Shown here: positions 1 to 39,987 of the stretch, piece after piece
Position numbering within the stretch: position 1 is the stretch's first letter
How the letters are laid out: each line of letters starts with the position of its first letter
From: a virus
Virus record (IMG/VR): IMGVR_UViG_3300043775_000222
Location: 1 to 39,987 of that record
Direction: 5' to 3' (one strand)
DNA length: 39,987 nucleotides
Made by a program: the position numbers and the translations under genes
The notes under the pieces: generated by a model
What the model was told of the DNA's origin: nothing
Databases searched by the model: none
Seen by the model: only the letters and a program-made list of their open reading frames with translations

Positions 1-204
1 GACATCTGCGTATATCCCTTTGTCAAGGGGTGTCTCTTGGTCGCGATACTTGTTGACTTGGATCTCCTCTTGGAGTTCCCAAGATACTTGGAGGATCTGG
101 CGCACGTAATCCTCACACTCACGGTTGAGGTTGAAGGCGCGGTACCCTAAGGCAATGATGACAAGAACTAGAAGAAGGTCGAAACCATTAATAGTTTGTA
201 ACAC
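1..204 (-). CDS. Small membrane protein, 3'-truncated by the window edge (copy 1)
   Basis: Leftward frame starting with GTG at 204, preceded by a strong Shine-Dalgarno (AAGGAG, 211-216), and still open at base 1 after 68 codons. The N-terminus has one hydrophobic segment (about residues 7-24), followed by a charged cytoplasmic-type stretch. It is a close relative of the complete 85-residue protein at 39718-39975: the last 33 visible codons are identical in DNA, while the membrane segment and linker differ by substitutions only. The missing C-terminus would carry the two CxxC/CxC-type cysteine pairs seen in the other copy. Function is unknown. It would be the first leftward gene if the ends join. 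It may be a strain variant of the other copy rather than a separate gene. Confidence 0.6.
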   Translation of the reverse strand, partial: MLQTINGFDLLLVLVIIALGYRAFNLNRECEDYVRQILQVSWELQEEIQVNKYRDQETPLDKGIYADV

Positions 205-216
205 GATAGTCTCCTT
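1..216. repeat. End repeat, left copy (216 bp, about 89% identical to right end)
   Basis: Aligns without gaps to 39772-39987. Bases 1-99 are identical to the right copy. About 22 of the roughly 23 mismatches lie between 100 and 166, and the last 50 bases differ once. The repeat is exactly a prefix of the window matching a suffix, as in a dovetail overlap of a circular genome or in terminal repeats. Confidence 0.9.
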
Positions 217-384
217 TCAAAAGACTAAATAAAAATTACATCCCTTTATGAAACATAACTGTGCCCTAGTATTAGATTGGATTAGACAGTCAGTAGTCCG
301 AACAGTCTAGGTCTTTGTCTTTAAACTAAACCATAGTTATAATTACCTCCCCCCAGGTAGTCACTGAGCTGGTAGGGGGGGACA

Positions 385-431
385 AGCGGAGCGAAATGAA
401 GGAGCGATAGCGACTGAATGTAGCGGAGCGA
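385..431. repeat. Short GAGCG-type degenerate repeats
   Basis: AGCGGAGCGA occurs at 385-394 and again at 422-431, with a third GGAGCGA at 401-407 between them. The patch is GC-rich within an AT-rich intergenic region. Its role is unknown; iteron-like protein binding or a slippage-prone repeat are both possible. Confidence 0.55.
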
Positions 432-645
432 GAAGGATAACGTAACTGTAGACTTGACCCCCAGTTGTTAATCTCGTACGGAAGTAATACTGTAGAGTCA
501 GTTATAATTTATAGTTAGTTGTTTGCCCGTAGTATTATCTATTTGTTTTGTTTATAACAATCTATGTGATTTAGGTAACAATTAGATAACAGAGCGTTAC
601 AAGTGTTCTGTAACAGGGTTAGTAATAGTAGAGGTTATAATATTA

Positions 646-667
646 GCAAGCCTGCCTTATGGCTTGC
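646..667. other. Hairpin, 7-bp stem
   Basis: GCAAGCC (646-652) and GGCTTGC (661-667) form a perfect stem with an 8-base loop. No T-run follows on the plus strand, so it is not a clear terminator. Confidence 0.5.
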
Positions 668-676
668 CTATTAACT

Positions 677-699
677 GTAACCCCCTTTCGAGGGGTTAC
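677..699. other. Hairpin, 8-bp stem upstream of terminase gene
   Basis: GTAACCCC (677-684) and GGGGTTAC (692-699) form a perfect stem with a 7-base loop, ten bases after the preceding hairpin and directly before the candidate promoter. It could be a weak bidirectional terminator or an operator-like inverted repeat. Confidence 0.5.
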
Positions 700-728
700 T
701 TACTATTACTATTAATTAATAGTATAAT
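700..728 (+). promoter_or_regulatory. Candidate promoter for the late block
   Basis: A perfect TATAAT (723-728) lies 17 bases after TTACTA (700-705), a weak -35 match. A start point near 735 would leave a leader of about 18 bases before the terminase ATG. Such hexamers are common in AT-rich DNA, so this is only a candidate. Confidence 0.25.
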
Positions 729-752
729 ACTATTAGGATAATTAGGTTTATT

Positions 753-2645
753 ATGGCTGCTAAAGCTGGAGATCAACACCACACCAGACTTCGGCAAATT
801 GAAGATCAGAGAAAGTTTATTTCTTTTCTTAAGCAGGGCATTGATATGGATTCCGCCCTTGCTGCTGTGGGAAAGAAAAAGACCGCCCTTAGATCTTGGC
901 TCCTAGATGGGGAATTCGCGGCACAGGTCGAGGAAGCCTCTAACTTTGGATCCGATGCCATTGCTGCCTCACTAGGTGAGAATAAACATAAAATTGATTT
1001 TGCCACGTTCTCCAGAGAGTTCTTGAACACCGAGGTATTCCCTCATCAGCAAAACTGGATTGACGTTCTTGAGGGTCACGACCCGACGTGGCAACACCCT
1101 TCGTTCACATATGAGCCAGGTAGCCGTCGTAGACTTTTAATTAACGTGCCACCTGAACACGCTAAATCAACCACAATGACGGTTAACTACGCAATGTACA
1201 AAATTGCAATGAACCCTAATATCCGCATTGTTCTTATTTCCCAGACCCAGACCCGTGCCAAGGAATTTTTGTACTCCCTAAAGCAGCGCATGACTGAAGA
1301 GCCGTGGCTTAAGATGCAACAGGTGTATGGACCTTCTGGGGGCTATAAGGAGACGGCAGACCAATGGACTGCAGACAGAATTTATCTCGAAAGAGAGTCA
1401 GGGGAGAAGGACCCGACGGTTCAAGCTCTTGGCATTGGACAACAGATTTACGGTACTCGTGCGGATCTAATCATCATGGACGATATTGTCTCAACGACAA
1501 ACGCGCACGAATGGGAGAAGCAACTCAACTGGTTGCAGAAGATGGTTGTTACCCGTGTGGGTTCGACTGGGACGCTTCTGATTGCAGGGACTAGAGTTTC
1601 CTCAATAGATTTATATAAAGAAATTAGGAATCCAGAGCACTGGACTGGCGGTAGGTCACCTTTCACATATCTTGCCATGCCAGCCGTACTTGAGTTTGAC
1701 GATAAGCCTGAGAAGTGGAAGACACTTTGGGCTAGGTCTGATAGACCGCTGGATGGGGCTGACGAGTTTGATGATCCAGAATTGCTTACACCCGATGAAA
1801 ACGGGCACTTTGTAAAGTGGGATGGTAGGCGACTGTTTGAGCGTCGTAGCGAGGTTAGCCCCTCCACGTGGGCACTTGTTTACCAGCAGCAAGATGTTGA
1901 GGAAGATGCAATATTTCCACTTCCTGTTGTGAACGGTTCAATTAACCGAATGCGTAAGGCTGGTAGACTTAACTTCAATGCCCCTGGACACCCTAAGCCA
2001 GAGGGTTCTTGGTTTATTATTATGGGACTTGACCCTGCCATGTCTGGTAAAACCGCCATGGTTGTCTATGCAATTAACCGAGAGACCAACAAACGGTACG
2101 TACTTGATGTGCATAACATGGCTGAATCTACGCCACAGAAGATTGATAGTTTAATCAAGGAATGGGTAGAGGAATACAAACCTCAAGAGCTACGCATTGA
2201 AATCAATGCTTACCAGAAAGCTTTCTCTCTTGATAACGAGCTGCGAATGTGGCTTGCCAGCCGTGGTACGGCACTGCGCGAACACTTTACCAGCAAGAAT
2301 AAGTGGGATGTTAACTTCGGTGTAGCTGCTATGTCATCTTTGTTTGGTAGTATGCGTGATGGAAAGTTCAATAAAGATAATCTTATTGAGCTTCCTGATA
2401 ACTCTAATGAGCATGTTAAGGCTTTGGTTAACCAGTTAATTACCTGGAAGGCTGATACCAAAGGACCAACCGACTGTGTCATGGCACTATGGTTCTGCGA
2501 GATTAGAGCAAAAGAATTAATTCAACAAAGTAATTTCAGAACGGCTCATGCAAATAACAAGTGGGCAACAAGAAGAAACGTTGCTATGCAAGGTATTGTA
2601 AACCTTGATGAAATGGCAATGGAAACATTGTCAGGTCTATACTAG
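753..2645 (+). CDS. Terminase large subunit with N-terminal helix-turn-helix
   Basis: The 630-residue DNA packaging motor would cut concatemers and pump DNA into the prohead through the portal. Residues 22-58 look like the helix-turn-helix usually found in a separate small terminase subunit. The ATPase domain has a Walker A-like NVPPEHAKST at 131-140, Walker B LIIMDD at 239-244 and a coupling motif LIAGTR at 276-281. The nuclease domain shows candidate acidic residues D427 (GLDPAM), E483 and D574. Walker A carries Ala where Gly normally precedes the Lys. No separate small subunit gene is visible, which fits a fused arrangement. The start is the first ATG after the regulatory region; the portal gene follows after 8 bases. 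Confidence 0.93.
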   Translation: MAAKAGDQHHTRLRQIEDQRKFISFLKQGIDMDSALAAVGKKKTALRSWLLDGEFAAQVEEASNFGSDAIAASLGENKHKIDFATFSREFLNTEVFPHQQNWIDVLEGHDPTWQHPSFTYEPGSRRRLLINVPPEHAKSTTMTVNYAMYKIAMNPNIRIVLISQTQTRAKEFLYSLKQRMTEEPWLKMQQVYGPSGGYKETADQWTADRIYLERESGEKDPTVQALGIGQQIYGTRADLIIMDDIVSTTNAHEWEKQLNWLQKMVVTRVGSTGTLLIAGTRVSSIDLYKEIRNPEHWTGGRSPFTYLAMPAVLEFDDKPEKWKTLWARSDRPLDGADEFDDPELLTPDENGHFVKWDGRRLFERRSEVSPSTWALVYQQQDVEEDAIFPLPVVNGSINRMRKAGRLNFNAPGHPKPEGSWFIIMGLDPAMSGKTAMVVYAINRETNKRYVLDVHNMAESTPQKIDSLIKEWVEEYKPQELRIEINAYQKAFSLDNELRMWLASRGTALREHFTSKNKWDVNFGVAAMSSLFGSMRDGKFNKDNLIELPDNSNEHVKALVNQLITWKADTKGPTDCVMALWFCEIRAKELIQQSNFRTAHANNKWATRRNVAMQGIVNLDEMAMETLSGLY

Positions 2646-2653
2646 GAAATTAA

Positions 2654-4399
2654 ATGGCATTATCAACCGAGCAAGTAACCAATAAGGTATTAGCTCTTAC
2701 ACGTCGTTACGCAGAGCGTGACTTTAGAATGGCAGATATTACTGCTGTTCGCCGTGGCAACATGGAATCTGTCTACCCAGATATGTTCCCAGAGGGCATG
2801 TCACGCCCAATGATTGCTAACTTTGTTGATGTTGCTGCCCGTGACATTGCTGAAGTTCTTGCTCCACTTCCTTCGTTTAACTGCTCAACGCCAAGTATTA
2901 ACTCTGATAAGGCAAAAAAGTTTTCTGACAAGCGAACCATTATTGCCAACAACTACGTTGAGTTTTCTGGTCTTCAGACCCAAATGTATACAGGTGCTGA
3001 CTGGTACTTGACCTACGGTTTCTTGCCAATTTTTGTTGACGCTAACTTTGATGCAAAGATGCCACACATCCGCATTGAAAATCCTATGGGTTCTTACCCA
3101 GAGTTTGATCGCTTTGGTCGTTGTGTATCATTTACCAAAAAGTACATTAAGACAGTTCGCGAACTAATTGTTGACTTCCCTGAATACGAACGTGCAATTA
3201 TTGGAGATCTTGGTCGTGGTATGACCGATCTTGATAACAACATGGAACTAATGCGTTATGAAGATTCTGATCAGGTAGTTTTGTTTTTACCTCAGCGTGG
3301 TAATCTAGTTCTCCGCAAGGCTAAGAATCCAATTGGAATGCTTTCAGTTGTAGTTGCCCGTCGTCCAGGACTTGACCTAGATGACCCACGTGGTCAGTTT
3401 GATGACGTACTATGGGCACAAATTGCTCGTGCTCGCTTTAGCATGTTGGCTATGGAAGCTGCAGAAAAATCTGTACAAGCTCCTTTGGTTTTGCCTAATG
3501 ACGTATCTGAATTTGCCTTTGGTCCTGACTCTGTTATTCGCACTAACAATCCTGCTGGTGTACGTCGTGTAGCTCTTGAGCTACCTACTGGTGCGTTTAC
3601 TGAACAGCAATTACTTGAACAAGAAATGCGAATGGGTGCTCGTTACCCAGAGGGAAGATCAGGTAACATTGATGCGTCTATTATTACAGGTTCTGGAGTT
3701 CAAGCACTTCTTGGTGGCTTTGATTCGCAAGTAAAAGCTGGACAGCAAATCCTTGCTGAAACATTCCAAAAGGTTATGGAACTTTGTTTTCACATTGACC
3801 AAACCCTATTTGATGAAGATAAGACTATGGCTGGCATCTACCAAGGTGCACCATACGAAATTAGCTACAAGCCATCTAAGGACATTAAGAATGATTATAG
3901 CATTCAGGTCCGTTATGGCGTTATGGCTGGACTTGATCCATCACGTGCTCTTATCTTCTCGCTACAAGCTTTACAAGCTGGATTGTTATCTCGTGAGTTT
4001 GTAATGAGCGAACTACCTTGGAGTATGAATGTTGGTCTTGAAAAGGATCGCATTGATATCGAACGAATGAGAGATGCTCTTTCTGGATCTATTGGAGCAT
4101 TAACTCAAGCTATTCCACAAATGGCAGCTAATGGAGCTGACCCGTCTGACATCATTGAAAAGATTGCTACGGTAATTGACATGAAGAAGAAGGGCACTTC
4201 AATTGAAGATGCCGTTATGGAAATTTTTAAGAAAGAAGAAGGCGAAGTAGAAGAAGCTCCAGGTCAACCTGAACAGCCTGAAGCTCCTGAAGGAATGCAA
4301 CAGGGTGCTACACCTGCGCCACCACAAGAAGCAGGTCAACCAGCAGGACCACCACCAGATGTTGCTAGTATTCTAGCTCGTCTGGGTGGCGGAGCATGA
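2654..4399 (+). CDS. Portal protein
   Basis: The 581-residue protein follows the terminase gene directly, as portals usually do. It is a mixed alpha/beta protein without signal or membrane segments. Its C-terminal 50-60 residues are rich in Pro, Gln, Glu and Ala, a low-complexity tail. The portal forms the dodecameric ring at one head vertex, docking site for terminase and later for the tail connector. Assignment rests on size, position and overall character of the N-terminal half; I cannot point to a short diagnostic motif. A Shine-Dalgarno-like GGAAA precedes ATG 2654. The stop overlaps the next start as ATGA, suggesting translational coupling. Confidence 0.85.
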   Translation: MALSTEQVTNKVLALTRRYAERDFRMADITAVRRGNMESVYPDMFPEGMSRPMIANFVDVAARDIAEVLAPLPSFNCSTPSINSDKAKKFSDKRTIIANNYVEFSGLQTQMYTGADWYLTYGFLPIFVDANFDAKMPHIRIENPMGSYPEFDRFGRCVSFTKKYIKTVRELIVDFPEYERAIIGDLGRGMTDLDNNMELMRYEDSDQVVLFLPQRGNLVLRKAKNPIGMLSVVVARRPGLDLDDPRGQFDDVLWAQIARARFSMLAMEAAEKSVQAPLVLPNDVSEFAFGPDSVIRTNNPAGVRRVALELPTGAFTEQQLLEQEMRMGARYPEGRSGNIDASIITGSGVQALLGGFDSQVKAGQQILAETFQKVMELCFHIDQTLFDEDKTMAGIYQGAPYEISYKPSKDIKNDYSIQVRYGVMAGLDPSRALIFSLQALQAGLLSREFVMSELPWSMNVGLEKDRIDIERMRDALSGSIGALTQAIPQMAANGADPSDIIEKIATVIDMKKKGTSIEDAVMEIFKKEEGEVEEAPGQPEQPEAPEGMQQGATPAPPQEAGQPAGPPPDVASILARLGGGA

Positions 4400-4647
4400 C
4401 GGACGAAGAACGTTTAATTTTATTTAGAAATAAGTTAAAAGATCTACTTGATGATTATGGTAGAACGTTTCATCAAGACGGTGCTTTTTGCACTACATAT
4501 TTTGTTACAGCAGAATTTTTTGATGGTGATGGTCAGTGGTGGGCAAGTACCATCTATGATGATAAGTCACCAATATGGCATGTAACTGGATTAATTCAAC
4601 ATGCATTAGAAAATGATTTTAATTACGAAGAAGAAGAAGAGGATTAG
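4396..4647 (+). CDS. Small acidic protein of unknown function
   Basis: An 83-residue protein not recognised. Its start overlaps the portal stop by four bases (ATGA). It is acidic, with a run of Glu ending in Asp at the C-terminus, and contains aromatic patches (for example GQWWAS) suggesting a small folded domain. Position between portal and structural genes implies a head-related or assembly role, but nothing in the sequence shows a reaction or partner. Confidence 0.75.
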   Translation: MTDEERLILFRNKLKDLLDDYGRTFHQDGAFCTTYFVTAEFFDGDGQWWASTIYDDKSPIWHVTGLIQHALENDFNYEEEEED

Positions 4648-4649
4648 TT

Positions 4650-5051
4650 ATGGCACAGCAAGGTGGTAAGCGACCAGTTCGTACTAACACTCAAGCTAAA
4701 CCAGTATCTGGTCCAGGTGCTTTGTCACAGCGTACAGATATGATGACTGCAAGTGATCCTAATGTTTATGGTGATCGTAAGGCTACTGAAGAGTTAATGT
4801 CTGCTGCTCCAATGGCTAGACGAGCACAAGTATCTAAACCAACTGTTACTGGATTATTTGAACCAACTCAATTTCCAGAAGAACCAGTTACTGCAGGTAA
4901 CCCAATGGGTCCAGGTCCAGGACCAGAAGCACTTAATCTTCCTGCCCGTACATTTAATCCAACACAAATTCTTTCACGTTTAGCTGAGTCAGATCCTTCT
5001 GGTGAAATTGACATGATCCTACAGGAACTAAACAGTAAAGGTATTGTTTAG
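4650..5051 (+). CDS. Small, largely disordered structural-region protein
   Basis: A 133-residue protein not recognised. The first 100 residues are rich in Pro, Gly, Thr, Gln and Ala and look disordered (for example NPMGPGPGPEA). The last 30 residues look helical and end in a LNSKGIV tail. It lies two bases after the preceding gene and its TAG overlaps the GTG start of the giant gene by one base. It could be a minor head protein or assembly helper; the low-complexity N-terminus argues against an enzyme. Confidence 0.75.
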   Translation: MAQQGGKRPVRTNTQAKPVSGPGALSQRTDMMTASDPNVYGDRKATEELMSAAPMARRAQVSKPTVTGLFEPTQFPEEPVTAGNPMGPGPGPEALNLPARTFNPTQILSRLAESDPSGEIDMILQELNSKGIV

Positions 5052-8000
5052 TGACAATTCAACCAATGGGTGGAATGCCTGAGGAAATCCCAGGTTCACT
5101 TCCATCAATGACTCCTTTGCCACAGATGCAAAGTATTTTTAATAAAACACAAAGCGATCCATCTACTGCTGCGGTTCGTAAATTAGATGCTACAGTTGCA
5201 CGTGTATCTCCCGCTCTTTACGCTGCAGGATCAAGAGCTGCTTTAACTCGTGAAGAAAAAAACTTAATTGAAAACTGGGCTAAAGTTCGTGAGACCCATA
5301 AAAAATTAATGAAAATGAATAACCAAGAAGCTGGTGAATCATTTAATAAATTAGAACCAGGTTTTCAAGAAGTTTTAAAAACATATTACAAAACAGATTA
5401 TTCAAATAAATCTGAAGGTGGCGAACTAATCCAAAATGAGGATGTTCGTAAGGCTCTTGGCATTCAAGATACTGATGGCGTAATTAGCCCAATGGATGTT
5501 GTTAAAAGTCCATTTAAGTTTTTAATGGGTGCTGCCACTCAGTATGGTAAATTTTTTAATACTCCTGGTGCAATGCTACAAAACTCCATTGTTAATAAAG
5601 AATCTTTTTGGAGTCGCAGTAATGGTGAAGTTGCGTTTGATGGCAAGTATCTTTATGACAATGAATTAGCTGATGAGTTAATTAATAAGTATGGTTCAGC
5701 TGAAAGCTTTGTAGCTATGCATGTACTAGCTGGCGATACTCCTGGAGAAATTATTGATGCTTGGGGTCCTAATGACCCAGCTATTCTTAGTGCAATTAAT
5801 GCAATGTTTAATGAAGAAGAATCATTTGGCTTTATGCTAGGTGAATTTTCACGAGCACAACTATCTCCTGGTCGCATTGCAGGTCGTTGGGTTAACAAAA
5901 AACTTAACATTGACACAAATGAAAATATTGGTTTATTTAATTTTACCACTGGTGCTATTGATGCAGCCTATCAAATCTTTGCAGATCCATTAACCTATTT
6001 AACTTTTGGTGCTTCAGCAGTTATTAAGGGTGCAAGTAAAGCAGAAAAATTAGCAGAAATTATTAAATCTGGTGACGATGTACCAGCATTCCTTGCACGT
6101 CCAGAAGTTGCAGAACTTTATGGTGGTTACACAAAACGCATTGGTGAACTTGGAGATGCGTTAGCAATTAAAGCTACAACTTCAGAACAAAGTGCTGTTA
6201 AAGCGGCTAAGGTAGCCGAAGCAAGAAGAGCAATTAACACAGAGTATCCTCAATTAGCTGATCCTAAAGATATAGAAGTTTGGCTTCAAGCTGGAGTTCG
6301 CGATTTAGAAACTTTTAAAAATTCATTCTTAGATGAAGGTGCAAAAGAATACACACGTTTAATTCGTGGTAGAGATATGAGCATGAGTTACGCTCGTGAG
6401 GGTGCAGCTTACGCAAAGCGCACACGTAGAGCAACACTTAAATCCAAAGAAATTATGCGAAATACTTTTCTTGGTAAAAGAGTAAGCGAAACAGATTCTG
6501 TAACTGAATACGCTAACATTCGCTCTAAGTTATTTGAAGATGAACCACTAGATATTGATATTGCAATTAATAAAAAACAAAACAGACTTCAAAAATTTAT
6601 TGAGCGTCAAACTAGATTACATCCTGGTCGTGCTGTTGTATTCCATGATGATGCAAACTATGCTAAAACTGTAGATGTTTTTCAGAAGCAAGCATTCATG
6701 GCTTTTGGTCGCCAAGATTTAGCAGAACTTGCTACTGCTGATTTTATTGCTGGTACTCAAGCTGATCGTTTTGCTTTACATCGTTCTGTGTTTGAATTAA
6801 TTATGCGTCGTGAAGGTATTCACGGAATGCCTGGTGGTCAAAACTTTATTGATGATGCGCTTGAAAAGCACTTTGGTAAGAAAACTACTTGGACAACATC
6901 AGATGAAGTTTCTGTTCCAACTCGTGCAGGATTATTAGAAGATCGACCAAGCACTGTAAATGTATCTGGTCCACTTCATGCTTCACAATTTCAAAACTTT
7001 GTTGCATCTCCTGATTGGCGAGCAATATCAGAGTTTGTTGCAGATCGTTCTTTTAGAAAATCTGATGATCAAAAAGTTATTGAGTACATTCCACAATTAA
7101 TTGGTGGTGCGTACAATCATCGCGTAACTGGAATTGCTACTGATCTTTGGACAACTCTTACTCTTATTCCTCAGTTGGGTATTCGTACTGCAATTGATGA
7201 GGGCTTTATGTTCTTAATGTATGCAAATCGTGGCATGTTAAGAAATGCTAGGACTTCAAAGCAATACCAACGTATTTTTAATGCTGCTCTTGGCATGGAT
7301 AATATGGCTGGCATTGGTCCTGTTAAAAGCGGAATTGAAGCACTAAGAACAAAAGTTTCTGGAAAGCCTGTTGGTGCATCAAGATCTATTGATAATGCAC
7401 AACGTGCAGCTATCCGCAAAGATGTACTAGAACAAAATAAAAATCTTCCAGTTTGGCAACAAGAAGAAATTGTTAGAGAAAGAATTCTTGATACTGCAAT
7501 TTTTATGCATGGTACAAAGCTAAGTCCAGAACAAGCTAAGTGGTTTAAAGAACTAGTAATGGATAATCCAAAGGTTCTTCATAGCATTTCAAGCAAGCAA
7601 GTTACTGATGCAATGCAGGGCAAAACAGCTGTAATGGAATTTGCTGATATGTTAACTGATAGTCAGTTAGATATGGCTATGAACAATCTTGGTCTTGTAG
7701 CACAGGGTGCTATTAAATCTTTCCAAGTTACTTCAATGAAAGATTCTCACCGCGACATTGCAATGTTCCGCAACTTTACTCGTATCTTTAATGATAAAGG
7801 ATTTGAAGTACGCAATGGTAAAGATGTAAGTCGTTTTAGTTTTGCTTCTGTTTTTCTTAAGCATGATGGTATTGCTACTCCAAAAGACTGGACAAAAGCA
7901 ACTAATGAATTAATGGCAAACTTTGGTTTTATACGAAACTCCGAAGGTGCTTGGGTTATTAAAGTTGGCAAAGAAAAAGAAGTAGAAAAAATAATTAATA

Positions 8001-10285
8001 GCACTCGTTTCTTTGACGACTGGAAAGATCTTGCAAATCCAGCCGATAAGATGCAAGAATTTATTCGTGCTGGATTATCTGATACTTACACAACATTCCA
8101 TGGCGCAGCAGATACTTTTAACCCAAAGCTAATTAAATTCTTTGATGATTACCGTAATGGAAAAGTTGTTGATCATCGTAGGTTAATGGATAACATTGAC
8201 TTTGAAAGTTACGTTGACGCTACAACTGGATTTAAAGTTAAAGGTCATATTATGACCGATATTAAATTTGATGGCGTAGCTACTGATTTAAGAACAGCAA
8301 TTCAAAACTTTGGTCCAGACCAAGCATTTGATTTAATGGCTCGTCAAACAGATGCAATTACTCGTATGCCAGTTACTCACATGCATTACATTGCATTCCG
8401 TGAACAATATAAAACTGGCGAAACAGCTATGGCTAGACAACTTGCAGATAGTCGCATTAGAGAACTTGAAGCTGATGGTTCAATACTTAATGACAAAGCA
8501 ATATTCAAAATTGAACAAAACGCAAGAGAACAAGCAGGTAAGTTTTTTGCTAATAAAGCAATTAATGATGCTGCACAACACGTATTAAAGTTTTCTGATA
8601 ACCCTGCACAGCAAACTGTATTTGCATACAACATGCGTACTGTAGGACGTTTCTATCGTGCAGTTGAAGACTTCCATCGCCGTATGTATCGTCTTGTTAA
8701 AGACCATCCACTTGAAACAATTTATCGTTTGCGATTAATGAACCAAGGCTTTGATGCCGTAGGTGATATACACACGGATCAAGATGGTAACAAGTACGCA
8801 ATTCTTCCAATGGATGATGTTATTTATAGTGCAGTAGATACTACTGTTCGTGCATTAACTGGTGGACAGGAAAGCATTAAGCAGCCATTGTTTAATGATA
8901 TTACTTTTAACTTAACTGCTGGTAATCCTTCATTCCAAACAGATGCTGGTATGCCGTATCTTTCAGGTCCAATGGGATCATTATCTGTTGCTGCTGTCAA
9001 GGGAATGTTGGGCGTATTTAATCCAACTAAGAATCTTTCAGAAGACATGGACAACATTCTTCTTGGAGATCTTGGAGATAACGTAGATCCTGTTAAAGCT
9101 GTAACTCCTAAAATTGTGCGCAATATTTGGAGCATGTTAAACATTGATGAGAAATCAACACAAGAGATTTCAGCAATGACACAAGCAATTAGTTACAATC
9201 AAGCTAATGGTATTGCTATCGATCCAGAAGATCCTAAGTATTTATTGCCAGATGGTAGCATTGACCAAGCATTACTTGCTAAAGATCAAACTGAATACTT
9301 AAAGAATCTACGCATTAGCGCACATAACATTATTGTTACTCGTGCATTGCTGGGTCTTATTCTTCCATTTTCTGTACAAACTAAAAGCACAAAAGATTTG
9401 CCTGAGTACTTGTTAGATAGTGGCATTACTTCTATGCAAGAAAGTTTTTATGAAGTTTTAGATCAGATTAAGAGCAAATATCCAGATGCTACAGATCATT
9501 ACGAAATGGCACTAGCAACTTGGATGGGTGAAAACCCAGGCAAGATTGCTTATGTTGTATCTAAGAAGTCAAAAGAAATTCAACCTATTCTTAATTACTC
9601 TAGAGAAATGCAAAACTGGGCTATATCAAATCAGTCTGCTATTGATGAGTTTGGTGCTGGTGCTTTATTGTTTGCTCCTAGAGTTGGAGAGTTTAGTCCA
9701 GGTGTATGGCAGTGGGCTGCCTCTACTGGCATTGCAAAAAACACGGACATTGAAGCATACTACGGAAAAGTTAGTATGCAACAATACATTAATGCTTACT
9801 ATGATTTAAATGATAAAGAAGCTATGGAACTTAAAGCTGTTCCATTTAGCAATGTAGCACTGCGTCGTGAAGTTATAGCAAAGTACGATGAAGAAAAAAG
9901 AAAGATTAAGTTAGCTGTACCTGGTTTGGAAAATTACATTGCCAGTGGTGCAGATAATACTGATGCTTTTGAATTTGTTAACAATGCTTACAACTATGCA
10001 ACGTCTCCAAGTGCTTCTATGCCAAAAGATGTAAAAGAAAATATAATACTTGCTTATAAGTTGTACACAGATTTTATTGCTAAGGCAAACTATATTAATT
10101 CTTTAGATGCTGGCAATGCTGCAGATTTAAAGCGAGCAGAAAAAGAAAAAACAGTTAATGCTATTAAGCAGATTATTGCAAATGATCCAACAAAAACTGT
10201 AGAACAATATTTTAACTACGGACTATCTAAACTAATTAATGCTAAGTCCAAAGATGCAAGTGCTGGACTAAGGAGAAATGAATAA
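5051..10285 (+). CDS. Giant virion protein, probable internal/ejection protein
   Basis: The 1744-residue protein is the largest in the genome, about 13% of it. It starts with GTG overlapping the preceding stop. It is predominantly helical and charged with scattered hydrophobic patches, for example around 300-325 (FADPLTYLTF) and 700-720 (LIPQLGIRTA). I see no ATPase, nuclease, lytic or polymerase motif that I can defend. Size, absence of a tape measure elsewhere, and three more structural-type genes directly downstream suggest a protein carried in the head and ejected with DNA, analogous in role to T7 gp16 though not recognisably homologous. A virion-associated enzyme domain cannot be excluded. 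The next gene overlaps its stop by one base (TAATG). Confidence 0.65.
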   Translation: MTIQPMGGMPEEIPGSLPSMTPLPQMQSIFNKTQSDPSTAAVRKLDATVARVSPALYAAGSRAALTREEKNLIENWAKVRETHKKLMKMNNQEAGESFNKLEPGFQEVLKTYYKTDYSNKSEGGELIQNEDVRKALGIQDTDGVISPMDVVKSPFKFLMGAATQYGKFFNTPGAMLQNSIVNKESFWSRSNGEVAFDGKYLYDNELADELINKYGSAESFVAMHVLAGDTPGEIIDAWGPNDPAILSAINAMFNEEESFGFMLGEFSRAQLSPGRIAGRWVNKKLNIDTNENIGLFNFTTGAIDAAYQIFADPLTYLTFGASAVIKGASKAEKLAEIIKSGDDVPAFLARPEVAELYGGYTKRIGELGDALAIKATTSEQSAVKAAKVAEARRAINTEYPQLADPKDIEVWLQAGVRDLETFKNSFLDEGAKEYTRLIRGRDMSMSYAREGAAYAKRTRRATLKSKEIMRNTFLGKRVSETDSVTEYANIRSKLFEDEPLDIDIAINKKQNRLQKFIERQTRLHPGRAVVFHDDANYAKTVDVFQKQAFMAFGRQDLAELATADFIAGTQADRFALHRSVFELIMRREGIHGMPGGQNFIDDALEKHFGKKTTWTTSDEVSVPTRAGLLEDRPSTVNVSGPLHASQFQNFVASPDWRAISEFVADRSFRKSDDQKVIEYIPQLIGGAYNHRVTGIATDLWTTLTLIPQLGIRTAIDEGFMFLMYANRGMLRNARTSKQYQRIFNAALGMDNMAGIGPVKSGIEALRTKVSGKPVGASRSIDNAQRAAIRKDVLEQNKNLPVWQQEEIVRERILDTAIFMHGTKLSPEQAKWFKELVMDNPKVLHSISSKQVTDAMQGKTAVMEFADMLTDSQLDMAMNNLGLVAQGAIKSFQVTSMKDSHRDIAMFRNFTRIFNDKGFEVRNGKDVSRFSFASVFLKHDGIATPKDWTKATNELMANFGFIRNSEGAWVIKVGKEKEVEKIINSTRFFDDWKDLANPADKMQEFIRAGLSDTYTTFHGAADTFNPKLIKFFDDYRNGKVVDHRRLMDNIDFESYVDATTGFKVKGHIMTDIKFDGVATDLRTAIQNFGPDQAFDLMARQTDAITRMPVTHMHYIAFREQYKTGETAMARQLADSRIRELEADGSILNDKAIFKIEQNAREQAGKFFANKAINDAAQHVLKFSDNPAQQTVFAYNMRTVGRFYRAVEDFHRRMYRLVKDHPLETIYRLRLMNQGFDAVGDIHTDQDGNKYAILPMDDVIYSAVDTTVRALTGGQESIKQPLFNDITFNLTAGNPSFQTDAGMPYLSGPMGSLSVAAVKGMLGVFNPTKNLSEDMDNILLGDLGDNVDPVKAVTPKIVRNIWSMLNIDEKSTQEISAMTQAISYNQANGIAIDPEDPKYLLPDGSIDQALLAKDQTEYLKNLRISAHNIIVTRALLGLILPFSVQTKSTKDLPEYLLDSGITSMQESFYEVLDQIKSKYPDATDHYEMALATWMGENPGKIAYVVSKKSKEIQPILNYSREMQNWAISNQSAIDEFGAGALLFAPRVGEFSPGVWQWAASTGIAKNTDIEAYYGKVSMQQYINAYYDLNDKEAMELKAVPFSNVALRREVIAKYDEEKRKIKLAVPGLENYIASGADNTDAFEFVNNAYNYATSPSASMPKDVKENIILAYKLYTDFIAKANYINSLDAGNAADLKRAEKEKTVNAIKQIIANDPTKTVEQYFNYGLSKLINAKSKDASAGLRRNE

Positions 10286-11643
10286 TGGCTATTACTGTAC
10301 CAAGTCCAGATTATATTTTGCCAACCGAAGAACCTAAAGATAATAAAAATAAAGGTAAAGGCGTAATAACTGGCAGAGGTGTAACTCCTGCTACAGCAGC
10401 AGCCCAGCAACAAAAATATAAAAATACAAATGTAGCCGAAAGAGTTGCTAATTCTTTAGAAGCTAGGCAAGCTCGTTCATTGACTCGTTTGGCAGAAGAT
10501 ACTTTTATTGAAGCAACTAGAAAATACAAAGAATCTCCTAGTACTCAAACAAAAGCTGCCTATGAATCTGCATACAAAGATTTTATTAAATCAACAGATG
10601 CATATAAAAAATTAACAAACGAAACTTACCAGACAAAAAAAGTACCTCAAGATGTTGTTGGAAAACTTCCAACAGAATCTAAGGGATTTGATCCTAGGCG
10701 TCAGTACACAGAATCTGGCGCAGCTGGTGCATCAACTCCAGGTGATCGTGCAAAAATTGATGGTGCTCCAGATTATGTATTTATTAATCCATTAGATAAT
10801 AGTCGTTGGAAGTCAGATGGGTTCCTTCCTTTATCTGATGATCCATATTCATTTTCTTATGCAAGTGGAACAAGTCAAACAGAACTTCCAGTTGCTTTTA
10901 TTGCTAACGATAATGGATCTATTCTTCAAGATAGTGATGGCAATCCAATTGATTTAGGTACATCAATTAATAACATTCTTAAAGAGTATTCTTCCGCTGG
11001 AAAAATGAATGAATTAAGAGATTTACTTATTCGTAGTAAAATAGCTGCAACTCCAGCTGAAGTAGCTGCTATGAACAACGCTAAAAGAATGGGAAATTCT
11101 GATTACTTTGGTCAGGATCCAAATACACGTGCACTTGTACAAAGAGCAGTTCAATTTTTAACAATAAGTAATATTGCTGCTGTTGGTGTTAAGAATAACA
11201 AACCAAAGTTTGAATCTTTTGCTCAGTATCTTAAGGGATACAAGGGAGATTTAAACTATTTACTTGGACAAAGCAGTGGCGGTGGTTATGGTAGCGGTGC
11301 TCCACGTAAAACTATTTCACTTTCTCAGCAAGTCTACACTCCAGAAGATCTTGAATTAAATATTGATGCATTCTTTCAAGAATACACAGGTCAAGGTGCT
11401 AGTAAAGAAGATGTTGACTATCTTGTAAAGCGTCTTAATAAGCAAGGTACGCAAAAAACTGTAACTACTCGTGATGGAAATACTGAAAAGTCTATTACAA
11501 CAGGTGGAGTATCTCAGGGTGAACAACAGTTAATGATGCGTGAGATGGCACTTAATGATCCTGCTGCAGAGTCTTACAATAAGGCAACCACTTATCTAAA
11601 CTACTTCCGTGAAGCTTTAGAATCTCCGATTGAATTAGGTTAA
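10285..11643 (+). CDS. Probable internal virion protein
   Basis: A 452-residue protein translationally coupled to the giant gene by a one-base overlap. The first 160 residues are low-complexity, Lys/Thr/Ala-rich and probably disordered. A folded middle region follows, then a Gly/Ser linker (around 332-343, SSGGGYGSGAP) and a helical C-terminal region. No catalytic motif is evident. It belongs to the four-gene block between portal and scaffold, likely virion components delivered into or through the cell envelope. Alternative: a minor head or tail assembly protein. Confidence 0.6.
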   Translation: MAITVPSPDYILPTEEPKDNKNKGKGVITGRGVTPATAAAQQQKYKNTNVAERVANSLEARQARSLTRLAEDTFIEATRKYKESPSTQTKAAYESAYKDFIKSTDAYKKLTNETYQTKKVPQDVVGKLPTESKGFDPRRQYTESGAAGASTPGDRAKIDGAPDYVFINPLDNSRWKSDGFLPLSDDPYSFSYASGTSQTELPVAFIANDNGSILQDSDGNPIDLGTSINNILKEYSSAGKMNELRDLLIRSKIAATPAEVAAMNNAKRMGNSDYFGQDPNTRALVQRAVQFLTISNIAAVGVKNNKPKFESFAQYLKGYKGDLNYLLGQSSGGGYGSGAPRKTISLSQQVYTPEDLELNIDAFFQEYTGQGASKEDVDYLVKRLNKQGTQKTVTTRDGNTEKSITTGGVSQGEQQLMMREMALNDPAAESYNKATTYLNYFREALESPIELG

Positions 11644-11645
11644 CA

Positions 11646-12749
11646 ATGGCTGAATCAGTAACAACTACTACTACCAAAGGTAATACAACGGTTTCTAAAA
11701 CTGTTACTAAGGACAAACCTGGTAAAGCTTGGATAGCCAATCAAGGTAGAGACAAAGCAAGAAACCCATGGGTTAAACCTAAAGAACCTAAAGTTAAAGG
11801 CGAAGAATTTGCATGGGATGATAATGATGGTTGGGTAGCTAAGTCTACTTCAGCATCAACATTGGCTAGTAATGATGAATATTCAATGCCACTTGCAATT
11901 ATTGATTCAGATGAAAGTTTGGCTGCTTTATTTAAGGAAGCTTGGCTAGATCAAAAAGATGGTAGAGAATGGTCTAAAGATAAGTTTCAAACAAGACTTA
12001 AATCTACCAAATGGTATACAGAAAGAAGTGCTTCACAGCGTCTTTACTATGTTTTAAAGAATGATCCACAGCAAGAAAAAGAATTTATAAGTCAGCTTAA
12101 TAAGAAACAATCTAATGTTCAAGCACTTGCTAATGCTAATGGTATTACTTTAACACCTGCTGAAGCTAAAGAACTTGCTGACAAGTCACTGCAATTGGGT
12201 TACACGGATACTCAATTAACTGCTGTTATGGCTAGTTATATTAATTACAATACAACTGGAACCGCAGAAGCCATATCAAATATGTCTGGCTCTCTTGTTG
12301 GTAATGCAGGTAAAGCAGAAGATGACATTAGAGACTGGGCAAAAAGAAACATGGTTACACTTTCAGATTCAGAAGTGTTGGGGTATGTTCGCCAAGCTGC
12401 TGTATCTGGTTGGGATATTAGCAAAGCTACAGATGCTGTTACTAATATGGCAAAGCAGGATTTTTCGCATTGGGCAGATAAGTTAGATGGCATTACTAGT
12501 CTTGATAGTCTTGCTACTAATTTTAAAAATGTTATTTCAGATGAATTTGGCGATGATATTAAAAGCATAACTTTTGATAACAAGTTTTTAAAAGAAGCTA
12601 TGCGAGCTAAAGACGACAAAGGTATGCCAATTAATACCGATGCCCTTCGCAAAACTTTATATAAGACCGATGAGTGGTCAAATGTTGCAAAGAATAAAAA
12701 CAAAATTATGGGTGCAGGACGAGACATTTTAACCAGGATGGGATTCTAA
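11646..12749 (+). CDS. Probable internal virion protein with a W-F-L-T-WY repeat-type motif
   Basis: A 367-residue protein starting two bases after the preceding stop. The N-terminus is Thr/Lys-rich, with TTTTTKG at 7-13. Around residues 95-135 the pattern of an AW, a KF and a STKWY followed by a helix ending in R and a DP resembles a helical segment recurrent in large actinophage virion proteins, a recollection rather than a search result. The rest is predicted helical. Function is inferred from position only: internal or ejection protein. Confidence 0.6.
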   Translation: MAESVTTTTTKGNTTVSKTVTKDKPGKAWIANQGRDKARNPWVKPKEPKVKGEEFAWDDNDGWVAKSTSASTLASNDEYSMPLAIIDSDESLAALFKEAWLDQKDGREWSKDKFQTRLKSTKWYTERSASQRLYYVLKNDPQQEKEFISQLNKKQSNVQALANANGITLTPAEAKELADKSLQLGYTDTQLTAVMASYINYNTTGTAEAISNMSGSLVGNAGKAEDDIRDWAKRNMVTLSDSEVLGYVRQAAVSGWDISKATDAVTNMAKQDFSHWADKLDGITSLDSLATNFKNVISDEFGDDIKSITFDNKFLKEAMRAKDDKGMPINTDALRKTLYKTDEWSNVAKNKNKIMGAGRDILTRMGF

Positions 12750-12750
12750 T

Positions 12751-13602
12751 ATGGCTGAAGAAGGTATCGTAGATACAGCCAGTACATCTGGTTGGGCTGC
12801 ACTAAAACAATTATTTATTGATAACAACATGCCAGAACTTGCAGAAATTATTACTGCTTCAATTCAAAACAATGGTATAGATAATAGTGATCTTGTGTAT
12901 GAAGATCTTCGCAAGTCAGAACCATACAAGGTTCGCTTTAAAGGAAACTTTGATCGTGTAGCTAATGGTAAAAACTTTTTATCTGAAGCAACATACATCC
13001 AGCAAGAAATTGGATACAGTCAAACTCTTGAATCTTACGGTGCAGGTAGTTTAGCAAAGCGTGAAAACTATGAAAAGTTTATTGCTAACGATGTATCTAT
13101 TTCTGAACTAGGTAATCGTTTTGATACTGCCTATACTCGTGTAACTAAAGCTGTTGACTCTAACGACAAAGCACTTGTTGATGAACTTAAGCGTATGTAC
13201 CCAGGTGTAACAGATAATGAATTAGCTACAAGTCTTTTGCTTGGTAGAGAAGGATCAAAATTCCTTGATACAAAAATTAATGTGGCAGAAATTAGAGCAG
13301 CTGAAACTGAAGCTGGTATTAAATCTGTACTTGGTGCTGATTTCTTAGAATCTCAAGGTATAACCAGAGCTAAAGCAAGACAAGACCTATCAAGGGTTGC
13401 TGCACAAAAAACTGGTTTTCAGCAAGCTTCTCAAATGTTTGGTGATACAAGTACAGAAGATTTCCAAAAGGAACTTGAGCAAGAGAATCTTCTTGGTGTA
13501 ACAAGTCAACGCACAAAGCGTTTAGCTTCACAAGCACGTGCACAATTTGGTGGACAGTCTGGCGTCAGAGCTGGATCACTAGGTAAGAAAGCACGAATAT
13601 AA
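12751..13602 (+). CDS. Probable internal virion protein
   Basis: A 283-residue protein, last of the block before the scaffold. Residues about 60-125 show the order of an RF-GN patch, a sequence around ATYIQQEIGY and an ISELGNRF motif, resembling a helical domain common in actinophage structural proteins. The C-terminus is basic (ends GKKARI) and rich in Gln and Ala. No enzyme motif is seen. A longer non-coding gap with hairpins follows, so this gene probably ends one transcriptional or processing unit. Confidence 0.6.
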   Translation: MAEEGIVDTASTSGWAALKQLFIDNNMPELAEIITASIQNNGIDNSDLVYEDLRKSEPYKVRFKGNFDRVANGKNFLSEATYIQQEIGYSQTLESYGAGSLAKRENYEKFIANDVSISELGNRFDTAYTRVTKAVDSNDKALVDELKRMYPGVTDNELATSLLLGREGSKFLDTKINVAEIRAAETEAGIKSVLGADFLESQGITRAKARQDLSRVAAQKTGFQQASQMFGDTSTEDFQKELEQENLLGVTSQRTKRLASQARAQFGGQSGVRAGSLGKKARI

Positions 13603-13719
13603 ACTCTCGTTGGATCGACCAGCCCCAACGACGTAACAGACTGGTAGTGGAAGCCAAGTTATATACCCCGTATAACTTTGTGGTCTGCGCTCAACTAATG
13701 AATAAGGGAGATAGTTACG
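13603..13719. promoter_or_regulatory. Gap before scaffold and capsid genes with two hairpins
   Basis: This 117-base gap contains CGTTGG (13608-13613) pairing with CCAACG (13625-13630), and AAGTTATA (13656-13663) pairing with TATAACTT (13671-13678). A strong ribosome site (AAGGGAG) precedes the scaffold ATG. The hairpins may mark an RNA processing site or a promoter boosting the highly expressed scaffold and capsid genes; no clear T-run follows either stem. Confidence 0.5.
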
Positions 13720-14187
13720 ATGAGTAACAACAATGAATGGTACGAAGACGACGACTTCTTGGAAGAAGATGATCAGACTGGTGGGTTACAGAACCTACGC
13801 AAAGCTGATCGCGCAAAGTCTAAGCGTATCAAGGAACTAGAAACTGAACTAGAAGGTTTACGTAGCTTTCAGCGTCAGTCTGTCGTCAGTTCCGTTCTAA
13901 ATGAAAGAGGAGTCAATCCTAAAATCGCTACATTTATTCCATCAGATGTTGCCAATGATCCAGAATCAATTGGTAAATGGTTGGATGAACATGGTGAGAT
14001 CTTTGGTGTTCAGCCTCAAGTACAGCAGTCTATGGTAGACCAAGAAAATCTATCTACACTGCGACAGATTGATGCTGTGACAGGTTCAGCTCTTTCTCCT
14101 GACGATGTTAATGACATTTTCTCACGTCTTAACAACGCTCAGAGTGCCGAAGAACTATTGGAAATGATCTACGGCGCAGATTCGTAA
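13720..14187 (+). CDS. Scaffolding protein
   Basis: A 155-residue acidic protein directly before the capsid gene, the usual scaffold position. It begins with an Asp/Glu-rich stretch, then a charged coiled-coil-like helix (about 25-50, with alternating Lys/Arg and Glu), then a helical C-terminal domain. Scaffolds guide capsid subunits into a prohead and leave before packaging. No protease motif is present, so exit rather than self-cleavage would be expected. A strong Shine-Dalgarno lies upstream of the ATG. Confidence 0.75.
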   Translation: MSNNNEWYEDDDFLEEDDQTGGLQNLRKADRAKSKRIKELETELEGLRSFQRQSVVSSVLNERGVNPKIATFIPSDVANDPESIGKWLDEHGEIFGVQPQVQQSMVDQENLSTLRQIDAVTGSALSPDDVNDIFSRLNNAQSAEELLEMIYGADS

Positions 14188-14215
14188 TCAATCACACAAC
14201 CCCTAAGGAATAATC

Positions 14216-15226
14216 ATGGCTGTAACAGGCTTATCGGGTGGTACCGCTGCAACTAACGGCGGTCTCGGTGGTGGTGCTTACTCAAGCAACTCCAACGTAG
14301 GAACATTCACCCCATCTAACGGTGCTGGTTTAGTTCAGAAGGCGTATGATCGTCTTGTTGAATTTGAACTACGCTCCACTCCATTGCTACGTTCAGTAGC
14401 AGACAAGAAGCCAGCACGTCAGGCAATGCCAGGTTCATCTGTAGCTCTACAGATCTACAACGACATGGCAGTTGCTAAGAGCGTTCTGTCTGAAGAAGTA
14501 GATCCAACTGCAGTTGCTCTTGCAACTCCAGACATCGTAACCATTACTCTAAATGAATACGGTAACGCTACTTTGGTTAGCAAGAAGCTTGGTCTACTAT
14601 CACTAGCTGATGTAGATCCTGCTGTTGCTAACATCATTGCATTCAACATGGCTGATTCTATTGACGAACTAGCACAGGATGCACTTCTAACTGGTACTAA
14701 CGTACTATACGCAACTGGTGGAACAACCACTGCAACAACTACTTCAGGTATTACTTCAGATGACACACTATCTGCTGCTGATATCCGTTATGCAGTTGCT
14801 AAGTTGCGTAGCAACAAGGCTAATGGTCGTAAGGGATCACTATACTGGTGTGGTATTCACCCAGAAGTATCTCACGATCTTCGTGCCGAAACTGGTGCTG
14901 CATCGTGGCGTAACCCGCACGAGTACCAGAGCAATGATGCAATCTGGGCTGGCGAAATTGGTCAGTTTGAAGGTGCGTACTTCATTGAGTCCCCTCGTCT
15001 ACGTAAGGGTACCGATGGTGCTTCTAGCATTAACGTTTACCGTACGTTCCTATGTGGACAGCAAGCACTTGCTGAGGCTGTTGCCGAAGAACCACACGTG
15101 GTTATCGGTCCAGTCGTAGATCGCTTAATGCGTCAGCGTCCAATCGGTTGGTACGGTGTTCTAGGACACGCTATCTACCGTAACGAAGCGTTGTACCGTA
15201 TTGAGTCTGCTTCTAGCATTGCCTAG
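14216..15226 (+). CDS. Major capsid protein, N4-gp56 type
   Basis: A 336-residue protein with a Gly/Ser/Asn-rich N-terminus and a central domain typical of HK97-fold capsid proteins. The segment about 205-270, with YWCGIHPEVSHDLR, a W and then a GEIGQFEG followed by FIESPR, matches the pattern I associate with the N4-gp56 capsid family. It forms the icosahedral shell. It follows the scaffold gene and is followed by a strong hairpin. An AAGGAA ribosome site precedes the ATG. Confidence 0.88.
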   Translation: MAVTGLSGGTAATNGGLGGGAYSSNSNVGTFTPSNGAGLVQKAYDRLVEFELRSTPLLRSVADKKPARQAMPGSSVALQIYNDMAVAKSVLSEEVDPTAVALATPDIVTITLNEYGNATLVSKKLGLLSLADVDPAVANIIAFNMADSIDELAQDALLTGTNVLYATGGTTTATTTSGITSDDTLSAADIRYAVAKLRSNKANGRKGSLYWCGIHPEVSHDLRAETGAASWRNPHEYQSNDAIWAGEIGQFEGAYFIESPRLRKGTDGASSINVYRTFLCGQQALAEAVAEEPHVVIGPVVDRLMRQRPIGWYGVLGHAIYRNEALYRIESASSIA

Positions 15227-15234
15227 TTAGTCAC

Positions 15235-15271
15235 TAGCTTCATCCCCACCCACAAGGTGGGGGTGTTGCTA
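15235..15271 (+). terminator. Strong hairpin after the capsid gene
   Basis: CCCCACC (15244-15250) pairs with GGTGGGG (15256-15262) around a 5-base loop, and CTAGC and GCTAG arms flank it on either side. There is little T-run, so it may be a partial terminator or an RNA-stabilising 3' end that keeps capsid mRNA abundant. Confidence 0.6.
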
Positions 15272-15289
15272 GGTACTGAAAGGAATTAA

Positions 15290-15541
15290 ATGCCATACCT
15301 ATTTGTACCACCAGTAGAGAACGAAGGACCTATGGGTGGAAACCACCTATTTGCTCGCTACACACGTAAGCAAGGTGTAACTGTCTACCGTCTTGATGGT
15401 GAGTTCTATGAAGATAGATTTCCAGCACAAGATGATTTAGATCAAGCTGATTTAATTTATCTTGGTGGTCACGAATACTATGTAACACTAGCTGAAAAGA
15501 ATGCTCTTCAAGCGGTAGGCTACACGGTGATTACGACATGA
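15290..15541 (+). CDS. Small structural-region protein of unknown function
   Basis: An 83-residue protein not recognised. It contains LFARYTRKQG at 21-30 and GGHEYYVT near residue 60, and has a compact alpha/beta look without membrane segment. An AAAGGAATT ribosome site precedes the ATG. Its stop overlaps the next start (ATGA). Position right after the capsid gene suggests a head-completion or head-decoration role. Confidence 0.7.
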   Translation: MPYLFVPPVENEGPMGGNHLFARYTRKQGVTVYRLDGEFYEDRFPAQDDLDQADLIYLGGHEYYVTLAEKNALQAVGYTVITT

Positions 15542-15768
15542 CATTGTTAGAATCGTTAACTGTTGTATCGTTAGCACTGGGTATTATTGCATTGATAGGC
15601 AAGTGGCTTATTGTATCTCCATTAAAATCTTACATTAAAGAATTAACACATCCTATCCAGCCTACGGCTAATGGTGGTAGAAGTCTTCCAGACGTTGCTC
15701 GTGCGGTGGATAGAATTGAAAAGCGTTTAGATGAGCATATTACATTACATCTTAAGGATGAACTATGA
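15538..15768 (+). CDS. Small membrane-anchored protein with coiled tail
   Basis: A 76-residue protein with one N-terminal membrane segment (about 5-27), then a NGGRSLPDVARAVDRIEKRL region (45-64) predicted as an amphipathic helix. Actinophages commonly encode proteins with one membrane helix and a similar Gly-Gly-Ser-Leu then DRIE helix near their structural genes, role unknown. It overlaps both neighbours by four bases (ATGA). A holin role is possible but the true lysis cassette lies at 27086-28827. Confidence 0.7.
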   Translation: MTLLESLTVVSLALGIIALIGKWLIVSPLKSYIKELTHPIQPTANGGRSLPDVARAVDRIEKRLDEHITLHLKDEL

Positions 15769-16094
15769 GTGGTAAGTACAACATTGTAGCCGAACAAGGT
15801 GCTACCTTTAATCTTAACTTCCGTGTTGAGACTGATGGCACCCCATGGAATTTAACTGACTATGATTTTGCTATGCAGGTTCGACGTTCTACTTCTGCAA
15901 CTACAACTTTACTTGATGTTACTTCTGCAACCATGACCTCTGTTGGTCATGTATCTGTTGACGTTGCTGCTGCAGAAATGACTGATGTTCCTGCTGGTCG
16001 TTGGGTATATGACATTGAACTTACATCTTCTGGTGGTGAGGTCACTCGCATTCTTGAGGGTCGCTTTATTGTTACCCCTGAGGTGACACAGTAA
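15765..16094 (+). CDS. Small beta-rich tail or fibre-attachment protein
   Basis: A 109-residue protein, beta-strand rich, resembling the N-terminal beta-sandwich of phage receptor-binding or baseplate upper proteins: [10 protein letters not shown] at 9-18, [12 protein letters not shown] at 29-40 and a terminal strand around [12 protein letters not shown]. It lies just upstream of, and overlaps by one base (TAATG), the collagen-like fibre gene, which suggests it attaches or anchors the fibre. The family call is from pattern memory only. Confidence 0.6.
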
Positions 16095-17944
16095 TGCCAG
16101 ATTACACAGTTATCATTGAAGAAGAAGTTGTATCAACTACAGTTACTATTGAAGAAACTGTTACTGATGTTATTCTTGGTGAAGAAGTTTTACAAGAAAC
16201 AGTTGTTGTTGTTGAAAATCAACAGGGTCCTCAAGGCACTCAAGGTATAAATGGTGTCATTGGACCAACAGGTCCAACTGGACCTGCAGGTCCTACAGGT
16301 CCTACTGGAGCGGTAGGTCCAACAGGACCCACTGGGTCTACAGGACCTCAAGGAATTACAGGACCAACTGGACCTACAGGTGCTACAGGTCCACAAGGAA
16401 TTCAAGGTATAACTGGACCAATAGGACTAACAGGTCCAACGGGAGCGCAAGGTCCGCAAGGTGCTGTTGGTGACACAGGTCCCGTTGGTCCTACTGGAAG
16501 TGTTGGTCCGACAGGAGCAACTGGTGCAGTTGGTGCTACTGGAGCCGTCGGACCTACTGGTCCAACTGGTCCTCAAGGCGTGCAGGGCATTCAGGGCGAG
16601 CAAGGTATCCAGGGAATTACTGGTCCCGTAGGACCTACTGGCAGTACTGGTGCCACTGGTTCTACAGGAGCCACAGGTAGTACAGGAGCCACAGGTTCTA
16701 CTGGTACTGCTGGTGATAAGTATGCAACTACATCTACATCAAGTTTAACTATTGCTTCTAGTGGAAGCATTACATTAACGGTTGGTACTGGATTATCTTA
16801 TTCTCATAATCAAAACGTTATAATTTCTTATGATATTGCAAATCACATGCATGCTGAGGTTGACACTTACAACTCAAGCACTGGTGTAATGGTTGCACAG
16901 ATTCAAGACTCTGATGGTTCTGGTACTTACTCGCTATGGGAAGTTAATCTTTCTGGTGCAGTAGGTATTGCTGGACCTACTGGACCGACAGGTCCAACTG
17001 GTGCTACATCTACAGTGCCTGGTCCAACAGGACCTACTGGAAGTGTAGGACCTACTGGTGCTGTTGGAGCAACAGGAGTAACTGGACCTGAAGGTGTTCA
17101 AGGTATTCAAGGTGTTACAGGTTCGGTAGGTCCAACAGGACCAACGGGAACAACTGGAAACACAGGAGCGACAGGACCAACTGGTTCTACTGGTGATGGT
17201 ATTACCCCTGGTGCTATAACAATGTTTGCTGGTTCTGCAGCACCGTCTGGTTACTTGCTATGTGATGGTACTGCTGTTAGCCGTACAACTTACTCAGCAT
17301 TGTTTGCTATAACTAGTACCACCTATGGTGTGGGTGATGGGTCAACAACATTTAACCTACCAAACCTAAAGGGTAAAATTCCTGTTGGTTTAGATAGTTC
17401 TCAAACAGAGTTTGATGTACTTGGTGAAACTGGTGGAGCAAAGACTCACACTTTAACCAGTGCTGAAATGCCAAGTCACTTACACTCAGTTGACCCACCT
17501 ACCGCTGACTTTGTATCTAGTGGTGAATCTGTTACCCATACCCATGGTACTGGCGGTCAATCCGTTTCCCACACTCACACTGGAAACAGTGGCTCTGTGG
17601 CTGGTGGTTTAACTTTGTCTCCAAGTGGCAGTTTGTATGAATGGACTGGTGGAGCCATTTCTGGTTCTGGCAGAATTTATTACACAAGAAACAGTAATGC
17701 CACCAATGGTGCACAGTCAATGGCTCCTGGCATCAATGCTATAAACGCAGACCATAGCCATAACTTTACTAGTAACAATAACAGTGTGGACCACAACCAT
17801 GGTAATACATATAATGCAAGTGTAGGTCACACTCACACTACAACCGTAAACATTGCTGCGTTTAACTCAGCATCAACTGGTGATGGCGGAGCACACAACA
17901 ACCTTCAACCGTACATTGTACTTAACTACATCATTAAGACATAG
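16094..17944 (+). CDS. Collagen-like tail fibre with tail-collar domain and HxH-rich tip
   Basis: A 616-residue fibre. Residues 1-44 are a Val/Glu/Thr-rich attachment region. Two G-x-Y collagen-like stretches follow (about 45-206 and 290-371), mostly GPTGPT and GATG triplets, separated by a beta domain (about 207-289). A phage tail-collar domain (about 372-433, including GYLLCDG) precedes a Gly/Ser/His-rich C-terminal tip with at least six HxH motifs (HLH, HTH, HTH, HSH, HNH, HTH). In T4 fibre tips, HxH histidines bind metal and stabilise the trimeric needle; the same role is inferred here. It is the likely host-contact protein. Confidence 0.88.
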
Positions 17945-17952
17945 GAGTTATT

Positions 17953-18048
17953 ATGGCTTGCCGTACAGGTTGTCCAACTCAGGACTGTGAATCCTATGCA
18001 GATTGCTGCAAGGGCGTAGCTATAAATAAATCTAGCTTACGTCCTTAA
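17953..18048 (+). CDS. Tiny Cys-rich protein, short MACRTGCPTQD paralogue
   Basis: A 31-residue protein with a TAGGAG site upstream and six cysteines. Its first 11 residues, MACRTGCPTQD, are identical to the start of the 88-residue protein at 19126, and a D-x(6)-DC spacing is shared as well. Seven of the ten codons after ATG differ between the two genes without changing any amino acid, strong evidence that both are translated and under selection. It lies directly between the fibre and glycosyltransferase genes. Function unknown; the spaced cysteines suggest metal binding or disulfides. Confidence 0.75.
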   Translation: MACRTGCPTQDCESYADCCKGVAINKSSLRP

Positions 18049-18065
18049 TGTGATAGGATAATAGC

Positions 18066-19136
18066 ATGGTTAAGATTGCAGCTTATGCTATAGCTAAGAA
18101 TGAAAGTAAACATGTCAAGCAATGGGTAGATGCTACTGCTGGAGCAGATGTCCGAATTGTCTTAGATACTGGGTCAGAAGATAACACCTATGACCTACTC
18201 CTACAGTACCCCGTAGAAGCTCACAGAGCCACGCTAAGCGACTTTAGGTTTGATGTAGCACGAAATATGGCACTAGATTTAGTACCATCTGATGTAGATG
18301 TATGTGTATCTTTGGACATGGACGAGATACCAGATCCAGATTTCTTTGACAAGATACGACAGGCTTGGCAGCCTGATACTGGTAGAGCTTGGGTTATGTG
18401 GGACACAGGTAATATCTGGGCTAACAATAATCGTATTCATACTAGGCACAATTACAGGTGGCGTTATCCTTGCCACGAAGTTCTAGAACCTATTGATAAA
18501 AGTTTAGATAAACTTATTGTAATAGAGACACTAGTAACTCATAAACCAGATGATGATAAACCACGTAATAGTTATCTAACGTTATTAGAACTAGGACACA
18601 GCGAAGATCCAACTAATCATAGAATGATTGTTTACTTAGCCCGTGAGTATTACTTCAAAGGTATGTGGGAAAAGTTAATAGAGGTTGGTAAGAAGCTAGA
18701 AGATATTCCAGGATGGAATGTTGAACGTGCACAAACTTGGCGTGGTATAGGCGAAGCCTACTGCAAGTTAGGTAATGATCGTGAAGGTCTTTACTGGTAT
18801 CAACGCAATGTTGAAGAAGCACCATTAGATTTAGAAGCATGGATGCCATTAGCTTTCTACTATTACGAACGTAAGATGTGGAATCATTGCTATCAAGCAG
18901 CAATTAAAGTAACCGAACTTTCTAATGAATCTTATAATCATTATGTAGCTGATCAATCAATGCCTTGGCGTATGTATGACTTGCTTACTATGGCATGTTG
19001 GAACTTAGGCAAAAAGGGTTCTGCTAAAAAGTACGCACGTAAAGCAGTTGAACTTAATCCTGATGATCAAAGATTAATTAATAACTATGAGTTTGTTATG
19101 ACTCAGACTGTAAAGGATTACAAGAATGGCTTGTAG
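18066..19136 (+). CDS. Family 2 glycosyltransferase with C-terminal tetratricopeptide repeats
   Basis: A 356-residue protein. The N-terminal GT-A domain has AIAKNE at 8-13, DTGSEDNT at 34-41 and the metal/sugar-nucleotide motif LDMDEIP around 83-89. Residues from about 180 to the end form tetratricopeptide-like helical hairpins (for example AREYYFKG, GEAYCKLG and ACWNLGK). Family 2 enzymes transfer a sugar from a nucleotide donor. Placement in the adsorption region suggests it decorates a virion protein such as the fibre or the flanking cysteine-rich proteins, or alters the host surface; the acceptor is not shown. Its stop lies 11 bases inside the next gene. Confidence 0.82.
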   Translation: MVKIAAYAIAKNESKHVKQWVDATAGADVRIVLDTGSEDNTYDLLLQYPVEAHRATLSDFRFDVARNMALDLVPSDVDVCVSLDMDEIPDPDFFDKIRQAWQPDTGRAWVMWDTGNIWANNNRIHTRHNYRWRYPCHEVLEPIDKSLDKLIVIETLVTHKPDDDKPRNSYLTLLELGHSEDPTNHRMIVYLAREYYFKGMWEKLIEVGKKLEDIPGWNVERAQTWRGIGEAYCKLGNDREGLYWYQRNVEEAPLDLEAWMPLAFYYYERKMWNHCYQAAIKVTELSNESYNHYVADQSMPWRMYDLLTMACWNLGKKGSAKKYARKAVELNPDDQRLINNYEFVMTQTVKDYKNGL

Positions 19137-19392
19137 AACTGGATGTCCTACACAAGACCATGACTCTTGGGGAGATTGTCTAAGAGCTTCTAACATACAG
19201 ATGTCAACTGGTGATGCCAATGGCAATCTAGTTAACAATGGTTGGACCAACAAGAAATGGAACAACGAACTTAAAGCTTACCGTGATGCTCGTGCTCAGG
19301 GTATACAACCAGACGGAACTTCTACTGCACAAATTCAAAAGGCAGTAGATGTAAGTAACAAAACAGGACACGCATTCGGTTCTGCTTTATAA
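19126..19392 (+). CDS. Small Cys-motif protein, long MACRTGCPTQD paralogue
   Basis: An 88-residue protein starting with the same MACRTGCPTQD module as the 31-residue protein on the other side of the glycosyltransferase gene, followed by a C at about residue 18 and a polar, Asn/Asp-rich tail (for example NGWTNKKWNNELK) and a C-terminal helix. It overlaps the glycosyltransferase stop by 11 bases, implying translational coupling. Not recognised. It may be a substrate or partner of the glycosyltransferase or a small metal-binding virion protein. Confidence 0.72.
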   Translation: MACRTGCPTQDHDSWGDCLRASNIQMSTGDANGNLVNNGWTNKKWNNELKAYRDARAQGIQPDGTSTAQIQKAVDVSNKTGHAFGSAL

Positions 19393-19403
19393 AGGAGATA
19401 ACC

Positions 19404-19556
19404 ATGTGTGCTTCATGTGGATGTAATCACGTTAACTACGATCACGAAATGCCTACAATGCCAGGTTCTTACAAAGGTATTGACAAAGTAAACTACAACA
19501 TGCCAAAGGTACCAGCAGTTCCTGCTATGCCTAGGTCAAACAAGAAGGGCAAGTAA
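19404..19556 (+). CDS. Tiny MCxxCGC protein with basic tail
   Basis: A 50-residue protein behind a strong ribosome site (AAAGGAGATAACC before ATG). It begins MCASCGC, then a Pro/Met/Asn-rich middle, and ends in a Lys/Gly-rich tail. The MCxxCGC start is shared with the next gene, showing a small family. The three closely spaced cysteines could bind a metal. Function unknown. Confidence 0.7.
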   Translation: MCASCGCNHVNYDHEMPTMPGSYKGIDKVNYNMPKVPAVPAMPRSNKKGK

Positions 19557-19558
19557 TT

Positions 19559-19666
19559 ATGTGTAAAGCATGTGGATGTGGTAAGAAAAAAGGCGAACCA
19601 GGCTACGGCAAAGGTAAGCCAAAGATGATGCCTAAGATGTTTGCTAAGAAAGCAAAGAAGAAGTAA
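19559..19666 (+). CDS. Tiny MCxxCGC protein, very basic
   Basis: A 35-residue protein starting two bases after the preceding stop. It begins MCKACGCGKKK and is almost half Lys, ending AKKAKKK. Its N-terminus matches the preceding protein's MCxxCGC motif. A strongly basic tail with a compact cysteine motif suggests nucleic-acid or polyanion binding, but no experiment-like evidence exists in the sequence. Confidence 0.68.
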   Translation: MCKACGCGKKKGEPGYGKGKPKMMPKMFAKKAKKK

Positions 19667-19668
19667 TC

Positions 19669-19935
19669 ATGGTAGCTAAGAAGGATCCACGTTTAACTCG
19701 TGCTGGTGTTTCTGGCTACAACAAGCCAAAGCGTACACCTAGCCACCCAAAAAAGTCGCACGTTGTTGTTGCTAAAGAAGGTTCACAGGTTAAGTTAATT
19801 CGCTTTGGTCAACAAGGTGTGACGGGTGATAGACAACCAAGTAAGCGACAAGCTTCGTTTAAAGCCCGTCACGCTAAAAATATTGCTAAGGGCAAGATGA
19901 GCGCAGCATATTGGGCGGACAAAGTTAAATGGTAA
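19669..19935 (+). CDS. Small basic conserved-type phage protein
   Basis: An 88-residue, strongly basic protein with RFGQQGVTG at 44-52 and a C-terminal part around FKARHAKNIAKGKMSAAYWA. I associate this pattern with a conserved family of unknown function found across marine and freshwater phages. It begins two bases after the preceding stop. The next gene overlaps its end by seven bases. Charge suggests DNA or RNA contact; its place in the adsorption and structural region suggests a virion or assembly component. Confidence 0.72.
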   Translation: MVAKKDPRLTRAGVSGYNKPKRTPSHPKKSHVVVAKEGSQVKLIRFGQQGVTGDRQPSKRQASFKARHAKNIAKGKMSAAYWADKVKW

Positions 19936-20087
19936 AGAAAAAAGTATGGGATACACCAAATCCTAAAAAGAAATCTAAAGCATTGACACCAGCTCAAAAG
20001 ACTGCAGCTAAAGCTCGTGCTAAAAAAGCTGGACGACCTTATCCAAATCTAATTGACAACATGGCAGCTACTCGAAAGAAAAAATAA
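19929..20087 (+). CDS. Tiny basic protein ending in NMAATRKKK
   Basis: A 52-residue protein, overlapping the preceding gene by seven bases and abutting the next ATG exactly. It has a VWDTPNPKKKSK start, an Ala/Lys-rich helix (about 20-35) and an AGRPYPNLIDNM segment (34-45) that I recall in small proteins of other phages next to the same 88-residue neighbour. Very basic. Function unknown. Confidence 0.68.
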   Translation: MVKKKVWDTPNPKKKSKALTPAQKTAAKARAKKAGRPYPNLIDNMAATRKKK

Positions 20088-21914
20088 ATGGCTAACCCAA
20101 TAGCACCACCAGTAGACGAGTATCGTGGTACTAATATCGTTAAAAAAGATAATGATTCACTTGCATGGGAAGTTGCTGATTTTTTATTTGGTGTTGAATC
20201 AATACAAAAGATTGCTAGTGGCAAAGGTTCTTGGGGCGATGCGCTTAACATTGGTGTAACTGCAGCTACATTTTTTATTCCTCCTGCAAAACTTCTTGGA
20301 CTTGGTAGCAAAGCTTTAAGTAAAGTTATTGTTGATGCAGAAAAAGCAGCAGCTAATGAAGTTACATCTATAGTAGCAAAGAAGGTAGCTTTACGTACCG
20401 CAGAAGAAGCTAAAGCTATTCGCGATACTGGGTTACCATTAGCCCAAAGTCCTACGCGACCAATGAGTGAAGCTCGCTTTAAAAAGATTACAGAGCCAGA
20501 ACCAGAGACTGGATTTGTTCCTGAGAAGCCACCATTAGATACATTTGGAAAAGATTTAATTGAAGATGTATCACCTTACACTGCAAAAGAAACTGCTATT
20601 CGTAAGTATGCATCTAAAAAAGAAAAAGAAGAACTGTACGGATCTACTGTTAAAGTTAAGCCAGCACCTAAGAAACCATTAACTAAAGAAGAAGAAGCAA
20701 TAGTTAAACAGGTTGACGAAGAAATACCAGCAGATATTCCTAGAGCAGAGGGTCAGGGTCAAGTACCAGTTATTAATCGTAAGACTGGTGAGCTTGAATT
20801 TGAAAGTAGCATGACTGAAAGAACTGCACTTCCATCTAAACTTAGTATATCTCCACGTGTTGATCGTGCTGCATGGTTGCAAAATAAAATGGATAAGTTA
20901 TCTCGTAAAAAAAATTCACTTCCTAAAGAAGAGCGAACTAAAGTACAGGCAGAAATAGATAAGTATGATACTGAATTTAAGTCTCTTCGTAAAAAATTAA
21001 CAGAAGAAGAACGTGCACAGTCTGGAAAATTATATAACGAATTAAATAAACTTGATTTAAAAGAAGCATCTAAGACTGCACCTAAAACTACAAGATTTAA
21101 TTTAGATCAATCTAAAAAGGATTTAGAAAAACTTCGTGAACAATGGTCTAAAACTCCAGTTCAAGATTTTGAAAAACGCAATCAACTTAAACAACAAGGT
21201 AAAACTTTAGCGGACAGAATTAAAAAAATGGAAAAAGATTCTGGTTTACCTACAGTTGCAGATGATTTAATTACACCTCCAGTTAAATCAACTGTGTCTA
21301 GTGTTTCAGATGTTACTGTTCATTCAGGTGGTGCTAAAGGTGCTGACACAGCATGGGCTGAAGCTGCTGATTTAGCAGGTATAAAAACTATGGCTCATAG
21401 TTTTAAGGGACATGAATCTCTTGGTACTGCTTCTGGTTTTGTTGGCAAGCGACCAGCACTTGAAGTTAGAAATGATTTAACTGAAGAACAATTACGTCAA
21501 CAAACAAAACTTGTTAATGATGCAGGTAGCGTTTTAGGTAAGCGAGCAGGTGTATCATCTGCTGGTGGAAAACTTGTACATAGAAATGCTTATCAAGTTA
21601 AAGACTCAGATGCAGTTCTTGCTGTTGCAAGTGGATGGACAAAAATTGCTGATGGAACACGGGTTACTGTAGGTGGTAGAGGTACTCCTTGGGCTGTTGA
21701 AATGGGAATTATTTTAGATAAACCAGTATTTGTTTTTGAGCAAAATGCTAGCAAGTGGTTTAAGTTTAATCCTAAAACAAAAGAATGGGATGAATTAGAT
21801 AGTCTTCCGCCTACGTTTAAAGACTTTGCTGGCATAGGTACTGCAAGTGAACTTAAAGATTCTGGTCGTCAAGCTATTAAAGAATACATGCAACAATTTA
21901 TGAAGGGTAACTAA
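20088..21914 (+). CDS. Large protein with a C-terminal SLOG nucleotide-binding domain
   Basis: A 608-residue protein. The N-terminus has a hydrophobic region (about 51-80, with AATFFIPPAKLLGLG). Residues about 130-400 are Lys/Glu-rich, disordered or coiled-coil. Residues 411-600 look like a SLOG (SMF/DprA-LOG) domain: VHSGGAKGAD at 411-420, a DSDAVLAVASGW strand about 504-515, a second GGRGTPWAVEMG motif about 526-537, then a PVFVFEQ strand and an FAGIGTA segment. SLOG domains bind nucleotides or nucleotide-derived ligands such as NAD or cyclic ADP-ribose products, and some sense signals in anti-phage defence. Here it might be an ejected or early-acting ligand-binding or processing module. 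Its precise enzyme activity cannot be read from sequence. Confidence 0.72.
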   Translation: MANPIAPPVDEYRGTNIVKKDNDSLAWEVADFLFGVESIQKIASGKGSWGDALNIGVTAATFFIPPAKLLGLGSKALSKVIVDAEKAAANEVTSIVAKKVALRTAEEAKAIRDTGLPLAQSPTRPMSEARFKKITEPEPETGFVPEKPPLDTFGKDLIEDVSPYTAKETAIRKYASKKEKEELYGSTVKVKPAPKKPLTKEEEAIVKQVDEEIPADIPRAEGQGQVPVINRKTGELEFESSMTERTALPSKLSISPRVDRAAWLQNKMDKLSRKKNSLPKEERTKVQAEIDKYDTEFKSLRKKLTEEERAQSGKLYNELNKLDLKEASKTAPKTTRFNLDQSKKDLEKLREQWSKTPVQDFEKRNQLKQQGKTLADRIKKMEKDSGLPTVADDLITPPVKSTVSSVSDVTVHSGGAKGADTAWAEAADLAGIKTMAHSFKGHESLGTASGFVGKRPALEVRNDLTEEQLRQQTKLVNDAGSVLGKRAGVSSAGGKLVHRNAYQVKDSDAVLAVASGWTKIADGTRVTVGGRGTPWAVEMGIILDKPVFVFEQNASKWFKFNPKTKEWDELDSLPPTFKDFAGIGTASELKDSGRQAIKEYMQQFMKGN

Positions 21915-22813
21915 TGGCTACGTTTGGTCAAATGACTGATGAAGTATCACGTAAGTTAGCAGGTTTTACACTGCGTCAAGATCGTCAGACACATCTTGTT
22001 GCTGCCGTTAATGCAACTGCAACTAGCATTAGTGTTGCTTCTGCACAGAACATTTCAACTGGTGTAATTCAAATTAATGATGAATTAATCTACATAGATT
22101 CTTATGATCGTGCTTCAGGCGTACTTAGCGTTCCACCTTATGGTCGTGGTTATAATGGCACAACTGCAGCAACGCACCAGAATGGTTCACGTGTAATTAT
22201 TTCTCCTACCTTCCCATCTTTAGACATTAAAGGTGCAATTAATGAAACTATCGAAGCAGTATTCCCAGATCTATATGCTACTTCTACGCATACATTTTCA
22301 TATTCAACAGCTAAATCAACTTATGCTTTACCAGATGAAGCAGAGACTGTGCTTGGAGTATCTTTCCAAACTACTGGTCCATCTAAGGAATGGCTTCCTA
22401 TTCGTAGCTGGCGTGTTGATCCTATGGCTAACACTGATGCTTTTAATTCTCGCAATAGTATTAGTCTTTATTCTGGTGTTGAGCCTGGAAGAACCGTACA
22501 AGTATTTTACACTTCTGCTCCAGCAGTAATGGATAGTAATGATGATGACTTTGAAATTGTTACTGGACTACCTGGGTCTTGTCGAGATGTAATTATTCTT
22601 GGTGCTTCAGCACGTTTGTCAGCGTTTGTTGATCCAGGTCGTTTGACATTTGGTTCTGCTGAATCTGATCAGCAATCACAAATTGCTGGTCGTGCTTACG
22701 GTGCTGGTACTAATGCATCTAAGTATCTTCTTGCTCTCTATGATAAGCGACTTGGTGAAGAAAGTCGTAAGTTAACTGATCGTAATCCAACTAGAATCCA
22801 TTTCACTAGATAA
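21914..22813 (+). CDS. Probable connector or tail structural protein
   Basis: A 299-residue protein starting by a one-base overlap with the SLOG gene (TAATG). Its start, with GQMTDEVSRKL and an RQDR, is followed by a beta-rich domain (about 25-100) and a helical C-terminal half ending in a basic region. Its size, place and look fit a head-to-tail connector or adaptor such as the T7 gp11 class, but I see no diagnostic motif. Alternative: minor tail protein. Confidence 0.58.
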   Translation: MATFGQMTDEVSRKLAGFTLRQDRQTHLVAAVNATATSISVASAQNISTGVIQINDELIYIDSYDRASGVLSVPPYGRGYNGTTAATHQNGSRVIISPTFPSLDIKGAINETIEAVFPDLYATSTHTFSYSTAKSTYALPDEAETVLGVSFQTTGPSKEWLPIRSWRVDPMANTDAFNSRNSISLYSGVEPGRTVQVFYTSAPAVMDSNDDDFEIVTGLPGSCRDVIILGASARLSAFVDPGRLTFGSAESDQQSQIAGRAYGAGTNASKYLLALYDKRLGEESRKLTDRNPTRIHFTR

Positions 22814-22821
22814 GGTAAACA

Positions 22822-23556
22822 ATGCCAGCTCGTCAATATCGCTCAACTGTTGAAGCTAAGACTCTTAGCACAGGAATTAATAATAGCATCACAAGCATGA
22901 CGCTTAATAGCATCACCACATTACCAACTTCATACCCATACACATTAGTTATTGATCCAGATCTTGCTACTGAAGAAATTGTAACAGTCACTGCAAATGC
23001 TGGTGGTAACCAATTAACAATTGTTCGTGGAGAAAACGGTACTTCAGCACAGACTCACGATGCTGCTGCTGTTGTTAAGCATATGATTACTGCTCGTGAC
23101 CTGCAAGAACCACAAGACCATATCTTTGCATCATCTGCAATTCATGGTGTAACTGGTTCGGTTGTTGGTACATCAGATACACAAACACTAACTAATAAAA
23201 GCATTAATCTAAATGCTAATACTTTAACTGGTACAACTGCATTGTTTAACACTGCACTATCTGATGGTAACTTTGCTACTCAAGCTGGCACGGAAACATT
23301 AACTAATAAAACAGTTAACCTAACTGATAACACTTTAAGCGGTACTACTGCACAGTTTAATACTGCACTGTCAGATAATAATTTTGCAACAGAAGCTGCA
23401 CTAGCTGCACATGAAGCAGATACAACAAGTATTCATGGTGTTGCAGATACATCTAAGTTAGCAAAAATAGAAAGTGCTGATGCAGGTAGGACTATTTTTG
23501 TTCAGGCTGCTCAGCCTACTGCTCTTGCTGTTGGTGATATCTGGATCGATTACTAG
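22822..23556 (+). CDS. Fibre-like protein with TLTNKT repeats
   Basis: A 244-residue, Thr/Asn/Ala-rich protein. Two repeats of about 35 residues (about 118-152 and 156-190), each running from TLTNK through NTL-GTTA-FNTALSD, are typical of phage fibre shafts, where such repeats form trimeric beta structure. The N-terminus (about 1-110) is beta-rich; the C-terminus ends VGDIWIDY. It is probably an adsorption-apparatus component between the connector and the fibronectin protein. Confidence 0.65.
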   Translation: MPARQYRSTVEAKTLSTGINNSITSMTLNSITTLPTSYPYTLVIDPDLATEEIVTVTANAGGNQLTIVRGENGTSAQTHDAAAVVKHMITARDLQEPQDHIFASSAIHGVTGSVVGTSDTQTLTNKSINLNANTLTGTTALFNTALSDGNFATQAGTETLTNKTVNLTDNTLSGTTAQFNTALSDNNFATEAALAAHEADTTSIHGVADTSKLAKIESADAGRTIFVQAAQPTALAVGDIWIDY

Positions 23557-23564
23557 GAGTTTAA

Positions 23565-25013
23565 GTGGCAACCTATACAATAGGTACGGCAAGTGGCGGT
23601 TACTATAACAACCGTGGTGCAAATAATCCACCGTACAACTATGGTTCTAGCTTTTCTGTTCCCAATGGTAAATGCTGGTTAATTACAGATGTATCTATTC
23701 AGATGGCTGGTAACGGTGCAACTGAAACTGTTTATGGTCATATTTGGAATTCTTCTGGAGTCGATTATTGGCAAGGCGCAGCAGTTTCTATTGCTTCAGA
23801 CACATCTCCTGCATTTACTGCAAAAAATTTAGGTGATCCAGGACCAACTAAACTACTTAATAATATAAGTGGCGTTAACGATGTTTGGTATGTTGGATTT
23901 AGTAAAGCTGCTGGAGATTCTGTTAACTGGGATGTTGTAAATGGTACAGATTCTACCGCTACTGGTAACACAGTTAATGGAAACTTAAGTGATTTTTCTC
24001 CAACGGCTTCTCTTGCTCGTAGACTTGTTGGAACATTTACATACACAGAAGTTACTGCTCCTTCGGCACCAGTACTTACTGCTACTGCTGGTAACGGTGA
24101 AGTAACTTTATCTTGGACTACACCTGCAAATGGTGGTGTAGCAATTGATGATTATAAACTTTATAGAGGAACTCCAACAAGTGGAACTTTAATTCATACT
24201 AGAACTGCTGCAACTGGTGGTTCTTTTACTGATACGGGTCGCGCTAATAACACTAGTTATACATATACAGTTACTGCTACTAATGCTGTTGGCACTAGTG
24301 ATTATGATACTGCTTCTGCAACTACATGGAATGTTCCGAGTGTAGTCCAATCATTAACTGCAACTCCTGGCGTTCGTCAAGTTGTAGTTGATTGGACTAC
24401 TCCTGCATCAAATGGTGGAGAGTCAATAGATCGTTATGATGTATATAGATTAAGATGGAATGGTTCTTCTTGGGTTGAATCAACTTTAATTTATAATCTT
24501 GGTCCTACTGCTACTACTGCAACTGGACTTGCAAATAATCAACTTTATTTATTTCATGTTTATGCTGTTAACGATGTTGGTGCTAGTGCTGTTAGCGAAG
24601 TAACTGCTACAACTCCAGCATTACCAGGTTCTGTTTCAGGTCTATCAGCAAACGCAAGTACGTTTGGTGTTGTTGGATTATCATGGACTGCAAGTAGTAC
24701 CACTGCTGGATATACAGTTACTTACACTATTTTACGTAACGGAACCACGCTAGGAACTACAACTGGTACTACGTATAGTGACACTACAGTTGCTCCTTCG
24801 CAGGCATACACATACACAGTTACTCCAAGCAATGCTGTCGGTACTACAACTGGAACTACAGTATCTGTAACAAGTCTTGGTGGAATTGTAAGAGTTTGGA
24901 ACGGAACTAACTGGACTACGCAAGTTGCTCTAGTAAAAGTTTGGAACGGCAGTGCATGGACACTTGCACAAGCTCGTGTTTGGAATGGTACAGAATGGAA
25001 GTATGGAATCTAA
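23565..25013 (+). CDS. Virion surface protein with three fibronectin III domains and VWNG repeats
   Basis: A 482-residue protein starting with GTG at 23565. A beta-rich N-terminal domain (1-160) is followed by three fibronectin type III domains (about 162-255, 256-351 and 352-440) with the usual core Trp and a Tyr-rich strand. The C-terminus (about 443-482) has three short repeats built on VWNG followed by two residues and W (VWNGTNW, VWNGSAW, VWNGTEW). Such Ig-like domains occur on phage surfaces and may give weak host-surface or glycan binding. It directly abuts the next gene. Confidence 0.8.
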   Translation: MATYTIGTASGGYYNNRGANNPPYNYGSSFSVPNGKCWLITDVSIQMAGNGATETVYGHIWNSSGVDYWQGAAVSIASDTSPAFTAKNLGDPGPTKLLNNISGVNDVWYVGFSKAAGDSVNWDVVNGTDSTATGNTVNGNLSDFSPTASLARRLVGTFTYTEVTAPSAPVLTATAGNGEVTLSWTTPANGGVAIDDYKLYRGTPTSGTLIHTRTAATGGSFTDTGRANNTSYTYTVTATNAVGTSDYDTASATTWNVPSVVQSLTATPGVRQVVVDWTTPASNGGESIDRYDVYRLRWNGSSWVESTLIYNLGPTATTATGLANNQLYLFHVYAVNDVGASAVSEVTATTPALPGSVSGLSANASTFGVVGLSWTASSTTAGYTVTYTILRNGTTLGTTTGTTYSDTTVAPSQAYTYTVTPSNAVGTTTGTTVSVTSLGGIVRVWNGTNWTTQVALVKVWNGSAWTLAQARVWNGTEWKYGI

Positions 25014-27086
25014 ATGGCAGTTAATAAAGATATTAGCGAAGAGTTTCAATACGACGTTTCATATACTGCTGGTGGTTCAAGTTTTGATTTAACTGATATT
25101 GCTTACGACATTTCATTTAATGATGTTCCGTTTATCTTAAAAGCTGATAACCAAAATCCTTACCGCCGTGAAACTGCACAGTACAAAAAGGATCAGTTTG
25201 ATAATAGCCAAGAACCAGGTGAGCAATCTCTTACTGGTTGGTGGGTACGATCACAAACCTCTTGGCACAATGGTGCTGGCATTGAGTTCTATGAACTAGG
25301 CACAGACTACGAACATGTAAGCCATAGGTTCTATGACAGTCGTGGTATAGATGTATGGACTGTTGGCGAAATGCGTTTACATAAGAATGTATTCCATGCT
25401 TATACAGCCGAAGGTAGTATTGGTGGGTTTAATGCAGCTACTGGTCAATGGACAGATAGTAGTGGTGCAACTCCAATAGATAAAGATTGTTTAATTGTTG
25501 GAGATGAAAGCGGTATATTAAAGCGAGTTACTCTTAATGGTAATTCATCAGCTACTGTTTCAAACTACACTGCTGGTGCTACTTATCCAGATGGACATAG
25601 TGGTTCTGACTATCCATTTCTTTCAATAGCATCTAATGGTTCAACATACTATGCAGTATGTAGTACATGTGTACATAAAGGTACAGTTAATAGTTTAACT
25701 TCTGATGATATTTATTTTAGATACCATAATGGAGCATCAACTAATGCTTTTGCTAAATACGCAAGAGGTGTATTGTTTTTTGCTCACGATAATAAAATTG
25801 GTATTGTTAATACAGCAGCAAGTCCAACAAGTTCTGGTACACACACTAGTGGCACAGTAAATACATTTGGATCTAATGATACTTACTTGTCAAACTTTAT
25901 GACACATAGTAATCCAAGTTGGATTTGGACAGATATTACGGGAGCACCTAACGGAGCATTTGCTTCTGGTGTAGCTGGTAACCGCAGTGAAGTATATAAG
26001 TTTAGTCCAGATCGTGACATTGCTGTTAATGCTCTTGACATGGCTGCTGGTACGGAAGCAATGAGTCTTCCGCAAGGTGAACTTGTTAATTCATTGCATT
26101 ACTACTTAGGTTATCTTGTGCTTGGTACAAATAAAGGTGTTCGTGTTTGTCCTGTAGATGCAAATGGAGATCCAGTTATGGGTCCACTCCTTGTTGAAAC
26201 ATCTTATAGCGTGAATGGTTTTACTGAACGTGGTAGTTATATTTATGCAGCAACTAAGGCTGATAACTCTGGTAATACTAATGGAATTTTAATTCGTATT
26301 GATTTGTCACAGCAATTTAGTGATGGAACATTTGCTTACGCATATGATCTTGAATATGAATCAACTCCAGATAGTTCTAACTGCACAGAGGTTTATAACT
26401 TACGAGAGACTCAAGCAAATGGAACTGTTCTCGATCGCTTAGTTATGGTCATTGAAGAAAATGGTACTGGTGAGCTTCAGGTAGAACACACAACTAACTA
26501 TCGTTCATCTGGATATTTGCAAACAGGTAAGATTCGTTACGGTACAGTTGAACCTAAGTTTTTTAAGTATCTACAAACTCGTGGTTTAGCAGATACTGGT
26601 GACAGTATTGGTGTTCAAACTATTGATTACAGTGGTAATGAGTACGACATTATTACTTTAGATGCCGTATCTCTTGGACAAAACGTTGGTCTTTCGCAAC
26701 CTATTGGTGGTCAAGAATTTATTTCCATTAAGTACATCTTCAATAATGGATCACCAGTAGCAGACTATCCAGTTCTGCAATCATATCAATTAAAATCTGT
26801 ACCTGGTGTACCTCGTCAGAGATTGTATCAGTATCCACTGTCTTGTTTTGATACTGAAATGGATAAGTACAACATGCAGTTTGGTTATTCAGGTAGAGCT
26901 TATGACGTTATTAGAACTCTAGAAGAACTTGAAACTACAGGTGACTTTGTATCTGTAAAGGATTACAGAACTAATGAATCTTTTCAAGGTGTAATTGAAG
27001 AGGTTCGTTTTATAAGTGAATCATCTCCAGATAAAGATAGCAATGGCTTTGGTGGTTTATTGCTAGTAACAGTTAGGAAACTATAG
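25014..27086 (+). CDS. Large beta-rich tail protein, probable nozzle or propeller
   Basis: A 690-residue protein, strongly beta-rich with many Gly, Ser, Thr and Asn, and repeat-like sheets (for example DKDCLIVGDESGILKR and YLVLGTNKGVR) suggesting a beta-propeller. It carries no membrane segment. In T7-like phages the nozzle is a large protein with a propeller, and this gene's size and place next to the connector candidate fit that role, but homology is not shown. Alternative: receptor-binding or minor tail protein. Its TAG overlaps the GTG start of the holin-like gene by one base. Confidence 0.62.
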   Translation: MAVNKDISEEFQYDVSYTAGGSSFDLTDIAYDISFNDVPFILKADNQNPYRRETAQYKKDQFDNSQEPGEQSLTGWWVRSQTSWHNGAGIEFYELGTDYEHVSHRFYDSRGIDVWTVGEMRLHKNVFHAYTAEGSIGGFNAATGQWTDSSGATPIDKDCLIVGDESGILKRVTLNGNSSATVSNYTAGATYPDGHSGSDYPFLSIASNGSTYYAVCSTCVHKGTVNSLTSDDIYFRYHNGASTNAFAKYARGVLFFAHDNKIGIVNTAASPTSSGTHTSGTVNTFGSNDTYLSNFMTHSNPSWIWTDITGAPNGAFASGVAGNRSEVYKFSPDRDIAVNALDMAAGTEAMSLPQGELVNSLHYYLGYLVLGTNKGVRVCPVDANGDPVMGPLLVETSYSVNGFTERGSYIYAATKADNSGNTNGILIRIDLSQQFSDGTFAYAYDLEYESTPDSSNCTEVYNLRETQANGTVLDRLVMVIEENGTGELQVEHTTNYRSSGYLQTGKIRYGTVEPKFFKYLQTRGLADTGDSIGVQTIDYSGNEYDIITLDAVSLGQNVGLSQPIGGQEFISIKYIFNNGSPVADYPVLQSYQLKSVPGVPRQRLYQYPLSCFDTEMDKYNMQFGYSGRAYDVIRTLEELETTGDFVSVKDYRTNESFQGVIEEVRFISESSPDKDSNGFGGLLLVTVRKL

Positions 27087-27334
27087 TGAGTAAGAAGCAA
27101 GTTAAAGATATCTCTGGTCGCATGGTGGCTGTGGTTATCGCATCTGTAATGGGTACTCTTGGTGCTGGCGCACTACTAGGTATTGATACTTGGAAGTCTG
27201 CTGCACTAGCAGCAATTATGGGTGTTGCAGTTGTATCTGAATCTCTAGCACGTGGCTATCTTGGTGATGGCAAGCTAGATGATAAAGAGATCGATGACTC
27301 TTTTGCTAAAGCAAACGAGAAGAAGTCTAAGTAG
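27086..27334 (+). CDS. Holin-like membrane protein
   Basis: An 82-residue protein starting with GTG overlapping the upstream stop by one base. Two hydrophobic helices (about 12-32 and 36-56) and a charged C-terminus (about 58-82, Lys/Asp-rich) give the classic small holin form. It opens the lysis cassette just before a secreted protein, another membrane protein and the endopeptidase. Holins form membrane lesions that let the lysin reach peptidoglycan at the set time. Confidence 0.75.
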   Translation: MSKKQVKDISGRMVAVVIASVMGTLGAGALLGIDTWKSAALAAIMGVAVVSESLARGYLGDGKLDDKEIDDSFAKANEKKSK

Positions 27335-27337
27335 TAA

Positions 27338-28213
27338 TTGAAAAGAAAACTCCGTTTAGGAATTGTTTCTTTTATCGTAGGTTTGTTTATGGTGTTCACA
27401 CCAACCAATGCTTTTGCTGAACAAGCTATTGCTGAAGTTACTTGTGCTAAAGAAGATGGAACTCAAGAAACATTTTCTATTGGTTGGGATAACAGCAATA
27501 GTTTCTTTGATGGTAAGGGTGACATCCCACACTTGTTTTGTGAGGGTGGCTTTGCACAGTCTTACAGCATTTATGTAAGTGACAACCTACCTTTAGACTC
27601 TCCGTTACGTTGGTATAATGGTATAGCTCCTGTTTTAGAACCTACTCCTGAAGTTATTGTACCAACGCCAGTACCTAGTGAGACTGTAGAACCTGAGCCA
27701 GTCCCAAGTGTTGTACCAAGTTTGGACCCAGAGCCAACGCCAATACCTGAACCTACTCAAAATGAATCACCATCTCCTGAACCTACGGTAGAACCAAGTC
27801 CTACTCCTATAGTAACGCCAAGCGTTACACCTATCGCTGAACCTACACCATCTCCTTCCGAGGAGAGTGCAGTACCAGTACCTGTAGAACCTACATCTAC
27901 ACCAGAGGTAGAGCCTACTCCTTCCCCTAGTCCTACGATAGAAGAAATAGTCCCAGAAATAACTCCAGAGCCACAGCCTACAATGACTGTTCCTGCCCCT
28001 GTAAGCCCCGTAGAAGAGTTTTTAGCCGAGGTTAGTATAGAAGTACCAACCTACCTAGAAAATATTCCTGGAGTCGTACAGTTAGCAAAGGCTGCGGAGT
28101 CAATTATGGCTATTGGTAGTGACATGACACCTGAAGAGAGAGAAGAATCTCAAGGTGTTGTGGTAGCTGCAGTTATTGTAGGTCAGTTAGCTCAAGTCAG
28201 GAGACTTAAGTAG
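27338..28213 (+). CDS. Secreted Pro/Glu-rich protein of the lysis cassette
   Basis: A 291-residue protein with a TTG start at 27338, because the only way to keep its signal peptide (about residues 1-28: a KRKLR N-region, a hydrophobic core and NAFA before a likely cut) is to begin there. A small domain with two cysteines (about 29-95) is followed by a long Pro/Glu/Thr/Ser-rich linker (about 100-230), with repeats like EPTPSP, and a C-terminal helical region with a hydrophobic stretch near residues 272-282. Pro-rich linkers often span a cell wall. It may help disrupt or exclude the envelope, but no catalytic motif is seen. The Shine-Dalgarno is weak. Confidence 0.65.
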   Translation: MKRKLRLGIVSFIVGLFMVFTPTNAFAEQAIAEVTCAKEDGTQETFSIGWDNSNSFFDGKGDIPHLFCEGGFAQSYSIYVSDNLPLDSPLRWYNGIAPVLEPTPEVIVPTPVPSETVEPEPVPSVVPSLDPEPTPIPEPTQNESPSPEPTVEPSPTPIVTPSVTPIAEPTPSPSEESAVPVPVEPTSTPEVEPTPSPSPTIEEIVPEITPEPQPTMTVPAPVSPVEEFLAEVSIEVPTYLENIPGVVQLAKAAESIMAIGSDMTPEEREESQGVVVAAVIVGQLAQVRRLK

Positions 28214-28396
28214 TTGTTTAATCGCATAAAAAAATACTTAAAAGAAATTACAGCAGAGACATACACCTTGGTCGGACTCGCTATAGCTTACTTTACGTTA
28301 GACGGCGGAGCGAAGAAGGTAACGGGGATACTAGTAGTATCTGGTTTCCTTGTATGGCTATTAACAATACCACTAAGAGATGAGGATGAAGACTAA
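28214..28396 (+). CDS. Second small membrane protein of the lysis cassette
   Basis: A 60-residue protein with a TTG start directly after the preceding stop, behind AGGAG with about 9 bases of spacing. It has a short basic N-terminus, two hydrophobic helices (about 16-30 and 35-53) and an acidic tail. Two holin-like proteins in one cassette are common in actinophages, where one may be an antiholin or a pinholin partner. Its stop overlaps the M23 gene start by one base. Confidence 0.68.
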   Translation: MFNRIKKYLKEITAETYTLVGLAIAYFTLDGGAKKVTGILVVSGFLVWLLTIPLRDEDED

Positions 28397-28827
28397 TGGC
28401 TTCACCAATGCAAGATGCAAAGTACAAGGTAACTACACCCTTCGGTGTCAAGGGACGTATGTGGTCCTCAGGTCGTCACGAAGGAGTAGACTACGCAGCA
28501 CCAGTAGGTGCGATTGTTGTAGCACCATGTGACGGTAAGGTTGTTAAGGTCGGTCAGGTGTGGGGTTCCGCTTTTGGTTCATTCTCAGTGTTGCTTAAAG
28601 TTGATGGTGGTCATCTTCTCTTTGCTCACTTATCTTCTTACAAACTTAAGGTTGGACAAACTCTTAAGGCTGGAGATGTTATCGGTAAAGTTGGGAAAGA
28701 AGGCAATGTCACAGGTCCTCACTTGCACATGGAACTACAAGCAGGTCCAGGTTGGAAGCGTGGCGGTGGTTTAGATCCTGCTAAGATTATTGGTGATGCT
28801 AAAAAAGTAGAAGCACCAAAAGCTTAA
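28396..28827 (+). CDS. Endolysin, M23 zinc metallo-endopeptidase
   Basis: A 143-residue protein made of a single M23 (lysostaphin-type) domain: H28 and D32 (HEGVD), H78 and the HxH pair H109/H111 (GPHLHMEL) form the zinc site and catalytic histidine. M23 enzymes cut peptide crosslinks in peptidoglycan. There is no signal peptide or separate wall-binding domain, so export depends on the holin. The short form is smaller than multi-domain endolysins. It ends the cassette, followed by a terminator. Confidence 0.9.
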   Translation: MASPMQDAKYKVTTPFGVKGRMWSSGRHEGVDYAAPVGAIVVAPCDGKVVKVGQVWGSAFGSFSVLLKVDGGHLLFAHLSSYKLKVGQTLKAGDVIGKVGKEGNVTGPHLHMELQAGPGWKRGGGLDPAKIIGDAKKVEAPKA

Positions 28828-28840
28828 CTATAAATATAAC

Positions 28841-28900
28841 AACCCCTCTTAGGGTAGTAACTACTTAGTAGATACCACTCTAGGGGGGGTTATTTTTTAT
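28841..28900 (+). terminator. Rho-independent terminator at the convergent junction
   Basis: AACCCC (28841-28846) pairs with GGGGTT (28886-28891) around a long loop, and a T-rich tract follows immediately (28890-28899). It separates the plus-strand late block from the convergent minus-strand early block. Confidence 0.65.
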
Positions 28901-29391
28901 TAAAGCTTATTTATTTTTGAGATATCTAAATGCCAAGACTTACCATTGTAATCTCCGCGTTCTTTTATTTCAGATCCTGAAGCCCAACCAACCATTTGAT
29001 ATGGTGGAGACAGCCAGTTATCTTCTTTAACTCTACGAGTTTTATTTTGTGGTCCACCAACAAGTAAAACATAATTAGCATCTTCACTATCCCATTGAGA
29101 TAGTCGTATGCCTGTAGCTTTAAAAGAATATCTTACTTCATATCCTGGTACATCTTCTTGAGTCTTCCATTTATTTACATGAGGTTCAAAGTCATTAAGT
29201 CCACACATCCTAGCAAATGCTAACTCAGATCCAGCAGCTATAGCATGTTGCCACATTTCCCAGATGTCACCTTCAGAATAATTTCTATTCATTTCAGGTT
29301 TACCAAGATAAGGAAGCTGACGTTCATATCCAACACGAGCAGCTATCCCTTCTTCTCTTGGCGTTAATGAATAAGAAGTAAATTTAATCAT
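28900..29391 (-). CDS. Conserved-type phage protein, possible PD-(D/E)XK-like fold
   Basis: A 163-residue protein, last of the leftward block. The segment around 54-61 (SELAFARM) with a downstream VRYSFKAT and VLLVGG followed by MVGWASGSEIK matches a phage protein family I recall, where an early Glu plus an E-V-R type strand suggests a restriction-nuclease-like fold. Activity is not proven; a clear catalytic set is not visible. It overlaps the sigma-like gene by eight bases. Confidence 0.6.
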   Translation of the reverse strand: MIKFTSYSLTPREEGIAARVGYERQLPYLGKPEMNRNYSEGDIWEMWQHAIAAGSELAFARMCGLNDFEPHVNKWKTQEDVPGYEVRYSFKATGIRLSQWDSEDANYVLLVGGPQNKTRRVKEDNWLSPPYQMVGWASGSEIKERGDYNGKSWHLDISKINKL

Positions 29392-30025
29392 GCTTACTGT
29401 AGTCTTCGTCTTTTACTGGTGGGTTACCACCTAGTATCTTAACCATCTTGTTGACTGCTCTGTTAGCTTCCATCATCACTGCTTTCTGTGACTTGTCAGC
29501 ATCCATGCGATCTCTTAACTCTGCTCCATCTATCTGCTCTCCATAAAATAAATGAACCAATGATTTTTCTCTGTCATTTAGTTTATCGAAAGCAACCTTG
29601 ACATCAGAACTAAATGCCATGAAGTCACCTGACTCTGCTAGTGCTTTACTAGTACGACCCATGTTGCTTAGTGTGTTGTTGAACTTAGTCCAATCGTCAC
29701 TAAGTACAGCAGGAATCATAAGCTTAATGAACTGCTTGTTGTACCAGAAGTTATCTTCTGCATTGTAACCAGACTTATGTGCTTTTTCTTTAATGCAATA
29801 GTCTAGTGCTGAGTTACGTAGTGACCTAGCAAATAGTTTATCTCTATCTTTTTGATCGGGTAGAGCTAACCATTCTTCTATCTTGTTAGGATGTTCAGCA
29901 AACCATAGCCATAACTCTTGTTCAATGTCTTCACGTTCGACCATCTGGTACTTACGTTTAAACTCTGATCCAATCTGCTTGACCATAGCATGGTACATCT
30001 CATAGACGACACCATTAGAATTCAT
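29384..30025 (-). CDS. Sigma-70-family-like factor
   Basis: A 213-residue protein with two separated helical parts. Residues about 28-46 (EREDIEQELWLWFAEHP) resemble sigma region 2 with its conserved D-x-x-Q-E. Residues about 145-197 (LNDREKSLVHLFYGE, then a second helical hairpin) resemble region 4, the helix-turn-helix that reads the -35 box. It would direct host RNA polymerase to late phage promoters, though an ancestral or inactive form is possible. Its ATG lies 11 bases inside the phosphoesterase gene, whose stop codon it overlaps. Confidence 0.7.
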   Translation of the reverse strand: MNSNGVVYEMYHAMVKQIGSEFKRKYQMVEREDIEQELWLWFAEHPNKIEEWLALPDQKDRDKLFARSLRNSALDYCIKEKAHKSGYNAEDNFWYNKQFIKLMIPAVLSDDWTKFNNTLSNMGRTSKALAESGDFMAFSSDVKVAFDKLNDREKSLVHLFYGEQIDGAELRDRMDADKSQKAVMMEANRAVNKMVKILGGNPPVKDEDYSKHD

Positions 30026-30773
30026 ATGTCTTACCCTCGACTACAAAAGATCGTCCATTGATAGGTACAACAACAGGAGTTACATTACCTCTACGTATGT
30101 AGAGAATAGTAAACGCTTGTTGCCAGTTAGCACTACCAGTATTTAGATAAGACGCTTGGCTAAGATCCATAAGGTGTCCGACTTCAACTCCGTAGAGACG
30201 ACTGTGAATTTTGCCGTTGTAGCCTTGGTGTTCATGTTGAATTCCCGCACGATGTGTATGCCCACAGACAATCGAAGACCCAATCTTGCGAGCCAAAGCC
30301 AGAGCCGTCCCACCAGCTTGCCTTGAGATGTTGCCTTCATCTCCATGTGCCAGTACCCATCCTGGCGTAAACTCCCATAGTTTATCGTGATAGGTAATTT
30401 CGTTTTCGCTGTAATGTAAAAGCTTGGAGTATTCCAATTCCCGCAAACTTGCCAACGCTGGGGCGTATCTTTTAACATAGTTCTCAACTCGGTCTCCATG
30501 GTTACTCCTCATAGTATGGAAAGGCTTATCGCCTAGTTTGTTTTTAAACTCTTTCATAATGGCAGCAGTGCGATCTAGACCTGCTTGTAGTGTACCTTCA
30601 AACTCACCAACTAAACCTTTGTTCCATCGTGATGGTTCAGGACTATCTGCTTCATCACCAACACAGTAAAGTTCATCTGGTTGGTAGTCACCTACAAAGT
30701 TTTGTACTGCACGTACAGCACGGGGATCATGGTATGGAACTTGCATATCTGGAATCACTATAACTGTTTTCAT
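30015..30773 (-). CDS. Calcineurin-like metallophosphoesterase
   Basis: A 252-residue enzyme with the family's metal motifs: D9 and H15 (PDMQVPYHD), GD at 39-40, the GNHD-like SNHGD at 90-94, H143 (LAHGDEG) and GHTH at 171-174. Two metal ions would hydrolyse a phosphoester; whether the target is nucleotides, DNA ends or proteins is unclear. Phages use such enzymes for DNA metabolism or host-signal removal. An AGGTAAAT ribosome site precedes the ATG. It lies between the DUF1599-like and sigma-like genes in the leftward operon. Confidence 0.82.
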   Translation of the reverse strand: MKTVIVIPDMQVPYHDPRAVRAVQNFVGDYQPDELYCVGDEADSPEPSRWNKGLVGEFEGTLQAGLDRTAAIMKEFKNKLGDKPFHTMRSNHGDRVENYVKRYAPALASLRELEYSKLLHYSENEITYHDKLWEFTPGWVLAHGDEGNISRQAGGTALALARKIGSSIVCGHTHRAGIQHEHQGYNGKIHSRLYGVEVGHLMDLSQASYLNTGSANWQQAFTILYIRRGNVTPVVVPINGRSFVVEGKTYEF

Positions 30774-30779
30774 ATTTAC

Positions 30780-31274
30780 CTACTTAGTAGAGTCCCACTT
30801 GTTCTCGATTACCAGTAAGGCAATGAGTGCATAGTTAAGGATATCAATGAATGTATCTTGTACACTTTCGTTTTGTGGTTCTTTATTGTTTAACAATAGA
30901 TTGTTTAGTCTTGCTACTTTGTCATGTAGCCTAACACTTAGTCCGTTCAATGGTCCACCTGGTGCATCAGAGATGTTGCTTGGTCCATAGTCGTCATGCT
31001 TTTGTACTAGTAATTCAATAGCTTTGCGAGCTATGATGGCAGCTTCAAACTCTAACGGTGGTTTTATTTTAGCGTTGGTCTCTTTAATGTTAGAGTAAGT
31101 CCGTTCGCATATTTCACATCCACAACTTTTAAACCCATGTTGATTAGGGCTTGGAAGATGTGGTTTATTTCCTGTTCGCTGAAGTCCTGCATTGTAATCC
31201 TTTAATTTTGTCTCATGCTTTTCTAATTCTTTTTTATCTTGTTTTTCTTTTGTTGAAAGTTCTTTAGTTTTCAT
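30780..31274 (-). CDS. DUF1599-like (nucleotide modification associated) protein with Cys-rich N-terminus
   Basis: A 164-residue protein. Residues about 85-164 match the pattern of the DUF1599 family: KHDDYGPSNI, then GLSVRLHDKVARL and a DTFIDILNYA helix. The family is associated with nucleotide modification or nucleotide pools, with unproven activity. The N-terminal 80 residues add a Lys/Glu-rich helix and a CGCEIC motif (52-57), which could bind metal. It overlaps the TOPRIM gene by four bases (ATGA). Confidence 0.7.
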   Translation of the reverse strand: MKTKELSTKEKQDKKELEKHETKLKDYNAGLQRTGNKPHLPSPNQHGFKSCGCEICERTYSNIKETNAKIKPPLEFEAAIIARKAIELLVQKHDDYGPSNISDAPGGPLNGLSVRLHDKVARLNNLLLNNKEPQNESVQDTFIDILNYALIALLVIENKWDSTK

Positions 31275-31888
31275 GCTGCAATCTTTTCTGTGAAGTAACC
31301 AGATCCATTACGTAAGTACATTGAGTTAACATCCTCACCTTCAGGCATCTGCATAATGATAACACTATTAAACTCTTTACTTAGACTCTTTGCAAAATCA
31401 GAGCCAGGCTGATCACCGTCAGCAAAAACATAGATAGTTTCAAAGTCTGCCAGTAAACGTCCGTAGTGCCGTTTCCAAGCATTAGCTCCAGGAACACCCA
31501 CAGCAGGAATGTTGCAAGAATAACTGAGAGTGATAGCATCTATTTCTCCTTCGCATACTGCGATAAAATTACCTGCTGTATGCAGGGCATTAACATTGTA
31601 TAGTCTAGTAGAAGTTCCTGGCATACCCATGTACTTAGGTTCTTCTGGTCCCATTGATCTAAACCTTACATCTACTACACCTGTTGGTGTAATGTATGGA
31701 ATGGCAAGTCTATTTACAAATGCTTCTTGTCCAGCTAATGGATCAACGACGACTCCTAATCGAATTGCTTGTGCTACTGCTGGACTTATCCCTCTTTGTG
31801 CTAGATAACCTTCTGCCAATGGAAGGTGTTGCTCGTAATGACTGGTAGCTTTCTCCAGTAATACTTTCTGCGATCTTGATAGCTTCAC
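31271..31888 (-). CDS. DnaG-type primase, TOPRIM half
   Basis: The catalytic half of a DnaG-like primase, which makes RNA primers for replication. The TOPRIM domain has the catalytic Glu in VCEGEID (about residue 113) and the DxD metal pair in FADGDQ (about 157/159). A GTG start at 31888 is preferred because AAGGAG lies nine bases upstream; an ATG at 31930 in the same frame is the longer alternative. The zinc-binding half is encoded in a different frame at 31743-32102 and overlaps here, so the enzyme is made from two genes or by an unproven +1 shift. Confidence 0.82.
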   Translation of the reverse strand: MKLSRSQKVLLEKATSHYEQHLPLAEGYLAQRGISPAVAQAIRLGVVVDPLAGQEAFVNRLAIPYITPTGVVDVRFRSMGPEEPKYMGMPGTSTRLYNVNALHTAGNFIAVCEGEIDAITLSYSCNIPAVGVPGANAWKRHYGRLLADFETIYVFADGDQPGSDFAKSLSKEFNSVIIMQMPEGEDVNSMYLRNGSGYFTEKIAA

Positions 31889-32102
31889 CGTACTTAACTC
31901 CTTCATGTATTTTAATAACGTTGAATGCATTTCCTTTTACTCCACAACCATGACAGACAAAGATATTATCTGTAACTGATACACCTGCTGATGCATGACT
32001 ATCATCATGGAATGGACATTTAATCTTTTGCCAGCTACCGTAATCTCTTCTTAGTCTGCCACCATAATGCTCTATGATTGCAGCAATAGGTGGTACATCC
32101 AT
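31743..32102 (-). CDS. DnaG-type primase, CHC2 zinc-finger half
   Basis: A 119-residue protein with the primase zinc ribbon: C29, H32, C50, C53 (CPFH and CHGC). This domain reads template DNA and starts primers. The first 85 residues are conserved-type; from about 87 on the frame is Ser/Arg-rich and looks like non-homologous read-through within the TOPRIM gene. Its ATG overlaps the stop of the resolvase gene. It lies upstream of the TOPRIM gene in the operon, as in a split primase. Confidence 0.8.
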   Translation of the reverse strand: MDVPPIAAIIEHYGGRLRRDYGSWQKIKCPFHDDSHASAGVSVTDNIFVCHGCGVKGNAFNVIKIHEGVKYGEAIKIAESITGESYQSLRATPSIGRRLSSTKRDKSSSSTSNSIRSRR

Positions 32103-32437
32103 TAGTAACCTGCGTCTTCTATTAGTTTAAACCACACCGATACTGGCATAGTTGCGTACCATAGCCCAACATCTTGAGTTCCTTTTTTCTTATGGATCAC
32201 TGCACCTGTATCAGCTTTGTCATTAATCATTTCAACTTCTAGTTCTTTTAACCATGCTGATAGTTCCATCTTCACACAGTTTTTTACTTCGAGTACAACT
32301 CCAGGCACACCTGCAATATCACCTCGGTCATTGACACCATTAAGGGATCGTCGTTCGACATGCTTACGTCCTTTACTTAGTAGCCAATTAACTACTGCTG
32401 TTTCAGCAGCCGTACCTTTTTGTTTACTTTTGCTCAT
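32102..32437 (-). CDS. Holliday-junction-resolvase-like endonuclease
   Basis: A protein of 111 residues from ATG 32437 (a GTG at 32452 is possible). The pattern KGTAAETAVVNWL near the start, then DRGDI and VLEVKN (E and K of a PD-(D/E)XK site) and a helix around WLKELEVEM fits Hjc-like resolvases of actinophages. These cut four-way junctions or branched DNA left by replication and recombination. The start lies within the preceding tiny gene. Family assignment is from motif layout. Confidence 0.75.
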   Translation of the reverse strand: MSKSKQKGTAAETAVVNWLLSKGRKHVERRSLNGVNDRGDIAGVPGVVLEVKNCVKMELSAWLKELEVEMINDKADTGAVIHKKKGTQDVGLWYATMPVSVWFKLIEDAGY

Positions 32438-32552
32438 GGCATTCACAATCACATTTCAATATATAGTCGCTTACGTTATTAGTAAATTCTTTTGGACACT
32501 TGCTGTGTTGTTGTTCTGTTTCATGTCCAGTACACCATCCAAATTTAGTCAT
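32424..32552 (-). CDS. Tiny zinc-finger-like protein
   Basis: A 42-residue protein beginning with ATG at 32552 and overlapping both neighbours (8 bases with the upstream gene, 14 with the resolvase). It has WCTGH near the start, a CP at 19-20 and a terminal CDCECH cluster (34-39), a set of Cys/His ligands typical of tiny actinophage zinc proteins. Function unknown; nucleic-acid binding next to primase, resolvase and helicase is plausible. Confidence 0.68.
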   Translation of the reverse strand: MTKFGWCTGHETEQQHSKCPKEFTNNVSDYILKCDCECHEQK

Positions 32553-32715
32553 CGTCGTCGTCGTATTCTACTGGATTATTGGTATCCCAATTGATGCGCT
32601 CCATACTTTCACCACCTACATAGTTTAGTTTGTTGTATACTTCTATTACATTTTCTACTGCAAGATTTAGTTCAGCATATGCTGCCAATAAACCTAATGA
32701 TTCTTCTGGTCTCAT
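32545..32715 (-). CDS. Tiny acidic protein between helicase and zinc-protein genes
   Basis: A 56-residue protein with ATG at 32715 overlapping the helicase stop by four bases (ATGA). It has a helical N-terminal half (GLLAAYAELNLAVENVIEVY) and ends in a run of five Asp. Not recognised. Its place inside the replication operon suggests an accessory role. Confidence 0.65.
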   Translation of the reverse strand: MRPEESLGLLAAYAELNLAVENVIEVYNKLNYVGGESMERINWDTNNPVEYDDDDD

Positions 32716-33494
32716 CTTGCTTCCTCTAAGTCTGCTATAAACATATACTCTGGATTAAACTGTAACCATACTGGTGTCTTACCAGACTGGTCTGCCTTAC
32801 CGTATCTATTCTTAACTGCAGCTACACCTAGCAATCCGTTGCTCTGTCCAACGGTAAGAATTAGTGCAGGTAACTGTGCTACCTTGCCTTGCAAGGATGA
32901 TCTTGGTTGGCATGGGTCTCCGACATAACCTTCTTGTGTGTGATGTAACACTAGGATAGCGGCGTTGGTATCTCTTGCTAAGTACTTAAGTTCTTTAAGT
33001 GCACTACGCATGTTACTGAATTCTTCTCCGCCATCCATGCTGATATCCATGAGGTTATCAATAACAATTAGGGCAGGTGCTTCTCCAAGTAGTTCTTCAA
33101 TCGCGGTAACCTCGTCGTCGATATCACTAAGACTAGGGGCAGAATCAAAGCTCCAATAAATATGGCTGGCAAGAGCAAGATTATTCCTAGAATTGATTGG
33201 GTCTTCCGATATGATTTTTTCTGCTTCACTTTGTGACACTCCTGTGATCATGGAATATAAACGCATAGCCATAGTGTGAGCATTAGTATCTGCTGATAGG
33301 TATAGCGTTGGTGCTTGCATACGTAAAGCTAAAGCTAAAGCAAGTGTTGACTTACCTGCACCTGGGGTGCCAGCAATCATACTTACTTCTGCTCTACGCA
33401 ATACAATCTGGTTGTTATCAAATGTCCTGAATACTGTAGGCATTGGCTCACCACCAATGTCAGGACGACCTACTGCTCTGCTTAATGTTTTCAT
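32712..33494 (-). CDS. DnaB/RecA-like ATPase, probable replicative helicase
   Basis: A 260-residue single-domain RecA-fold ATPase. Walker A GTPGAGKST at 42-50, Walker B LIVID at 142-146 and a HH sensor at 184-185 (LVLHHTQEG). It lacks the N-terminal domain of full DnaB, being closer in size to a RadA- or DnaB-C-terminal-type enzyme. It would unwind the replication fork together with the split primase. A GGGAG ribosome site precedes the ATG, after a hairpin at 33513-33554. Confidence 0.8.
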   Translation of the reverse strand: MKTLSRAVGRPDIGGEPMPTVFRTFDNNQIVLRRAEVSMIAGTPGAGKSTLALALALRMQAPTLYLSADTNAHTMAMRLYSMITGVSQSEAEKIISEDPINSRNNLALASHIYWSFDSAPSLSDIDDEVTAIEELLGEAPALIVIDNLMDISMDGGEEFSNMRSALKELKYLARDTNAAILVLHHTQEGYVGDPCQPRSSLQGKVAQLPALILTVGQSNGLLGVAAVKNRYGKADQSGKTPVWLQFNPEYMFIADLEEAR

Positions 33495-33512
33495 TTATCT
33501 CCCAATAAATAA

Positions 33513-33554
33513 TTGACTGGGTAGGTAGCCTTCCCCACTACACTACCCAGTCAA
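33513..33554 (-). terminator. 12-bp hairpin between gene units on the leftward strand
   Basis: TTGACTGGGTAG (33513-33524) and CTACCCAGTCAA (33543-33554) form a perfect stem with an 18-base loop. On the leftward strand it follows the stop of the 156-residue gene, and TTATTTATTG follows, so it may be a partial terminator or attenuator before the helicase gene. Confidence 0.55.
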
Positions 33555-33564
33555 ACCTATGCGA

Positions 33565-34035
33565 CTAGAACGTAGCGTAGTCTGGGTCGTTGGTTTTCAG
33601 ATAGATAGCTTTACACTGATCTGGTGTACCCTTAGCTGTTGGACACATGTAAGCCTTGTAAGGTCCGTATGGTCCTACACCTTCACGCTTAGTCATTACA
33701 CCATGAATACAAGTCCTGCTGGCTGAGCCTGCTGTAACCCCTGCTACTGATGGTGGTGCTACTGGTGCGAAGGTTGCTGTTGGTGCTGCTGATGGGATTG
33801 GTGTCTCGCTAATTACTGTACCACCTAACGCATCAACCACTGTATTGATTCTTGCAGTACTGGGTTGACTGGGTTGCGTTCCAAGAAACAACTCTTCCAT
33901 TGCAGCGATGCTGTTATTAACTCCGTTACCAATAAGGGCATTGATATTATTTTCAAACTCAGTAGCATCAGTACCGCGTACGGTAATAATAGTACCTACT
34001 TTAGTCTTTACATTTACTACGTAATTACTTTCCAC
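33565..34035 (-). CDS. Protein with C-terminal zinc-ribbon-like segment
   Basis: A 156-residue protein. Residues 1-60 form a small alpha/beta region. A Pro/Ala/Thr-rich linker (about 78-105) leads to a C-terminal region with a CIHGVMTKREG, then a YMCP and a QCKAIY: Cys/His ligands of a likely zinc ribbon (C-x1-H plus two C). The layout resembles DNA-binding or recombination-accessory proteins in phages. The gene sits next to the split nuclease, which fits a DNA-processing role, though the call is weak. Confidence 0.62.
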   Translation of the reverse strand: MESNYVVNVKTKVGTIITVRGTDATEFENNINALIGNGVNNSIAAMEELFLGTQPSQPSTARINTVVDALGGTVISETPIPSAAPTATFAPVAPPSVAGVTAGSASRTCIHGVMTKREGVGPYGPYKAYMCPTAKGTPDQCKAIYLKTNDPDYATF

Positions 34036-34041
34036 TTTGTT

Positions 34042-34659
34042 CTATCCTTTTCTTTTGTACTTGCATTGGTCTTTAACATTACACATTATACAATGATTGA
34101 GGTTAGGTATGAACAGCTCTGCTTTGCGAGCCGTGTCAAACTTAGTAACAATCTCAATGATATCATCTTTAGTAAAATAGTCTAGGTCAATTAATTCACT
34201 AGTCTGACCAGACCTAGCCATCCAGTACGCACCATAGCGCGGACGAATGCCTAACATTTCTTCCATACCTGCAGCATAGAATGCTAACTGCAAGTCTGAC
34301 GATGGGGTACGTACACCTGTCTTAATATCTAATACAATTAGTTCACCATCAGGGTTAATCATAACTCTGTCAATGTGCATCTGTACTGGTATGTCATTCC
34401 AGATAGGTGTAAGTGCTAGTTCAATAGCTGGTTGACCTGGCTGTGCTTCCCACATAGTTAGTGGATGCGTACCATTACGCCAAGTAATCCAAGAGTCAAC
34501 CATCTTAGATCCTTCTACTGTCCACCAATCACCATCTTCTTTGTTGGGATTAGCTTTAGTTGCACGACCAGATGCTTTCCATTGTGCCTGATCAACACCT
34601 GTTTTTGCTAGTTGTTCTGCTTGTTGTGCAGCCCATGCTGCTTCCCAATACTTATTCAT
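34042..34659 (-). CDS. Cas4/RecB-like nuclease, C-terminal catalytic half
   Basis: A 205-residue protein holding the catalytic part of a PD-(D/E)XK exonuclease of the RecB/Cas4 type: H95 and D97 (MHIDRV), the D111 and K113 pair (DIKTG), and Q124 in QLAFYA. Its C-terminus carries C190, C193 and C199, three of four iron-sulfur ligands of this family. The missing N-terminal part is encoded by the gene at 34732-34935 in the same frame. An AAAGGTG site precedes ATG 34659, so it is translated on its own. Such nucleases trim 5' DNA ends and may act with helicases. Confidence 0.78.
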   Translation of the reverse strand: MNKYWEAAWAAQQAEQLAKTGVDQAQWKASGRATKANPNKEDGDWWTVEGSKMVDSWITWRNGTHPLTMWEAQPGQPAIELALTPIWNDIPVQMHIDRVMINPDGELIVLDIKTGVRTPSSDLQLAFYAAGMEEMLGIRPRYGAYWMARSGQTSELIDLDYFTKDDIIEIVTKFDTARKAELFIPNLNHCIMCNVKDQCKYKRKG

Positions 34660-34732
34660 TAGTCACCTTTTTATTGTTTAAACTTTCTAGAATTAAACTT
34701 AAAACTTTTATGTCGTTGTCACTAATGTTCAC
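34652..34732 (-). CDS. Tiny ORF between the two nuclease halves
   Basis: A 26-residue frame beginning with GTG that overlaps the TAG of the N-terminal half and ending with TAA inside the start of the C-terminal half. It is helical and hydrophilic (KVLSLILESLNNKK). Exact junction overlaps on both sides suggest translational coupling, but short length and lack of similarity make its reality uncertain. Confidence 0.4.
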   Translation of the reverse strand: MNISDNDIKVLSLILESLNNKKVTNE

Positions 34733-34935
34733 TACTTACCTTCTGTTTCAAATAGTTCTTTATCATACATCTCGGTTGCTGTGTGTACTGCACTACCACC
34801 TGCTAGGTACCAGGTTGGTTGTTCAATTAACTTTTCCACTCGTGTAAGATAATACTTCCAACCGCAGTCAAGGTATGTTGTTAGTGCTGAATAAGATACA
34901 TGTGCTGGTAGTTCGTATCCGTTTATTTTAATCAT
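34732..34935 (-). CDS. Cas4/RecB-like nuclease, N-terminal half
   Basis: A 67-residue protein from ATG 34935 (ATG 34956 is also in frame). It has the family's N-terminal pattern: SYSALTTYLDCGWKYYL, with C24 as the first iron-sulfur ligand, and GGSAVH at 46-51 with H51, the first nuclease motif. It stops at 34732. The catalytic remainder, in the same frame, resumes at 34659. The half alone cannot be a nuclease. The usual single gene appears to have been interrupted by about 73 bases full of in-frame stops. Confidence 0.75.
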   Translation of the reverse strand: MIKINGYELPAHVSYSALTTYLDCGWKYYLTRVEKLIEQPTWYLAGGSAVHTATEMYDKELFETEGK

Positions 34936-35086
34936 AGTATTTTTTATTCCTATCATAGAAATCTTCTTTAGCTCTACTAAGCATCATGTCTTCAATGTGT
35001 GCTTCGATACGATCATAGCATGACTCGCAGACATCTTCATCTTCCTGCTTGTATAGTTCTTCCATGTCCATGTTACAGCATTCCAT
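34928..35086 (-). CDS. Tiny Cys protein downstream of WhiB
   Basis: A 52-residue acidic protein starting within the WhiB stop (TAATG). It has MECC at the start and a CESC pair (20-23), so four cysteines could bind a metal, followed by a charged helix. Not recognised. It overlaps the nuclease N-terminal half by 8 bases. Confidence 0.65.
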   Translation of the reverse strand: MECCNMDMEELYKQEDEDVCESCYDRIEAHIEDMMLSRAKEDFYDRNKKYYD

Positions 35087-35388
35087 TACTTATTCATTCC
35101 TCTCAAGAACCCTGAAGTCCAAGGCTGCTCAATCTTGATGTTGTATTTCTTTCTCCATTGACGGCGTTCATAAACGGACATACCACCCCAGAACCCCCAC
35201 TCTTCATGCTTGATACCCCAGTCTCTACATTTTTCTAGGACATCACAGTTTGCACAGACTTTTCTCAGCTGTGGATAAACATTAGTCTTTGCCCATGCAT
35301 TATCATCATTGTCTTCTCCTACTGGATAGAAGAAGTTAGTATCCATACCATCACATGCTGGTGTTTCATTCTCATTAATCTGAAACAT
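35086..35388 (-). CDS. WhiB-family iron-sulfur transcription regulator
   Basis: A 100-residue WhiB-like protein. C12, C45, C48 and C54 (with the C-x2-C-x5-C spacing) would hold a 4Fe-4S cluster; the GFWGG turn at 65-69 and the basic RRQWRKK follow, as in the family. WhiB proteins bind the host primary sigma factor and change promoter choice. I chose ATG 35388 because AGGAG lies nine bases upstream; ATG 35397 adds three residues. The family is exclusive to Actinobacteria and their phages, so this gene defines the host. Confidence 0.9.
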   Translation of the reverse strand: MFQINENETPACDGMDTNFFYPVGEDNDDNAWAKTNVYPQLRKVCANCDVLEKCRDWGIKHEEWGFWGGMSVYERRQWRKKYNIKIEQPWTSGFLRGMNK

Positions 35389-35566
35389 CAAACACATCTC
35401 CTGTGTGTGGATCGTACCTACATGTAGTTAAACTTTTAAACCACATCGCTTCACCTTCCATTACTACTTCATTAATCTTTTGTAAATAAACTAATGTATC
35501 TGGACTTATTAATACATCAGCTCTGAATCCATCAATAGCAAAGTGATCTTCTGCTAACTCTACCAT
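35375..35566 (-). CDS. Small protein of unknown function
   Basis: A 63-residue protein overlapping both neighbours (14 bases with WhiB, 7 with the MGLDMYL-type gene). It is acidic with a helical middle (LVYLQKINEVVMEGEAMW) and a C-terminal YDPHTGDVFDV strand. Not recognised. Confidence 0.65.
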   Translation of the reverse strand: MVELAEDHFAIDGFRADVLISPDTLVYLQKINEVVMEGEAMWFKSLTTCRYDPHTGDVFDVSD

Positions 35567-36060
35567 GATGCTTGATACTCAATCTCATAGTTCCATTTGT
35601 TTTCTTCTGTGATCTCATCAAGCAACTCAGTCAGTTGCTTGTGTGTTTCTTCAATGTCAGACCAATACCACTCATTAATATCAATAGATCCAAAGAAGAA
35701 TCCTGATGTTGGTGGCAGTAATTCCATAGCTAATTCATTTGATCTTGTGTCAAGTAATGTACTACATCTGTCATGTAGTATAACTAGATCACCCCTACCT
35801 ACTGATATGCGTTGGCATTCATCAACTCCATCAGCTAAGTAAGTTACAAACCAGTTATGAATTTGATTAGCTTTACGCCAATAGATGGCAGTCCATTCTA
35901 CTGATACTGATGATGCTGTGTTATCTTTTACTTTGATACCTGCTGCTTCAATAACATTAGTGTATCTAGGATTATCTGAATAACTTACTACATTATCAAC
36001 TCTATTAAAATCATGACTACTAATTCTTTCACTTACATTTAGGTACATATCAAGACCCAT
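35560..36060 (-). CDS. Conserved-type MGLDMYL phage protein
   Basis: A 166-residue protein beginning MGLDMYL, with YWRKANQIHNWFV (about 81-93) and a LLPPTSGFFFGS (about 114-125) near the C-terminal part. These features identify a small family I recall in many phages with no known function. It overlaps the DUF932-type gene by 11 bases. No catalytic set can be assigned. Confidence 0.72.
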   Translation of the reverse strand: MGLDMYLNVSERISSHDFNRVDNVVSYSDNPRYTNVIEAAGIKVKDNTASSVSVEWTAIYWRKANQIHNWFVTYLADGVDECQRISVGRGDLVILHDRCSTLLDTRSNELAMELLPPTSGFFFGSIDINEWYWSDIEETHKQLTELLDEITEENKWNYEIEYQASW

Positions 36061-37033
36061 TGCTTACTCCTAATAGTTGTAGTGCTCGTGACTTAACAGG
36101 GATGTCTGTTCCAAGGATCATCTTGCCTGCTTGCTTGCTATAGTCTTTACTAAAGTGATCGGTTGCTTCCACGATAGCTTGAAATGCACCGAACTTAGTG
36201 TTCTTAATGTTGTGTTGCGTGTCTGTCTCACCAATCCATACGTTCAATGCACTAGCTCTGTTACGTTCTACTCTTGTCTTAGATGTACGTTCACCTGCAC
36301 TGAGCATCTCGTATGGTGAGAACTCAATCTTGCTAGGCAGTGGGTACACTCGTTTAATAAAGTTCTTGAACTCTTCGTTACTGAATTCAATTGAACGTAG
36401 GTATGATGATACTGTTGCATACTTCTGAACATCTTCGTTCATAATCTTGAATGCTTGTCTGATATCATTTACATTTATTGTACTGTTAGGGCTGTGCTTA
36501 ACACGGTAGTAAATACCTTTAGCCTTACCACTCATCATGGCTGCATTGATCTGATTAGTACAACTCAATCGGTTAACAACTGGTGTCATTTGGAATGGCA
36601 TACTACCATCGTGTGATGTACGTGCAATTACATATGCATTATGTGGATCGTCACCTACTGTTACGTTAGCTGGTAGTTCAATGGTTGCCCATACTACGTT
36701 GCCACCCTTAAGTTCACCTGCTGCACCGTAACGTGCATCGCTGTTGTTAACGATGTCGTCAAGGCATGAGAAGATCTCATCATTTTGTAATACTTTGTAT
36801 CGTGAACCTACTACTGCTAATGGTTCAGCACCTGCATCAGTCCACTTAACTGTTGCATATCTATCTGGTACTACTACATCAATAGATTCATCTTCATTGT
36901 AATATGGATTAATAAATACATTTTCTAATGTAACTTTCCAGTCAAGTCCTGCTTGTTTCATCAGGTCATGTGCTGAATTAACTTCGTACTCACAGTGAGT
37001 ACCAATTACTGTGTATGGATTACGTCTAGTCAT
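36050..37033 (-). CDS. DUF932 (phage/plasmid-type) protein
   Basis: A 327-residue protein with the general layout of the DUF932 family: a N-terminal domain leading to VVGSRYKVLQNDEIFSCLDD (about 73-92), a central beta region, an NRLSCTNQI patch (about 154-162) and a helical C-terminal half. Function of the family is unknown, though it is common on plasmids and phages near replication or recombination genes. It overlaps both neighbours. Confidence 0.75.
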   Translation of the reverse strand: MTRRNPYTVIGTHCEYEVNSAHDLMKQAGLDWKVTLENVFINPYYNEDESIDVVVPDRYATVKWTDAGAEPLAVVGSRYKVLQNDEIFSCLDDIVNNSDARYGAAGELKGGNVVWATIELPANVTVGDDPHNAYVIARTSHDGSMPFQMTPVVNRLSCTNQINAAMMSGKAKGIYYRVKHSPNSTINVNDIRQAFKIMNEDVQKYATVSSYLRSIEFSNEEFKNFIKRVYPLPSKIEFSPYEMLSAGERTSKTRVERNRASALNVWIGETDTQHNIKNTKFGAFQAIVEATDHFSKDYSKQAGKMILGTDIPVKSRALQLLGVSNGS

Positions 37034-37343
37034 TCTGTTCCTCTATCATTTCTGCGAATGCAGCATCTATATCTACTGCGTTTACTTCTTGTATAATTAA
37101 TTCATCTATTGCTTCTTCAGCGTAATCAAATGCACTAGCTAGTAGCAGTATTGCTAGTTGCTTAGCGTCTTCCATCGCTTTTGTTCTATCATTGCGCTCT
37201 AGTCGTTTATAGATTTGGTATAACGCTTGAAGAAAATCAAGTGCTACCTTATCTGTTACGGCTATACCTACAATCTCTGGGTATCCTTCTCGTTCGTACC
37301 AATCAAACGGGTCGTTAAACCACGGCTCGTCTTTGATGCTCAT
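37026..37343 (-). CDS. Small helical acidic protein
   Basis: A 105-residue protein, mostly helical and acidic (last third ending EEQND). The N-terminus has DEPWFNDPFDWYE. It overlaps the DUF932-type gene by eight bases and the upstream gene by one. Not recognised. Confidence 0.68.
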   Translation of the reverse strand: MSIKDEPWFNDPFDWYEREGYPEIVGIAVTDKVALDFLQALYQIYKRLERNDRTKAMEDAKQLAILLLASAFDYAEEAIDELIIQEVNAVDIDAAFAEMIEEQND

Positions 37344-37744
37344 TAAATCTCCTGTGCTTCTACTTTTTCAATCTCTTCGTTCTTGGTTATCCACTCATCT
37401 TCATCTGCTTTTTCAATTAATTCACTTAAACAATATGCTTCATCTGCTTGGTCTTCTGCATCATCTTCATTACGTGCAGTTACTTGTACTGTTACTTCTA
37501 CTTCTTGATAGCGTGTCAATGTGTATGTAACCGCGTACTCTCTACGCATAAGTGGTATTTCAAAGAACTTAAGATCTTTATTAGTCTCTTCAGCCCAGTC
37601 ATCATACTCACTACACCAATCCATATCTTTTGCTTTCTCATAGATAGCATTGGTAATTTTGTAGCCATCTTCCATTACTTCATTGATCTTGTTAGTAACT
37701 TCTTGCTGTGTGTAGTACTGCGTACCACTGCTTGTTGTAATCAT
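37343..37744 (-). CDS. Small acidic protein of unknown function
   Basis: A 133-residue protein, Glu/Asp-rich at the C-terminal half, with a beta hairpin around residues 70-90 (REYAVTYTLTRYQEVEVTVQV) and a helical end. Its ATG is overlapped by the TGA of the tiny basic gene. Not recognised. Confidence 0.66.
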   Translation of the reverse strand: MITTSSGTQYYTQQEVTNKINEVMEDGYKITNAIYEKAKDMDWCSEYDDWAEETNKDLKFFEIPLMRREYAVTYTLTRYQEVEVTVQVTARNEDDAEDQADEAYCLSELIEKADEDEWITKNEEIEKVEAQEI

Positions 37745-37830
37745 TTTGTCTGCCTTAATTTAAGAGCTTGTTTTTTCTCTCGCTTTATTTCTTTAGGACC
37801 TTTTGTAATTACGTGTATTCTTTTACCCAT
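37741..37830 (-). CDS. Tiny basic protein
   Basis: A 29-residue, Lys-rich frame (MGKRIHVITKGPKEIKREKK) with ATG overlapping the upstream gene by eight bases and TGA overlapping the next ATG. Junctions on both sides support translation. Function unknown. Confidence 0.5.
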   Translation of the reverse strand: MGKRIHVITKGPKEIKREKKQALKLRQTK

Positions 37831-38383
37831 TAAGGTGACCTACTGGATCTGTTGTGTGATGGAATGTAACTGCTTGTAGTGATGAGTAGAAGATACTTGG
37901 TGGAATGTTGTGGTCACGTGCCATCTTTAGTAGTCCCAATAAGCTGGCTGTGCAGCCTAGTGTTTCTGCTTCATGTAGCAAATCATCTACTAGCTTTAGT
38001 TCGTATTCAACATCACGATCTTCATCAAAGTCTTCTAACATACCTGCGTGACATAGCATGAAGGCAGCCAAGATCATTGAGGAGTAACCAATAGCTTCTG
38101 CTTGCATCAGTTCATCGTCAACCATAGCCTGACTAATAGTTGTAAATGATTTCATAATGTCTACTCGAATGTTGAATGGTGCATCACTAAAGTATTTCAA
38201 TACACCATCACGGATCTTGATGTTAGTAGTGGATACATGGATTAGCTCAAGCTCTTCGGTACTTAGCTGATCATAGTTAGCATCTTCATCTAGTAAGAAT
38301 GCCATTAGTTTGTATACATCTTGAACGATTGCTAGATGTTCTGGGGTAATTGCACCTAGATCTATCTCTTTTATTTTACTCAC
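37823..38383 (-). CDS. Helical protein, possibly DUF4192-like
   Basis: A 186-residue protein from GTG 38383, chosen because GAGGAAA lies upstream and GTGA overlaps the preceding stop. It is mostly helical and acidic, with a C-terminal LLGLLKMARDHNIPPSIF (about 157-174) that loosely recalls actinobacterial DUF4192 proteins. This is a weak resemblance only. Function unknown. Confidence 0.62.
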   Translation of the reverse strand: MSKIKEIDLGAITPEHLAIVQDVYKLMAFLLDEDANYDQLSTEELELIHVSTTNIKIRDGVLKYFSDAPFNIRVDIMKSFTTISQAMVDDELMQAEAIGYSSMILAAFMLCHAGMLEDFDEDRDVEYELKLVDDLLHEAETLGCTASLLGLLKMARDHNIPPSIFYSSLQAVTFHHTTDPVGHLNG

Positions 38384-38571
38384 TTGCTTTTCCTCTCGGT
38401 TGTTATTTCTATTTCTCCACATTTAATACATGCAAAATCAGGACAATCTTTTTTGTATCTTGCACAGACTATCCATCTGTAAGTGTTGTCTTCTCCACAG
38501 CTATCACAGTCAGGACTATAAACGTGATTGCACTTAGTAGTAACATTGGGGTCTACGGACTTAGTAAACAC
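38380..38571 (-). CDS. Small zinc-ribbon-like protein
   Basis: A 63-residue protein with a GTG start and eight cysteines including two CxxC pairs (C22/C25 and C48/C51), a set able to bind two zinc ions. AAAGGAG lies about 11 bases upstream. It is likely a nucleic-acid-binding or accessory protein; not recognised further. Confidence 0.65.
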   Translation of the reverse strand: MFTKSVDPNVTTKCNHVYSPDCDSCGEDNTYRWIVCARYKKDCPDFACIKCGEIEITTERKSK

Positions 38572-38595
38572 CTTGGAATCTACTCCTTTAGAAAG

Positions 38596-38632
38596 AGAGA
38601 GAGGACCAGGGCGAATGCCCCAGTCCCCTCTC
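38596..38632 (-). terminator. Strong terminator-like hairpin after the OB-fold gene
   Basis: A nearly 16-bp stem, GAGAGAGGACCAGGGC (38596-38611) pairing with GCCCCAGTCCCCTCTC (38617-38632) with a few mismatches, closes a 5-base loop. On the leftward strand it begins 7 bases after the stop codon and TTTC follows. Confidence 0.65.
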
Positions 38633-38639
38633 GGTTTAA

Positions 38640-38966
38640 CTAGACTTCTGCTAGTTCTACGGACTTGATAAGTACACGGGTAAGCGGTGGCTTACGGTCA
38701 CTTAACTCAACACCCTGACGAACATCGAACTTGGTGTCTAATTCACCTACGATATTCACTACTGGTGTAAAGCCGTTACCGTCTTGCATCTCGCGCAGTC
38801 CTCGCAGTGTGCTTGCAATGCTTTCGTCAAAGCAGGCTACTGGAATTGTGAACTTTGCTCGTTCGTTACCAACCTTTTGAGTCAACTGACCCACGATCAT
38901 CAAGCCGTACTGATCGAACTCCTTGATGTTCTTCAACTTACCTGTCACTGTTAGTTCGTTGTTCAT
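38640..38966 (-). CDS. Small OB-fold candidate, possible single-strand-binding protein
   Basis: A 108-residue protein from ATG 38966, behind AAGGAGCAAGG; the upstream extension to 39065 lies within the hairpin and is not supported. The strand-rich layout (NELTVTGKLKNI, then a VACFDES and VNIVGELDTKF) is typical of OB-fold single-strand DNA-binding proteins, though motif-level proof is missing. It would coat single strands during replication. Confidence 0.55.
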   Translation of the reverse strand: MNNELTVTGKLKNIKEFDQYGLMIVGQLTQKVGNERAKFTIPVACFDESIASTLRGLREMQDGNGFTPVVNIVGELDTKFDVRQGVELSDRKPPLTRVLIKSVELAEV

Positions 38967-38989
38967 CCTTGCTCCTTTTTCCGTTGAGT

Positions 38990-39023
38990 GGCTTACGCCC
39001 CCCACAAAGTGGGGGCGTAAGCC
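38990..39023. terminator. Long GC-rich hairpin between early genes
   Basis: GGCTTACGCCCCC pairs with GGGGGCGTAAGCC, a stem of about 14 bp with one bulge and a loop around AAAG. On the plus strand TATTTTTATT follows; on the leftward strand it lies between the zinc-ribbon gene stop and the OB-fold gene start, so it may act as attenuator or processing site for leftward mRNA. Confidence 0.6.
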
Positions 39024-39028
39024 TATTT

Positions 39029-39628
39029 TTATTTGGATACTAAAACTCTGTCGCAGTTTTGACATAGTTCTAATCTTGATGGTGTGTACAGATTGCAGTC
39101 ACTGCACACAGTGTTGAGACGAGTGAAGTATTGCTGGTCACTCTCTATGTAACGAAGACCTGGCAACCCCATAAAGAAGTTCTCTGTTGGTCTGTCTGCC
39201 ATTGAGTTCCAATCTTGCTTGAACTCATAGCGTTCCTCGTCTTGTTCCTCAAGCACTGGTATGTGCTTGCAGGTAGAGTCAAAGCAGTCTGCTTCTTTTA
39301 GTCCACATACTGCTTGAACCCCTGACACAACGTAGATTTTGCGTCCTGTACTGGTGACTGGAGATACCCAGTCGTGTCCTGATACAGGCTCTGACTCGAT
39401 TGAGATAGTGCCTGCTCGTGACTCTGAGCGGTCACCAAAGACATAGTCCGTGGTGTCGTGTCCATACTTTGTTTGGACATCTACCCAGTCTTCATCTTCT
39501 GTATCTAGATCATCGTCGTCCACTAGGGACTTGACGGCGATAATGCGGTCAAATAGACCTGCTTGCTTCATAACATCGAGGATGCTTGAGAGTTTCTCAT
39601 CATCTCCGTATGTGCTTAAATCAGTCAT
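39029..39628 (-). CDS. Acidic protein with C-terminal zinc ribbon
   Basis: A 199-residue protein from ATG 39628, behind AGGAG; a longer upstream frame crosses a hairpin and is rejected. Residues 1-60 are acidic with a DDDD run. A further four cysteines occur in the middle, and the C-terminus has CSDCNL and CQNCDR, a C-x2-C-x11-C-x2-C zinc ribbon. It may bind nucleic acid or a protein. Function unknown. Confidence 0.68.
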   Translation of the reverse strand: MTDLSTYGDDEKLSSILDVMKQAGLFDRIIAVKSLVDDDDLDTEDEDWVDVQTKYGHDTTDYVFGDRSESRAGTISIESEPVSGHDWVSPVTSTGRKIYVVSGVQAVCGLKEADCFDSTCKHIPVLEEQDEERYEFKQDWNSMADRPTENFFMGLPGLRYIESDQQYFTRLNTVCSDCNLYTPSRLELCQNCDRVLVSK

Positions 39629-39675
39629 TGTAATCTCCTGTTCTGTGACTGAGGACTCATCAAGAATCCATAGCA

Positions 39676-39706
39676 ACGACCACACCACGCAGGGCGGGGT
39701 GGTCGT
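39676..39706 (-). other. Hairpin between the two right-end leftward genes
   Basis: ACGACCAC (39676-39683) pairs with GTGGTCGT (39699-39706) around a 15-base GC-rich loop. It follows the leftward stop of the membrane protein gene. No T-run follows, so it may be an attenuator. Confidence 0.5.
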
Positions 39707-39717
39707 CACTAAAGAAT

Positions 39718-39975
39718 CTAGAATGGTGCACACGTGCACTCGAAACCACTTATGCCTAAGCAGAAGTTGCAGACATCTGCGTATATCCCTTTGTCAAGGG
39801 GTGTCTCTTGGTCGCGATACTTGTTGACTTGGATCTCCTCTTGGAGTTCCCAAGATACTTGGAGGATCTGACCAACGTATGACTCACACTCACGGTTGAG
39901 GTTGTAGACTCTGAAGCCGAGCACTGTGATGATGATGACTAGAAGAAGGTCGAAACCATTGATAGTTTGTAACAC
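39718..39975 (-). CDS. Small membrane protein with C-terminal cysteines (copy 2)
   Basis: An 85-residue protein from GTG 39975, behind AAGGAG at 39982-39987. One membrane helix (about 7-24), a charged helical stretch (about 27-66) and a C-terminal CNFC with an ECTC (about 69-82). It is the full-length relative of the partial gene at 1-204. Function unknown. If the window ends join, it would be read directly after copy 1. Confidence 0.68.
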   Translation of the reverse strand: MLQTINGFDLLLVIIITVLGFRVYNLNRECESYVGQILQVSWELQEEIQVNKYRDQETPLDKGIYADVCNFCLGISGFECTCAPF

Positions 39976-39987
39976 GATAGTCTCCTT
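39772..39987. repeat. End repeat, right copy (216 bp)
   Basis: Gap-free match to bases 1-216 with about 23 mismatches concentrated in the part encoding the membrane segment and linker. Since it is exactly the suffix of the window matching its prefix, it probably reflects circular or permuted ends joined from sequence variants, diverged terminal repeats, or a tandem duplication. Confidence 0.9.

Follow-up and report, generated by a model that had tools for sequence, protein, structure and literature searches.

The glycosyltransferase gene (GT) that lies among six small genes in the late region of this phage quite probably encodes an enzyme that O-glycosylates the phage's own tail fibre, and it is inserted between the genes of two paralogous late proteins that probably bind zinc. 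The window, i.e. the whole stretch of DNA analyzed here, is a virus record of 39,987 bases with a late region of the podovirus type. GT and the six small frames reported in the first-pass annotation are all open at the positions given there, and the genes considered below are the following.

16094..17944, + strand: collagen-like tail fibre with a phage Collar domain (Pfam Collagen 7e-32, Collar 5e-22; PHROG tail fibre families)
17953..18048, + strand: c31, 31 aa, C-x3-C-x4-C-x5-CC, paralogue of the c88 N-terminus (weak match to phrog_10483, 0.019)
18066..19136, + strand: GT, 356 aa, GT-A (family 2) domain and C-terminal TPR (phrog_13126)
19126..19392, + strand: c88, 88 aa, Cys/His module C-x3-C-x4-H-x5-C, then a conserved C-terminal half that is helical (phrog_10483)
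19404..19556, + strand: m50, 50 aa, MCASCGC-type, conserved late gene (38 family members)
19559..19666, + strand: m35, 35 aa, second MCxxCGC protein with a Lys-rich tail, rarer
19669..19935, + strand: b88, 88 aa, very basic (phrog_7595)
19929..20087, + strand: b52, 52 aa, very basic (phrog_34011)
20088..21914, + strand: g608, variable cargo gene in the b52-g299 slot (weak SLOG/DprA-like domain)
21914..22813, + strand: g299, conserved late protein closing the block and used for the tree (by its position, putatively connector or tail-tube like)

GT carries the motifs DTGSEDNT, LDMDE and PCHE, and an alignment of 21 relatives shows that DTGS, DxDE and P-x-HE are kept across all of them. The phrog_13126 profile matches GT over its full length (residues 3-347, 1e-79), while Pfam identifies TPR_14 (1e-6) and, below its cut-off, Glycos_transf_2 (7.6e-4). 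The AlphaFold model (pLDDT 89.3) shows a GT-A domain with TPR helices after it. Among solved structures, SunS and ThuS match the model best over its full length (Z 20.6-21.7, 15-18% identity), with the GT-A relatives TarP, TarS and RmlT lower in the list, and a profile search with GT also matches GmaR (catalytic domain, E 4.9e-7), ThuS and SunS. Since SunS, ThuS and GmaR act on proteins or peptides, the modeled fold suggests that the acceptor of GT is likely to be a protein.

Relatives were gathered with four queries: c88, GT, the major capsid protein and g15765, the 109-aa gene before the fibre; their loci are given by L numbers. The fibre of the window has 80 G-x-y triplets, 47 of which end in Thr and 23 of which are GPT (Gly-Pro-Thr). 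The GPT fraction of collagen triplets is 0.26-0.45 in the fibre alleles accompanied by GT (about 39; 41 GT-positive alleles were counted, including two duplicates, a fragment of the window and the second locus of one contig) and 0.00-0.03 in the six GT-negative fibre alleles with the interval in view; these fibres come from related phages and are not independent, and within-group p-values overstate the evidence. In the g299 tree the presence of GT needs four changes, and the GT-negative loci L011 and L026, both with GPT-poor fibres, are separate, strongly supported lineages inside a GT-positive clade. The pairing of GT with a GPT fibre is repeated in DSL-LC01, in the faecal-phage contig MT838491 and in L190.

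No such pairing connects GT with c31, which is present in 36 of the 41 GT-positive and in four of the six GT-negative alleles. It occurs without GT in L011, L026, L047, L183 and L184, and GT occurs without c31 in L117, L131, L134, L190, L122/L123 and all 18 strong GT loci of the triplet-chosen sample described below. Hence the earlier proposal that GT glycosylates the small proteins is not supported: each of c31 and GT is found without the other, and it is the collagen-like fibre upstream of c31 that GT tracks, while c31 does not track GT.

Beyond the close group, IMG/VR was scanned, blind to any GT, for stretches coding for collagen triplets (GPTx4, GATx4 or GPQx3), a strong GT homologue being defined as one with >250 bits. 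Such homologues were found at 13 of 112 GPTx4 loci, 5 of 103 GATx4 loci and none of 107 GPQx3 loci, the five GATx4 loci with GT all being GPT-bearing as well (GPT fraction 0.19-0.33). Splitting the loci at a GPT fraction of at least 0.15 places GT in 18/135 loci at or above this value vs 0/180 below it (Fisher 1.2e-7). At 15 of the 18 GT loci the capsid gene of this group was not seen in the stretch examined. Most GPT-rich collagens of the sample (117/135) are without this GT, which can be partly explained by short loci.

Bacterial homologues of GT were found at 78 loci, mostly of Clostridia and Bacilli, with about 30-48% identity over the best segment. A collagen-like gene is present at 18 of these loci and is GPT-rich at 16 of the 18, several times adjoining GT; 16/78 is a raw count, and some of the loci may be prophages. 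On the Clostridia and Bacilli contigs L625, L627, L641, L654, L659, L683 and L686, the GT homologue lies next to a GPT-bearing collagen-like gene.

We also lean towards a more general statement, namely that unrelated tailed phages and Firmicutes share a glycosyltransferase of the SunS/SgtA fold which O-glycosylates GPT repeats, the tail fibre being its target in phages and GPT being the readable sign of it. The clearest exception to the fibre link is seen in L122 and L123 (6001-7062), where a 48-49% identical GT occupies the slot from b52 to g299 and no collagen gene is in view; the GT homologues of jumbo phages, about 30% identical, likewise have no collagen gene within 6 kb. These two cases without a collagen gene in view indicate that the GT family may have other substrates besides collagen.

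The GT of L122/L123, along with the location of fibre and GT together in a variable region, would also fit an enzyme acting on another virion protein (the capsid or another tail part), with the tie to GPT reflecting a co-transferred host-range module. We consider this unlikely, given that the pairing is seen also in phages without the capsid gene of the group in view and in bacterial contigs.

Phage glycosyltransferases are usually annotated as modifiers of LPS or DNA. Modification of host surface glycans (teichoic or cell-wall sugars) against superinfecting phages, or glycosylation of phage DNA, has been proposed for such enzymes, including those of related Planktophila phages (PMC10202952), and the presence of TarP, TarS and RmlT, albeit lower, in the fold list agrees with it. 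For the GT considered here this function is improbable: the gene is sited in the late block beside the fibre, the protein has a TPR domain and matches peptide glycosyltransferases over its full length, and its presence follows the GPT content.

Under the preferred reading, fibre glycosylation, GT would be a cytoplasmic enzyme that shares its architecture, a GT-A catalytic domain with a TPR domain at the C-terminus, with SunS, ThuS and SgtA. Most likely it uses a nucleotide-sugar donor to glycosylate Thr residues within the GPT triplets of the fibre (16094-17944). The TPR part would hold the repetitive substrate, and glycosylation of the fibre would precede virion assembly. The small late proteins are conserved independently of GT and, in this podovirus group, belong to the capsid-to-connector block. 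Many phages have collagen-like tail fibres. If the reading is true, self-encoded glycosylation would tune fibre adhesion, protease resistance or recognition, and tail-fibre glycosylation could be predicted from genomes; the link between the GT family and GPT collagen also offers a substrate that can be tested for the family at present named 'beta-1,4-glycosyltransferase'. A literature search in which subscription journals were thinly covered yielded no account of phage tail-fibre glycosylation by a GT2-TPR enzyme, and prior work is possible.

The gene order across phages is capsid, g15765, fibre, c31, (GT), c88, m50, b88, b52, (cargo), g299, brackets marking genes that vary. The genes c31, c88, m50, b88 and b52 form a late-gene block between the capsid and connector genes, mostly in phages that are free of GT, and many phages without GT carry c88, m50, b88 and b52. 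The insertion of GT between c31 and c88 is optional. The first-pass annotation had described GT and the small genes as a single cassette; this model, in which GT is tied to the small proteins, is rejected by co-occurrence, since the five small genes occur mostly in relatives without GT and GT occurs without c31 in unrelated phages and bacteria. GT and the small frames are thus in part found apart, and the small frames are nonetheless conserved in relatives.

In Streptomyces phages of the subfamily Beephvirinae, c88 homologues with 45-53% identity are flanked by minor tail and g299-like genes, and the homologues of terminase, capsid, c88 and g299 follow the same order as in Beephvirinae. One of these Streptomyces phages, Manuelvirus phage Abafar, is a podovirus by electron microscopy (PMC11536984). 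The b88 family (phrog_7595) is widespread in marine and freshwater podophages and in other phages, including phages of Roseobacter, Celeribacter, Synechococcus and other marine hosts. The C-terminal half of b88 is common to parts of phrog_220 (minor head protein and DNA pilot) and phrog_9979, a similarity hinting at a DNA-associated role in the virion. As cultured Planktophila phages E7 and F5 also carry c88 and b88, the host of the window phage is probably a freshwater actinobacterium akin to the Planktophila hosts. The small late proteins probably serve in the virion or in its assembly; the earlier suggestion that they are virion parts agrees with their position in the late (virion) block and stays plausible.

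Other genes are inserted between c31 and GT in L001, L002, L028 and L110 and between c88 and m50 in L013, L016 and L023, and the gene content of the slot between b52 and g299 differs among relatives, as if the small conserved genes marked cargo slots. In the window the latter slot holds g608, residues about 401-548 of which form a weak SLOG/YspA- and DprA-like domain, here in a late region.

The 11 residues MACRTGCPTQD are common to c31 and c88, and a recount confirmed exactly seven synonymous codon differences between the two copies, as had been stated earlier. The similarity extends beyond this module, with substitutions, to about residue 28. Both proteins follow the pattern C-x3-C-x4-[CH]-x5-C, in which the third ligand position (12) is Cys in c31 and His in c88. 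A census of Cys/His modules found that 84 of the 89 c88 proteins have one of the following three: C-x3-C-x4-H-x5-C (36 distinct proteins), H-x3/4-H-x4/7-C-x2-C (34) or CxxC..HxH..CxxC (14); one of the five remaining proteins is truncated. Since interchange of Cys with His, here at the third position, and of entire modules usually marks metal ligands, c31 and c88 probably each form a four-ligand, zinc-binding Cys/His knuckle, to judge from their sequences; AlphaFold modeled c88 poorly (pLDDT 58). The metal-bound state suggested in the first-pass annotation therefore stays plausible, with the Cys12/His12 exchange pointing to it.

The start of c88 sits inside the end of GT, with an overlap of 11 nt (ATGGCTTGTAG, 19126-19136) that is kept in 23/23 GT-positive alleles tested, for which reason GT and c88 are probably translationally coupled. 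At the other side, c31 is usually 14-23 nt upstream of GT. At GT-negative loci c31 abuts c88 directly (L011) or is separated from it by a 14-nt gap (L026).

With glycocin S-glycosyltransferases SunS and ThuS as its closest solved folds, and a small protein with five Cys encoded immediately upstream, GT could be imagined to S-glycosylate a Cys of c31 (or c88), giving an antimicrobial or signaling micro-product. This is very unlikely. The two genes are not consistently paired, c31 being without GT at five loci and GT without c31 at many, including all 18 of the triplet-chosen sample. Profile annotation, which covered part of the neighbors, recognized no leader peptide, protease or transporter gene adjoining c31; the protein starts at the conserved module, its neighbors are phage late genes, and its Cys residues are placed as the Cys/His ligands are in c88.

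All six small frames recur in other phages, and purifying selection is measurable for five of them (dN/dS 0.04-0.18), in agreement with the selection asserted earlier. For c31 we found 43 distinct DNA alleles, 27 of which encode an identical 31-residue protein; allele pairs differ on average by 10.2 synonymous vs 1.0 nonsynonymous codons (dN/dS 0.044). Calculated on codon alignments, the ratios for the other genes are 0.08 (c88), 0.13 (b88), 0.13 (b52), 0.18 (m50) and 0.11 (GT). The rarest frame is m35: besides the window copy, the relatives yielded only MCKACGCGKKKGEPGFGKGK-type kin (L183, L184) and a more loosely related frame (L115). Shortness and partly biased composition could be cited for regarding the small frames as spurious or as evolving neutrally; this view is contradicted by these ratios and by the recurrence in many phages and can practically be dismissed. 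With 27 synonymous variants of one protein, c31 clearly exemplifies a conserved micro-gene too small for the usual annotation limits.

A TBLASTN search of GenBank phages with c31 gave no match even at E 10, probably because 31 aa are too short and the close group is metagenomic. Searches of Pfam and NCBIfam with the six small proteins found nothing above cut-off; below it, b88 matched DUF5754 and m35 had a weak HypB-prefix match. Among the variants of c31, MACREGCKEKTCESYADCC in L020 (at 700) keeps all Cys and has a changed TGCPTQD part, and one further allele is shortened to MACRTGCPTLG.

Several known systems can be compared with this region. The Planktophila phages LanE43 E7 and F5 (PMC10202952) have a terminase about 55% identical and b88 89% identical to those of the window, and possess both c88 and b88; they differ in that their c88 has another Cys/His module and that no c31 or GT match was found in the 16 kb of E7 examined, and the paper describing them proposes other roles for the glycosyltransferase of those phages (PMC10202952). 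Beephvirinae gp56-gp60 (phrog_10483) are c88 homologues with C-x3-C-x4-H-x5-C between minor tail and g299-like genes, whereas no GT is annotated in these phages and neither c31 nor a collagen-like fibre was seen in the stretches examined.

At the enzyme level, GT belongs by whole-length match to phrog_13126, the name of which, 'beta-1,4-glycosyltransferase', implies a sugar acceptor, while our data suggest that the acceptor is a protein, at least in those members that are linked to collagen. GmaR, the flagellin O-GlcNAc transferase that shares the catalytic-domain profile match, modifies a surface filament protein; its target differs, being flagellin, and an antirepressor role such as that of GmaR is not expected for the phage GT. 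SunS and ThuS (PDB 7msn, 7msp, 7msk) have in common with GT the GT-A domain, the helical C-terminal part and, presumably, a peptide acceptor, but their identity to GT is only 15-18% and their substrate is a secreted Cys peptide with a leader and export genes, none of which was seen among the neighbors annotated here.

In Clostridioides difficile, the 358-aa enzyme SgtA, also composed of GT-A and TPR, attaches O-GlcNAc to Thr residues of BclA3 within the GPT-bearing collagen repeats, and the SgtA gene adjoins the substrate gene bclA3 (PMC7157674). BclA3 belongs to the spore coat and not to a phage tail fibre, and the likeness is one of layout, length and neighbor rather than of compared sequences. 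Within these terms the phage GT resembles SgtA in design: GT-A is followed by TPR, the lengths are 356 and 358 aa, the neighboring gene encodes a GPT-rich collagen, and the proposed acceptor is Thr.

Follow-up and report, generated by a model that had tools for sequence, protein, structure and literature searches.

The SLOG domain at the C-terminus of the phage protein studied here is an exchangeable cassette, a point that was absent from the preliminary description of this DNA. The protein, 608 residues long, is encoded in a 39,987-base virus record with a GC content of 40% (this whole stretch of DNA is called the window below; features in Table 1). Among close relatives, gain or loss of cargo is precise, in frame and located directly ahead of a fixed C-terminal tail, ATGAAGGGTAACTAATG. 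In a blastn comparison of the window with L096, homology covers 20087-21233 and 21900-22866 and the only gap lies at 21234-21899. Relative to L017, the window is without the NADAR segment that L017 carries at 10613-11260, and L020 and L101, which are ~94-95% identical on both sides, differ at the cassette site by the SLOG segment alone.

Results

One N-terminal module, seven cargo architectures

Scans with the N-terminal module returned 13 and 15 loci, mostly identical contigs. Behind this one module we found seven cargo architectures, counting the lack of cargo: no cargo (L096, L105), SLOG (window, L022, L023, L104), NADAR only (L101), SLOG-NADAR (L001, L002, L020), SLOG-DUF4326 (L019, L103), SLOG-DUF4326-NADAR (L003) and A1S_2505-DUF4326-SLOG (L004). 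Profile scans (Pfam, NCBIfam, PHROG) gave the assignments for L001, L003, L004, L019, L103 and the window, and the remaining architectures were assigned via alignment A3 or by tblastn and reading. The NADAR cargo matches PF08719 (E 1.6e-29) and the DUF4326 cargo PF14216 (E 1e-16). Several effector domains per chain are thus seen in relatives (SLOG+NADAR, SLOG+DUF4326+NADAR); the window protein itself has one. Genes with differing cargos retain the tail M[KE]G[NK]-stop, with partial exceptions in L104 and L105, which is explained by its carrying a Shine-Dalgarno-like AAGG and a TAATG that overlaps the beginning of the gene downstream. That gene is translationally coupled to the SLOG gene and probably encodes a virion protein.

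Table 1. Features of the window; positions are those of the window, residues those of the 608-residue protein unless stated otherwise.
Feature	Position	Strand	Remarks
Terminase	starts 753
Portal	starts 2654
Giant 1744-aa protein	5051..10285	+	homologues in L024-L030 carry a SLOG domain inside
Capsid	starts 14216
Tail fibre, repetitive, collagen-like	16094-17944
Glycosyltransferase (PHROG 13126)	18066-19136		non-structural kind within structural region
Whole gene	20088..21914	+	ORF encoding 608 aa: N-terminal module, coiled coil (probable), SLOG
N-terminal module, aa 1-110, hydrophobic helices	20088..20417	+	kept family-wide whatever the cargo
Long helices, aa 256-385	20853..21242	+	AlphaFold2 full length, pLDDT mostly ~80
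SLOG cassette, 666 bp	21234..21899	+	absent from close relative L096; blastn, homology both sides
SLOG domain, aa 405-605	21300..21902	+	AlphaFold2 pLDDT 92.7; VIA-align 3imk Z 13.9; PHROG 768 E 3.4e-5
GGAKGAD motif after first strand, aa 414-420	21327..21347	+	G414, G418, D420 invariant in 47 relatives
RNxxQV motif, aa 499-504	21582..21599	+	R499 47/47, N500 45/47, Q503 46/47
GGRGTPW motif, aa 529-535	21672..21692	+	G532 and T533 47/47
FAGIGT last strand, aa 580-585	21825..21842	+	in DprA precedes GG motif: circular permutation
Fixed C-terminal tail MKGN-stop, ATGAAGGGTAACTAATG	21900..21916	+	marks cassette boundary
Next gene, PHROG 7578	21914..22813	+	ORF, PHROG scan
Endolysin-like peptidase	starts 28396

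Genome setting and layout of the protein

In gene order the window matches Streptomyces podophage FlowerPower; the capsid proteins of the two share 53% identity, and a host search via the capsid protein gave a single remote match, at 29%. Replication-type genes sit on the opposite strand. The SLOG gene, flanked by the gene of a small basic protein and the PHROG 7578 gene, is encoded among virion genes, as is typical of polyvalent proteins, with terminase, portal, capsid and tail genes as its neighbours. Upstream lies the gene for the giant 1744-residue protein, for which no Pfam and no PHROG match was obtained and which is probably an internal virion protein. Elsewhere in the structural region, the collagen-like tail fibre gene differs strongly among relatives, and a segment with the glycosyltransferase gene (18048-19111) is cleanly missing in L096, making it a second presence/absence cassette.

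The N-terminal module contains 16 invariant columns in an alignment of 11 sequences (A4). A long disordered or coiled-coil part preceded by an N-terminal hydrophobic stretch had been described for this protein, and the full-length AlphaFold2 model agrees: a hydrophobic stretch lies among helices near the N-terminus, the middle of the protein (aa 117-252) is of low confidence in parts, and the long helices that follow (aa 256-385) probably form a coiled coil. The full-length model is poor except for the SLOG domain and this coiled coil, and no ejection-protein fold was recognised in its N-terminal part, where confidence is low. The window-type family yielded neither a metallopeptidase nor an LPD domain, and a Pfam scan of the 608-residue protein gave no match to SIR2.

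A SLOG fold with permuted strand order

Structure prediction of the C-terminal domain bore out the earlier identification as SLOG. Using an alignment of 47 sequences, AlphaFold2 modelled residues ~405-605 as an alpha/beta Rossmann-type domain with a mean pLDDT of 92.7 and a pTM of 0.90, and comparison of this model with solved structures by VIA-align supported a SLOG-type fold, the best match being 3imk (Z 13.9, rmsd 3.3, 148 residues aligned) and the runner-up PDB entry reaching a Z of only 5.3. We take 3imk to be a circularly permuted YpsA-type SLOG. ThsA was missing from the VIA-align list that yielded 3imk, and its absence there excludes nothing. A plain Foldseek search of the domain against the PDB gave nothing significant, mostly dehydrogenases with a TM of ~0.3, and a plain sequence search against the PDB gave chance matches only. 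Viral structure matches of the domain include the crAss-like phage cr130_1, Agrobacterium phage Atu_ph07 and a Medusavirus protein named molybdenum cofactor carrier.

The model has the features of the SLOG superfamily, namely a Rossmann-like alpha/beta architecture, a glycine-rich loop after strand 1 and a GG[ST] loop, and the two glycine motifs, GGAKGAD and GGRGTPW, are located as had been claimed. Its strand order is circularly permuted, as in cpYpsA. When a profile of the 47 relatives was compared with DprA, two weak pieces matched in swapped order, as expected from circular permutation: the FAGIGT strand comes last here, yet its counterpart in DprA 3uqz precedes the GG motif. Among Pfam models, single relatives weakly match DprA, YAcAr and cpYpsA; for cpYpsA (PF12694) this applies to 6/47 relatives (best E 8e-4), and the window protein has no match. 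The LDcluster4 model matched nothing anywhere in the record. Matches to Kelch_6 were below the cut-off and were dismissed as a chance resemblance to the W557 hairpin. A 9-sequence SLOG alignment found no relatives in 84,980 bacterial and archaeal genomes; this search rests on two short patterns and does not prove absence.

Conservation and selection

Eight positions are invariant in the 47 phage relatives: G414, G418, D420, R499, G532, T533, W557 and G584. The glycine motifs are kept in relatives, as a SLOG assignment would require. The SLOG domain has a dN/dS ratio of 0.15, as against 0.29 for the protein outside it. This conservation, together with the low dN/dS, argues that the domain is neither a chance resemblance nor a decaying remnant. 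The window is atypical at R531, where 42/47 relatives have G. The LOG motif PGGxGTxxE was not found, there being no Pro and a different spacing, and the position nearest to the LOG catalytic Glu is Q in 24/47 and E in 8/47. Membership among LOG-type phosphoribohydrolases was rejected because this Glu is not conserved, and for the same reason hydrolysis of a nucleotide is less likely than binding.

The same domain in other large phage proteins

In L024-L030 the SLOG domain lies inside a homologue of the giant protein, at a place occupied in the window's own copy by about 35 unrelated residues (aa 973-1009 of the 1744-residue protein). Klebsiella phage Pylas carries it in a low-complexity linker of its 3819-residue N4-type virion RNA polymerase, at ~residue 980-1155, and the polymerases of KpCHEMY26 and MY01, 91-94% identical to that of Pylas on both sides, are without it. 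A 4,328-residue protein of crAss phage cr113, which has a DFDID motif and is similar to crAss001 gp50, contains the domain close to its end. Read with table 11, the gene for this cr113 protein (L125, NC_055896 31391-44377) has 73 in-frame stops; read with table 15 (TAG = Q) it has none, so that TAG is evidently reassigned.

Altogether 85 SLOG loci were classified, and these counts are not independent since some contigs are near copies: 26 are crAss-type polymerases, 10 window-type proteins and 7 homologues of the giant protein, a further 7 are large proteins that have a DLDGD motif or are homologous to those that do, 32 are standalone proteins and 3 are of other kinds. The large SLOG proteins of L036, L037, L043, L032 and L087 have a GADLDGD motif that resembles the active sites of RNA polymerases; they showed no similarity to crAss001 gp50, and are perhaps another type of virion polymerase. 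In the N4-type RNA polymerase of Alteromonas phage PT15-A5 (L013) we noted a SLOG relative seemingly without the N-terminal GGAKGAD part, possibly a decayed copy.

In a tree built without L013 (an out-of-frame row), the window-type SLOGs group in a single clade (100/98), separate from the giant-protein and Pylas copies, with weak deep forks. This separation suggests that the domain was probably recruited into phage proteins repeatedly.

Discussion

Proposed virion delivery and function

That the protein might be carried in the virion had been suggested before, and it is comparison that speaks for it. The domain occurs in N4-type and crAss-type polymerases and in the giant-protein homologue. 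The virion RNA polymerase of phage DEV is an ejection protein and its N4 counterpart is injected (PMC10925440), and crAss001 gp50 was detected in virions by mass spectrometry (PMC10172136). Since the domain recurs in proteins of the virion-cargo type and also sits on a protein of a structural operon, it would most simply be injected cargo, and virion delivery of the window SLOG protein appears well supported by these comparisons. Virion delivery is not general, given the share of standalone SLOG loci (32/85).

We propose, with moderate confidence, that the 608-residue product is an internal, ejected virion protein whose exchangeable SLOG cargo binds an immune signal of the NAD/ADP-ribose type. 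In a podovirus-like phage, the product would sit inside the virion and probably be ejected; its N-terminal module and coiled coil would do a phage job (packaging or ejection), and its C-terminus would serve as a slot for exchangeable cargo, here a single SLOG domain of the phage cpYpsA/DprA-like kind. At infection the SLOG domain would enter the cell together with the DNA, ahead of any phage gene expression, and would there bind, and thereby sequester (less likely process), an NAD/ADP-ribose-derived nucleotide from host immune enzymes. Binding or removal of a Thoeris-type signal is plausible and agrees with the occurrence of NADAR and DUF4326 as alternative cargos. Viral SLOG, Macro, NADAR and DUF4326 domains were predicted in 2022 to counter ADPR-derived immune signals, with NADAR and DUF4326 predicted to process ADP-ribose (PMC9503650); the alternative cargos NADAR and DUF4326 belong to this same predicted set, which supports the NAD/ADPR-signal reading. 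The proposal also draws on the predicted fold with its conserved motifs of a pocket type, on purifying selection and on the position of the gene among structural genes. Against it count the GGRGT of the window, which departs from the family pattern, the failure to recognise an ejection-protein fold in the N-terminal part, and the relatives that match DprA or ShosA profiles.

More tentatively, it is possible that unrelated phage groups repeatedly insert one viral SLOG into large injected proteins as a pre-emptive, virion-borne counter to NAD signalling, the hosts of the insert being N4-type polymerases, crAss-type polymerases and internal proteins of actinophage-like podoviruses. If true, the cell would contain an immune-signal binder before any phage transcript had been made, and nature would have supplied matched plus/minus phage pairs: the genomes of Pylas (SLOG+) and of KpCHEMY26 and MY01 (SLOG-) are deposited, which makes the question directly testable. 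The cassette slot would also offer a route to further anti-defence domains, by seeing what else fills the C-terminal position.

Alternative explanations

The main rival, which we consider unlikely, is that the cargo copies antitoxins (DprA-like ShosA in the case of SLOG, NADAR/YbiA for DarT1 or YarT) and, injected on entry, would disarm toxin-antitoxin defences of the host. Homologues of DprA serve as antitoxins in shosTA, syrTA and rqlHI (PMC9122126), and the PADLOC model of ShosA is matched by 18/47 relatives (best E 2e-6), but not by the window SLOG itself. NADAR and YbiA strip ADP-ribose from guanine in DNA and can be antitoxins, although the phage NADAR assayed gave no in vivo rescue from DarT1 (PMC11125620), and we identified no toxin partner.

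The second rival, in our view distinctly unlikely, takes the domain for a DprA-like DNA escort that binds single-stranded or entering phage DNA and either protects it or loads a recombinase. Such a role would suit the annotation of PHROG 768 as a DprA-like recombination mediator, the weak matches of 11/47 relatives to the DprA model PF02481 (best E 1.6e-4) and the fusions to RNA polymerases, enzymes that act on the DNA as it enters. However, the window protein does not match PF02481 even with E values up to 1 allowed, its strands follow a permuted order compared with those of DprA, and the fusion partners NADAR and DUF4326 suggest nucleotides. Still more doubtful is that the gene merely lies inside the structural operon and encodes a late-expressed cytoplasmic protein: a non-structural glycosyltransferase gene is indeed found in this region, but the core module is retained without cargo in L096 and L105, and the SLOG domain recurs in proteins with relatives that are proven virion cargo in other phages. 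Lastly, the fusion of SLOG to several kinds of large protein, and the SLOG sensors proposed for some phage fusions (Iyer et al., 2022, PMC9503650), would allow a switch in which the domain responds to an NAD/ADPR signal of the host by regulating the polymerase or ejection protein fused to it, but this seems highly improbable, because close relatives lose the domain with no marked change in the partner and the insertion site in the virion RNA polymerase is a low-complexity linker, so that cargo fits better than an integral regulator.

Comparison with known systems

Two parts of the proposal are already published, namely the idea that viral SLOGs oppose NAD signalling and the injection of polyvalent proteins. 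The YpsA-like SLOGs of viruses are likewise phage domains, fused to Macro, NADAR and DUF4326 and predicted to act against ADPR signals, but are described as typically standalone; the same work argues for virion packaging of ART, Macro, NADAR and Nudix (PMC9503650). In the phages studied here, SLOG is instead a cassette borne by putatively ejected proteins and also occurs within virion RNA polymerases. Injected polyvalent proteins, including N4-type virion RNA polymerase fusions, resemble the window family in being multidomain, encoded by virion genes and equipped with modular cargo (Iyer et al., 2017, PMC5512222). They differ in that no SLOG is described in the relevant passages of that account, and the window family has an N-terminal module of its own. 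In the open-access literature we found no description of SLOG inside virion RNA polymerases, nor of an exchangeable C-terminal slot in which SLOG is present or absent between near-identical phages.

With the cpYpsA SLOGs (PF12694; 3imk, a putative molybdenum carrier) the window domain shares the fold over 148 residues, a GG motif that comes first and the permuted order; it differs in that identity is 18%, it has a beta-hairpin with the invariant W557, and the curated profile is not reached. ThsA of Thoeris also contains a SLOG domain, which binds the cyclic ADP-ribose 3'cADPR (PMC11204291), but is a host effector with SIR2 and has no sequence match to the window SLOG. The sponges Tad1 and Tad2 and RyDEP remove NAD-derived alarm molecules (PMC13232231, PMC12043709), and the SLOG domain would act likewise. 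Their folds, however, are other than SLOG. To our knowledge, the known phage sponges and hydrolases directed against Thoeris-type signals are made after infection. Such a signal may rise within minutes, and a binder delivered with the DNA, if our proposal is true, would act ahead of the sponges.
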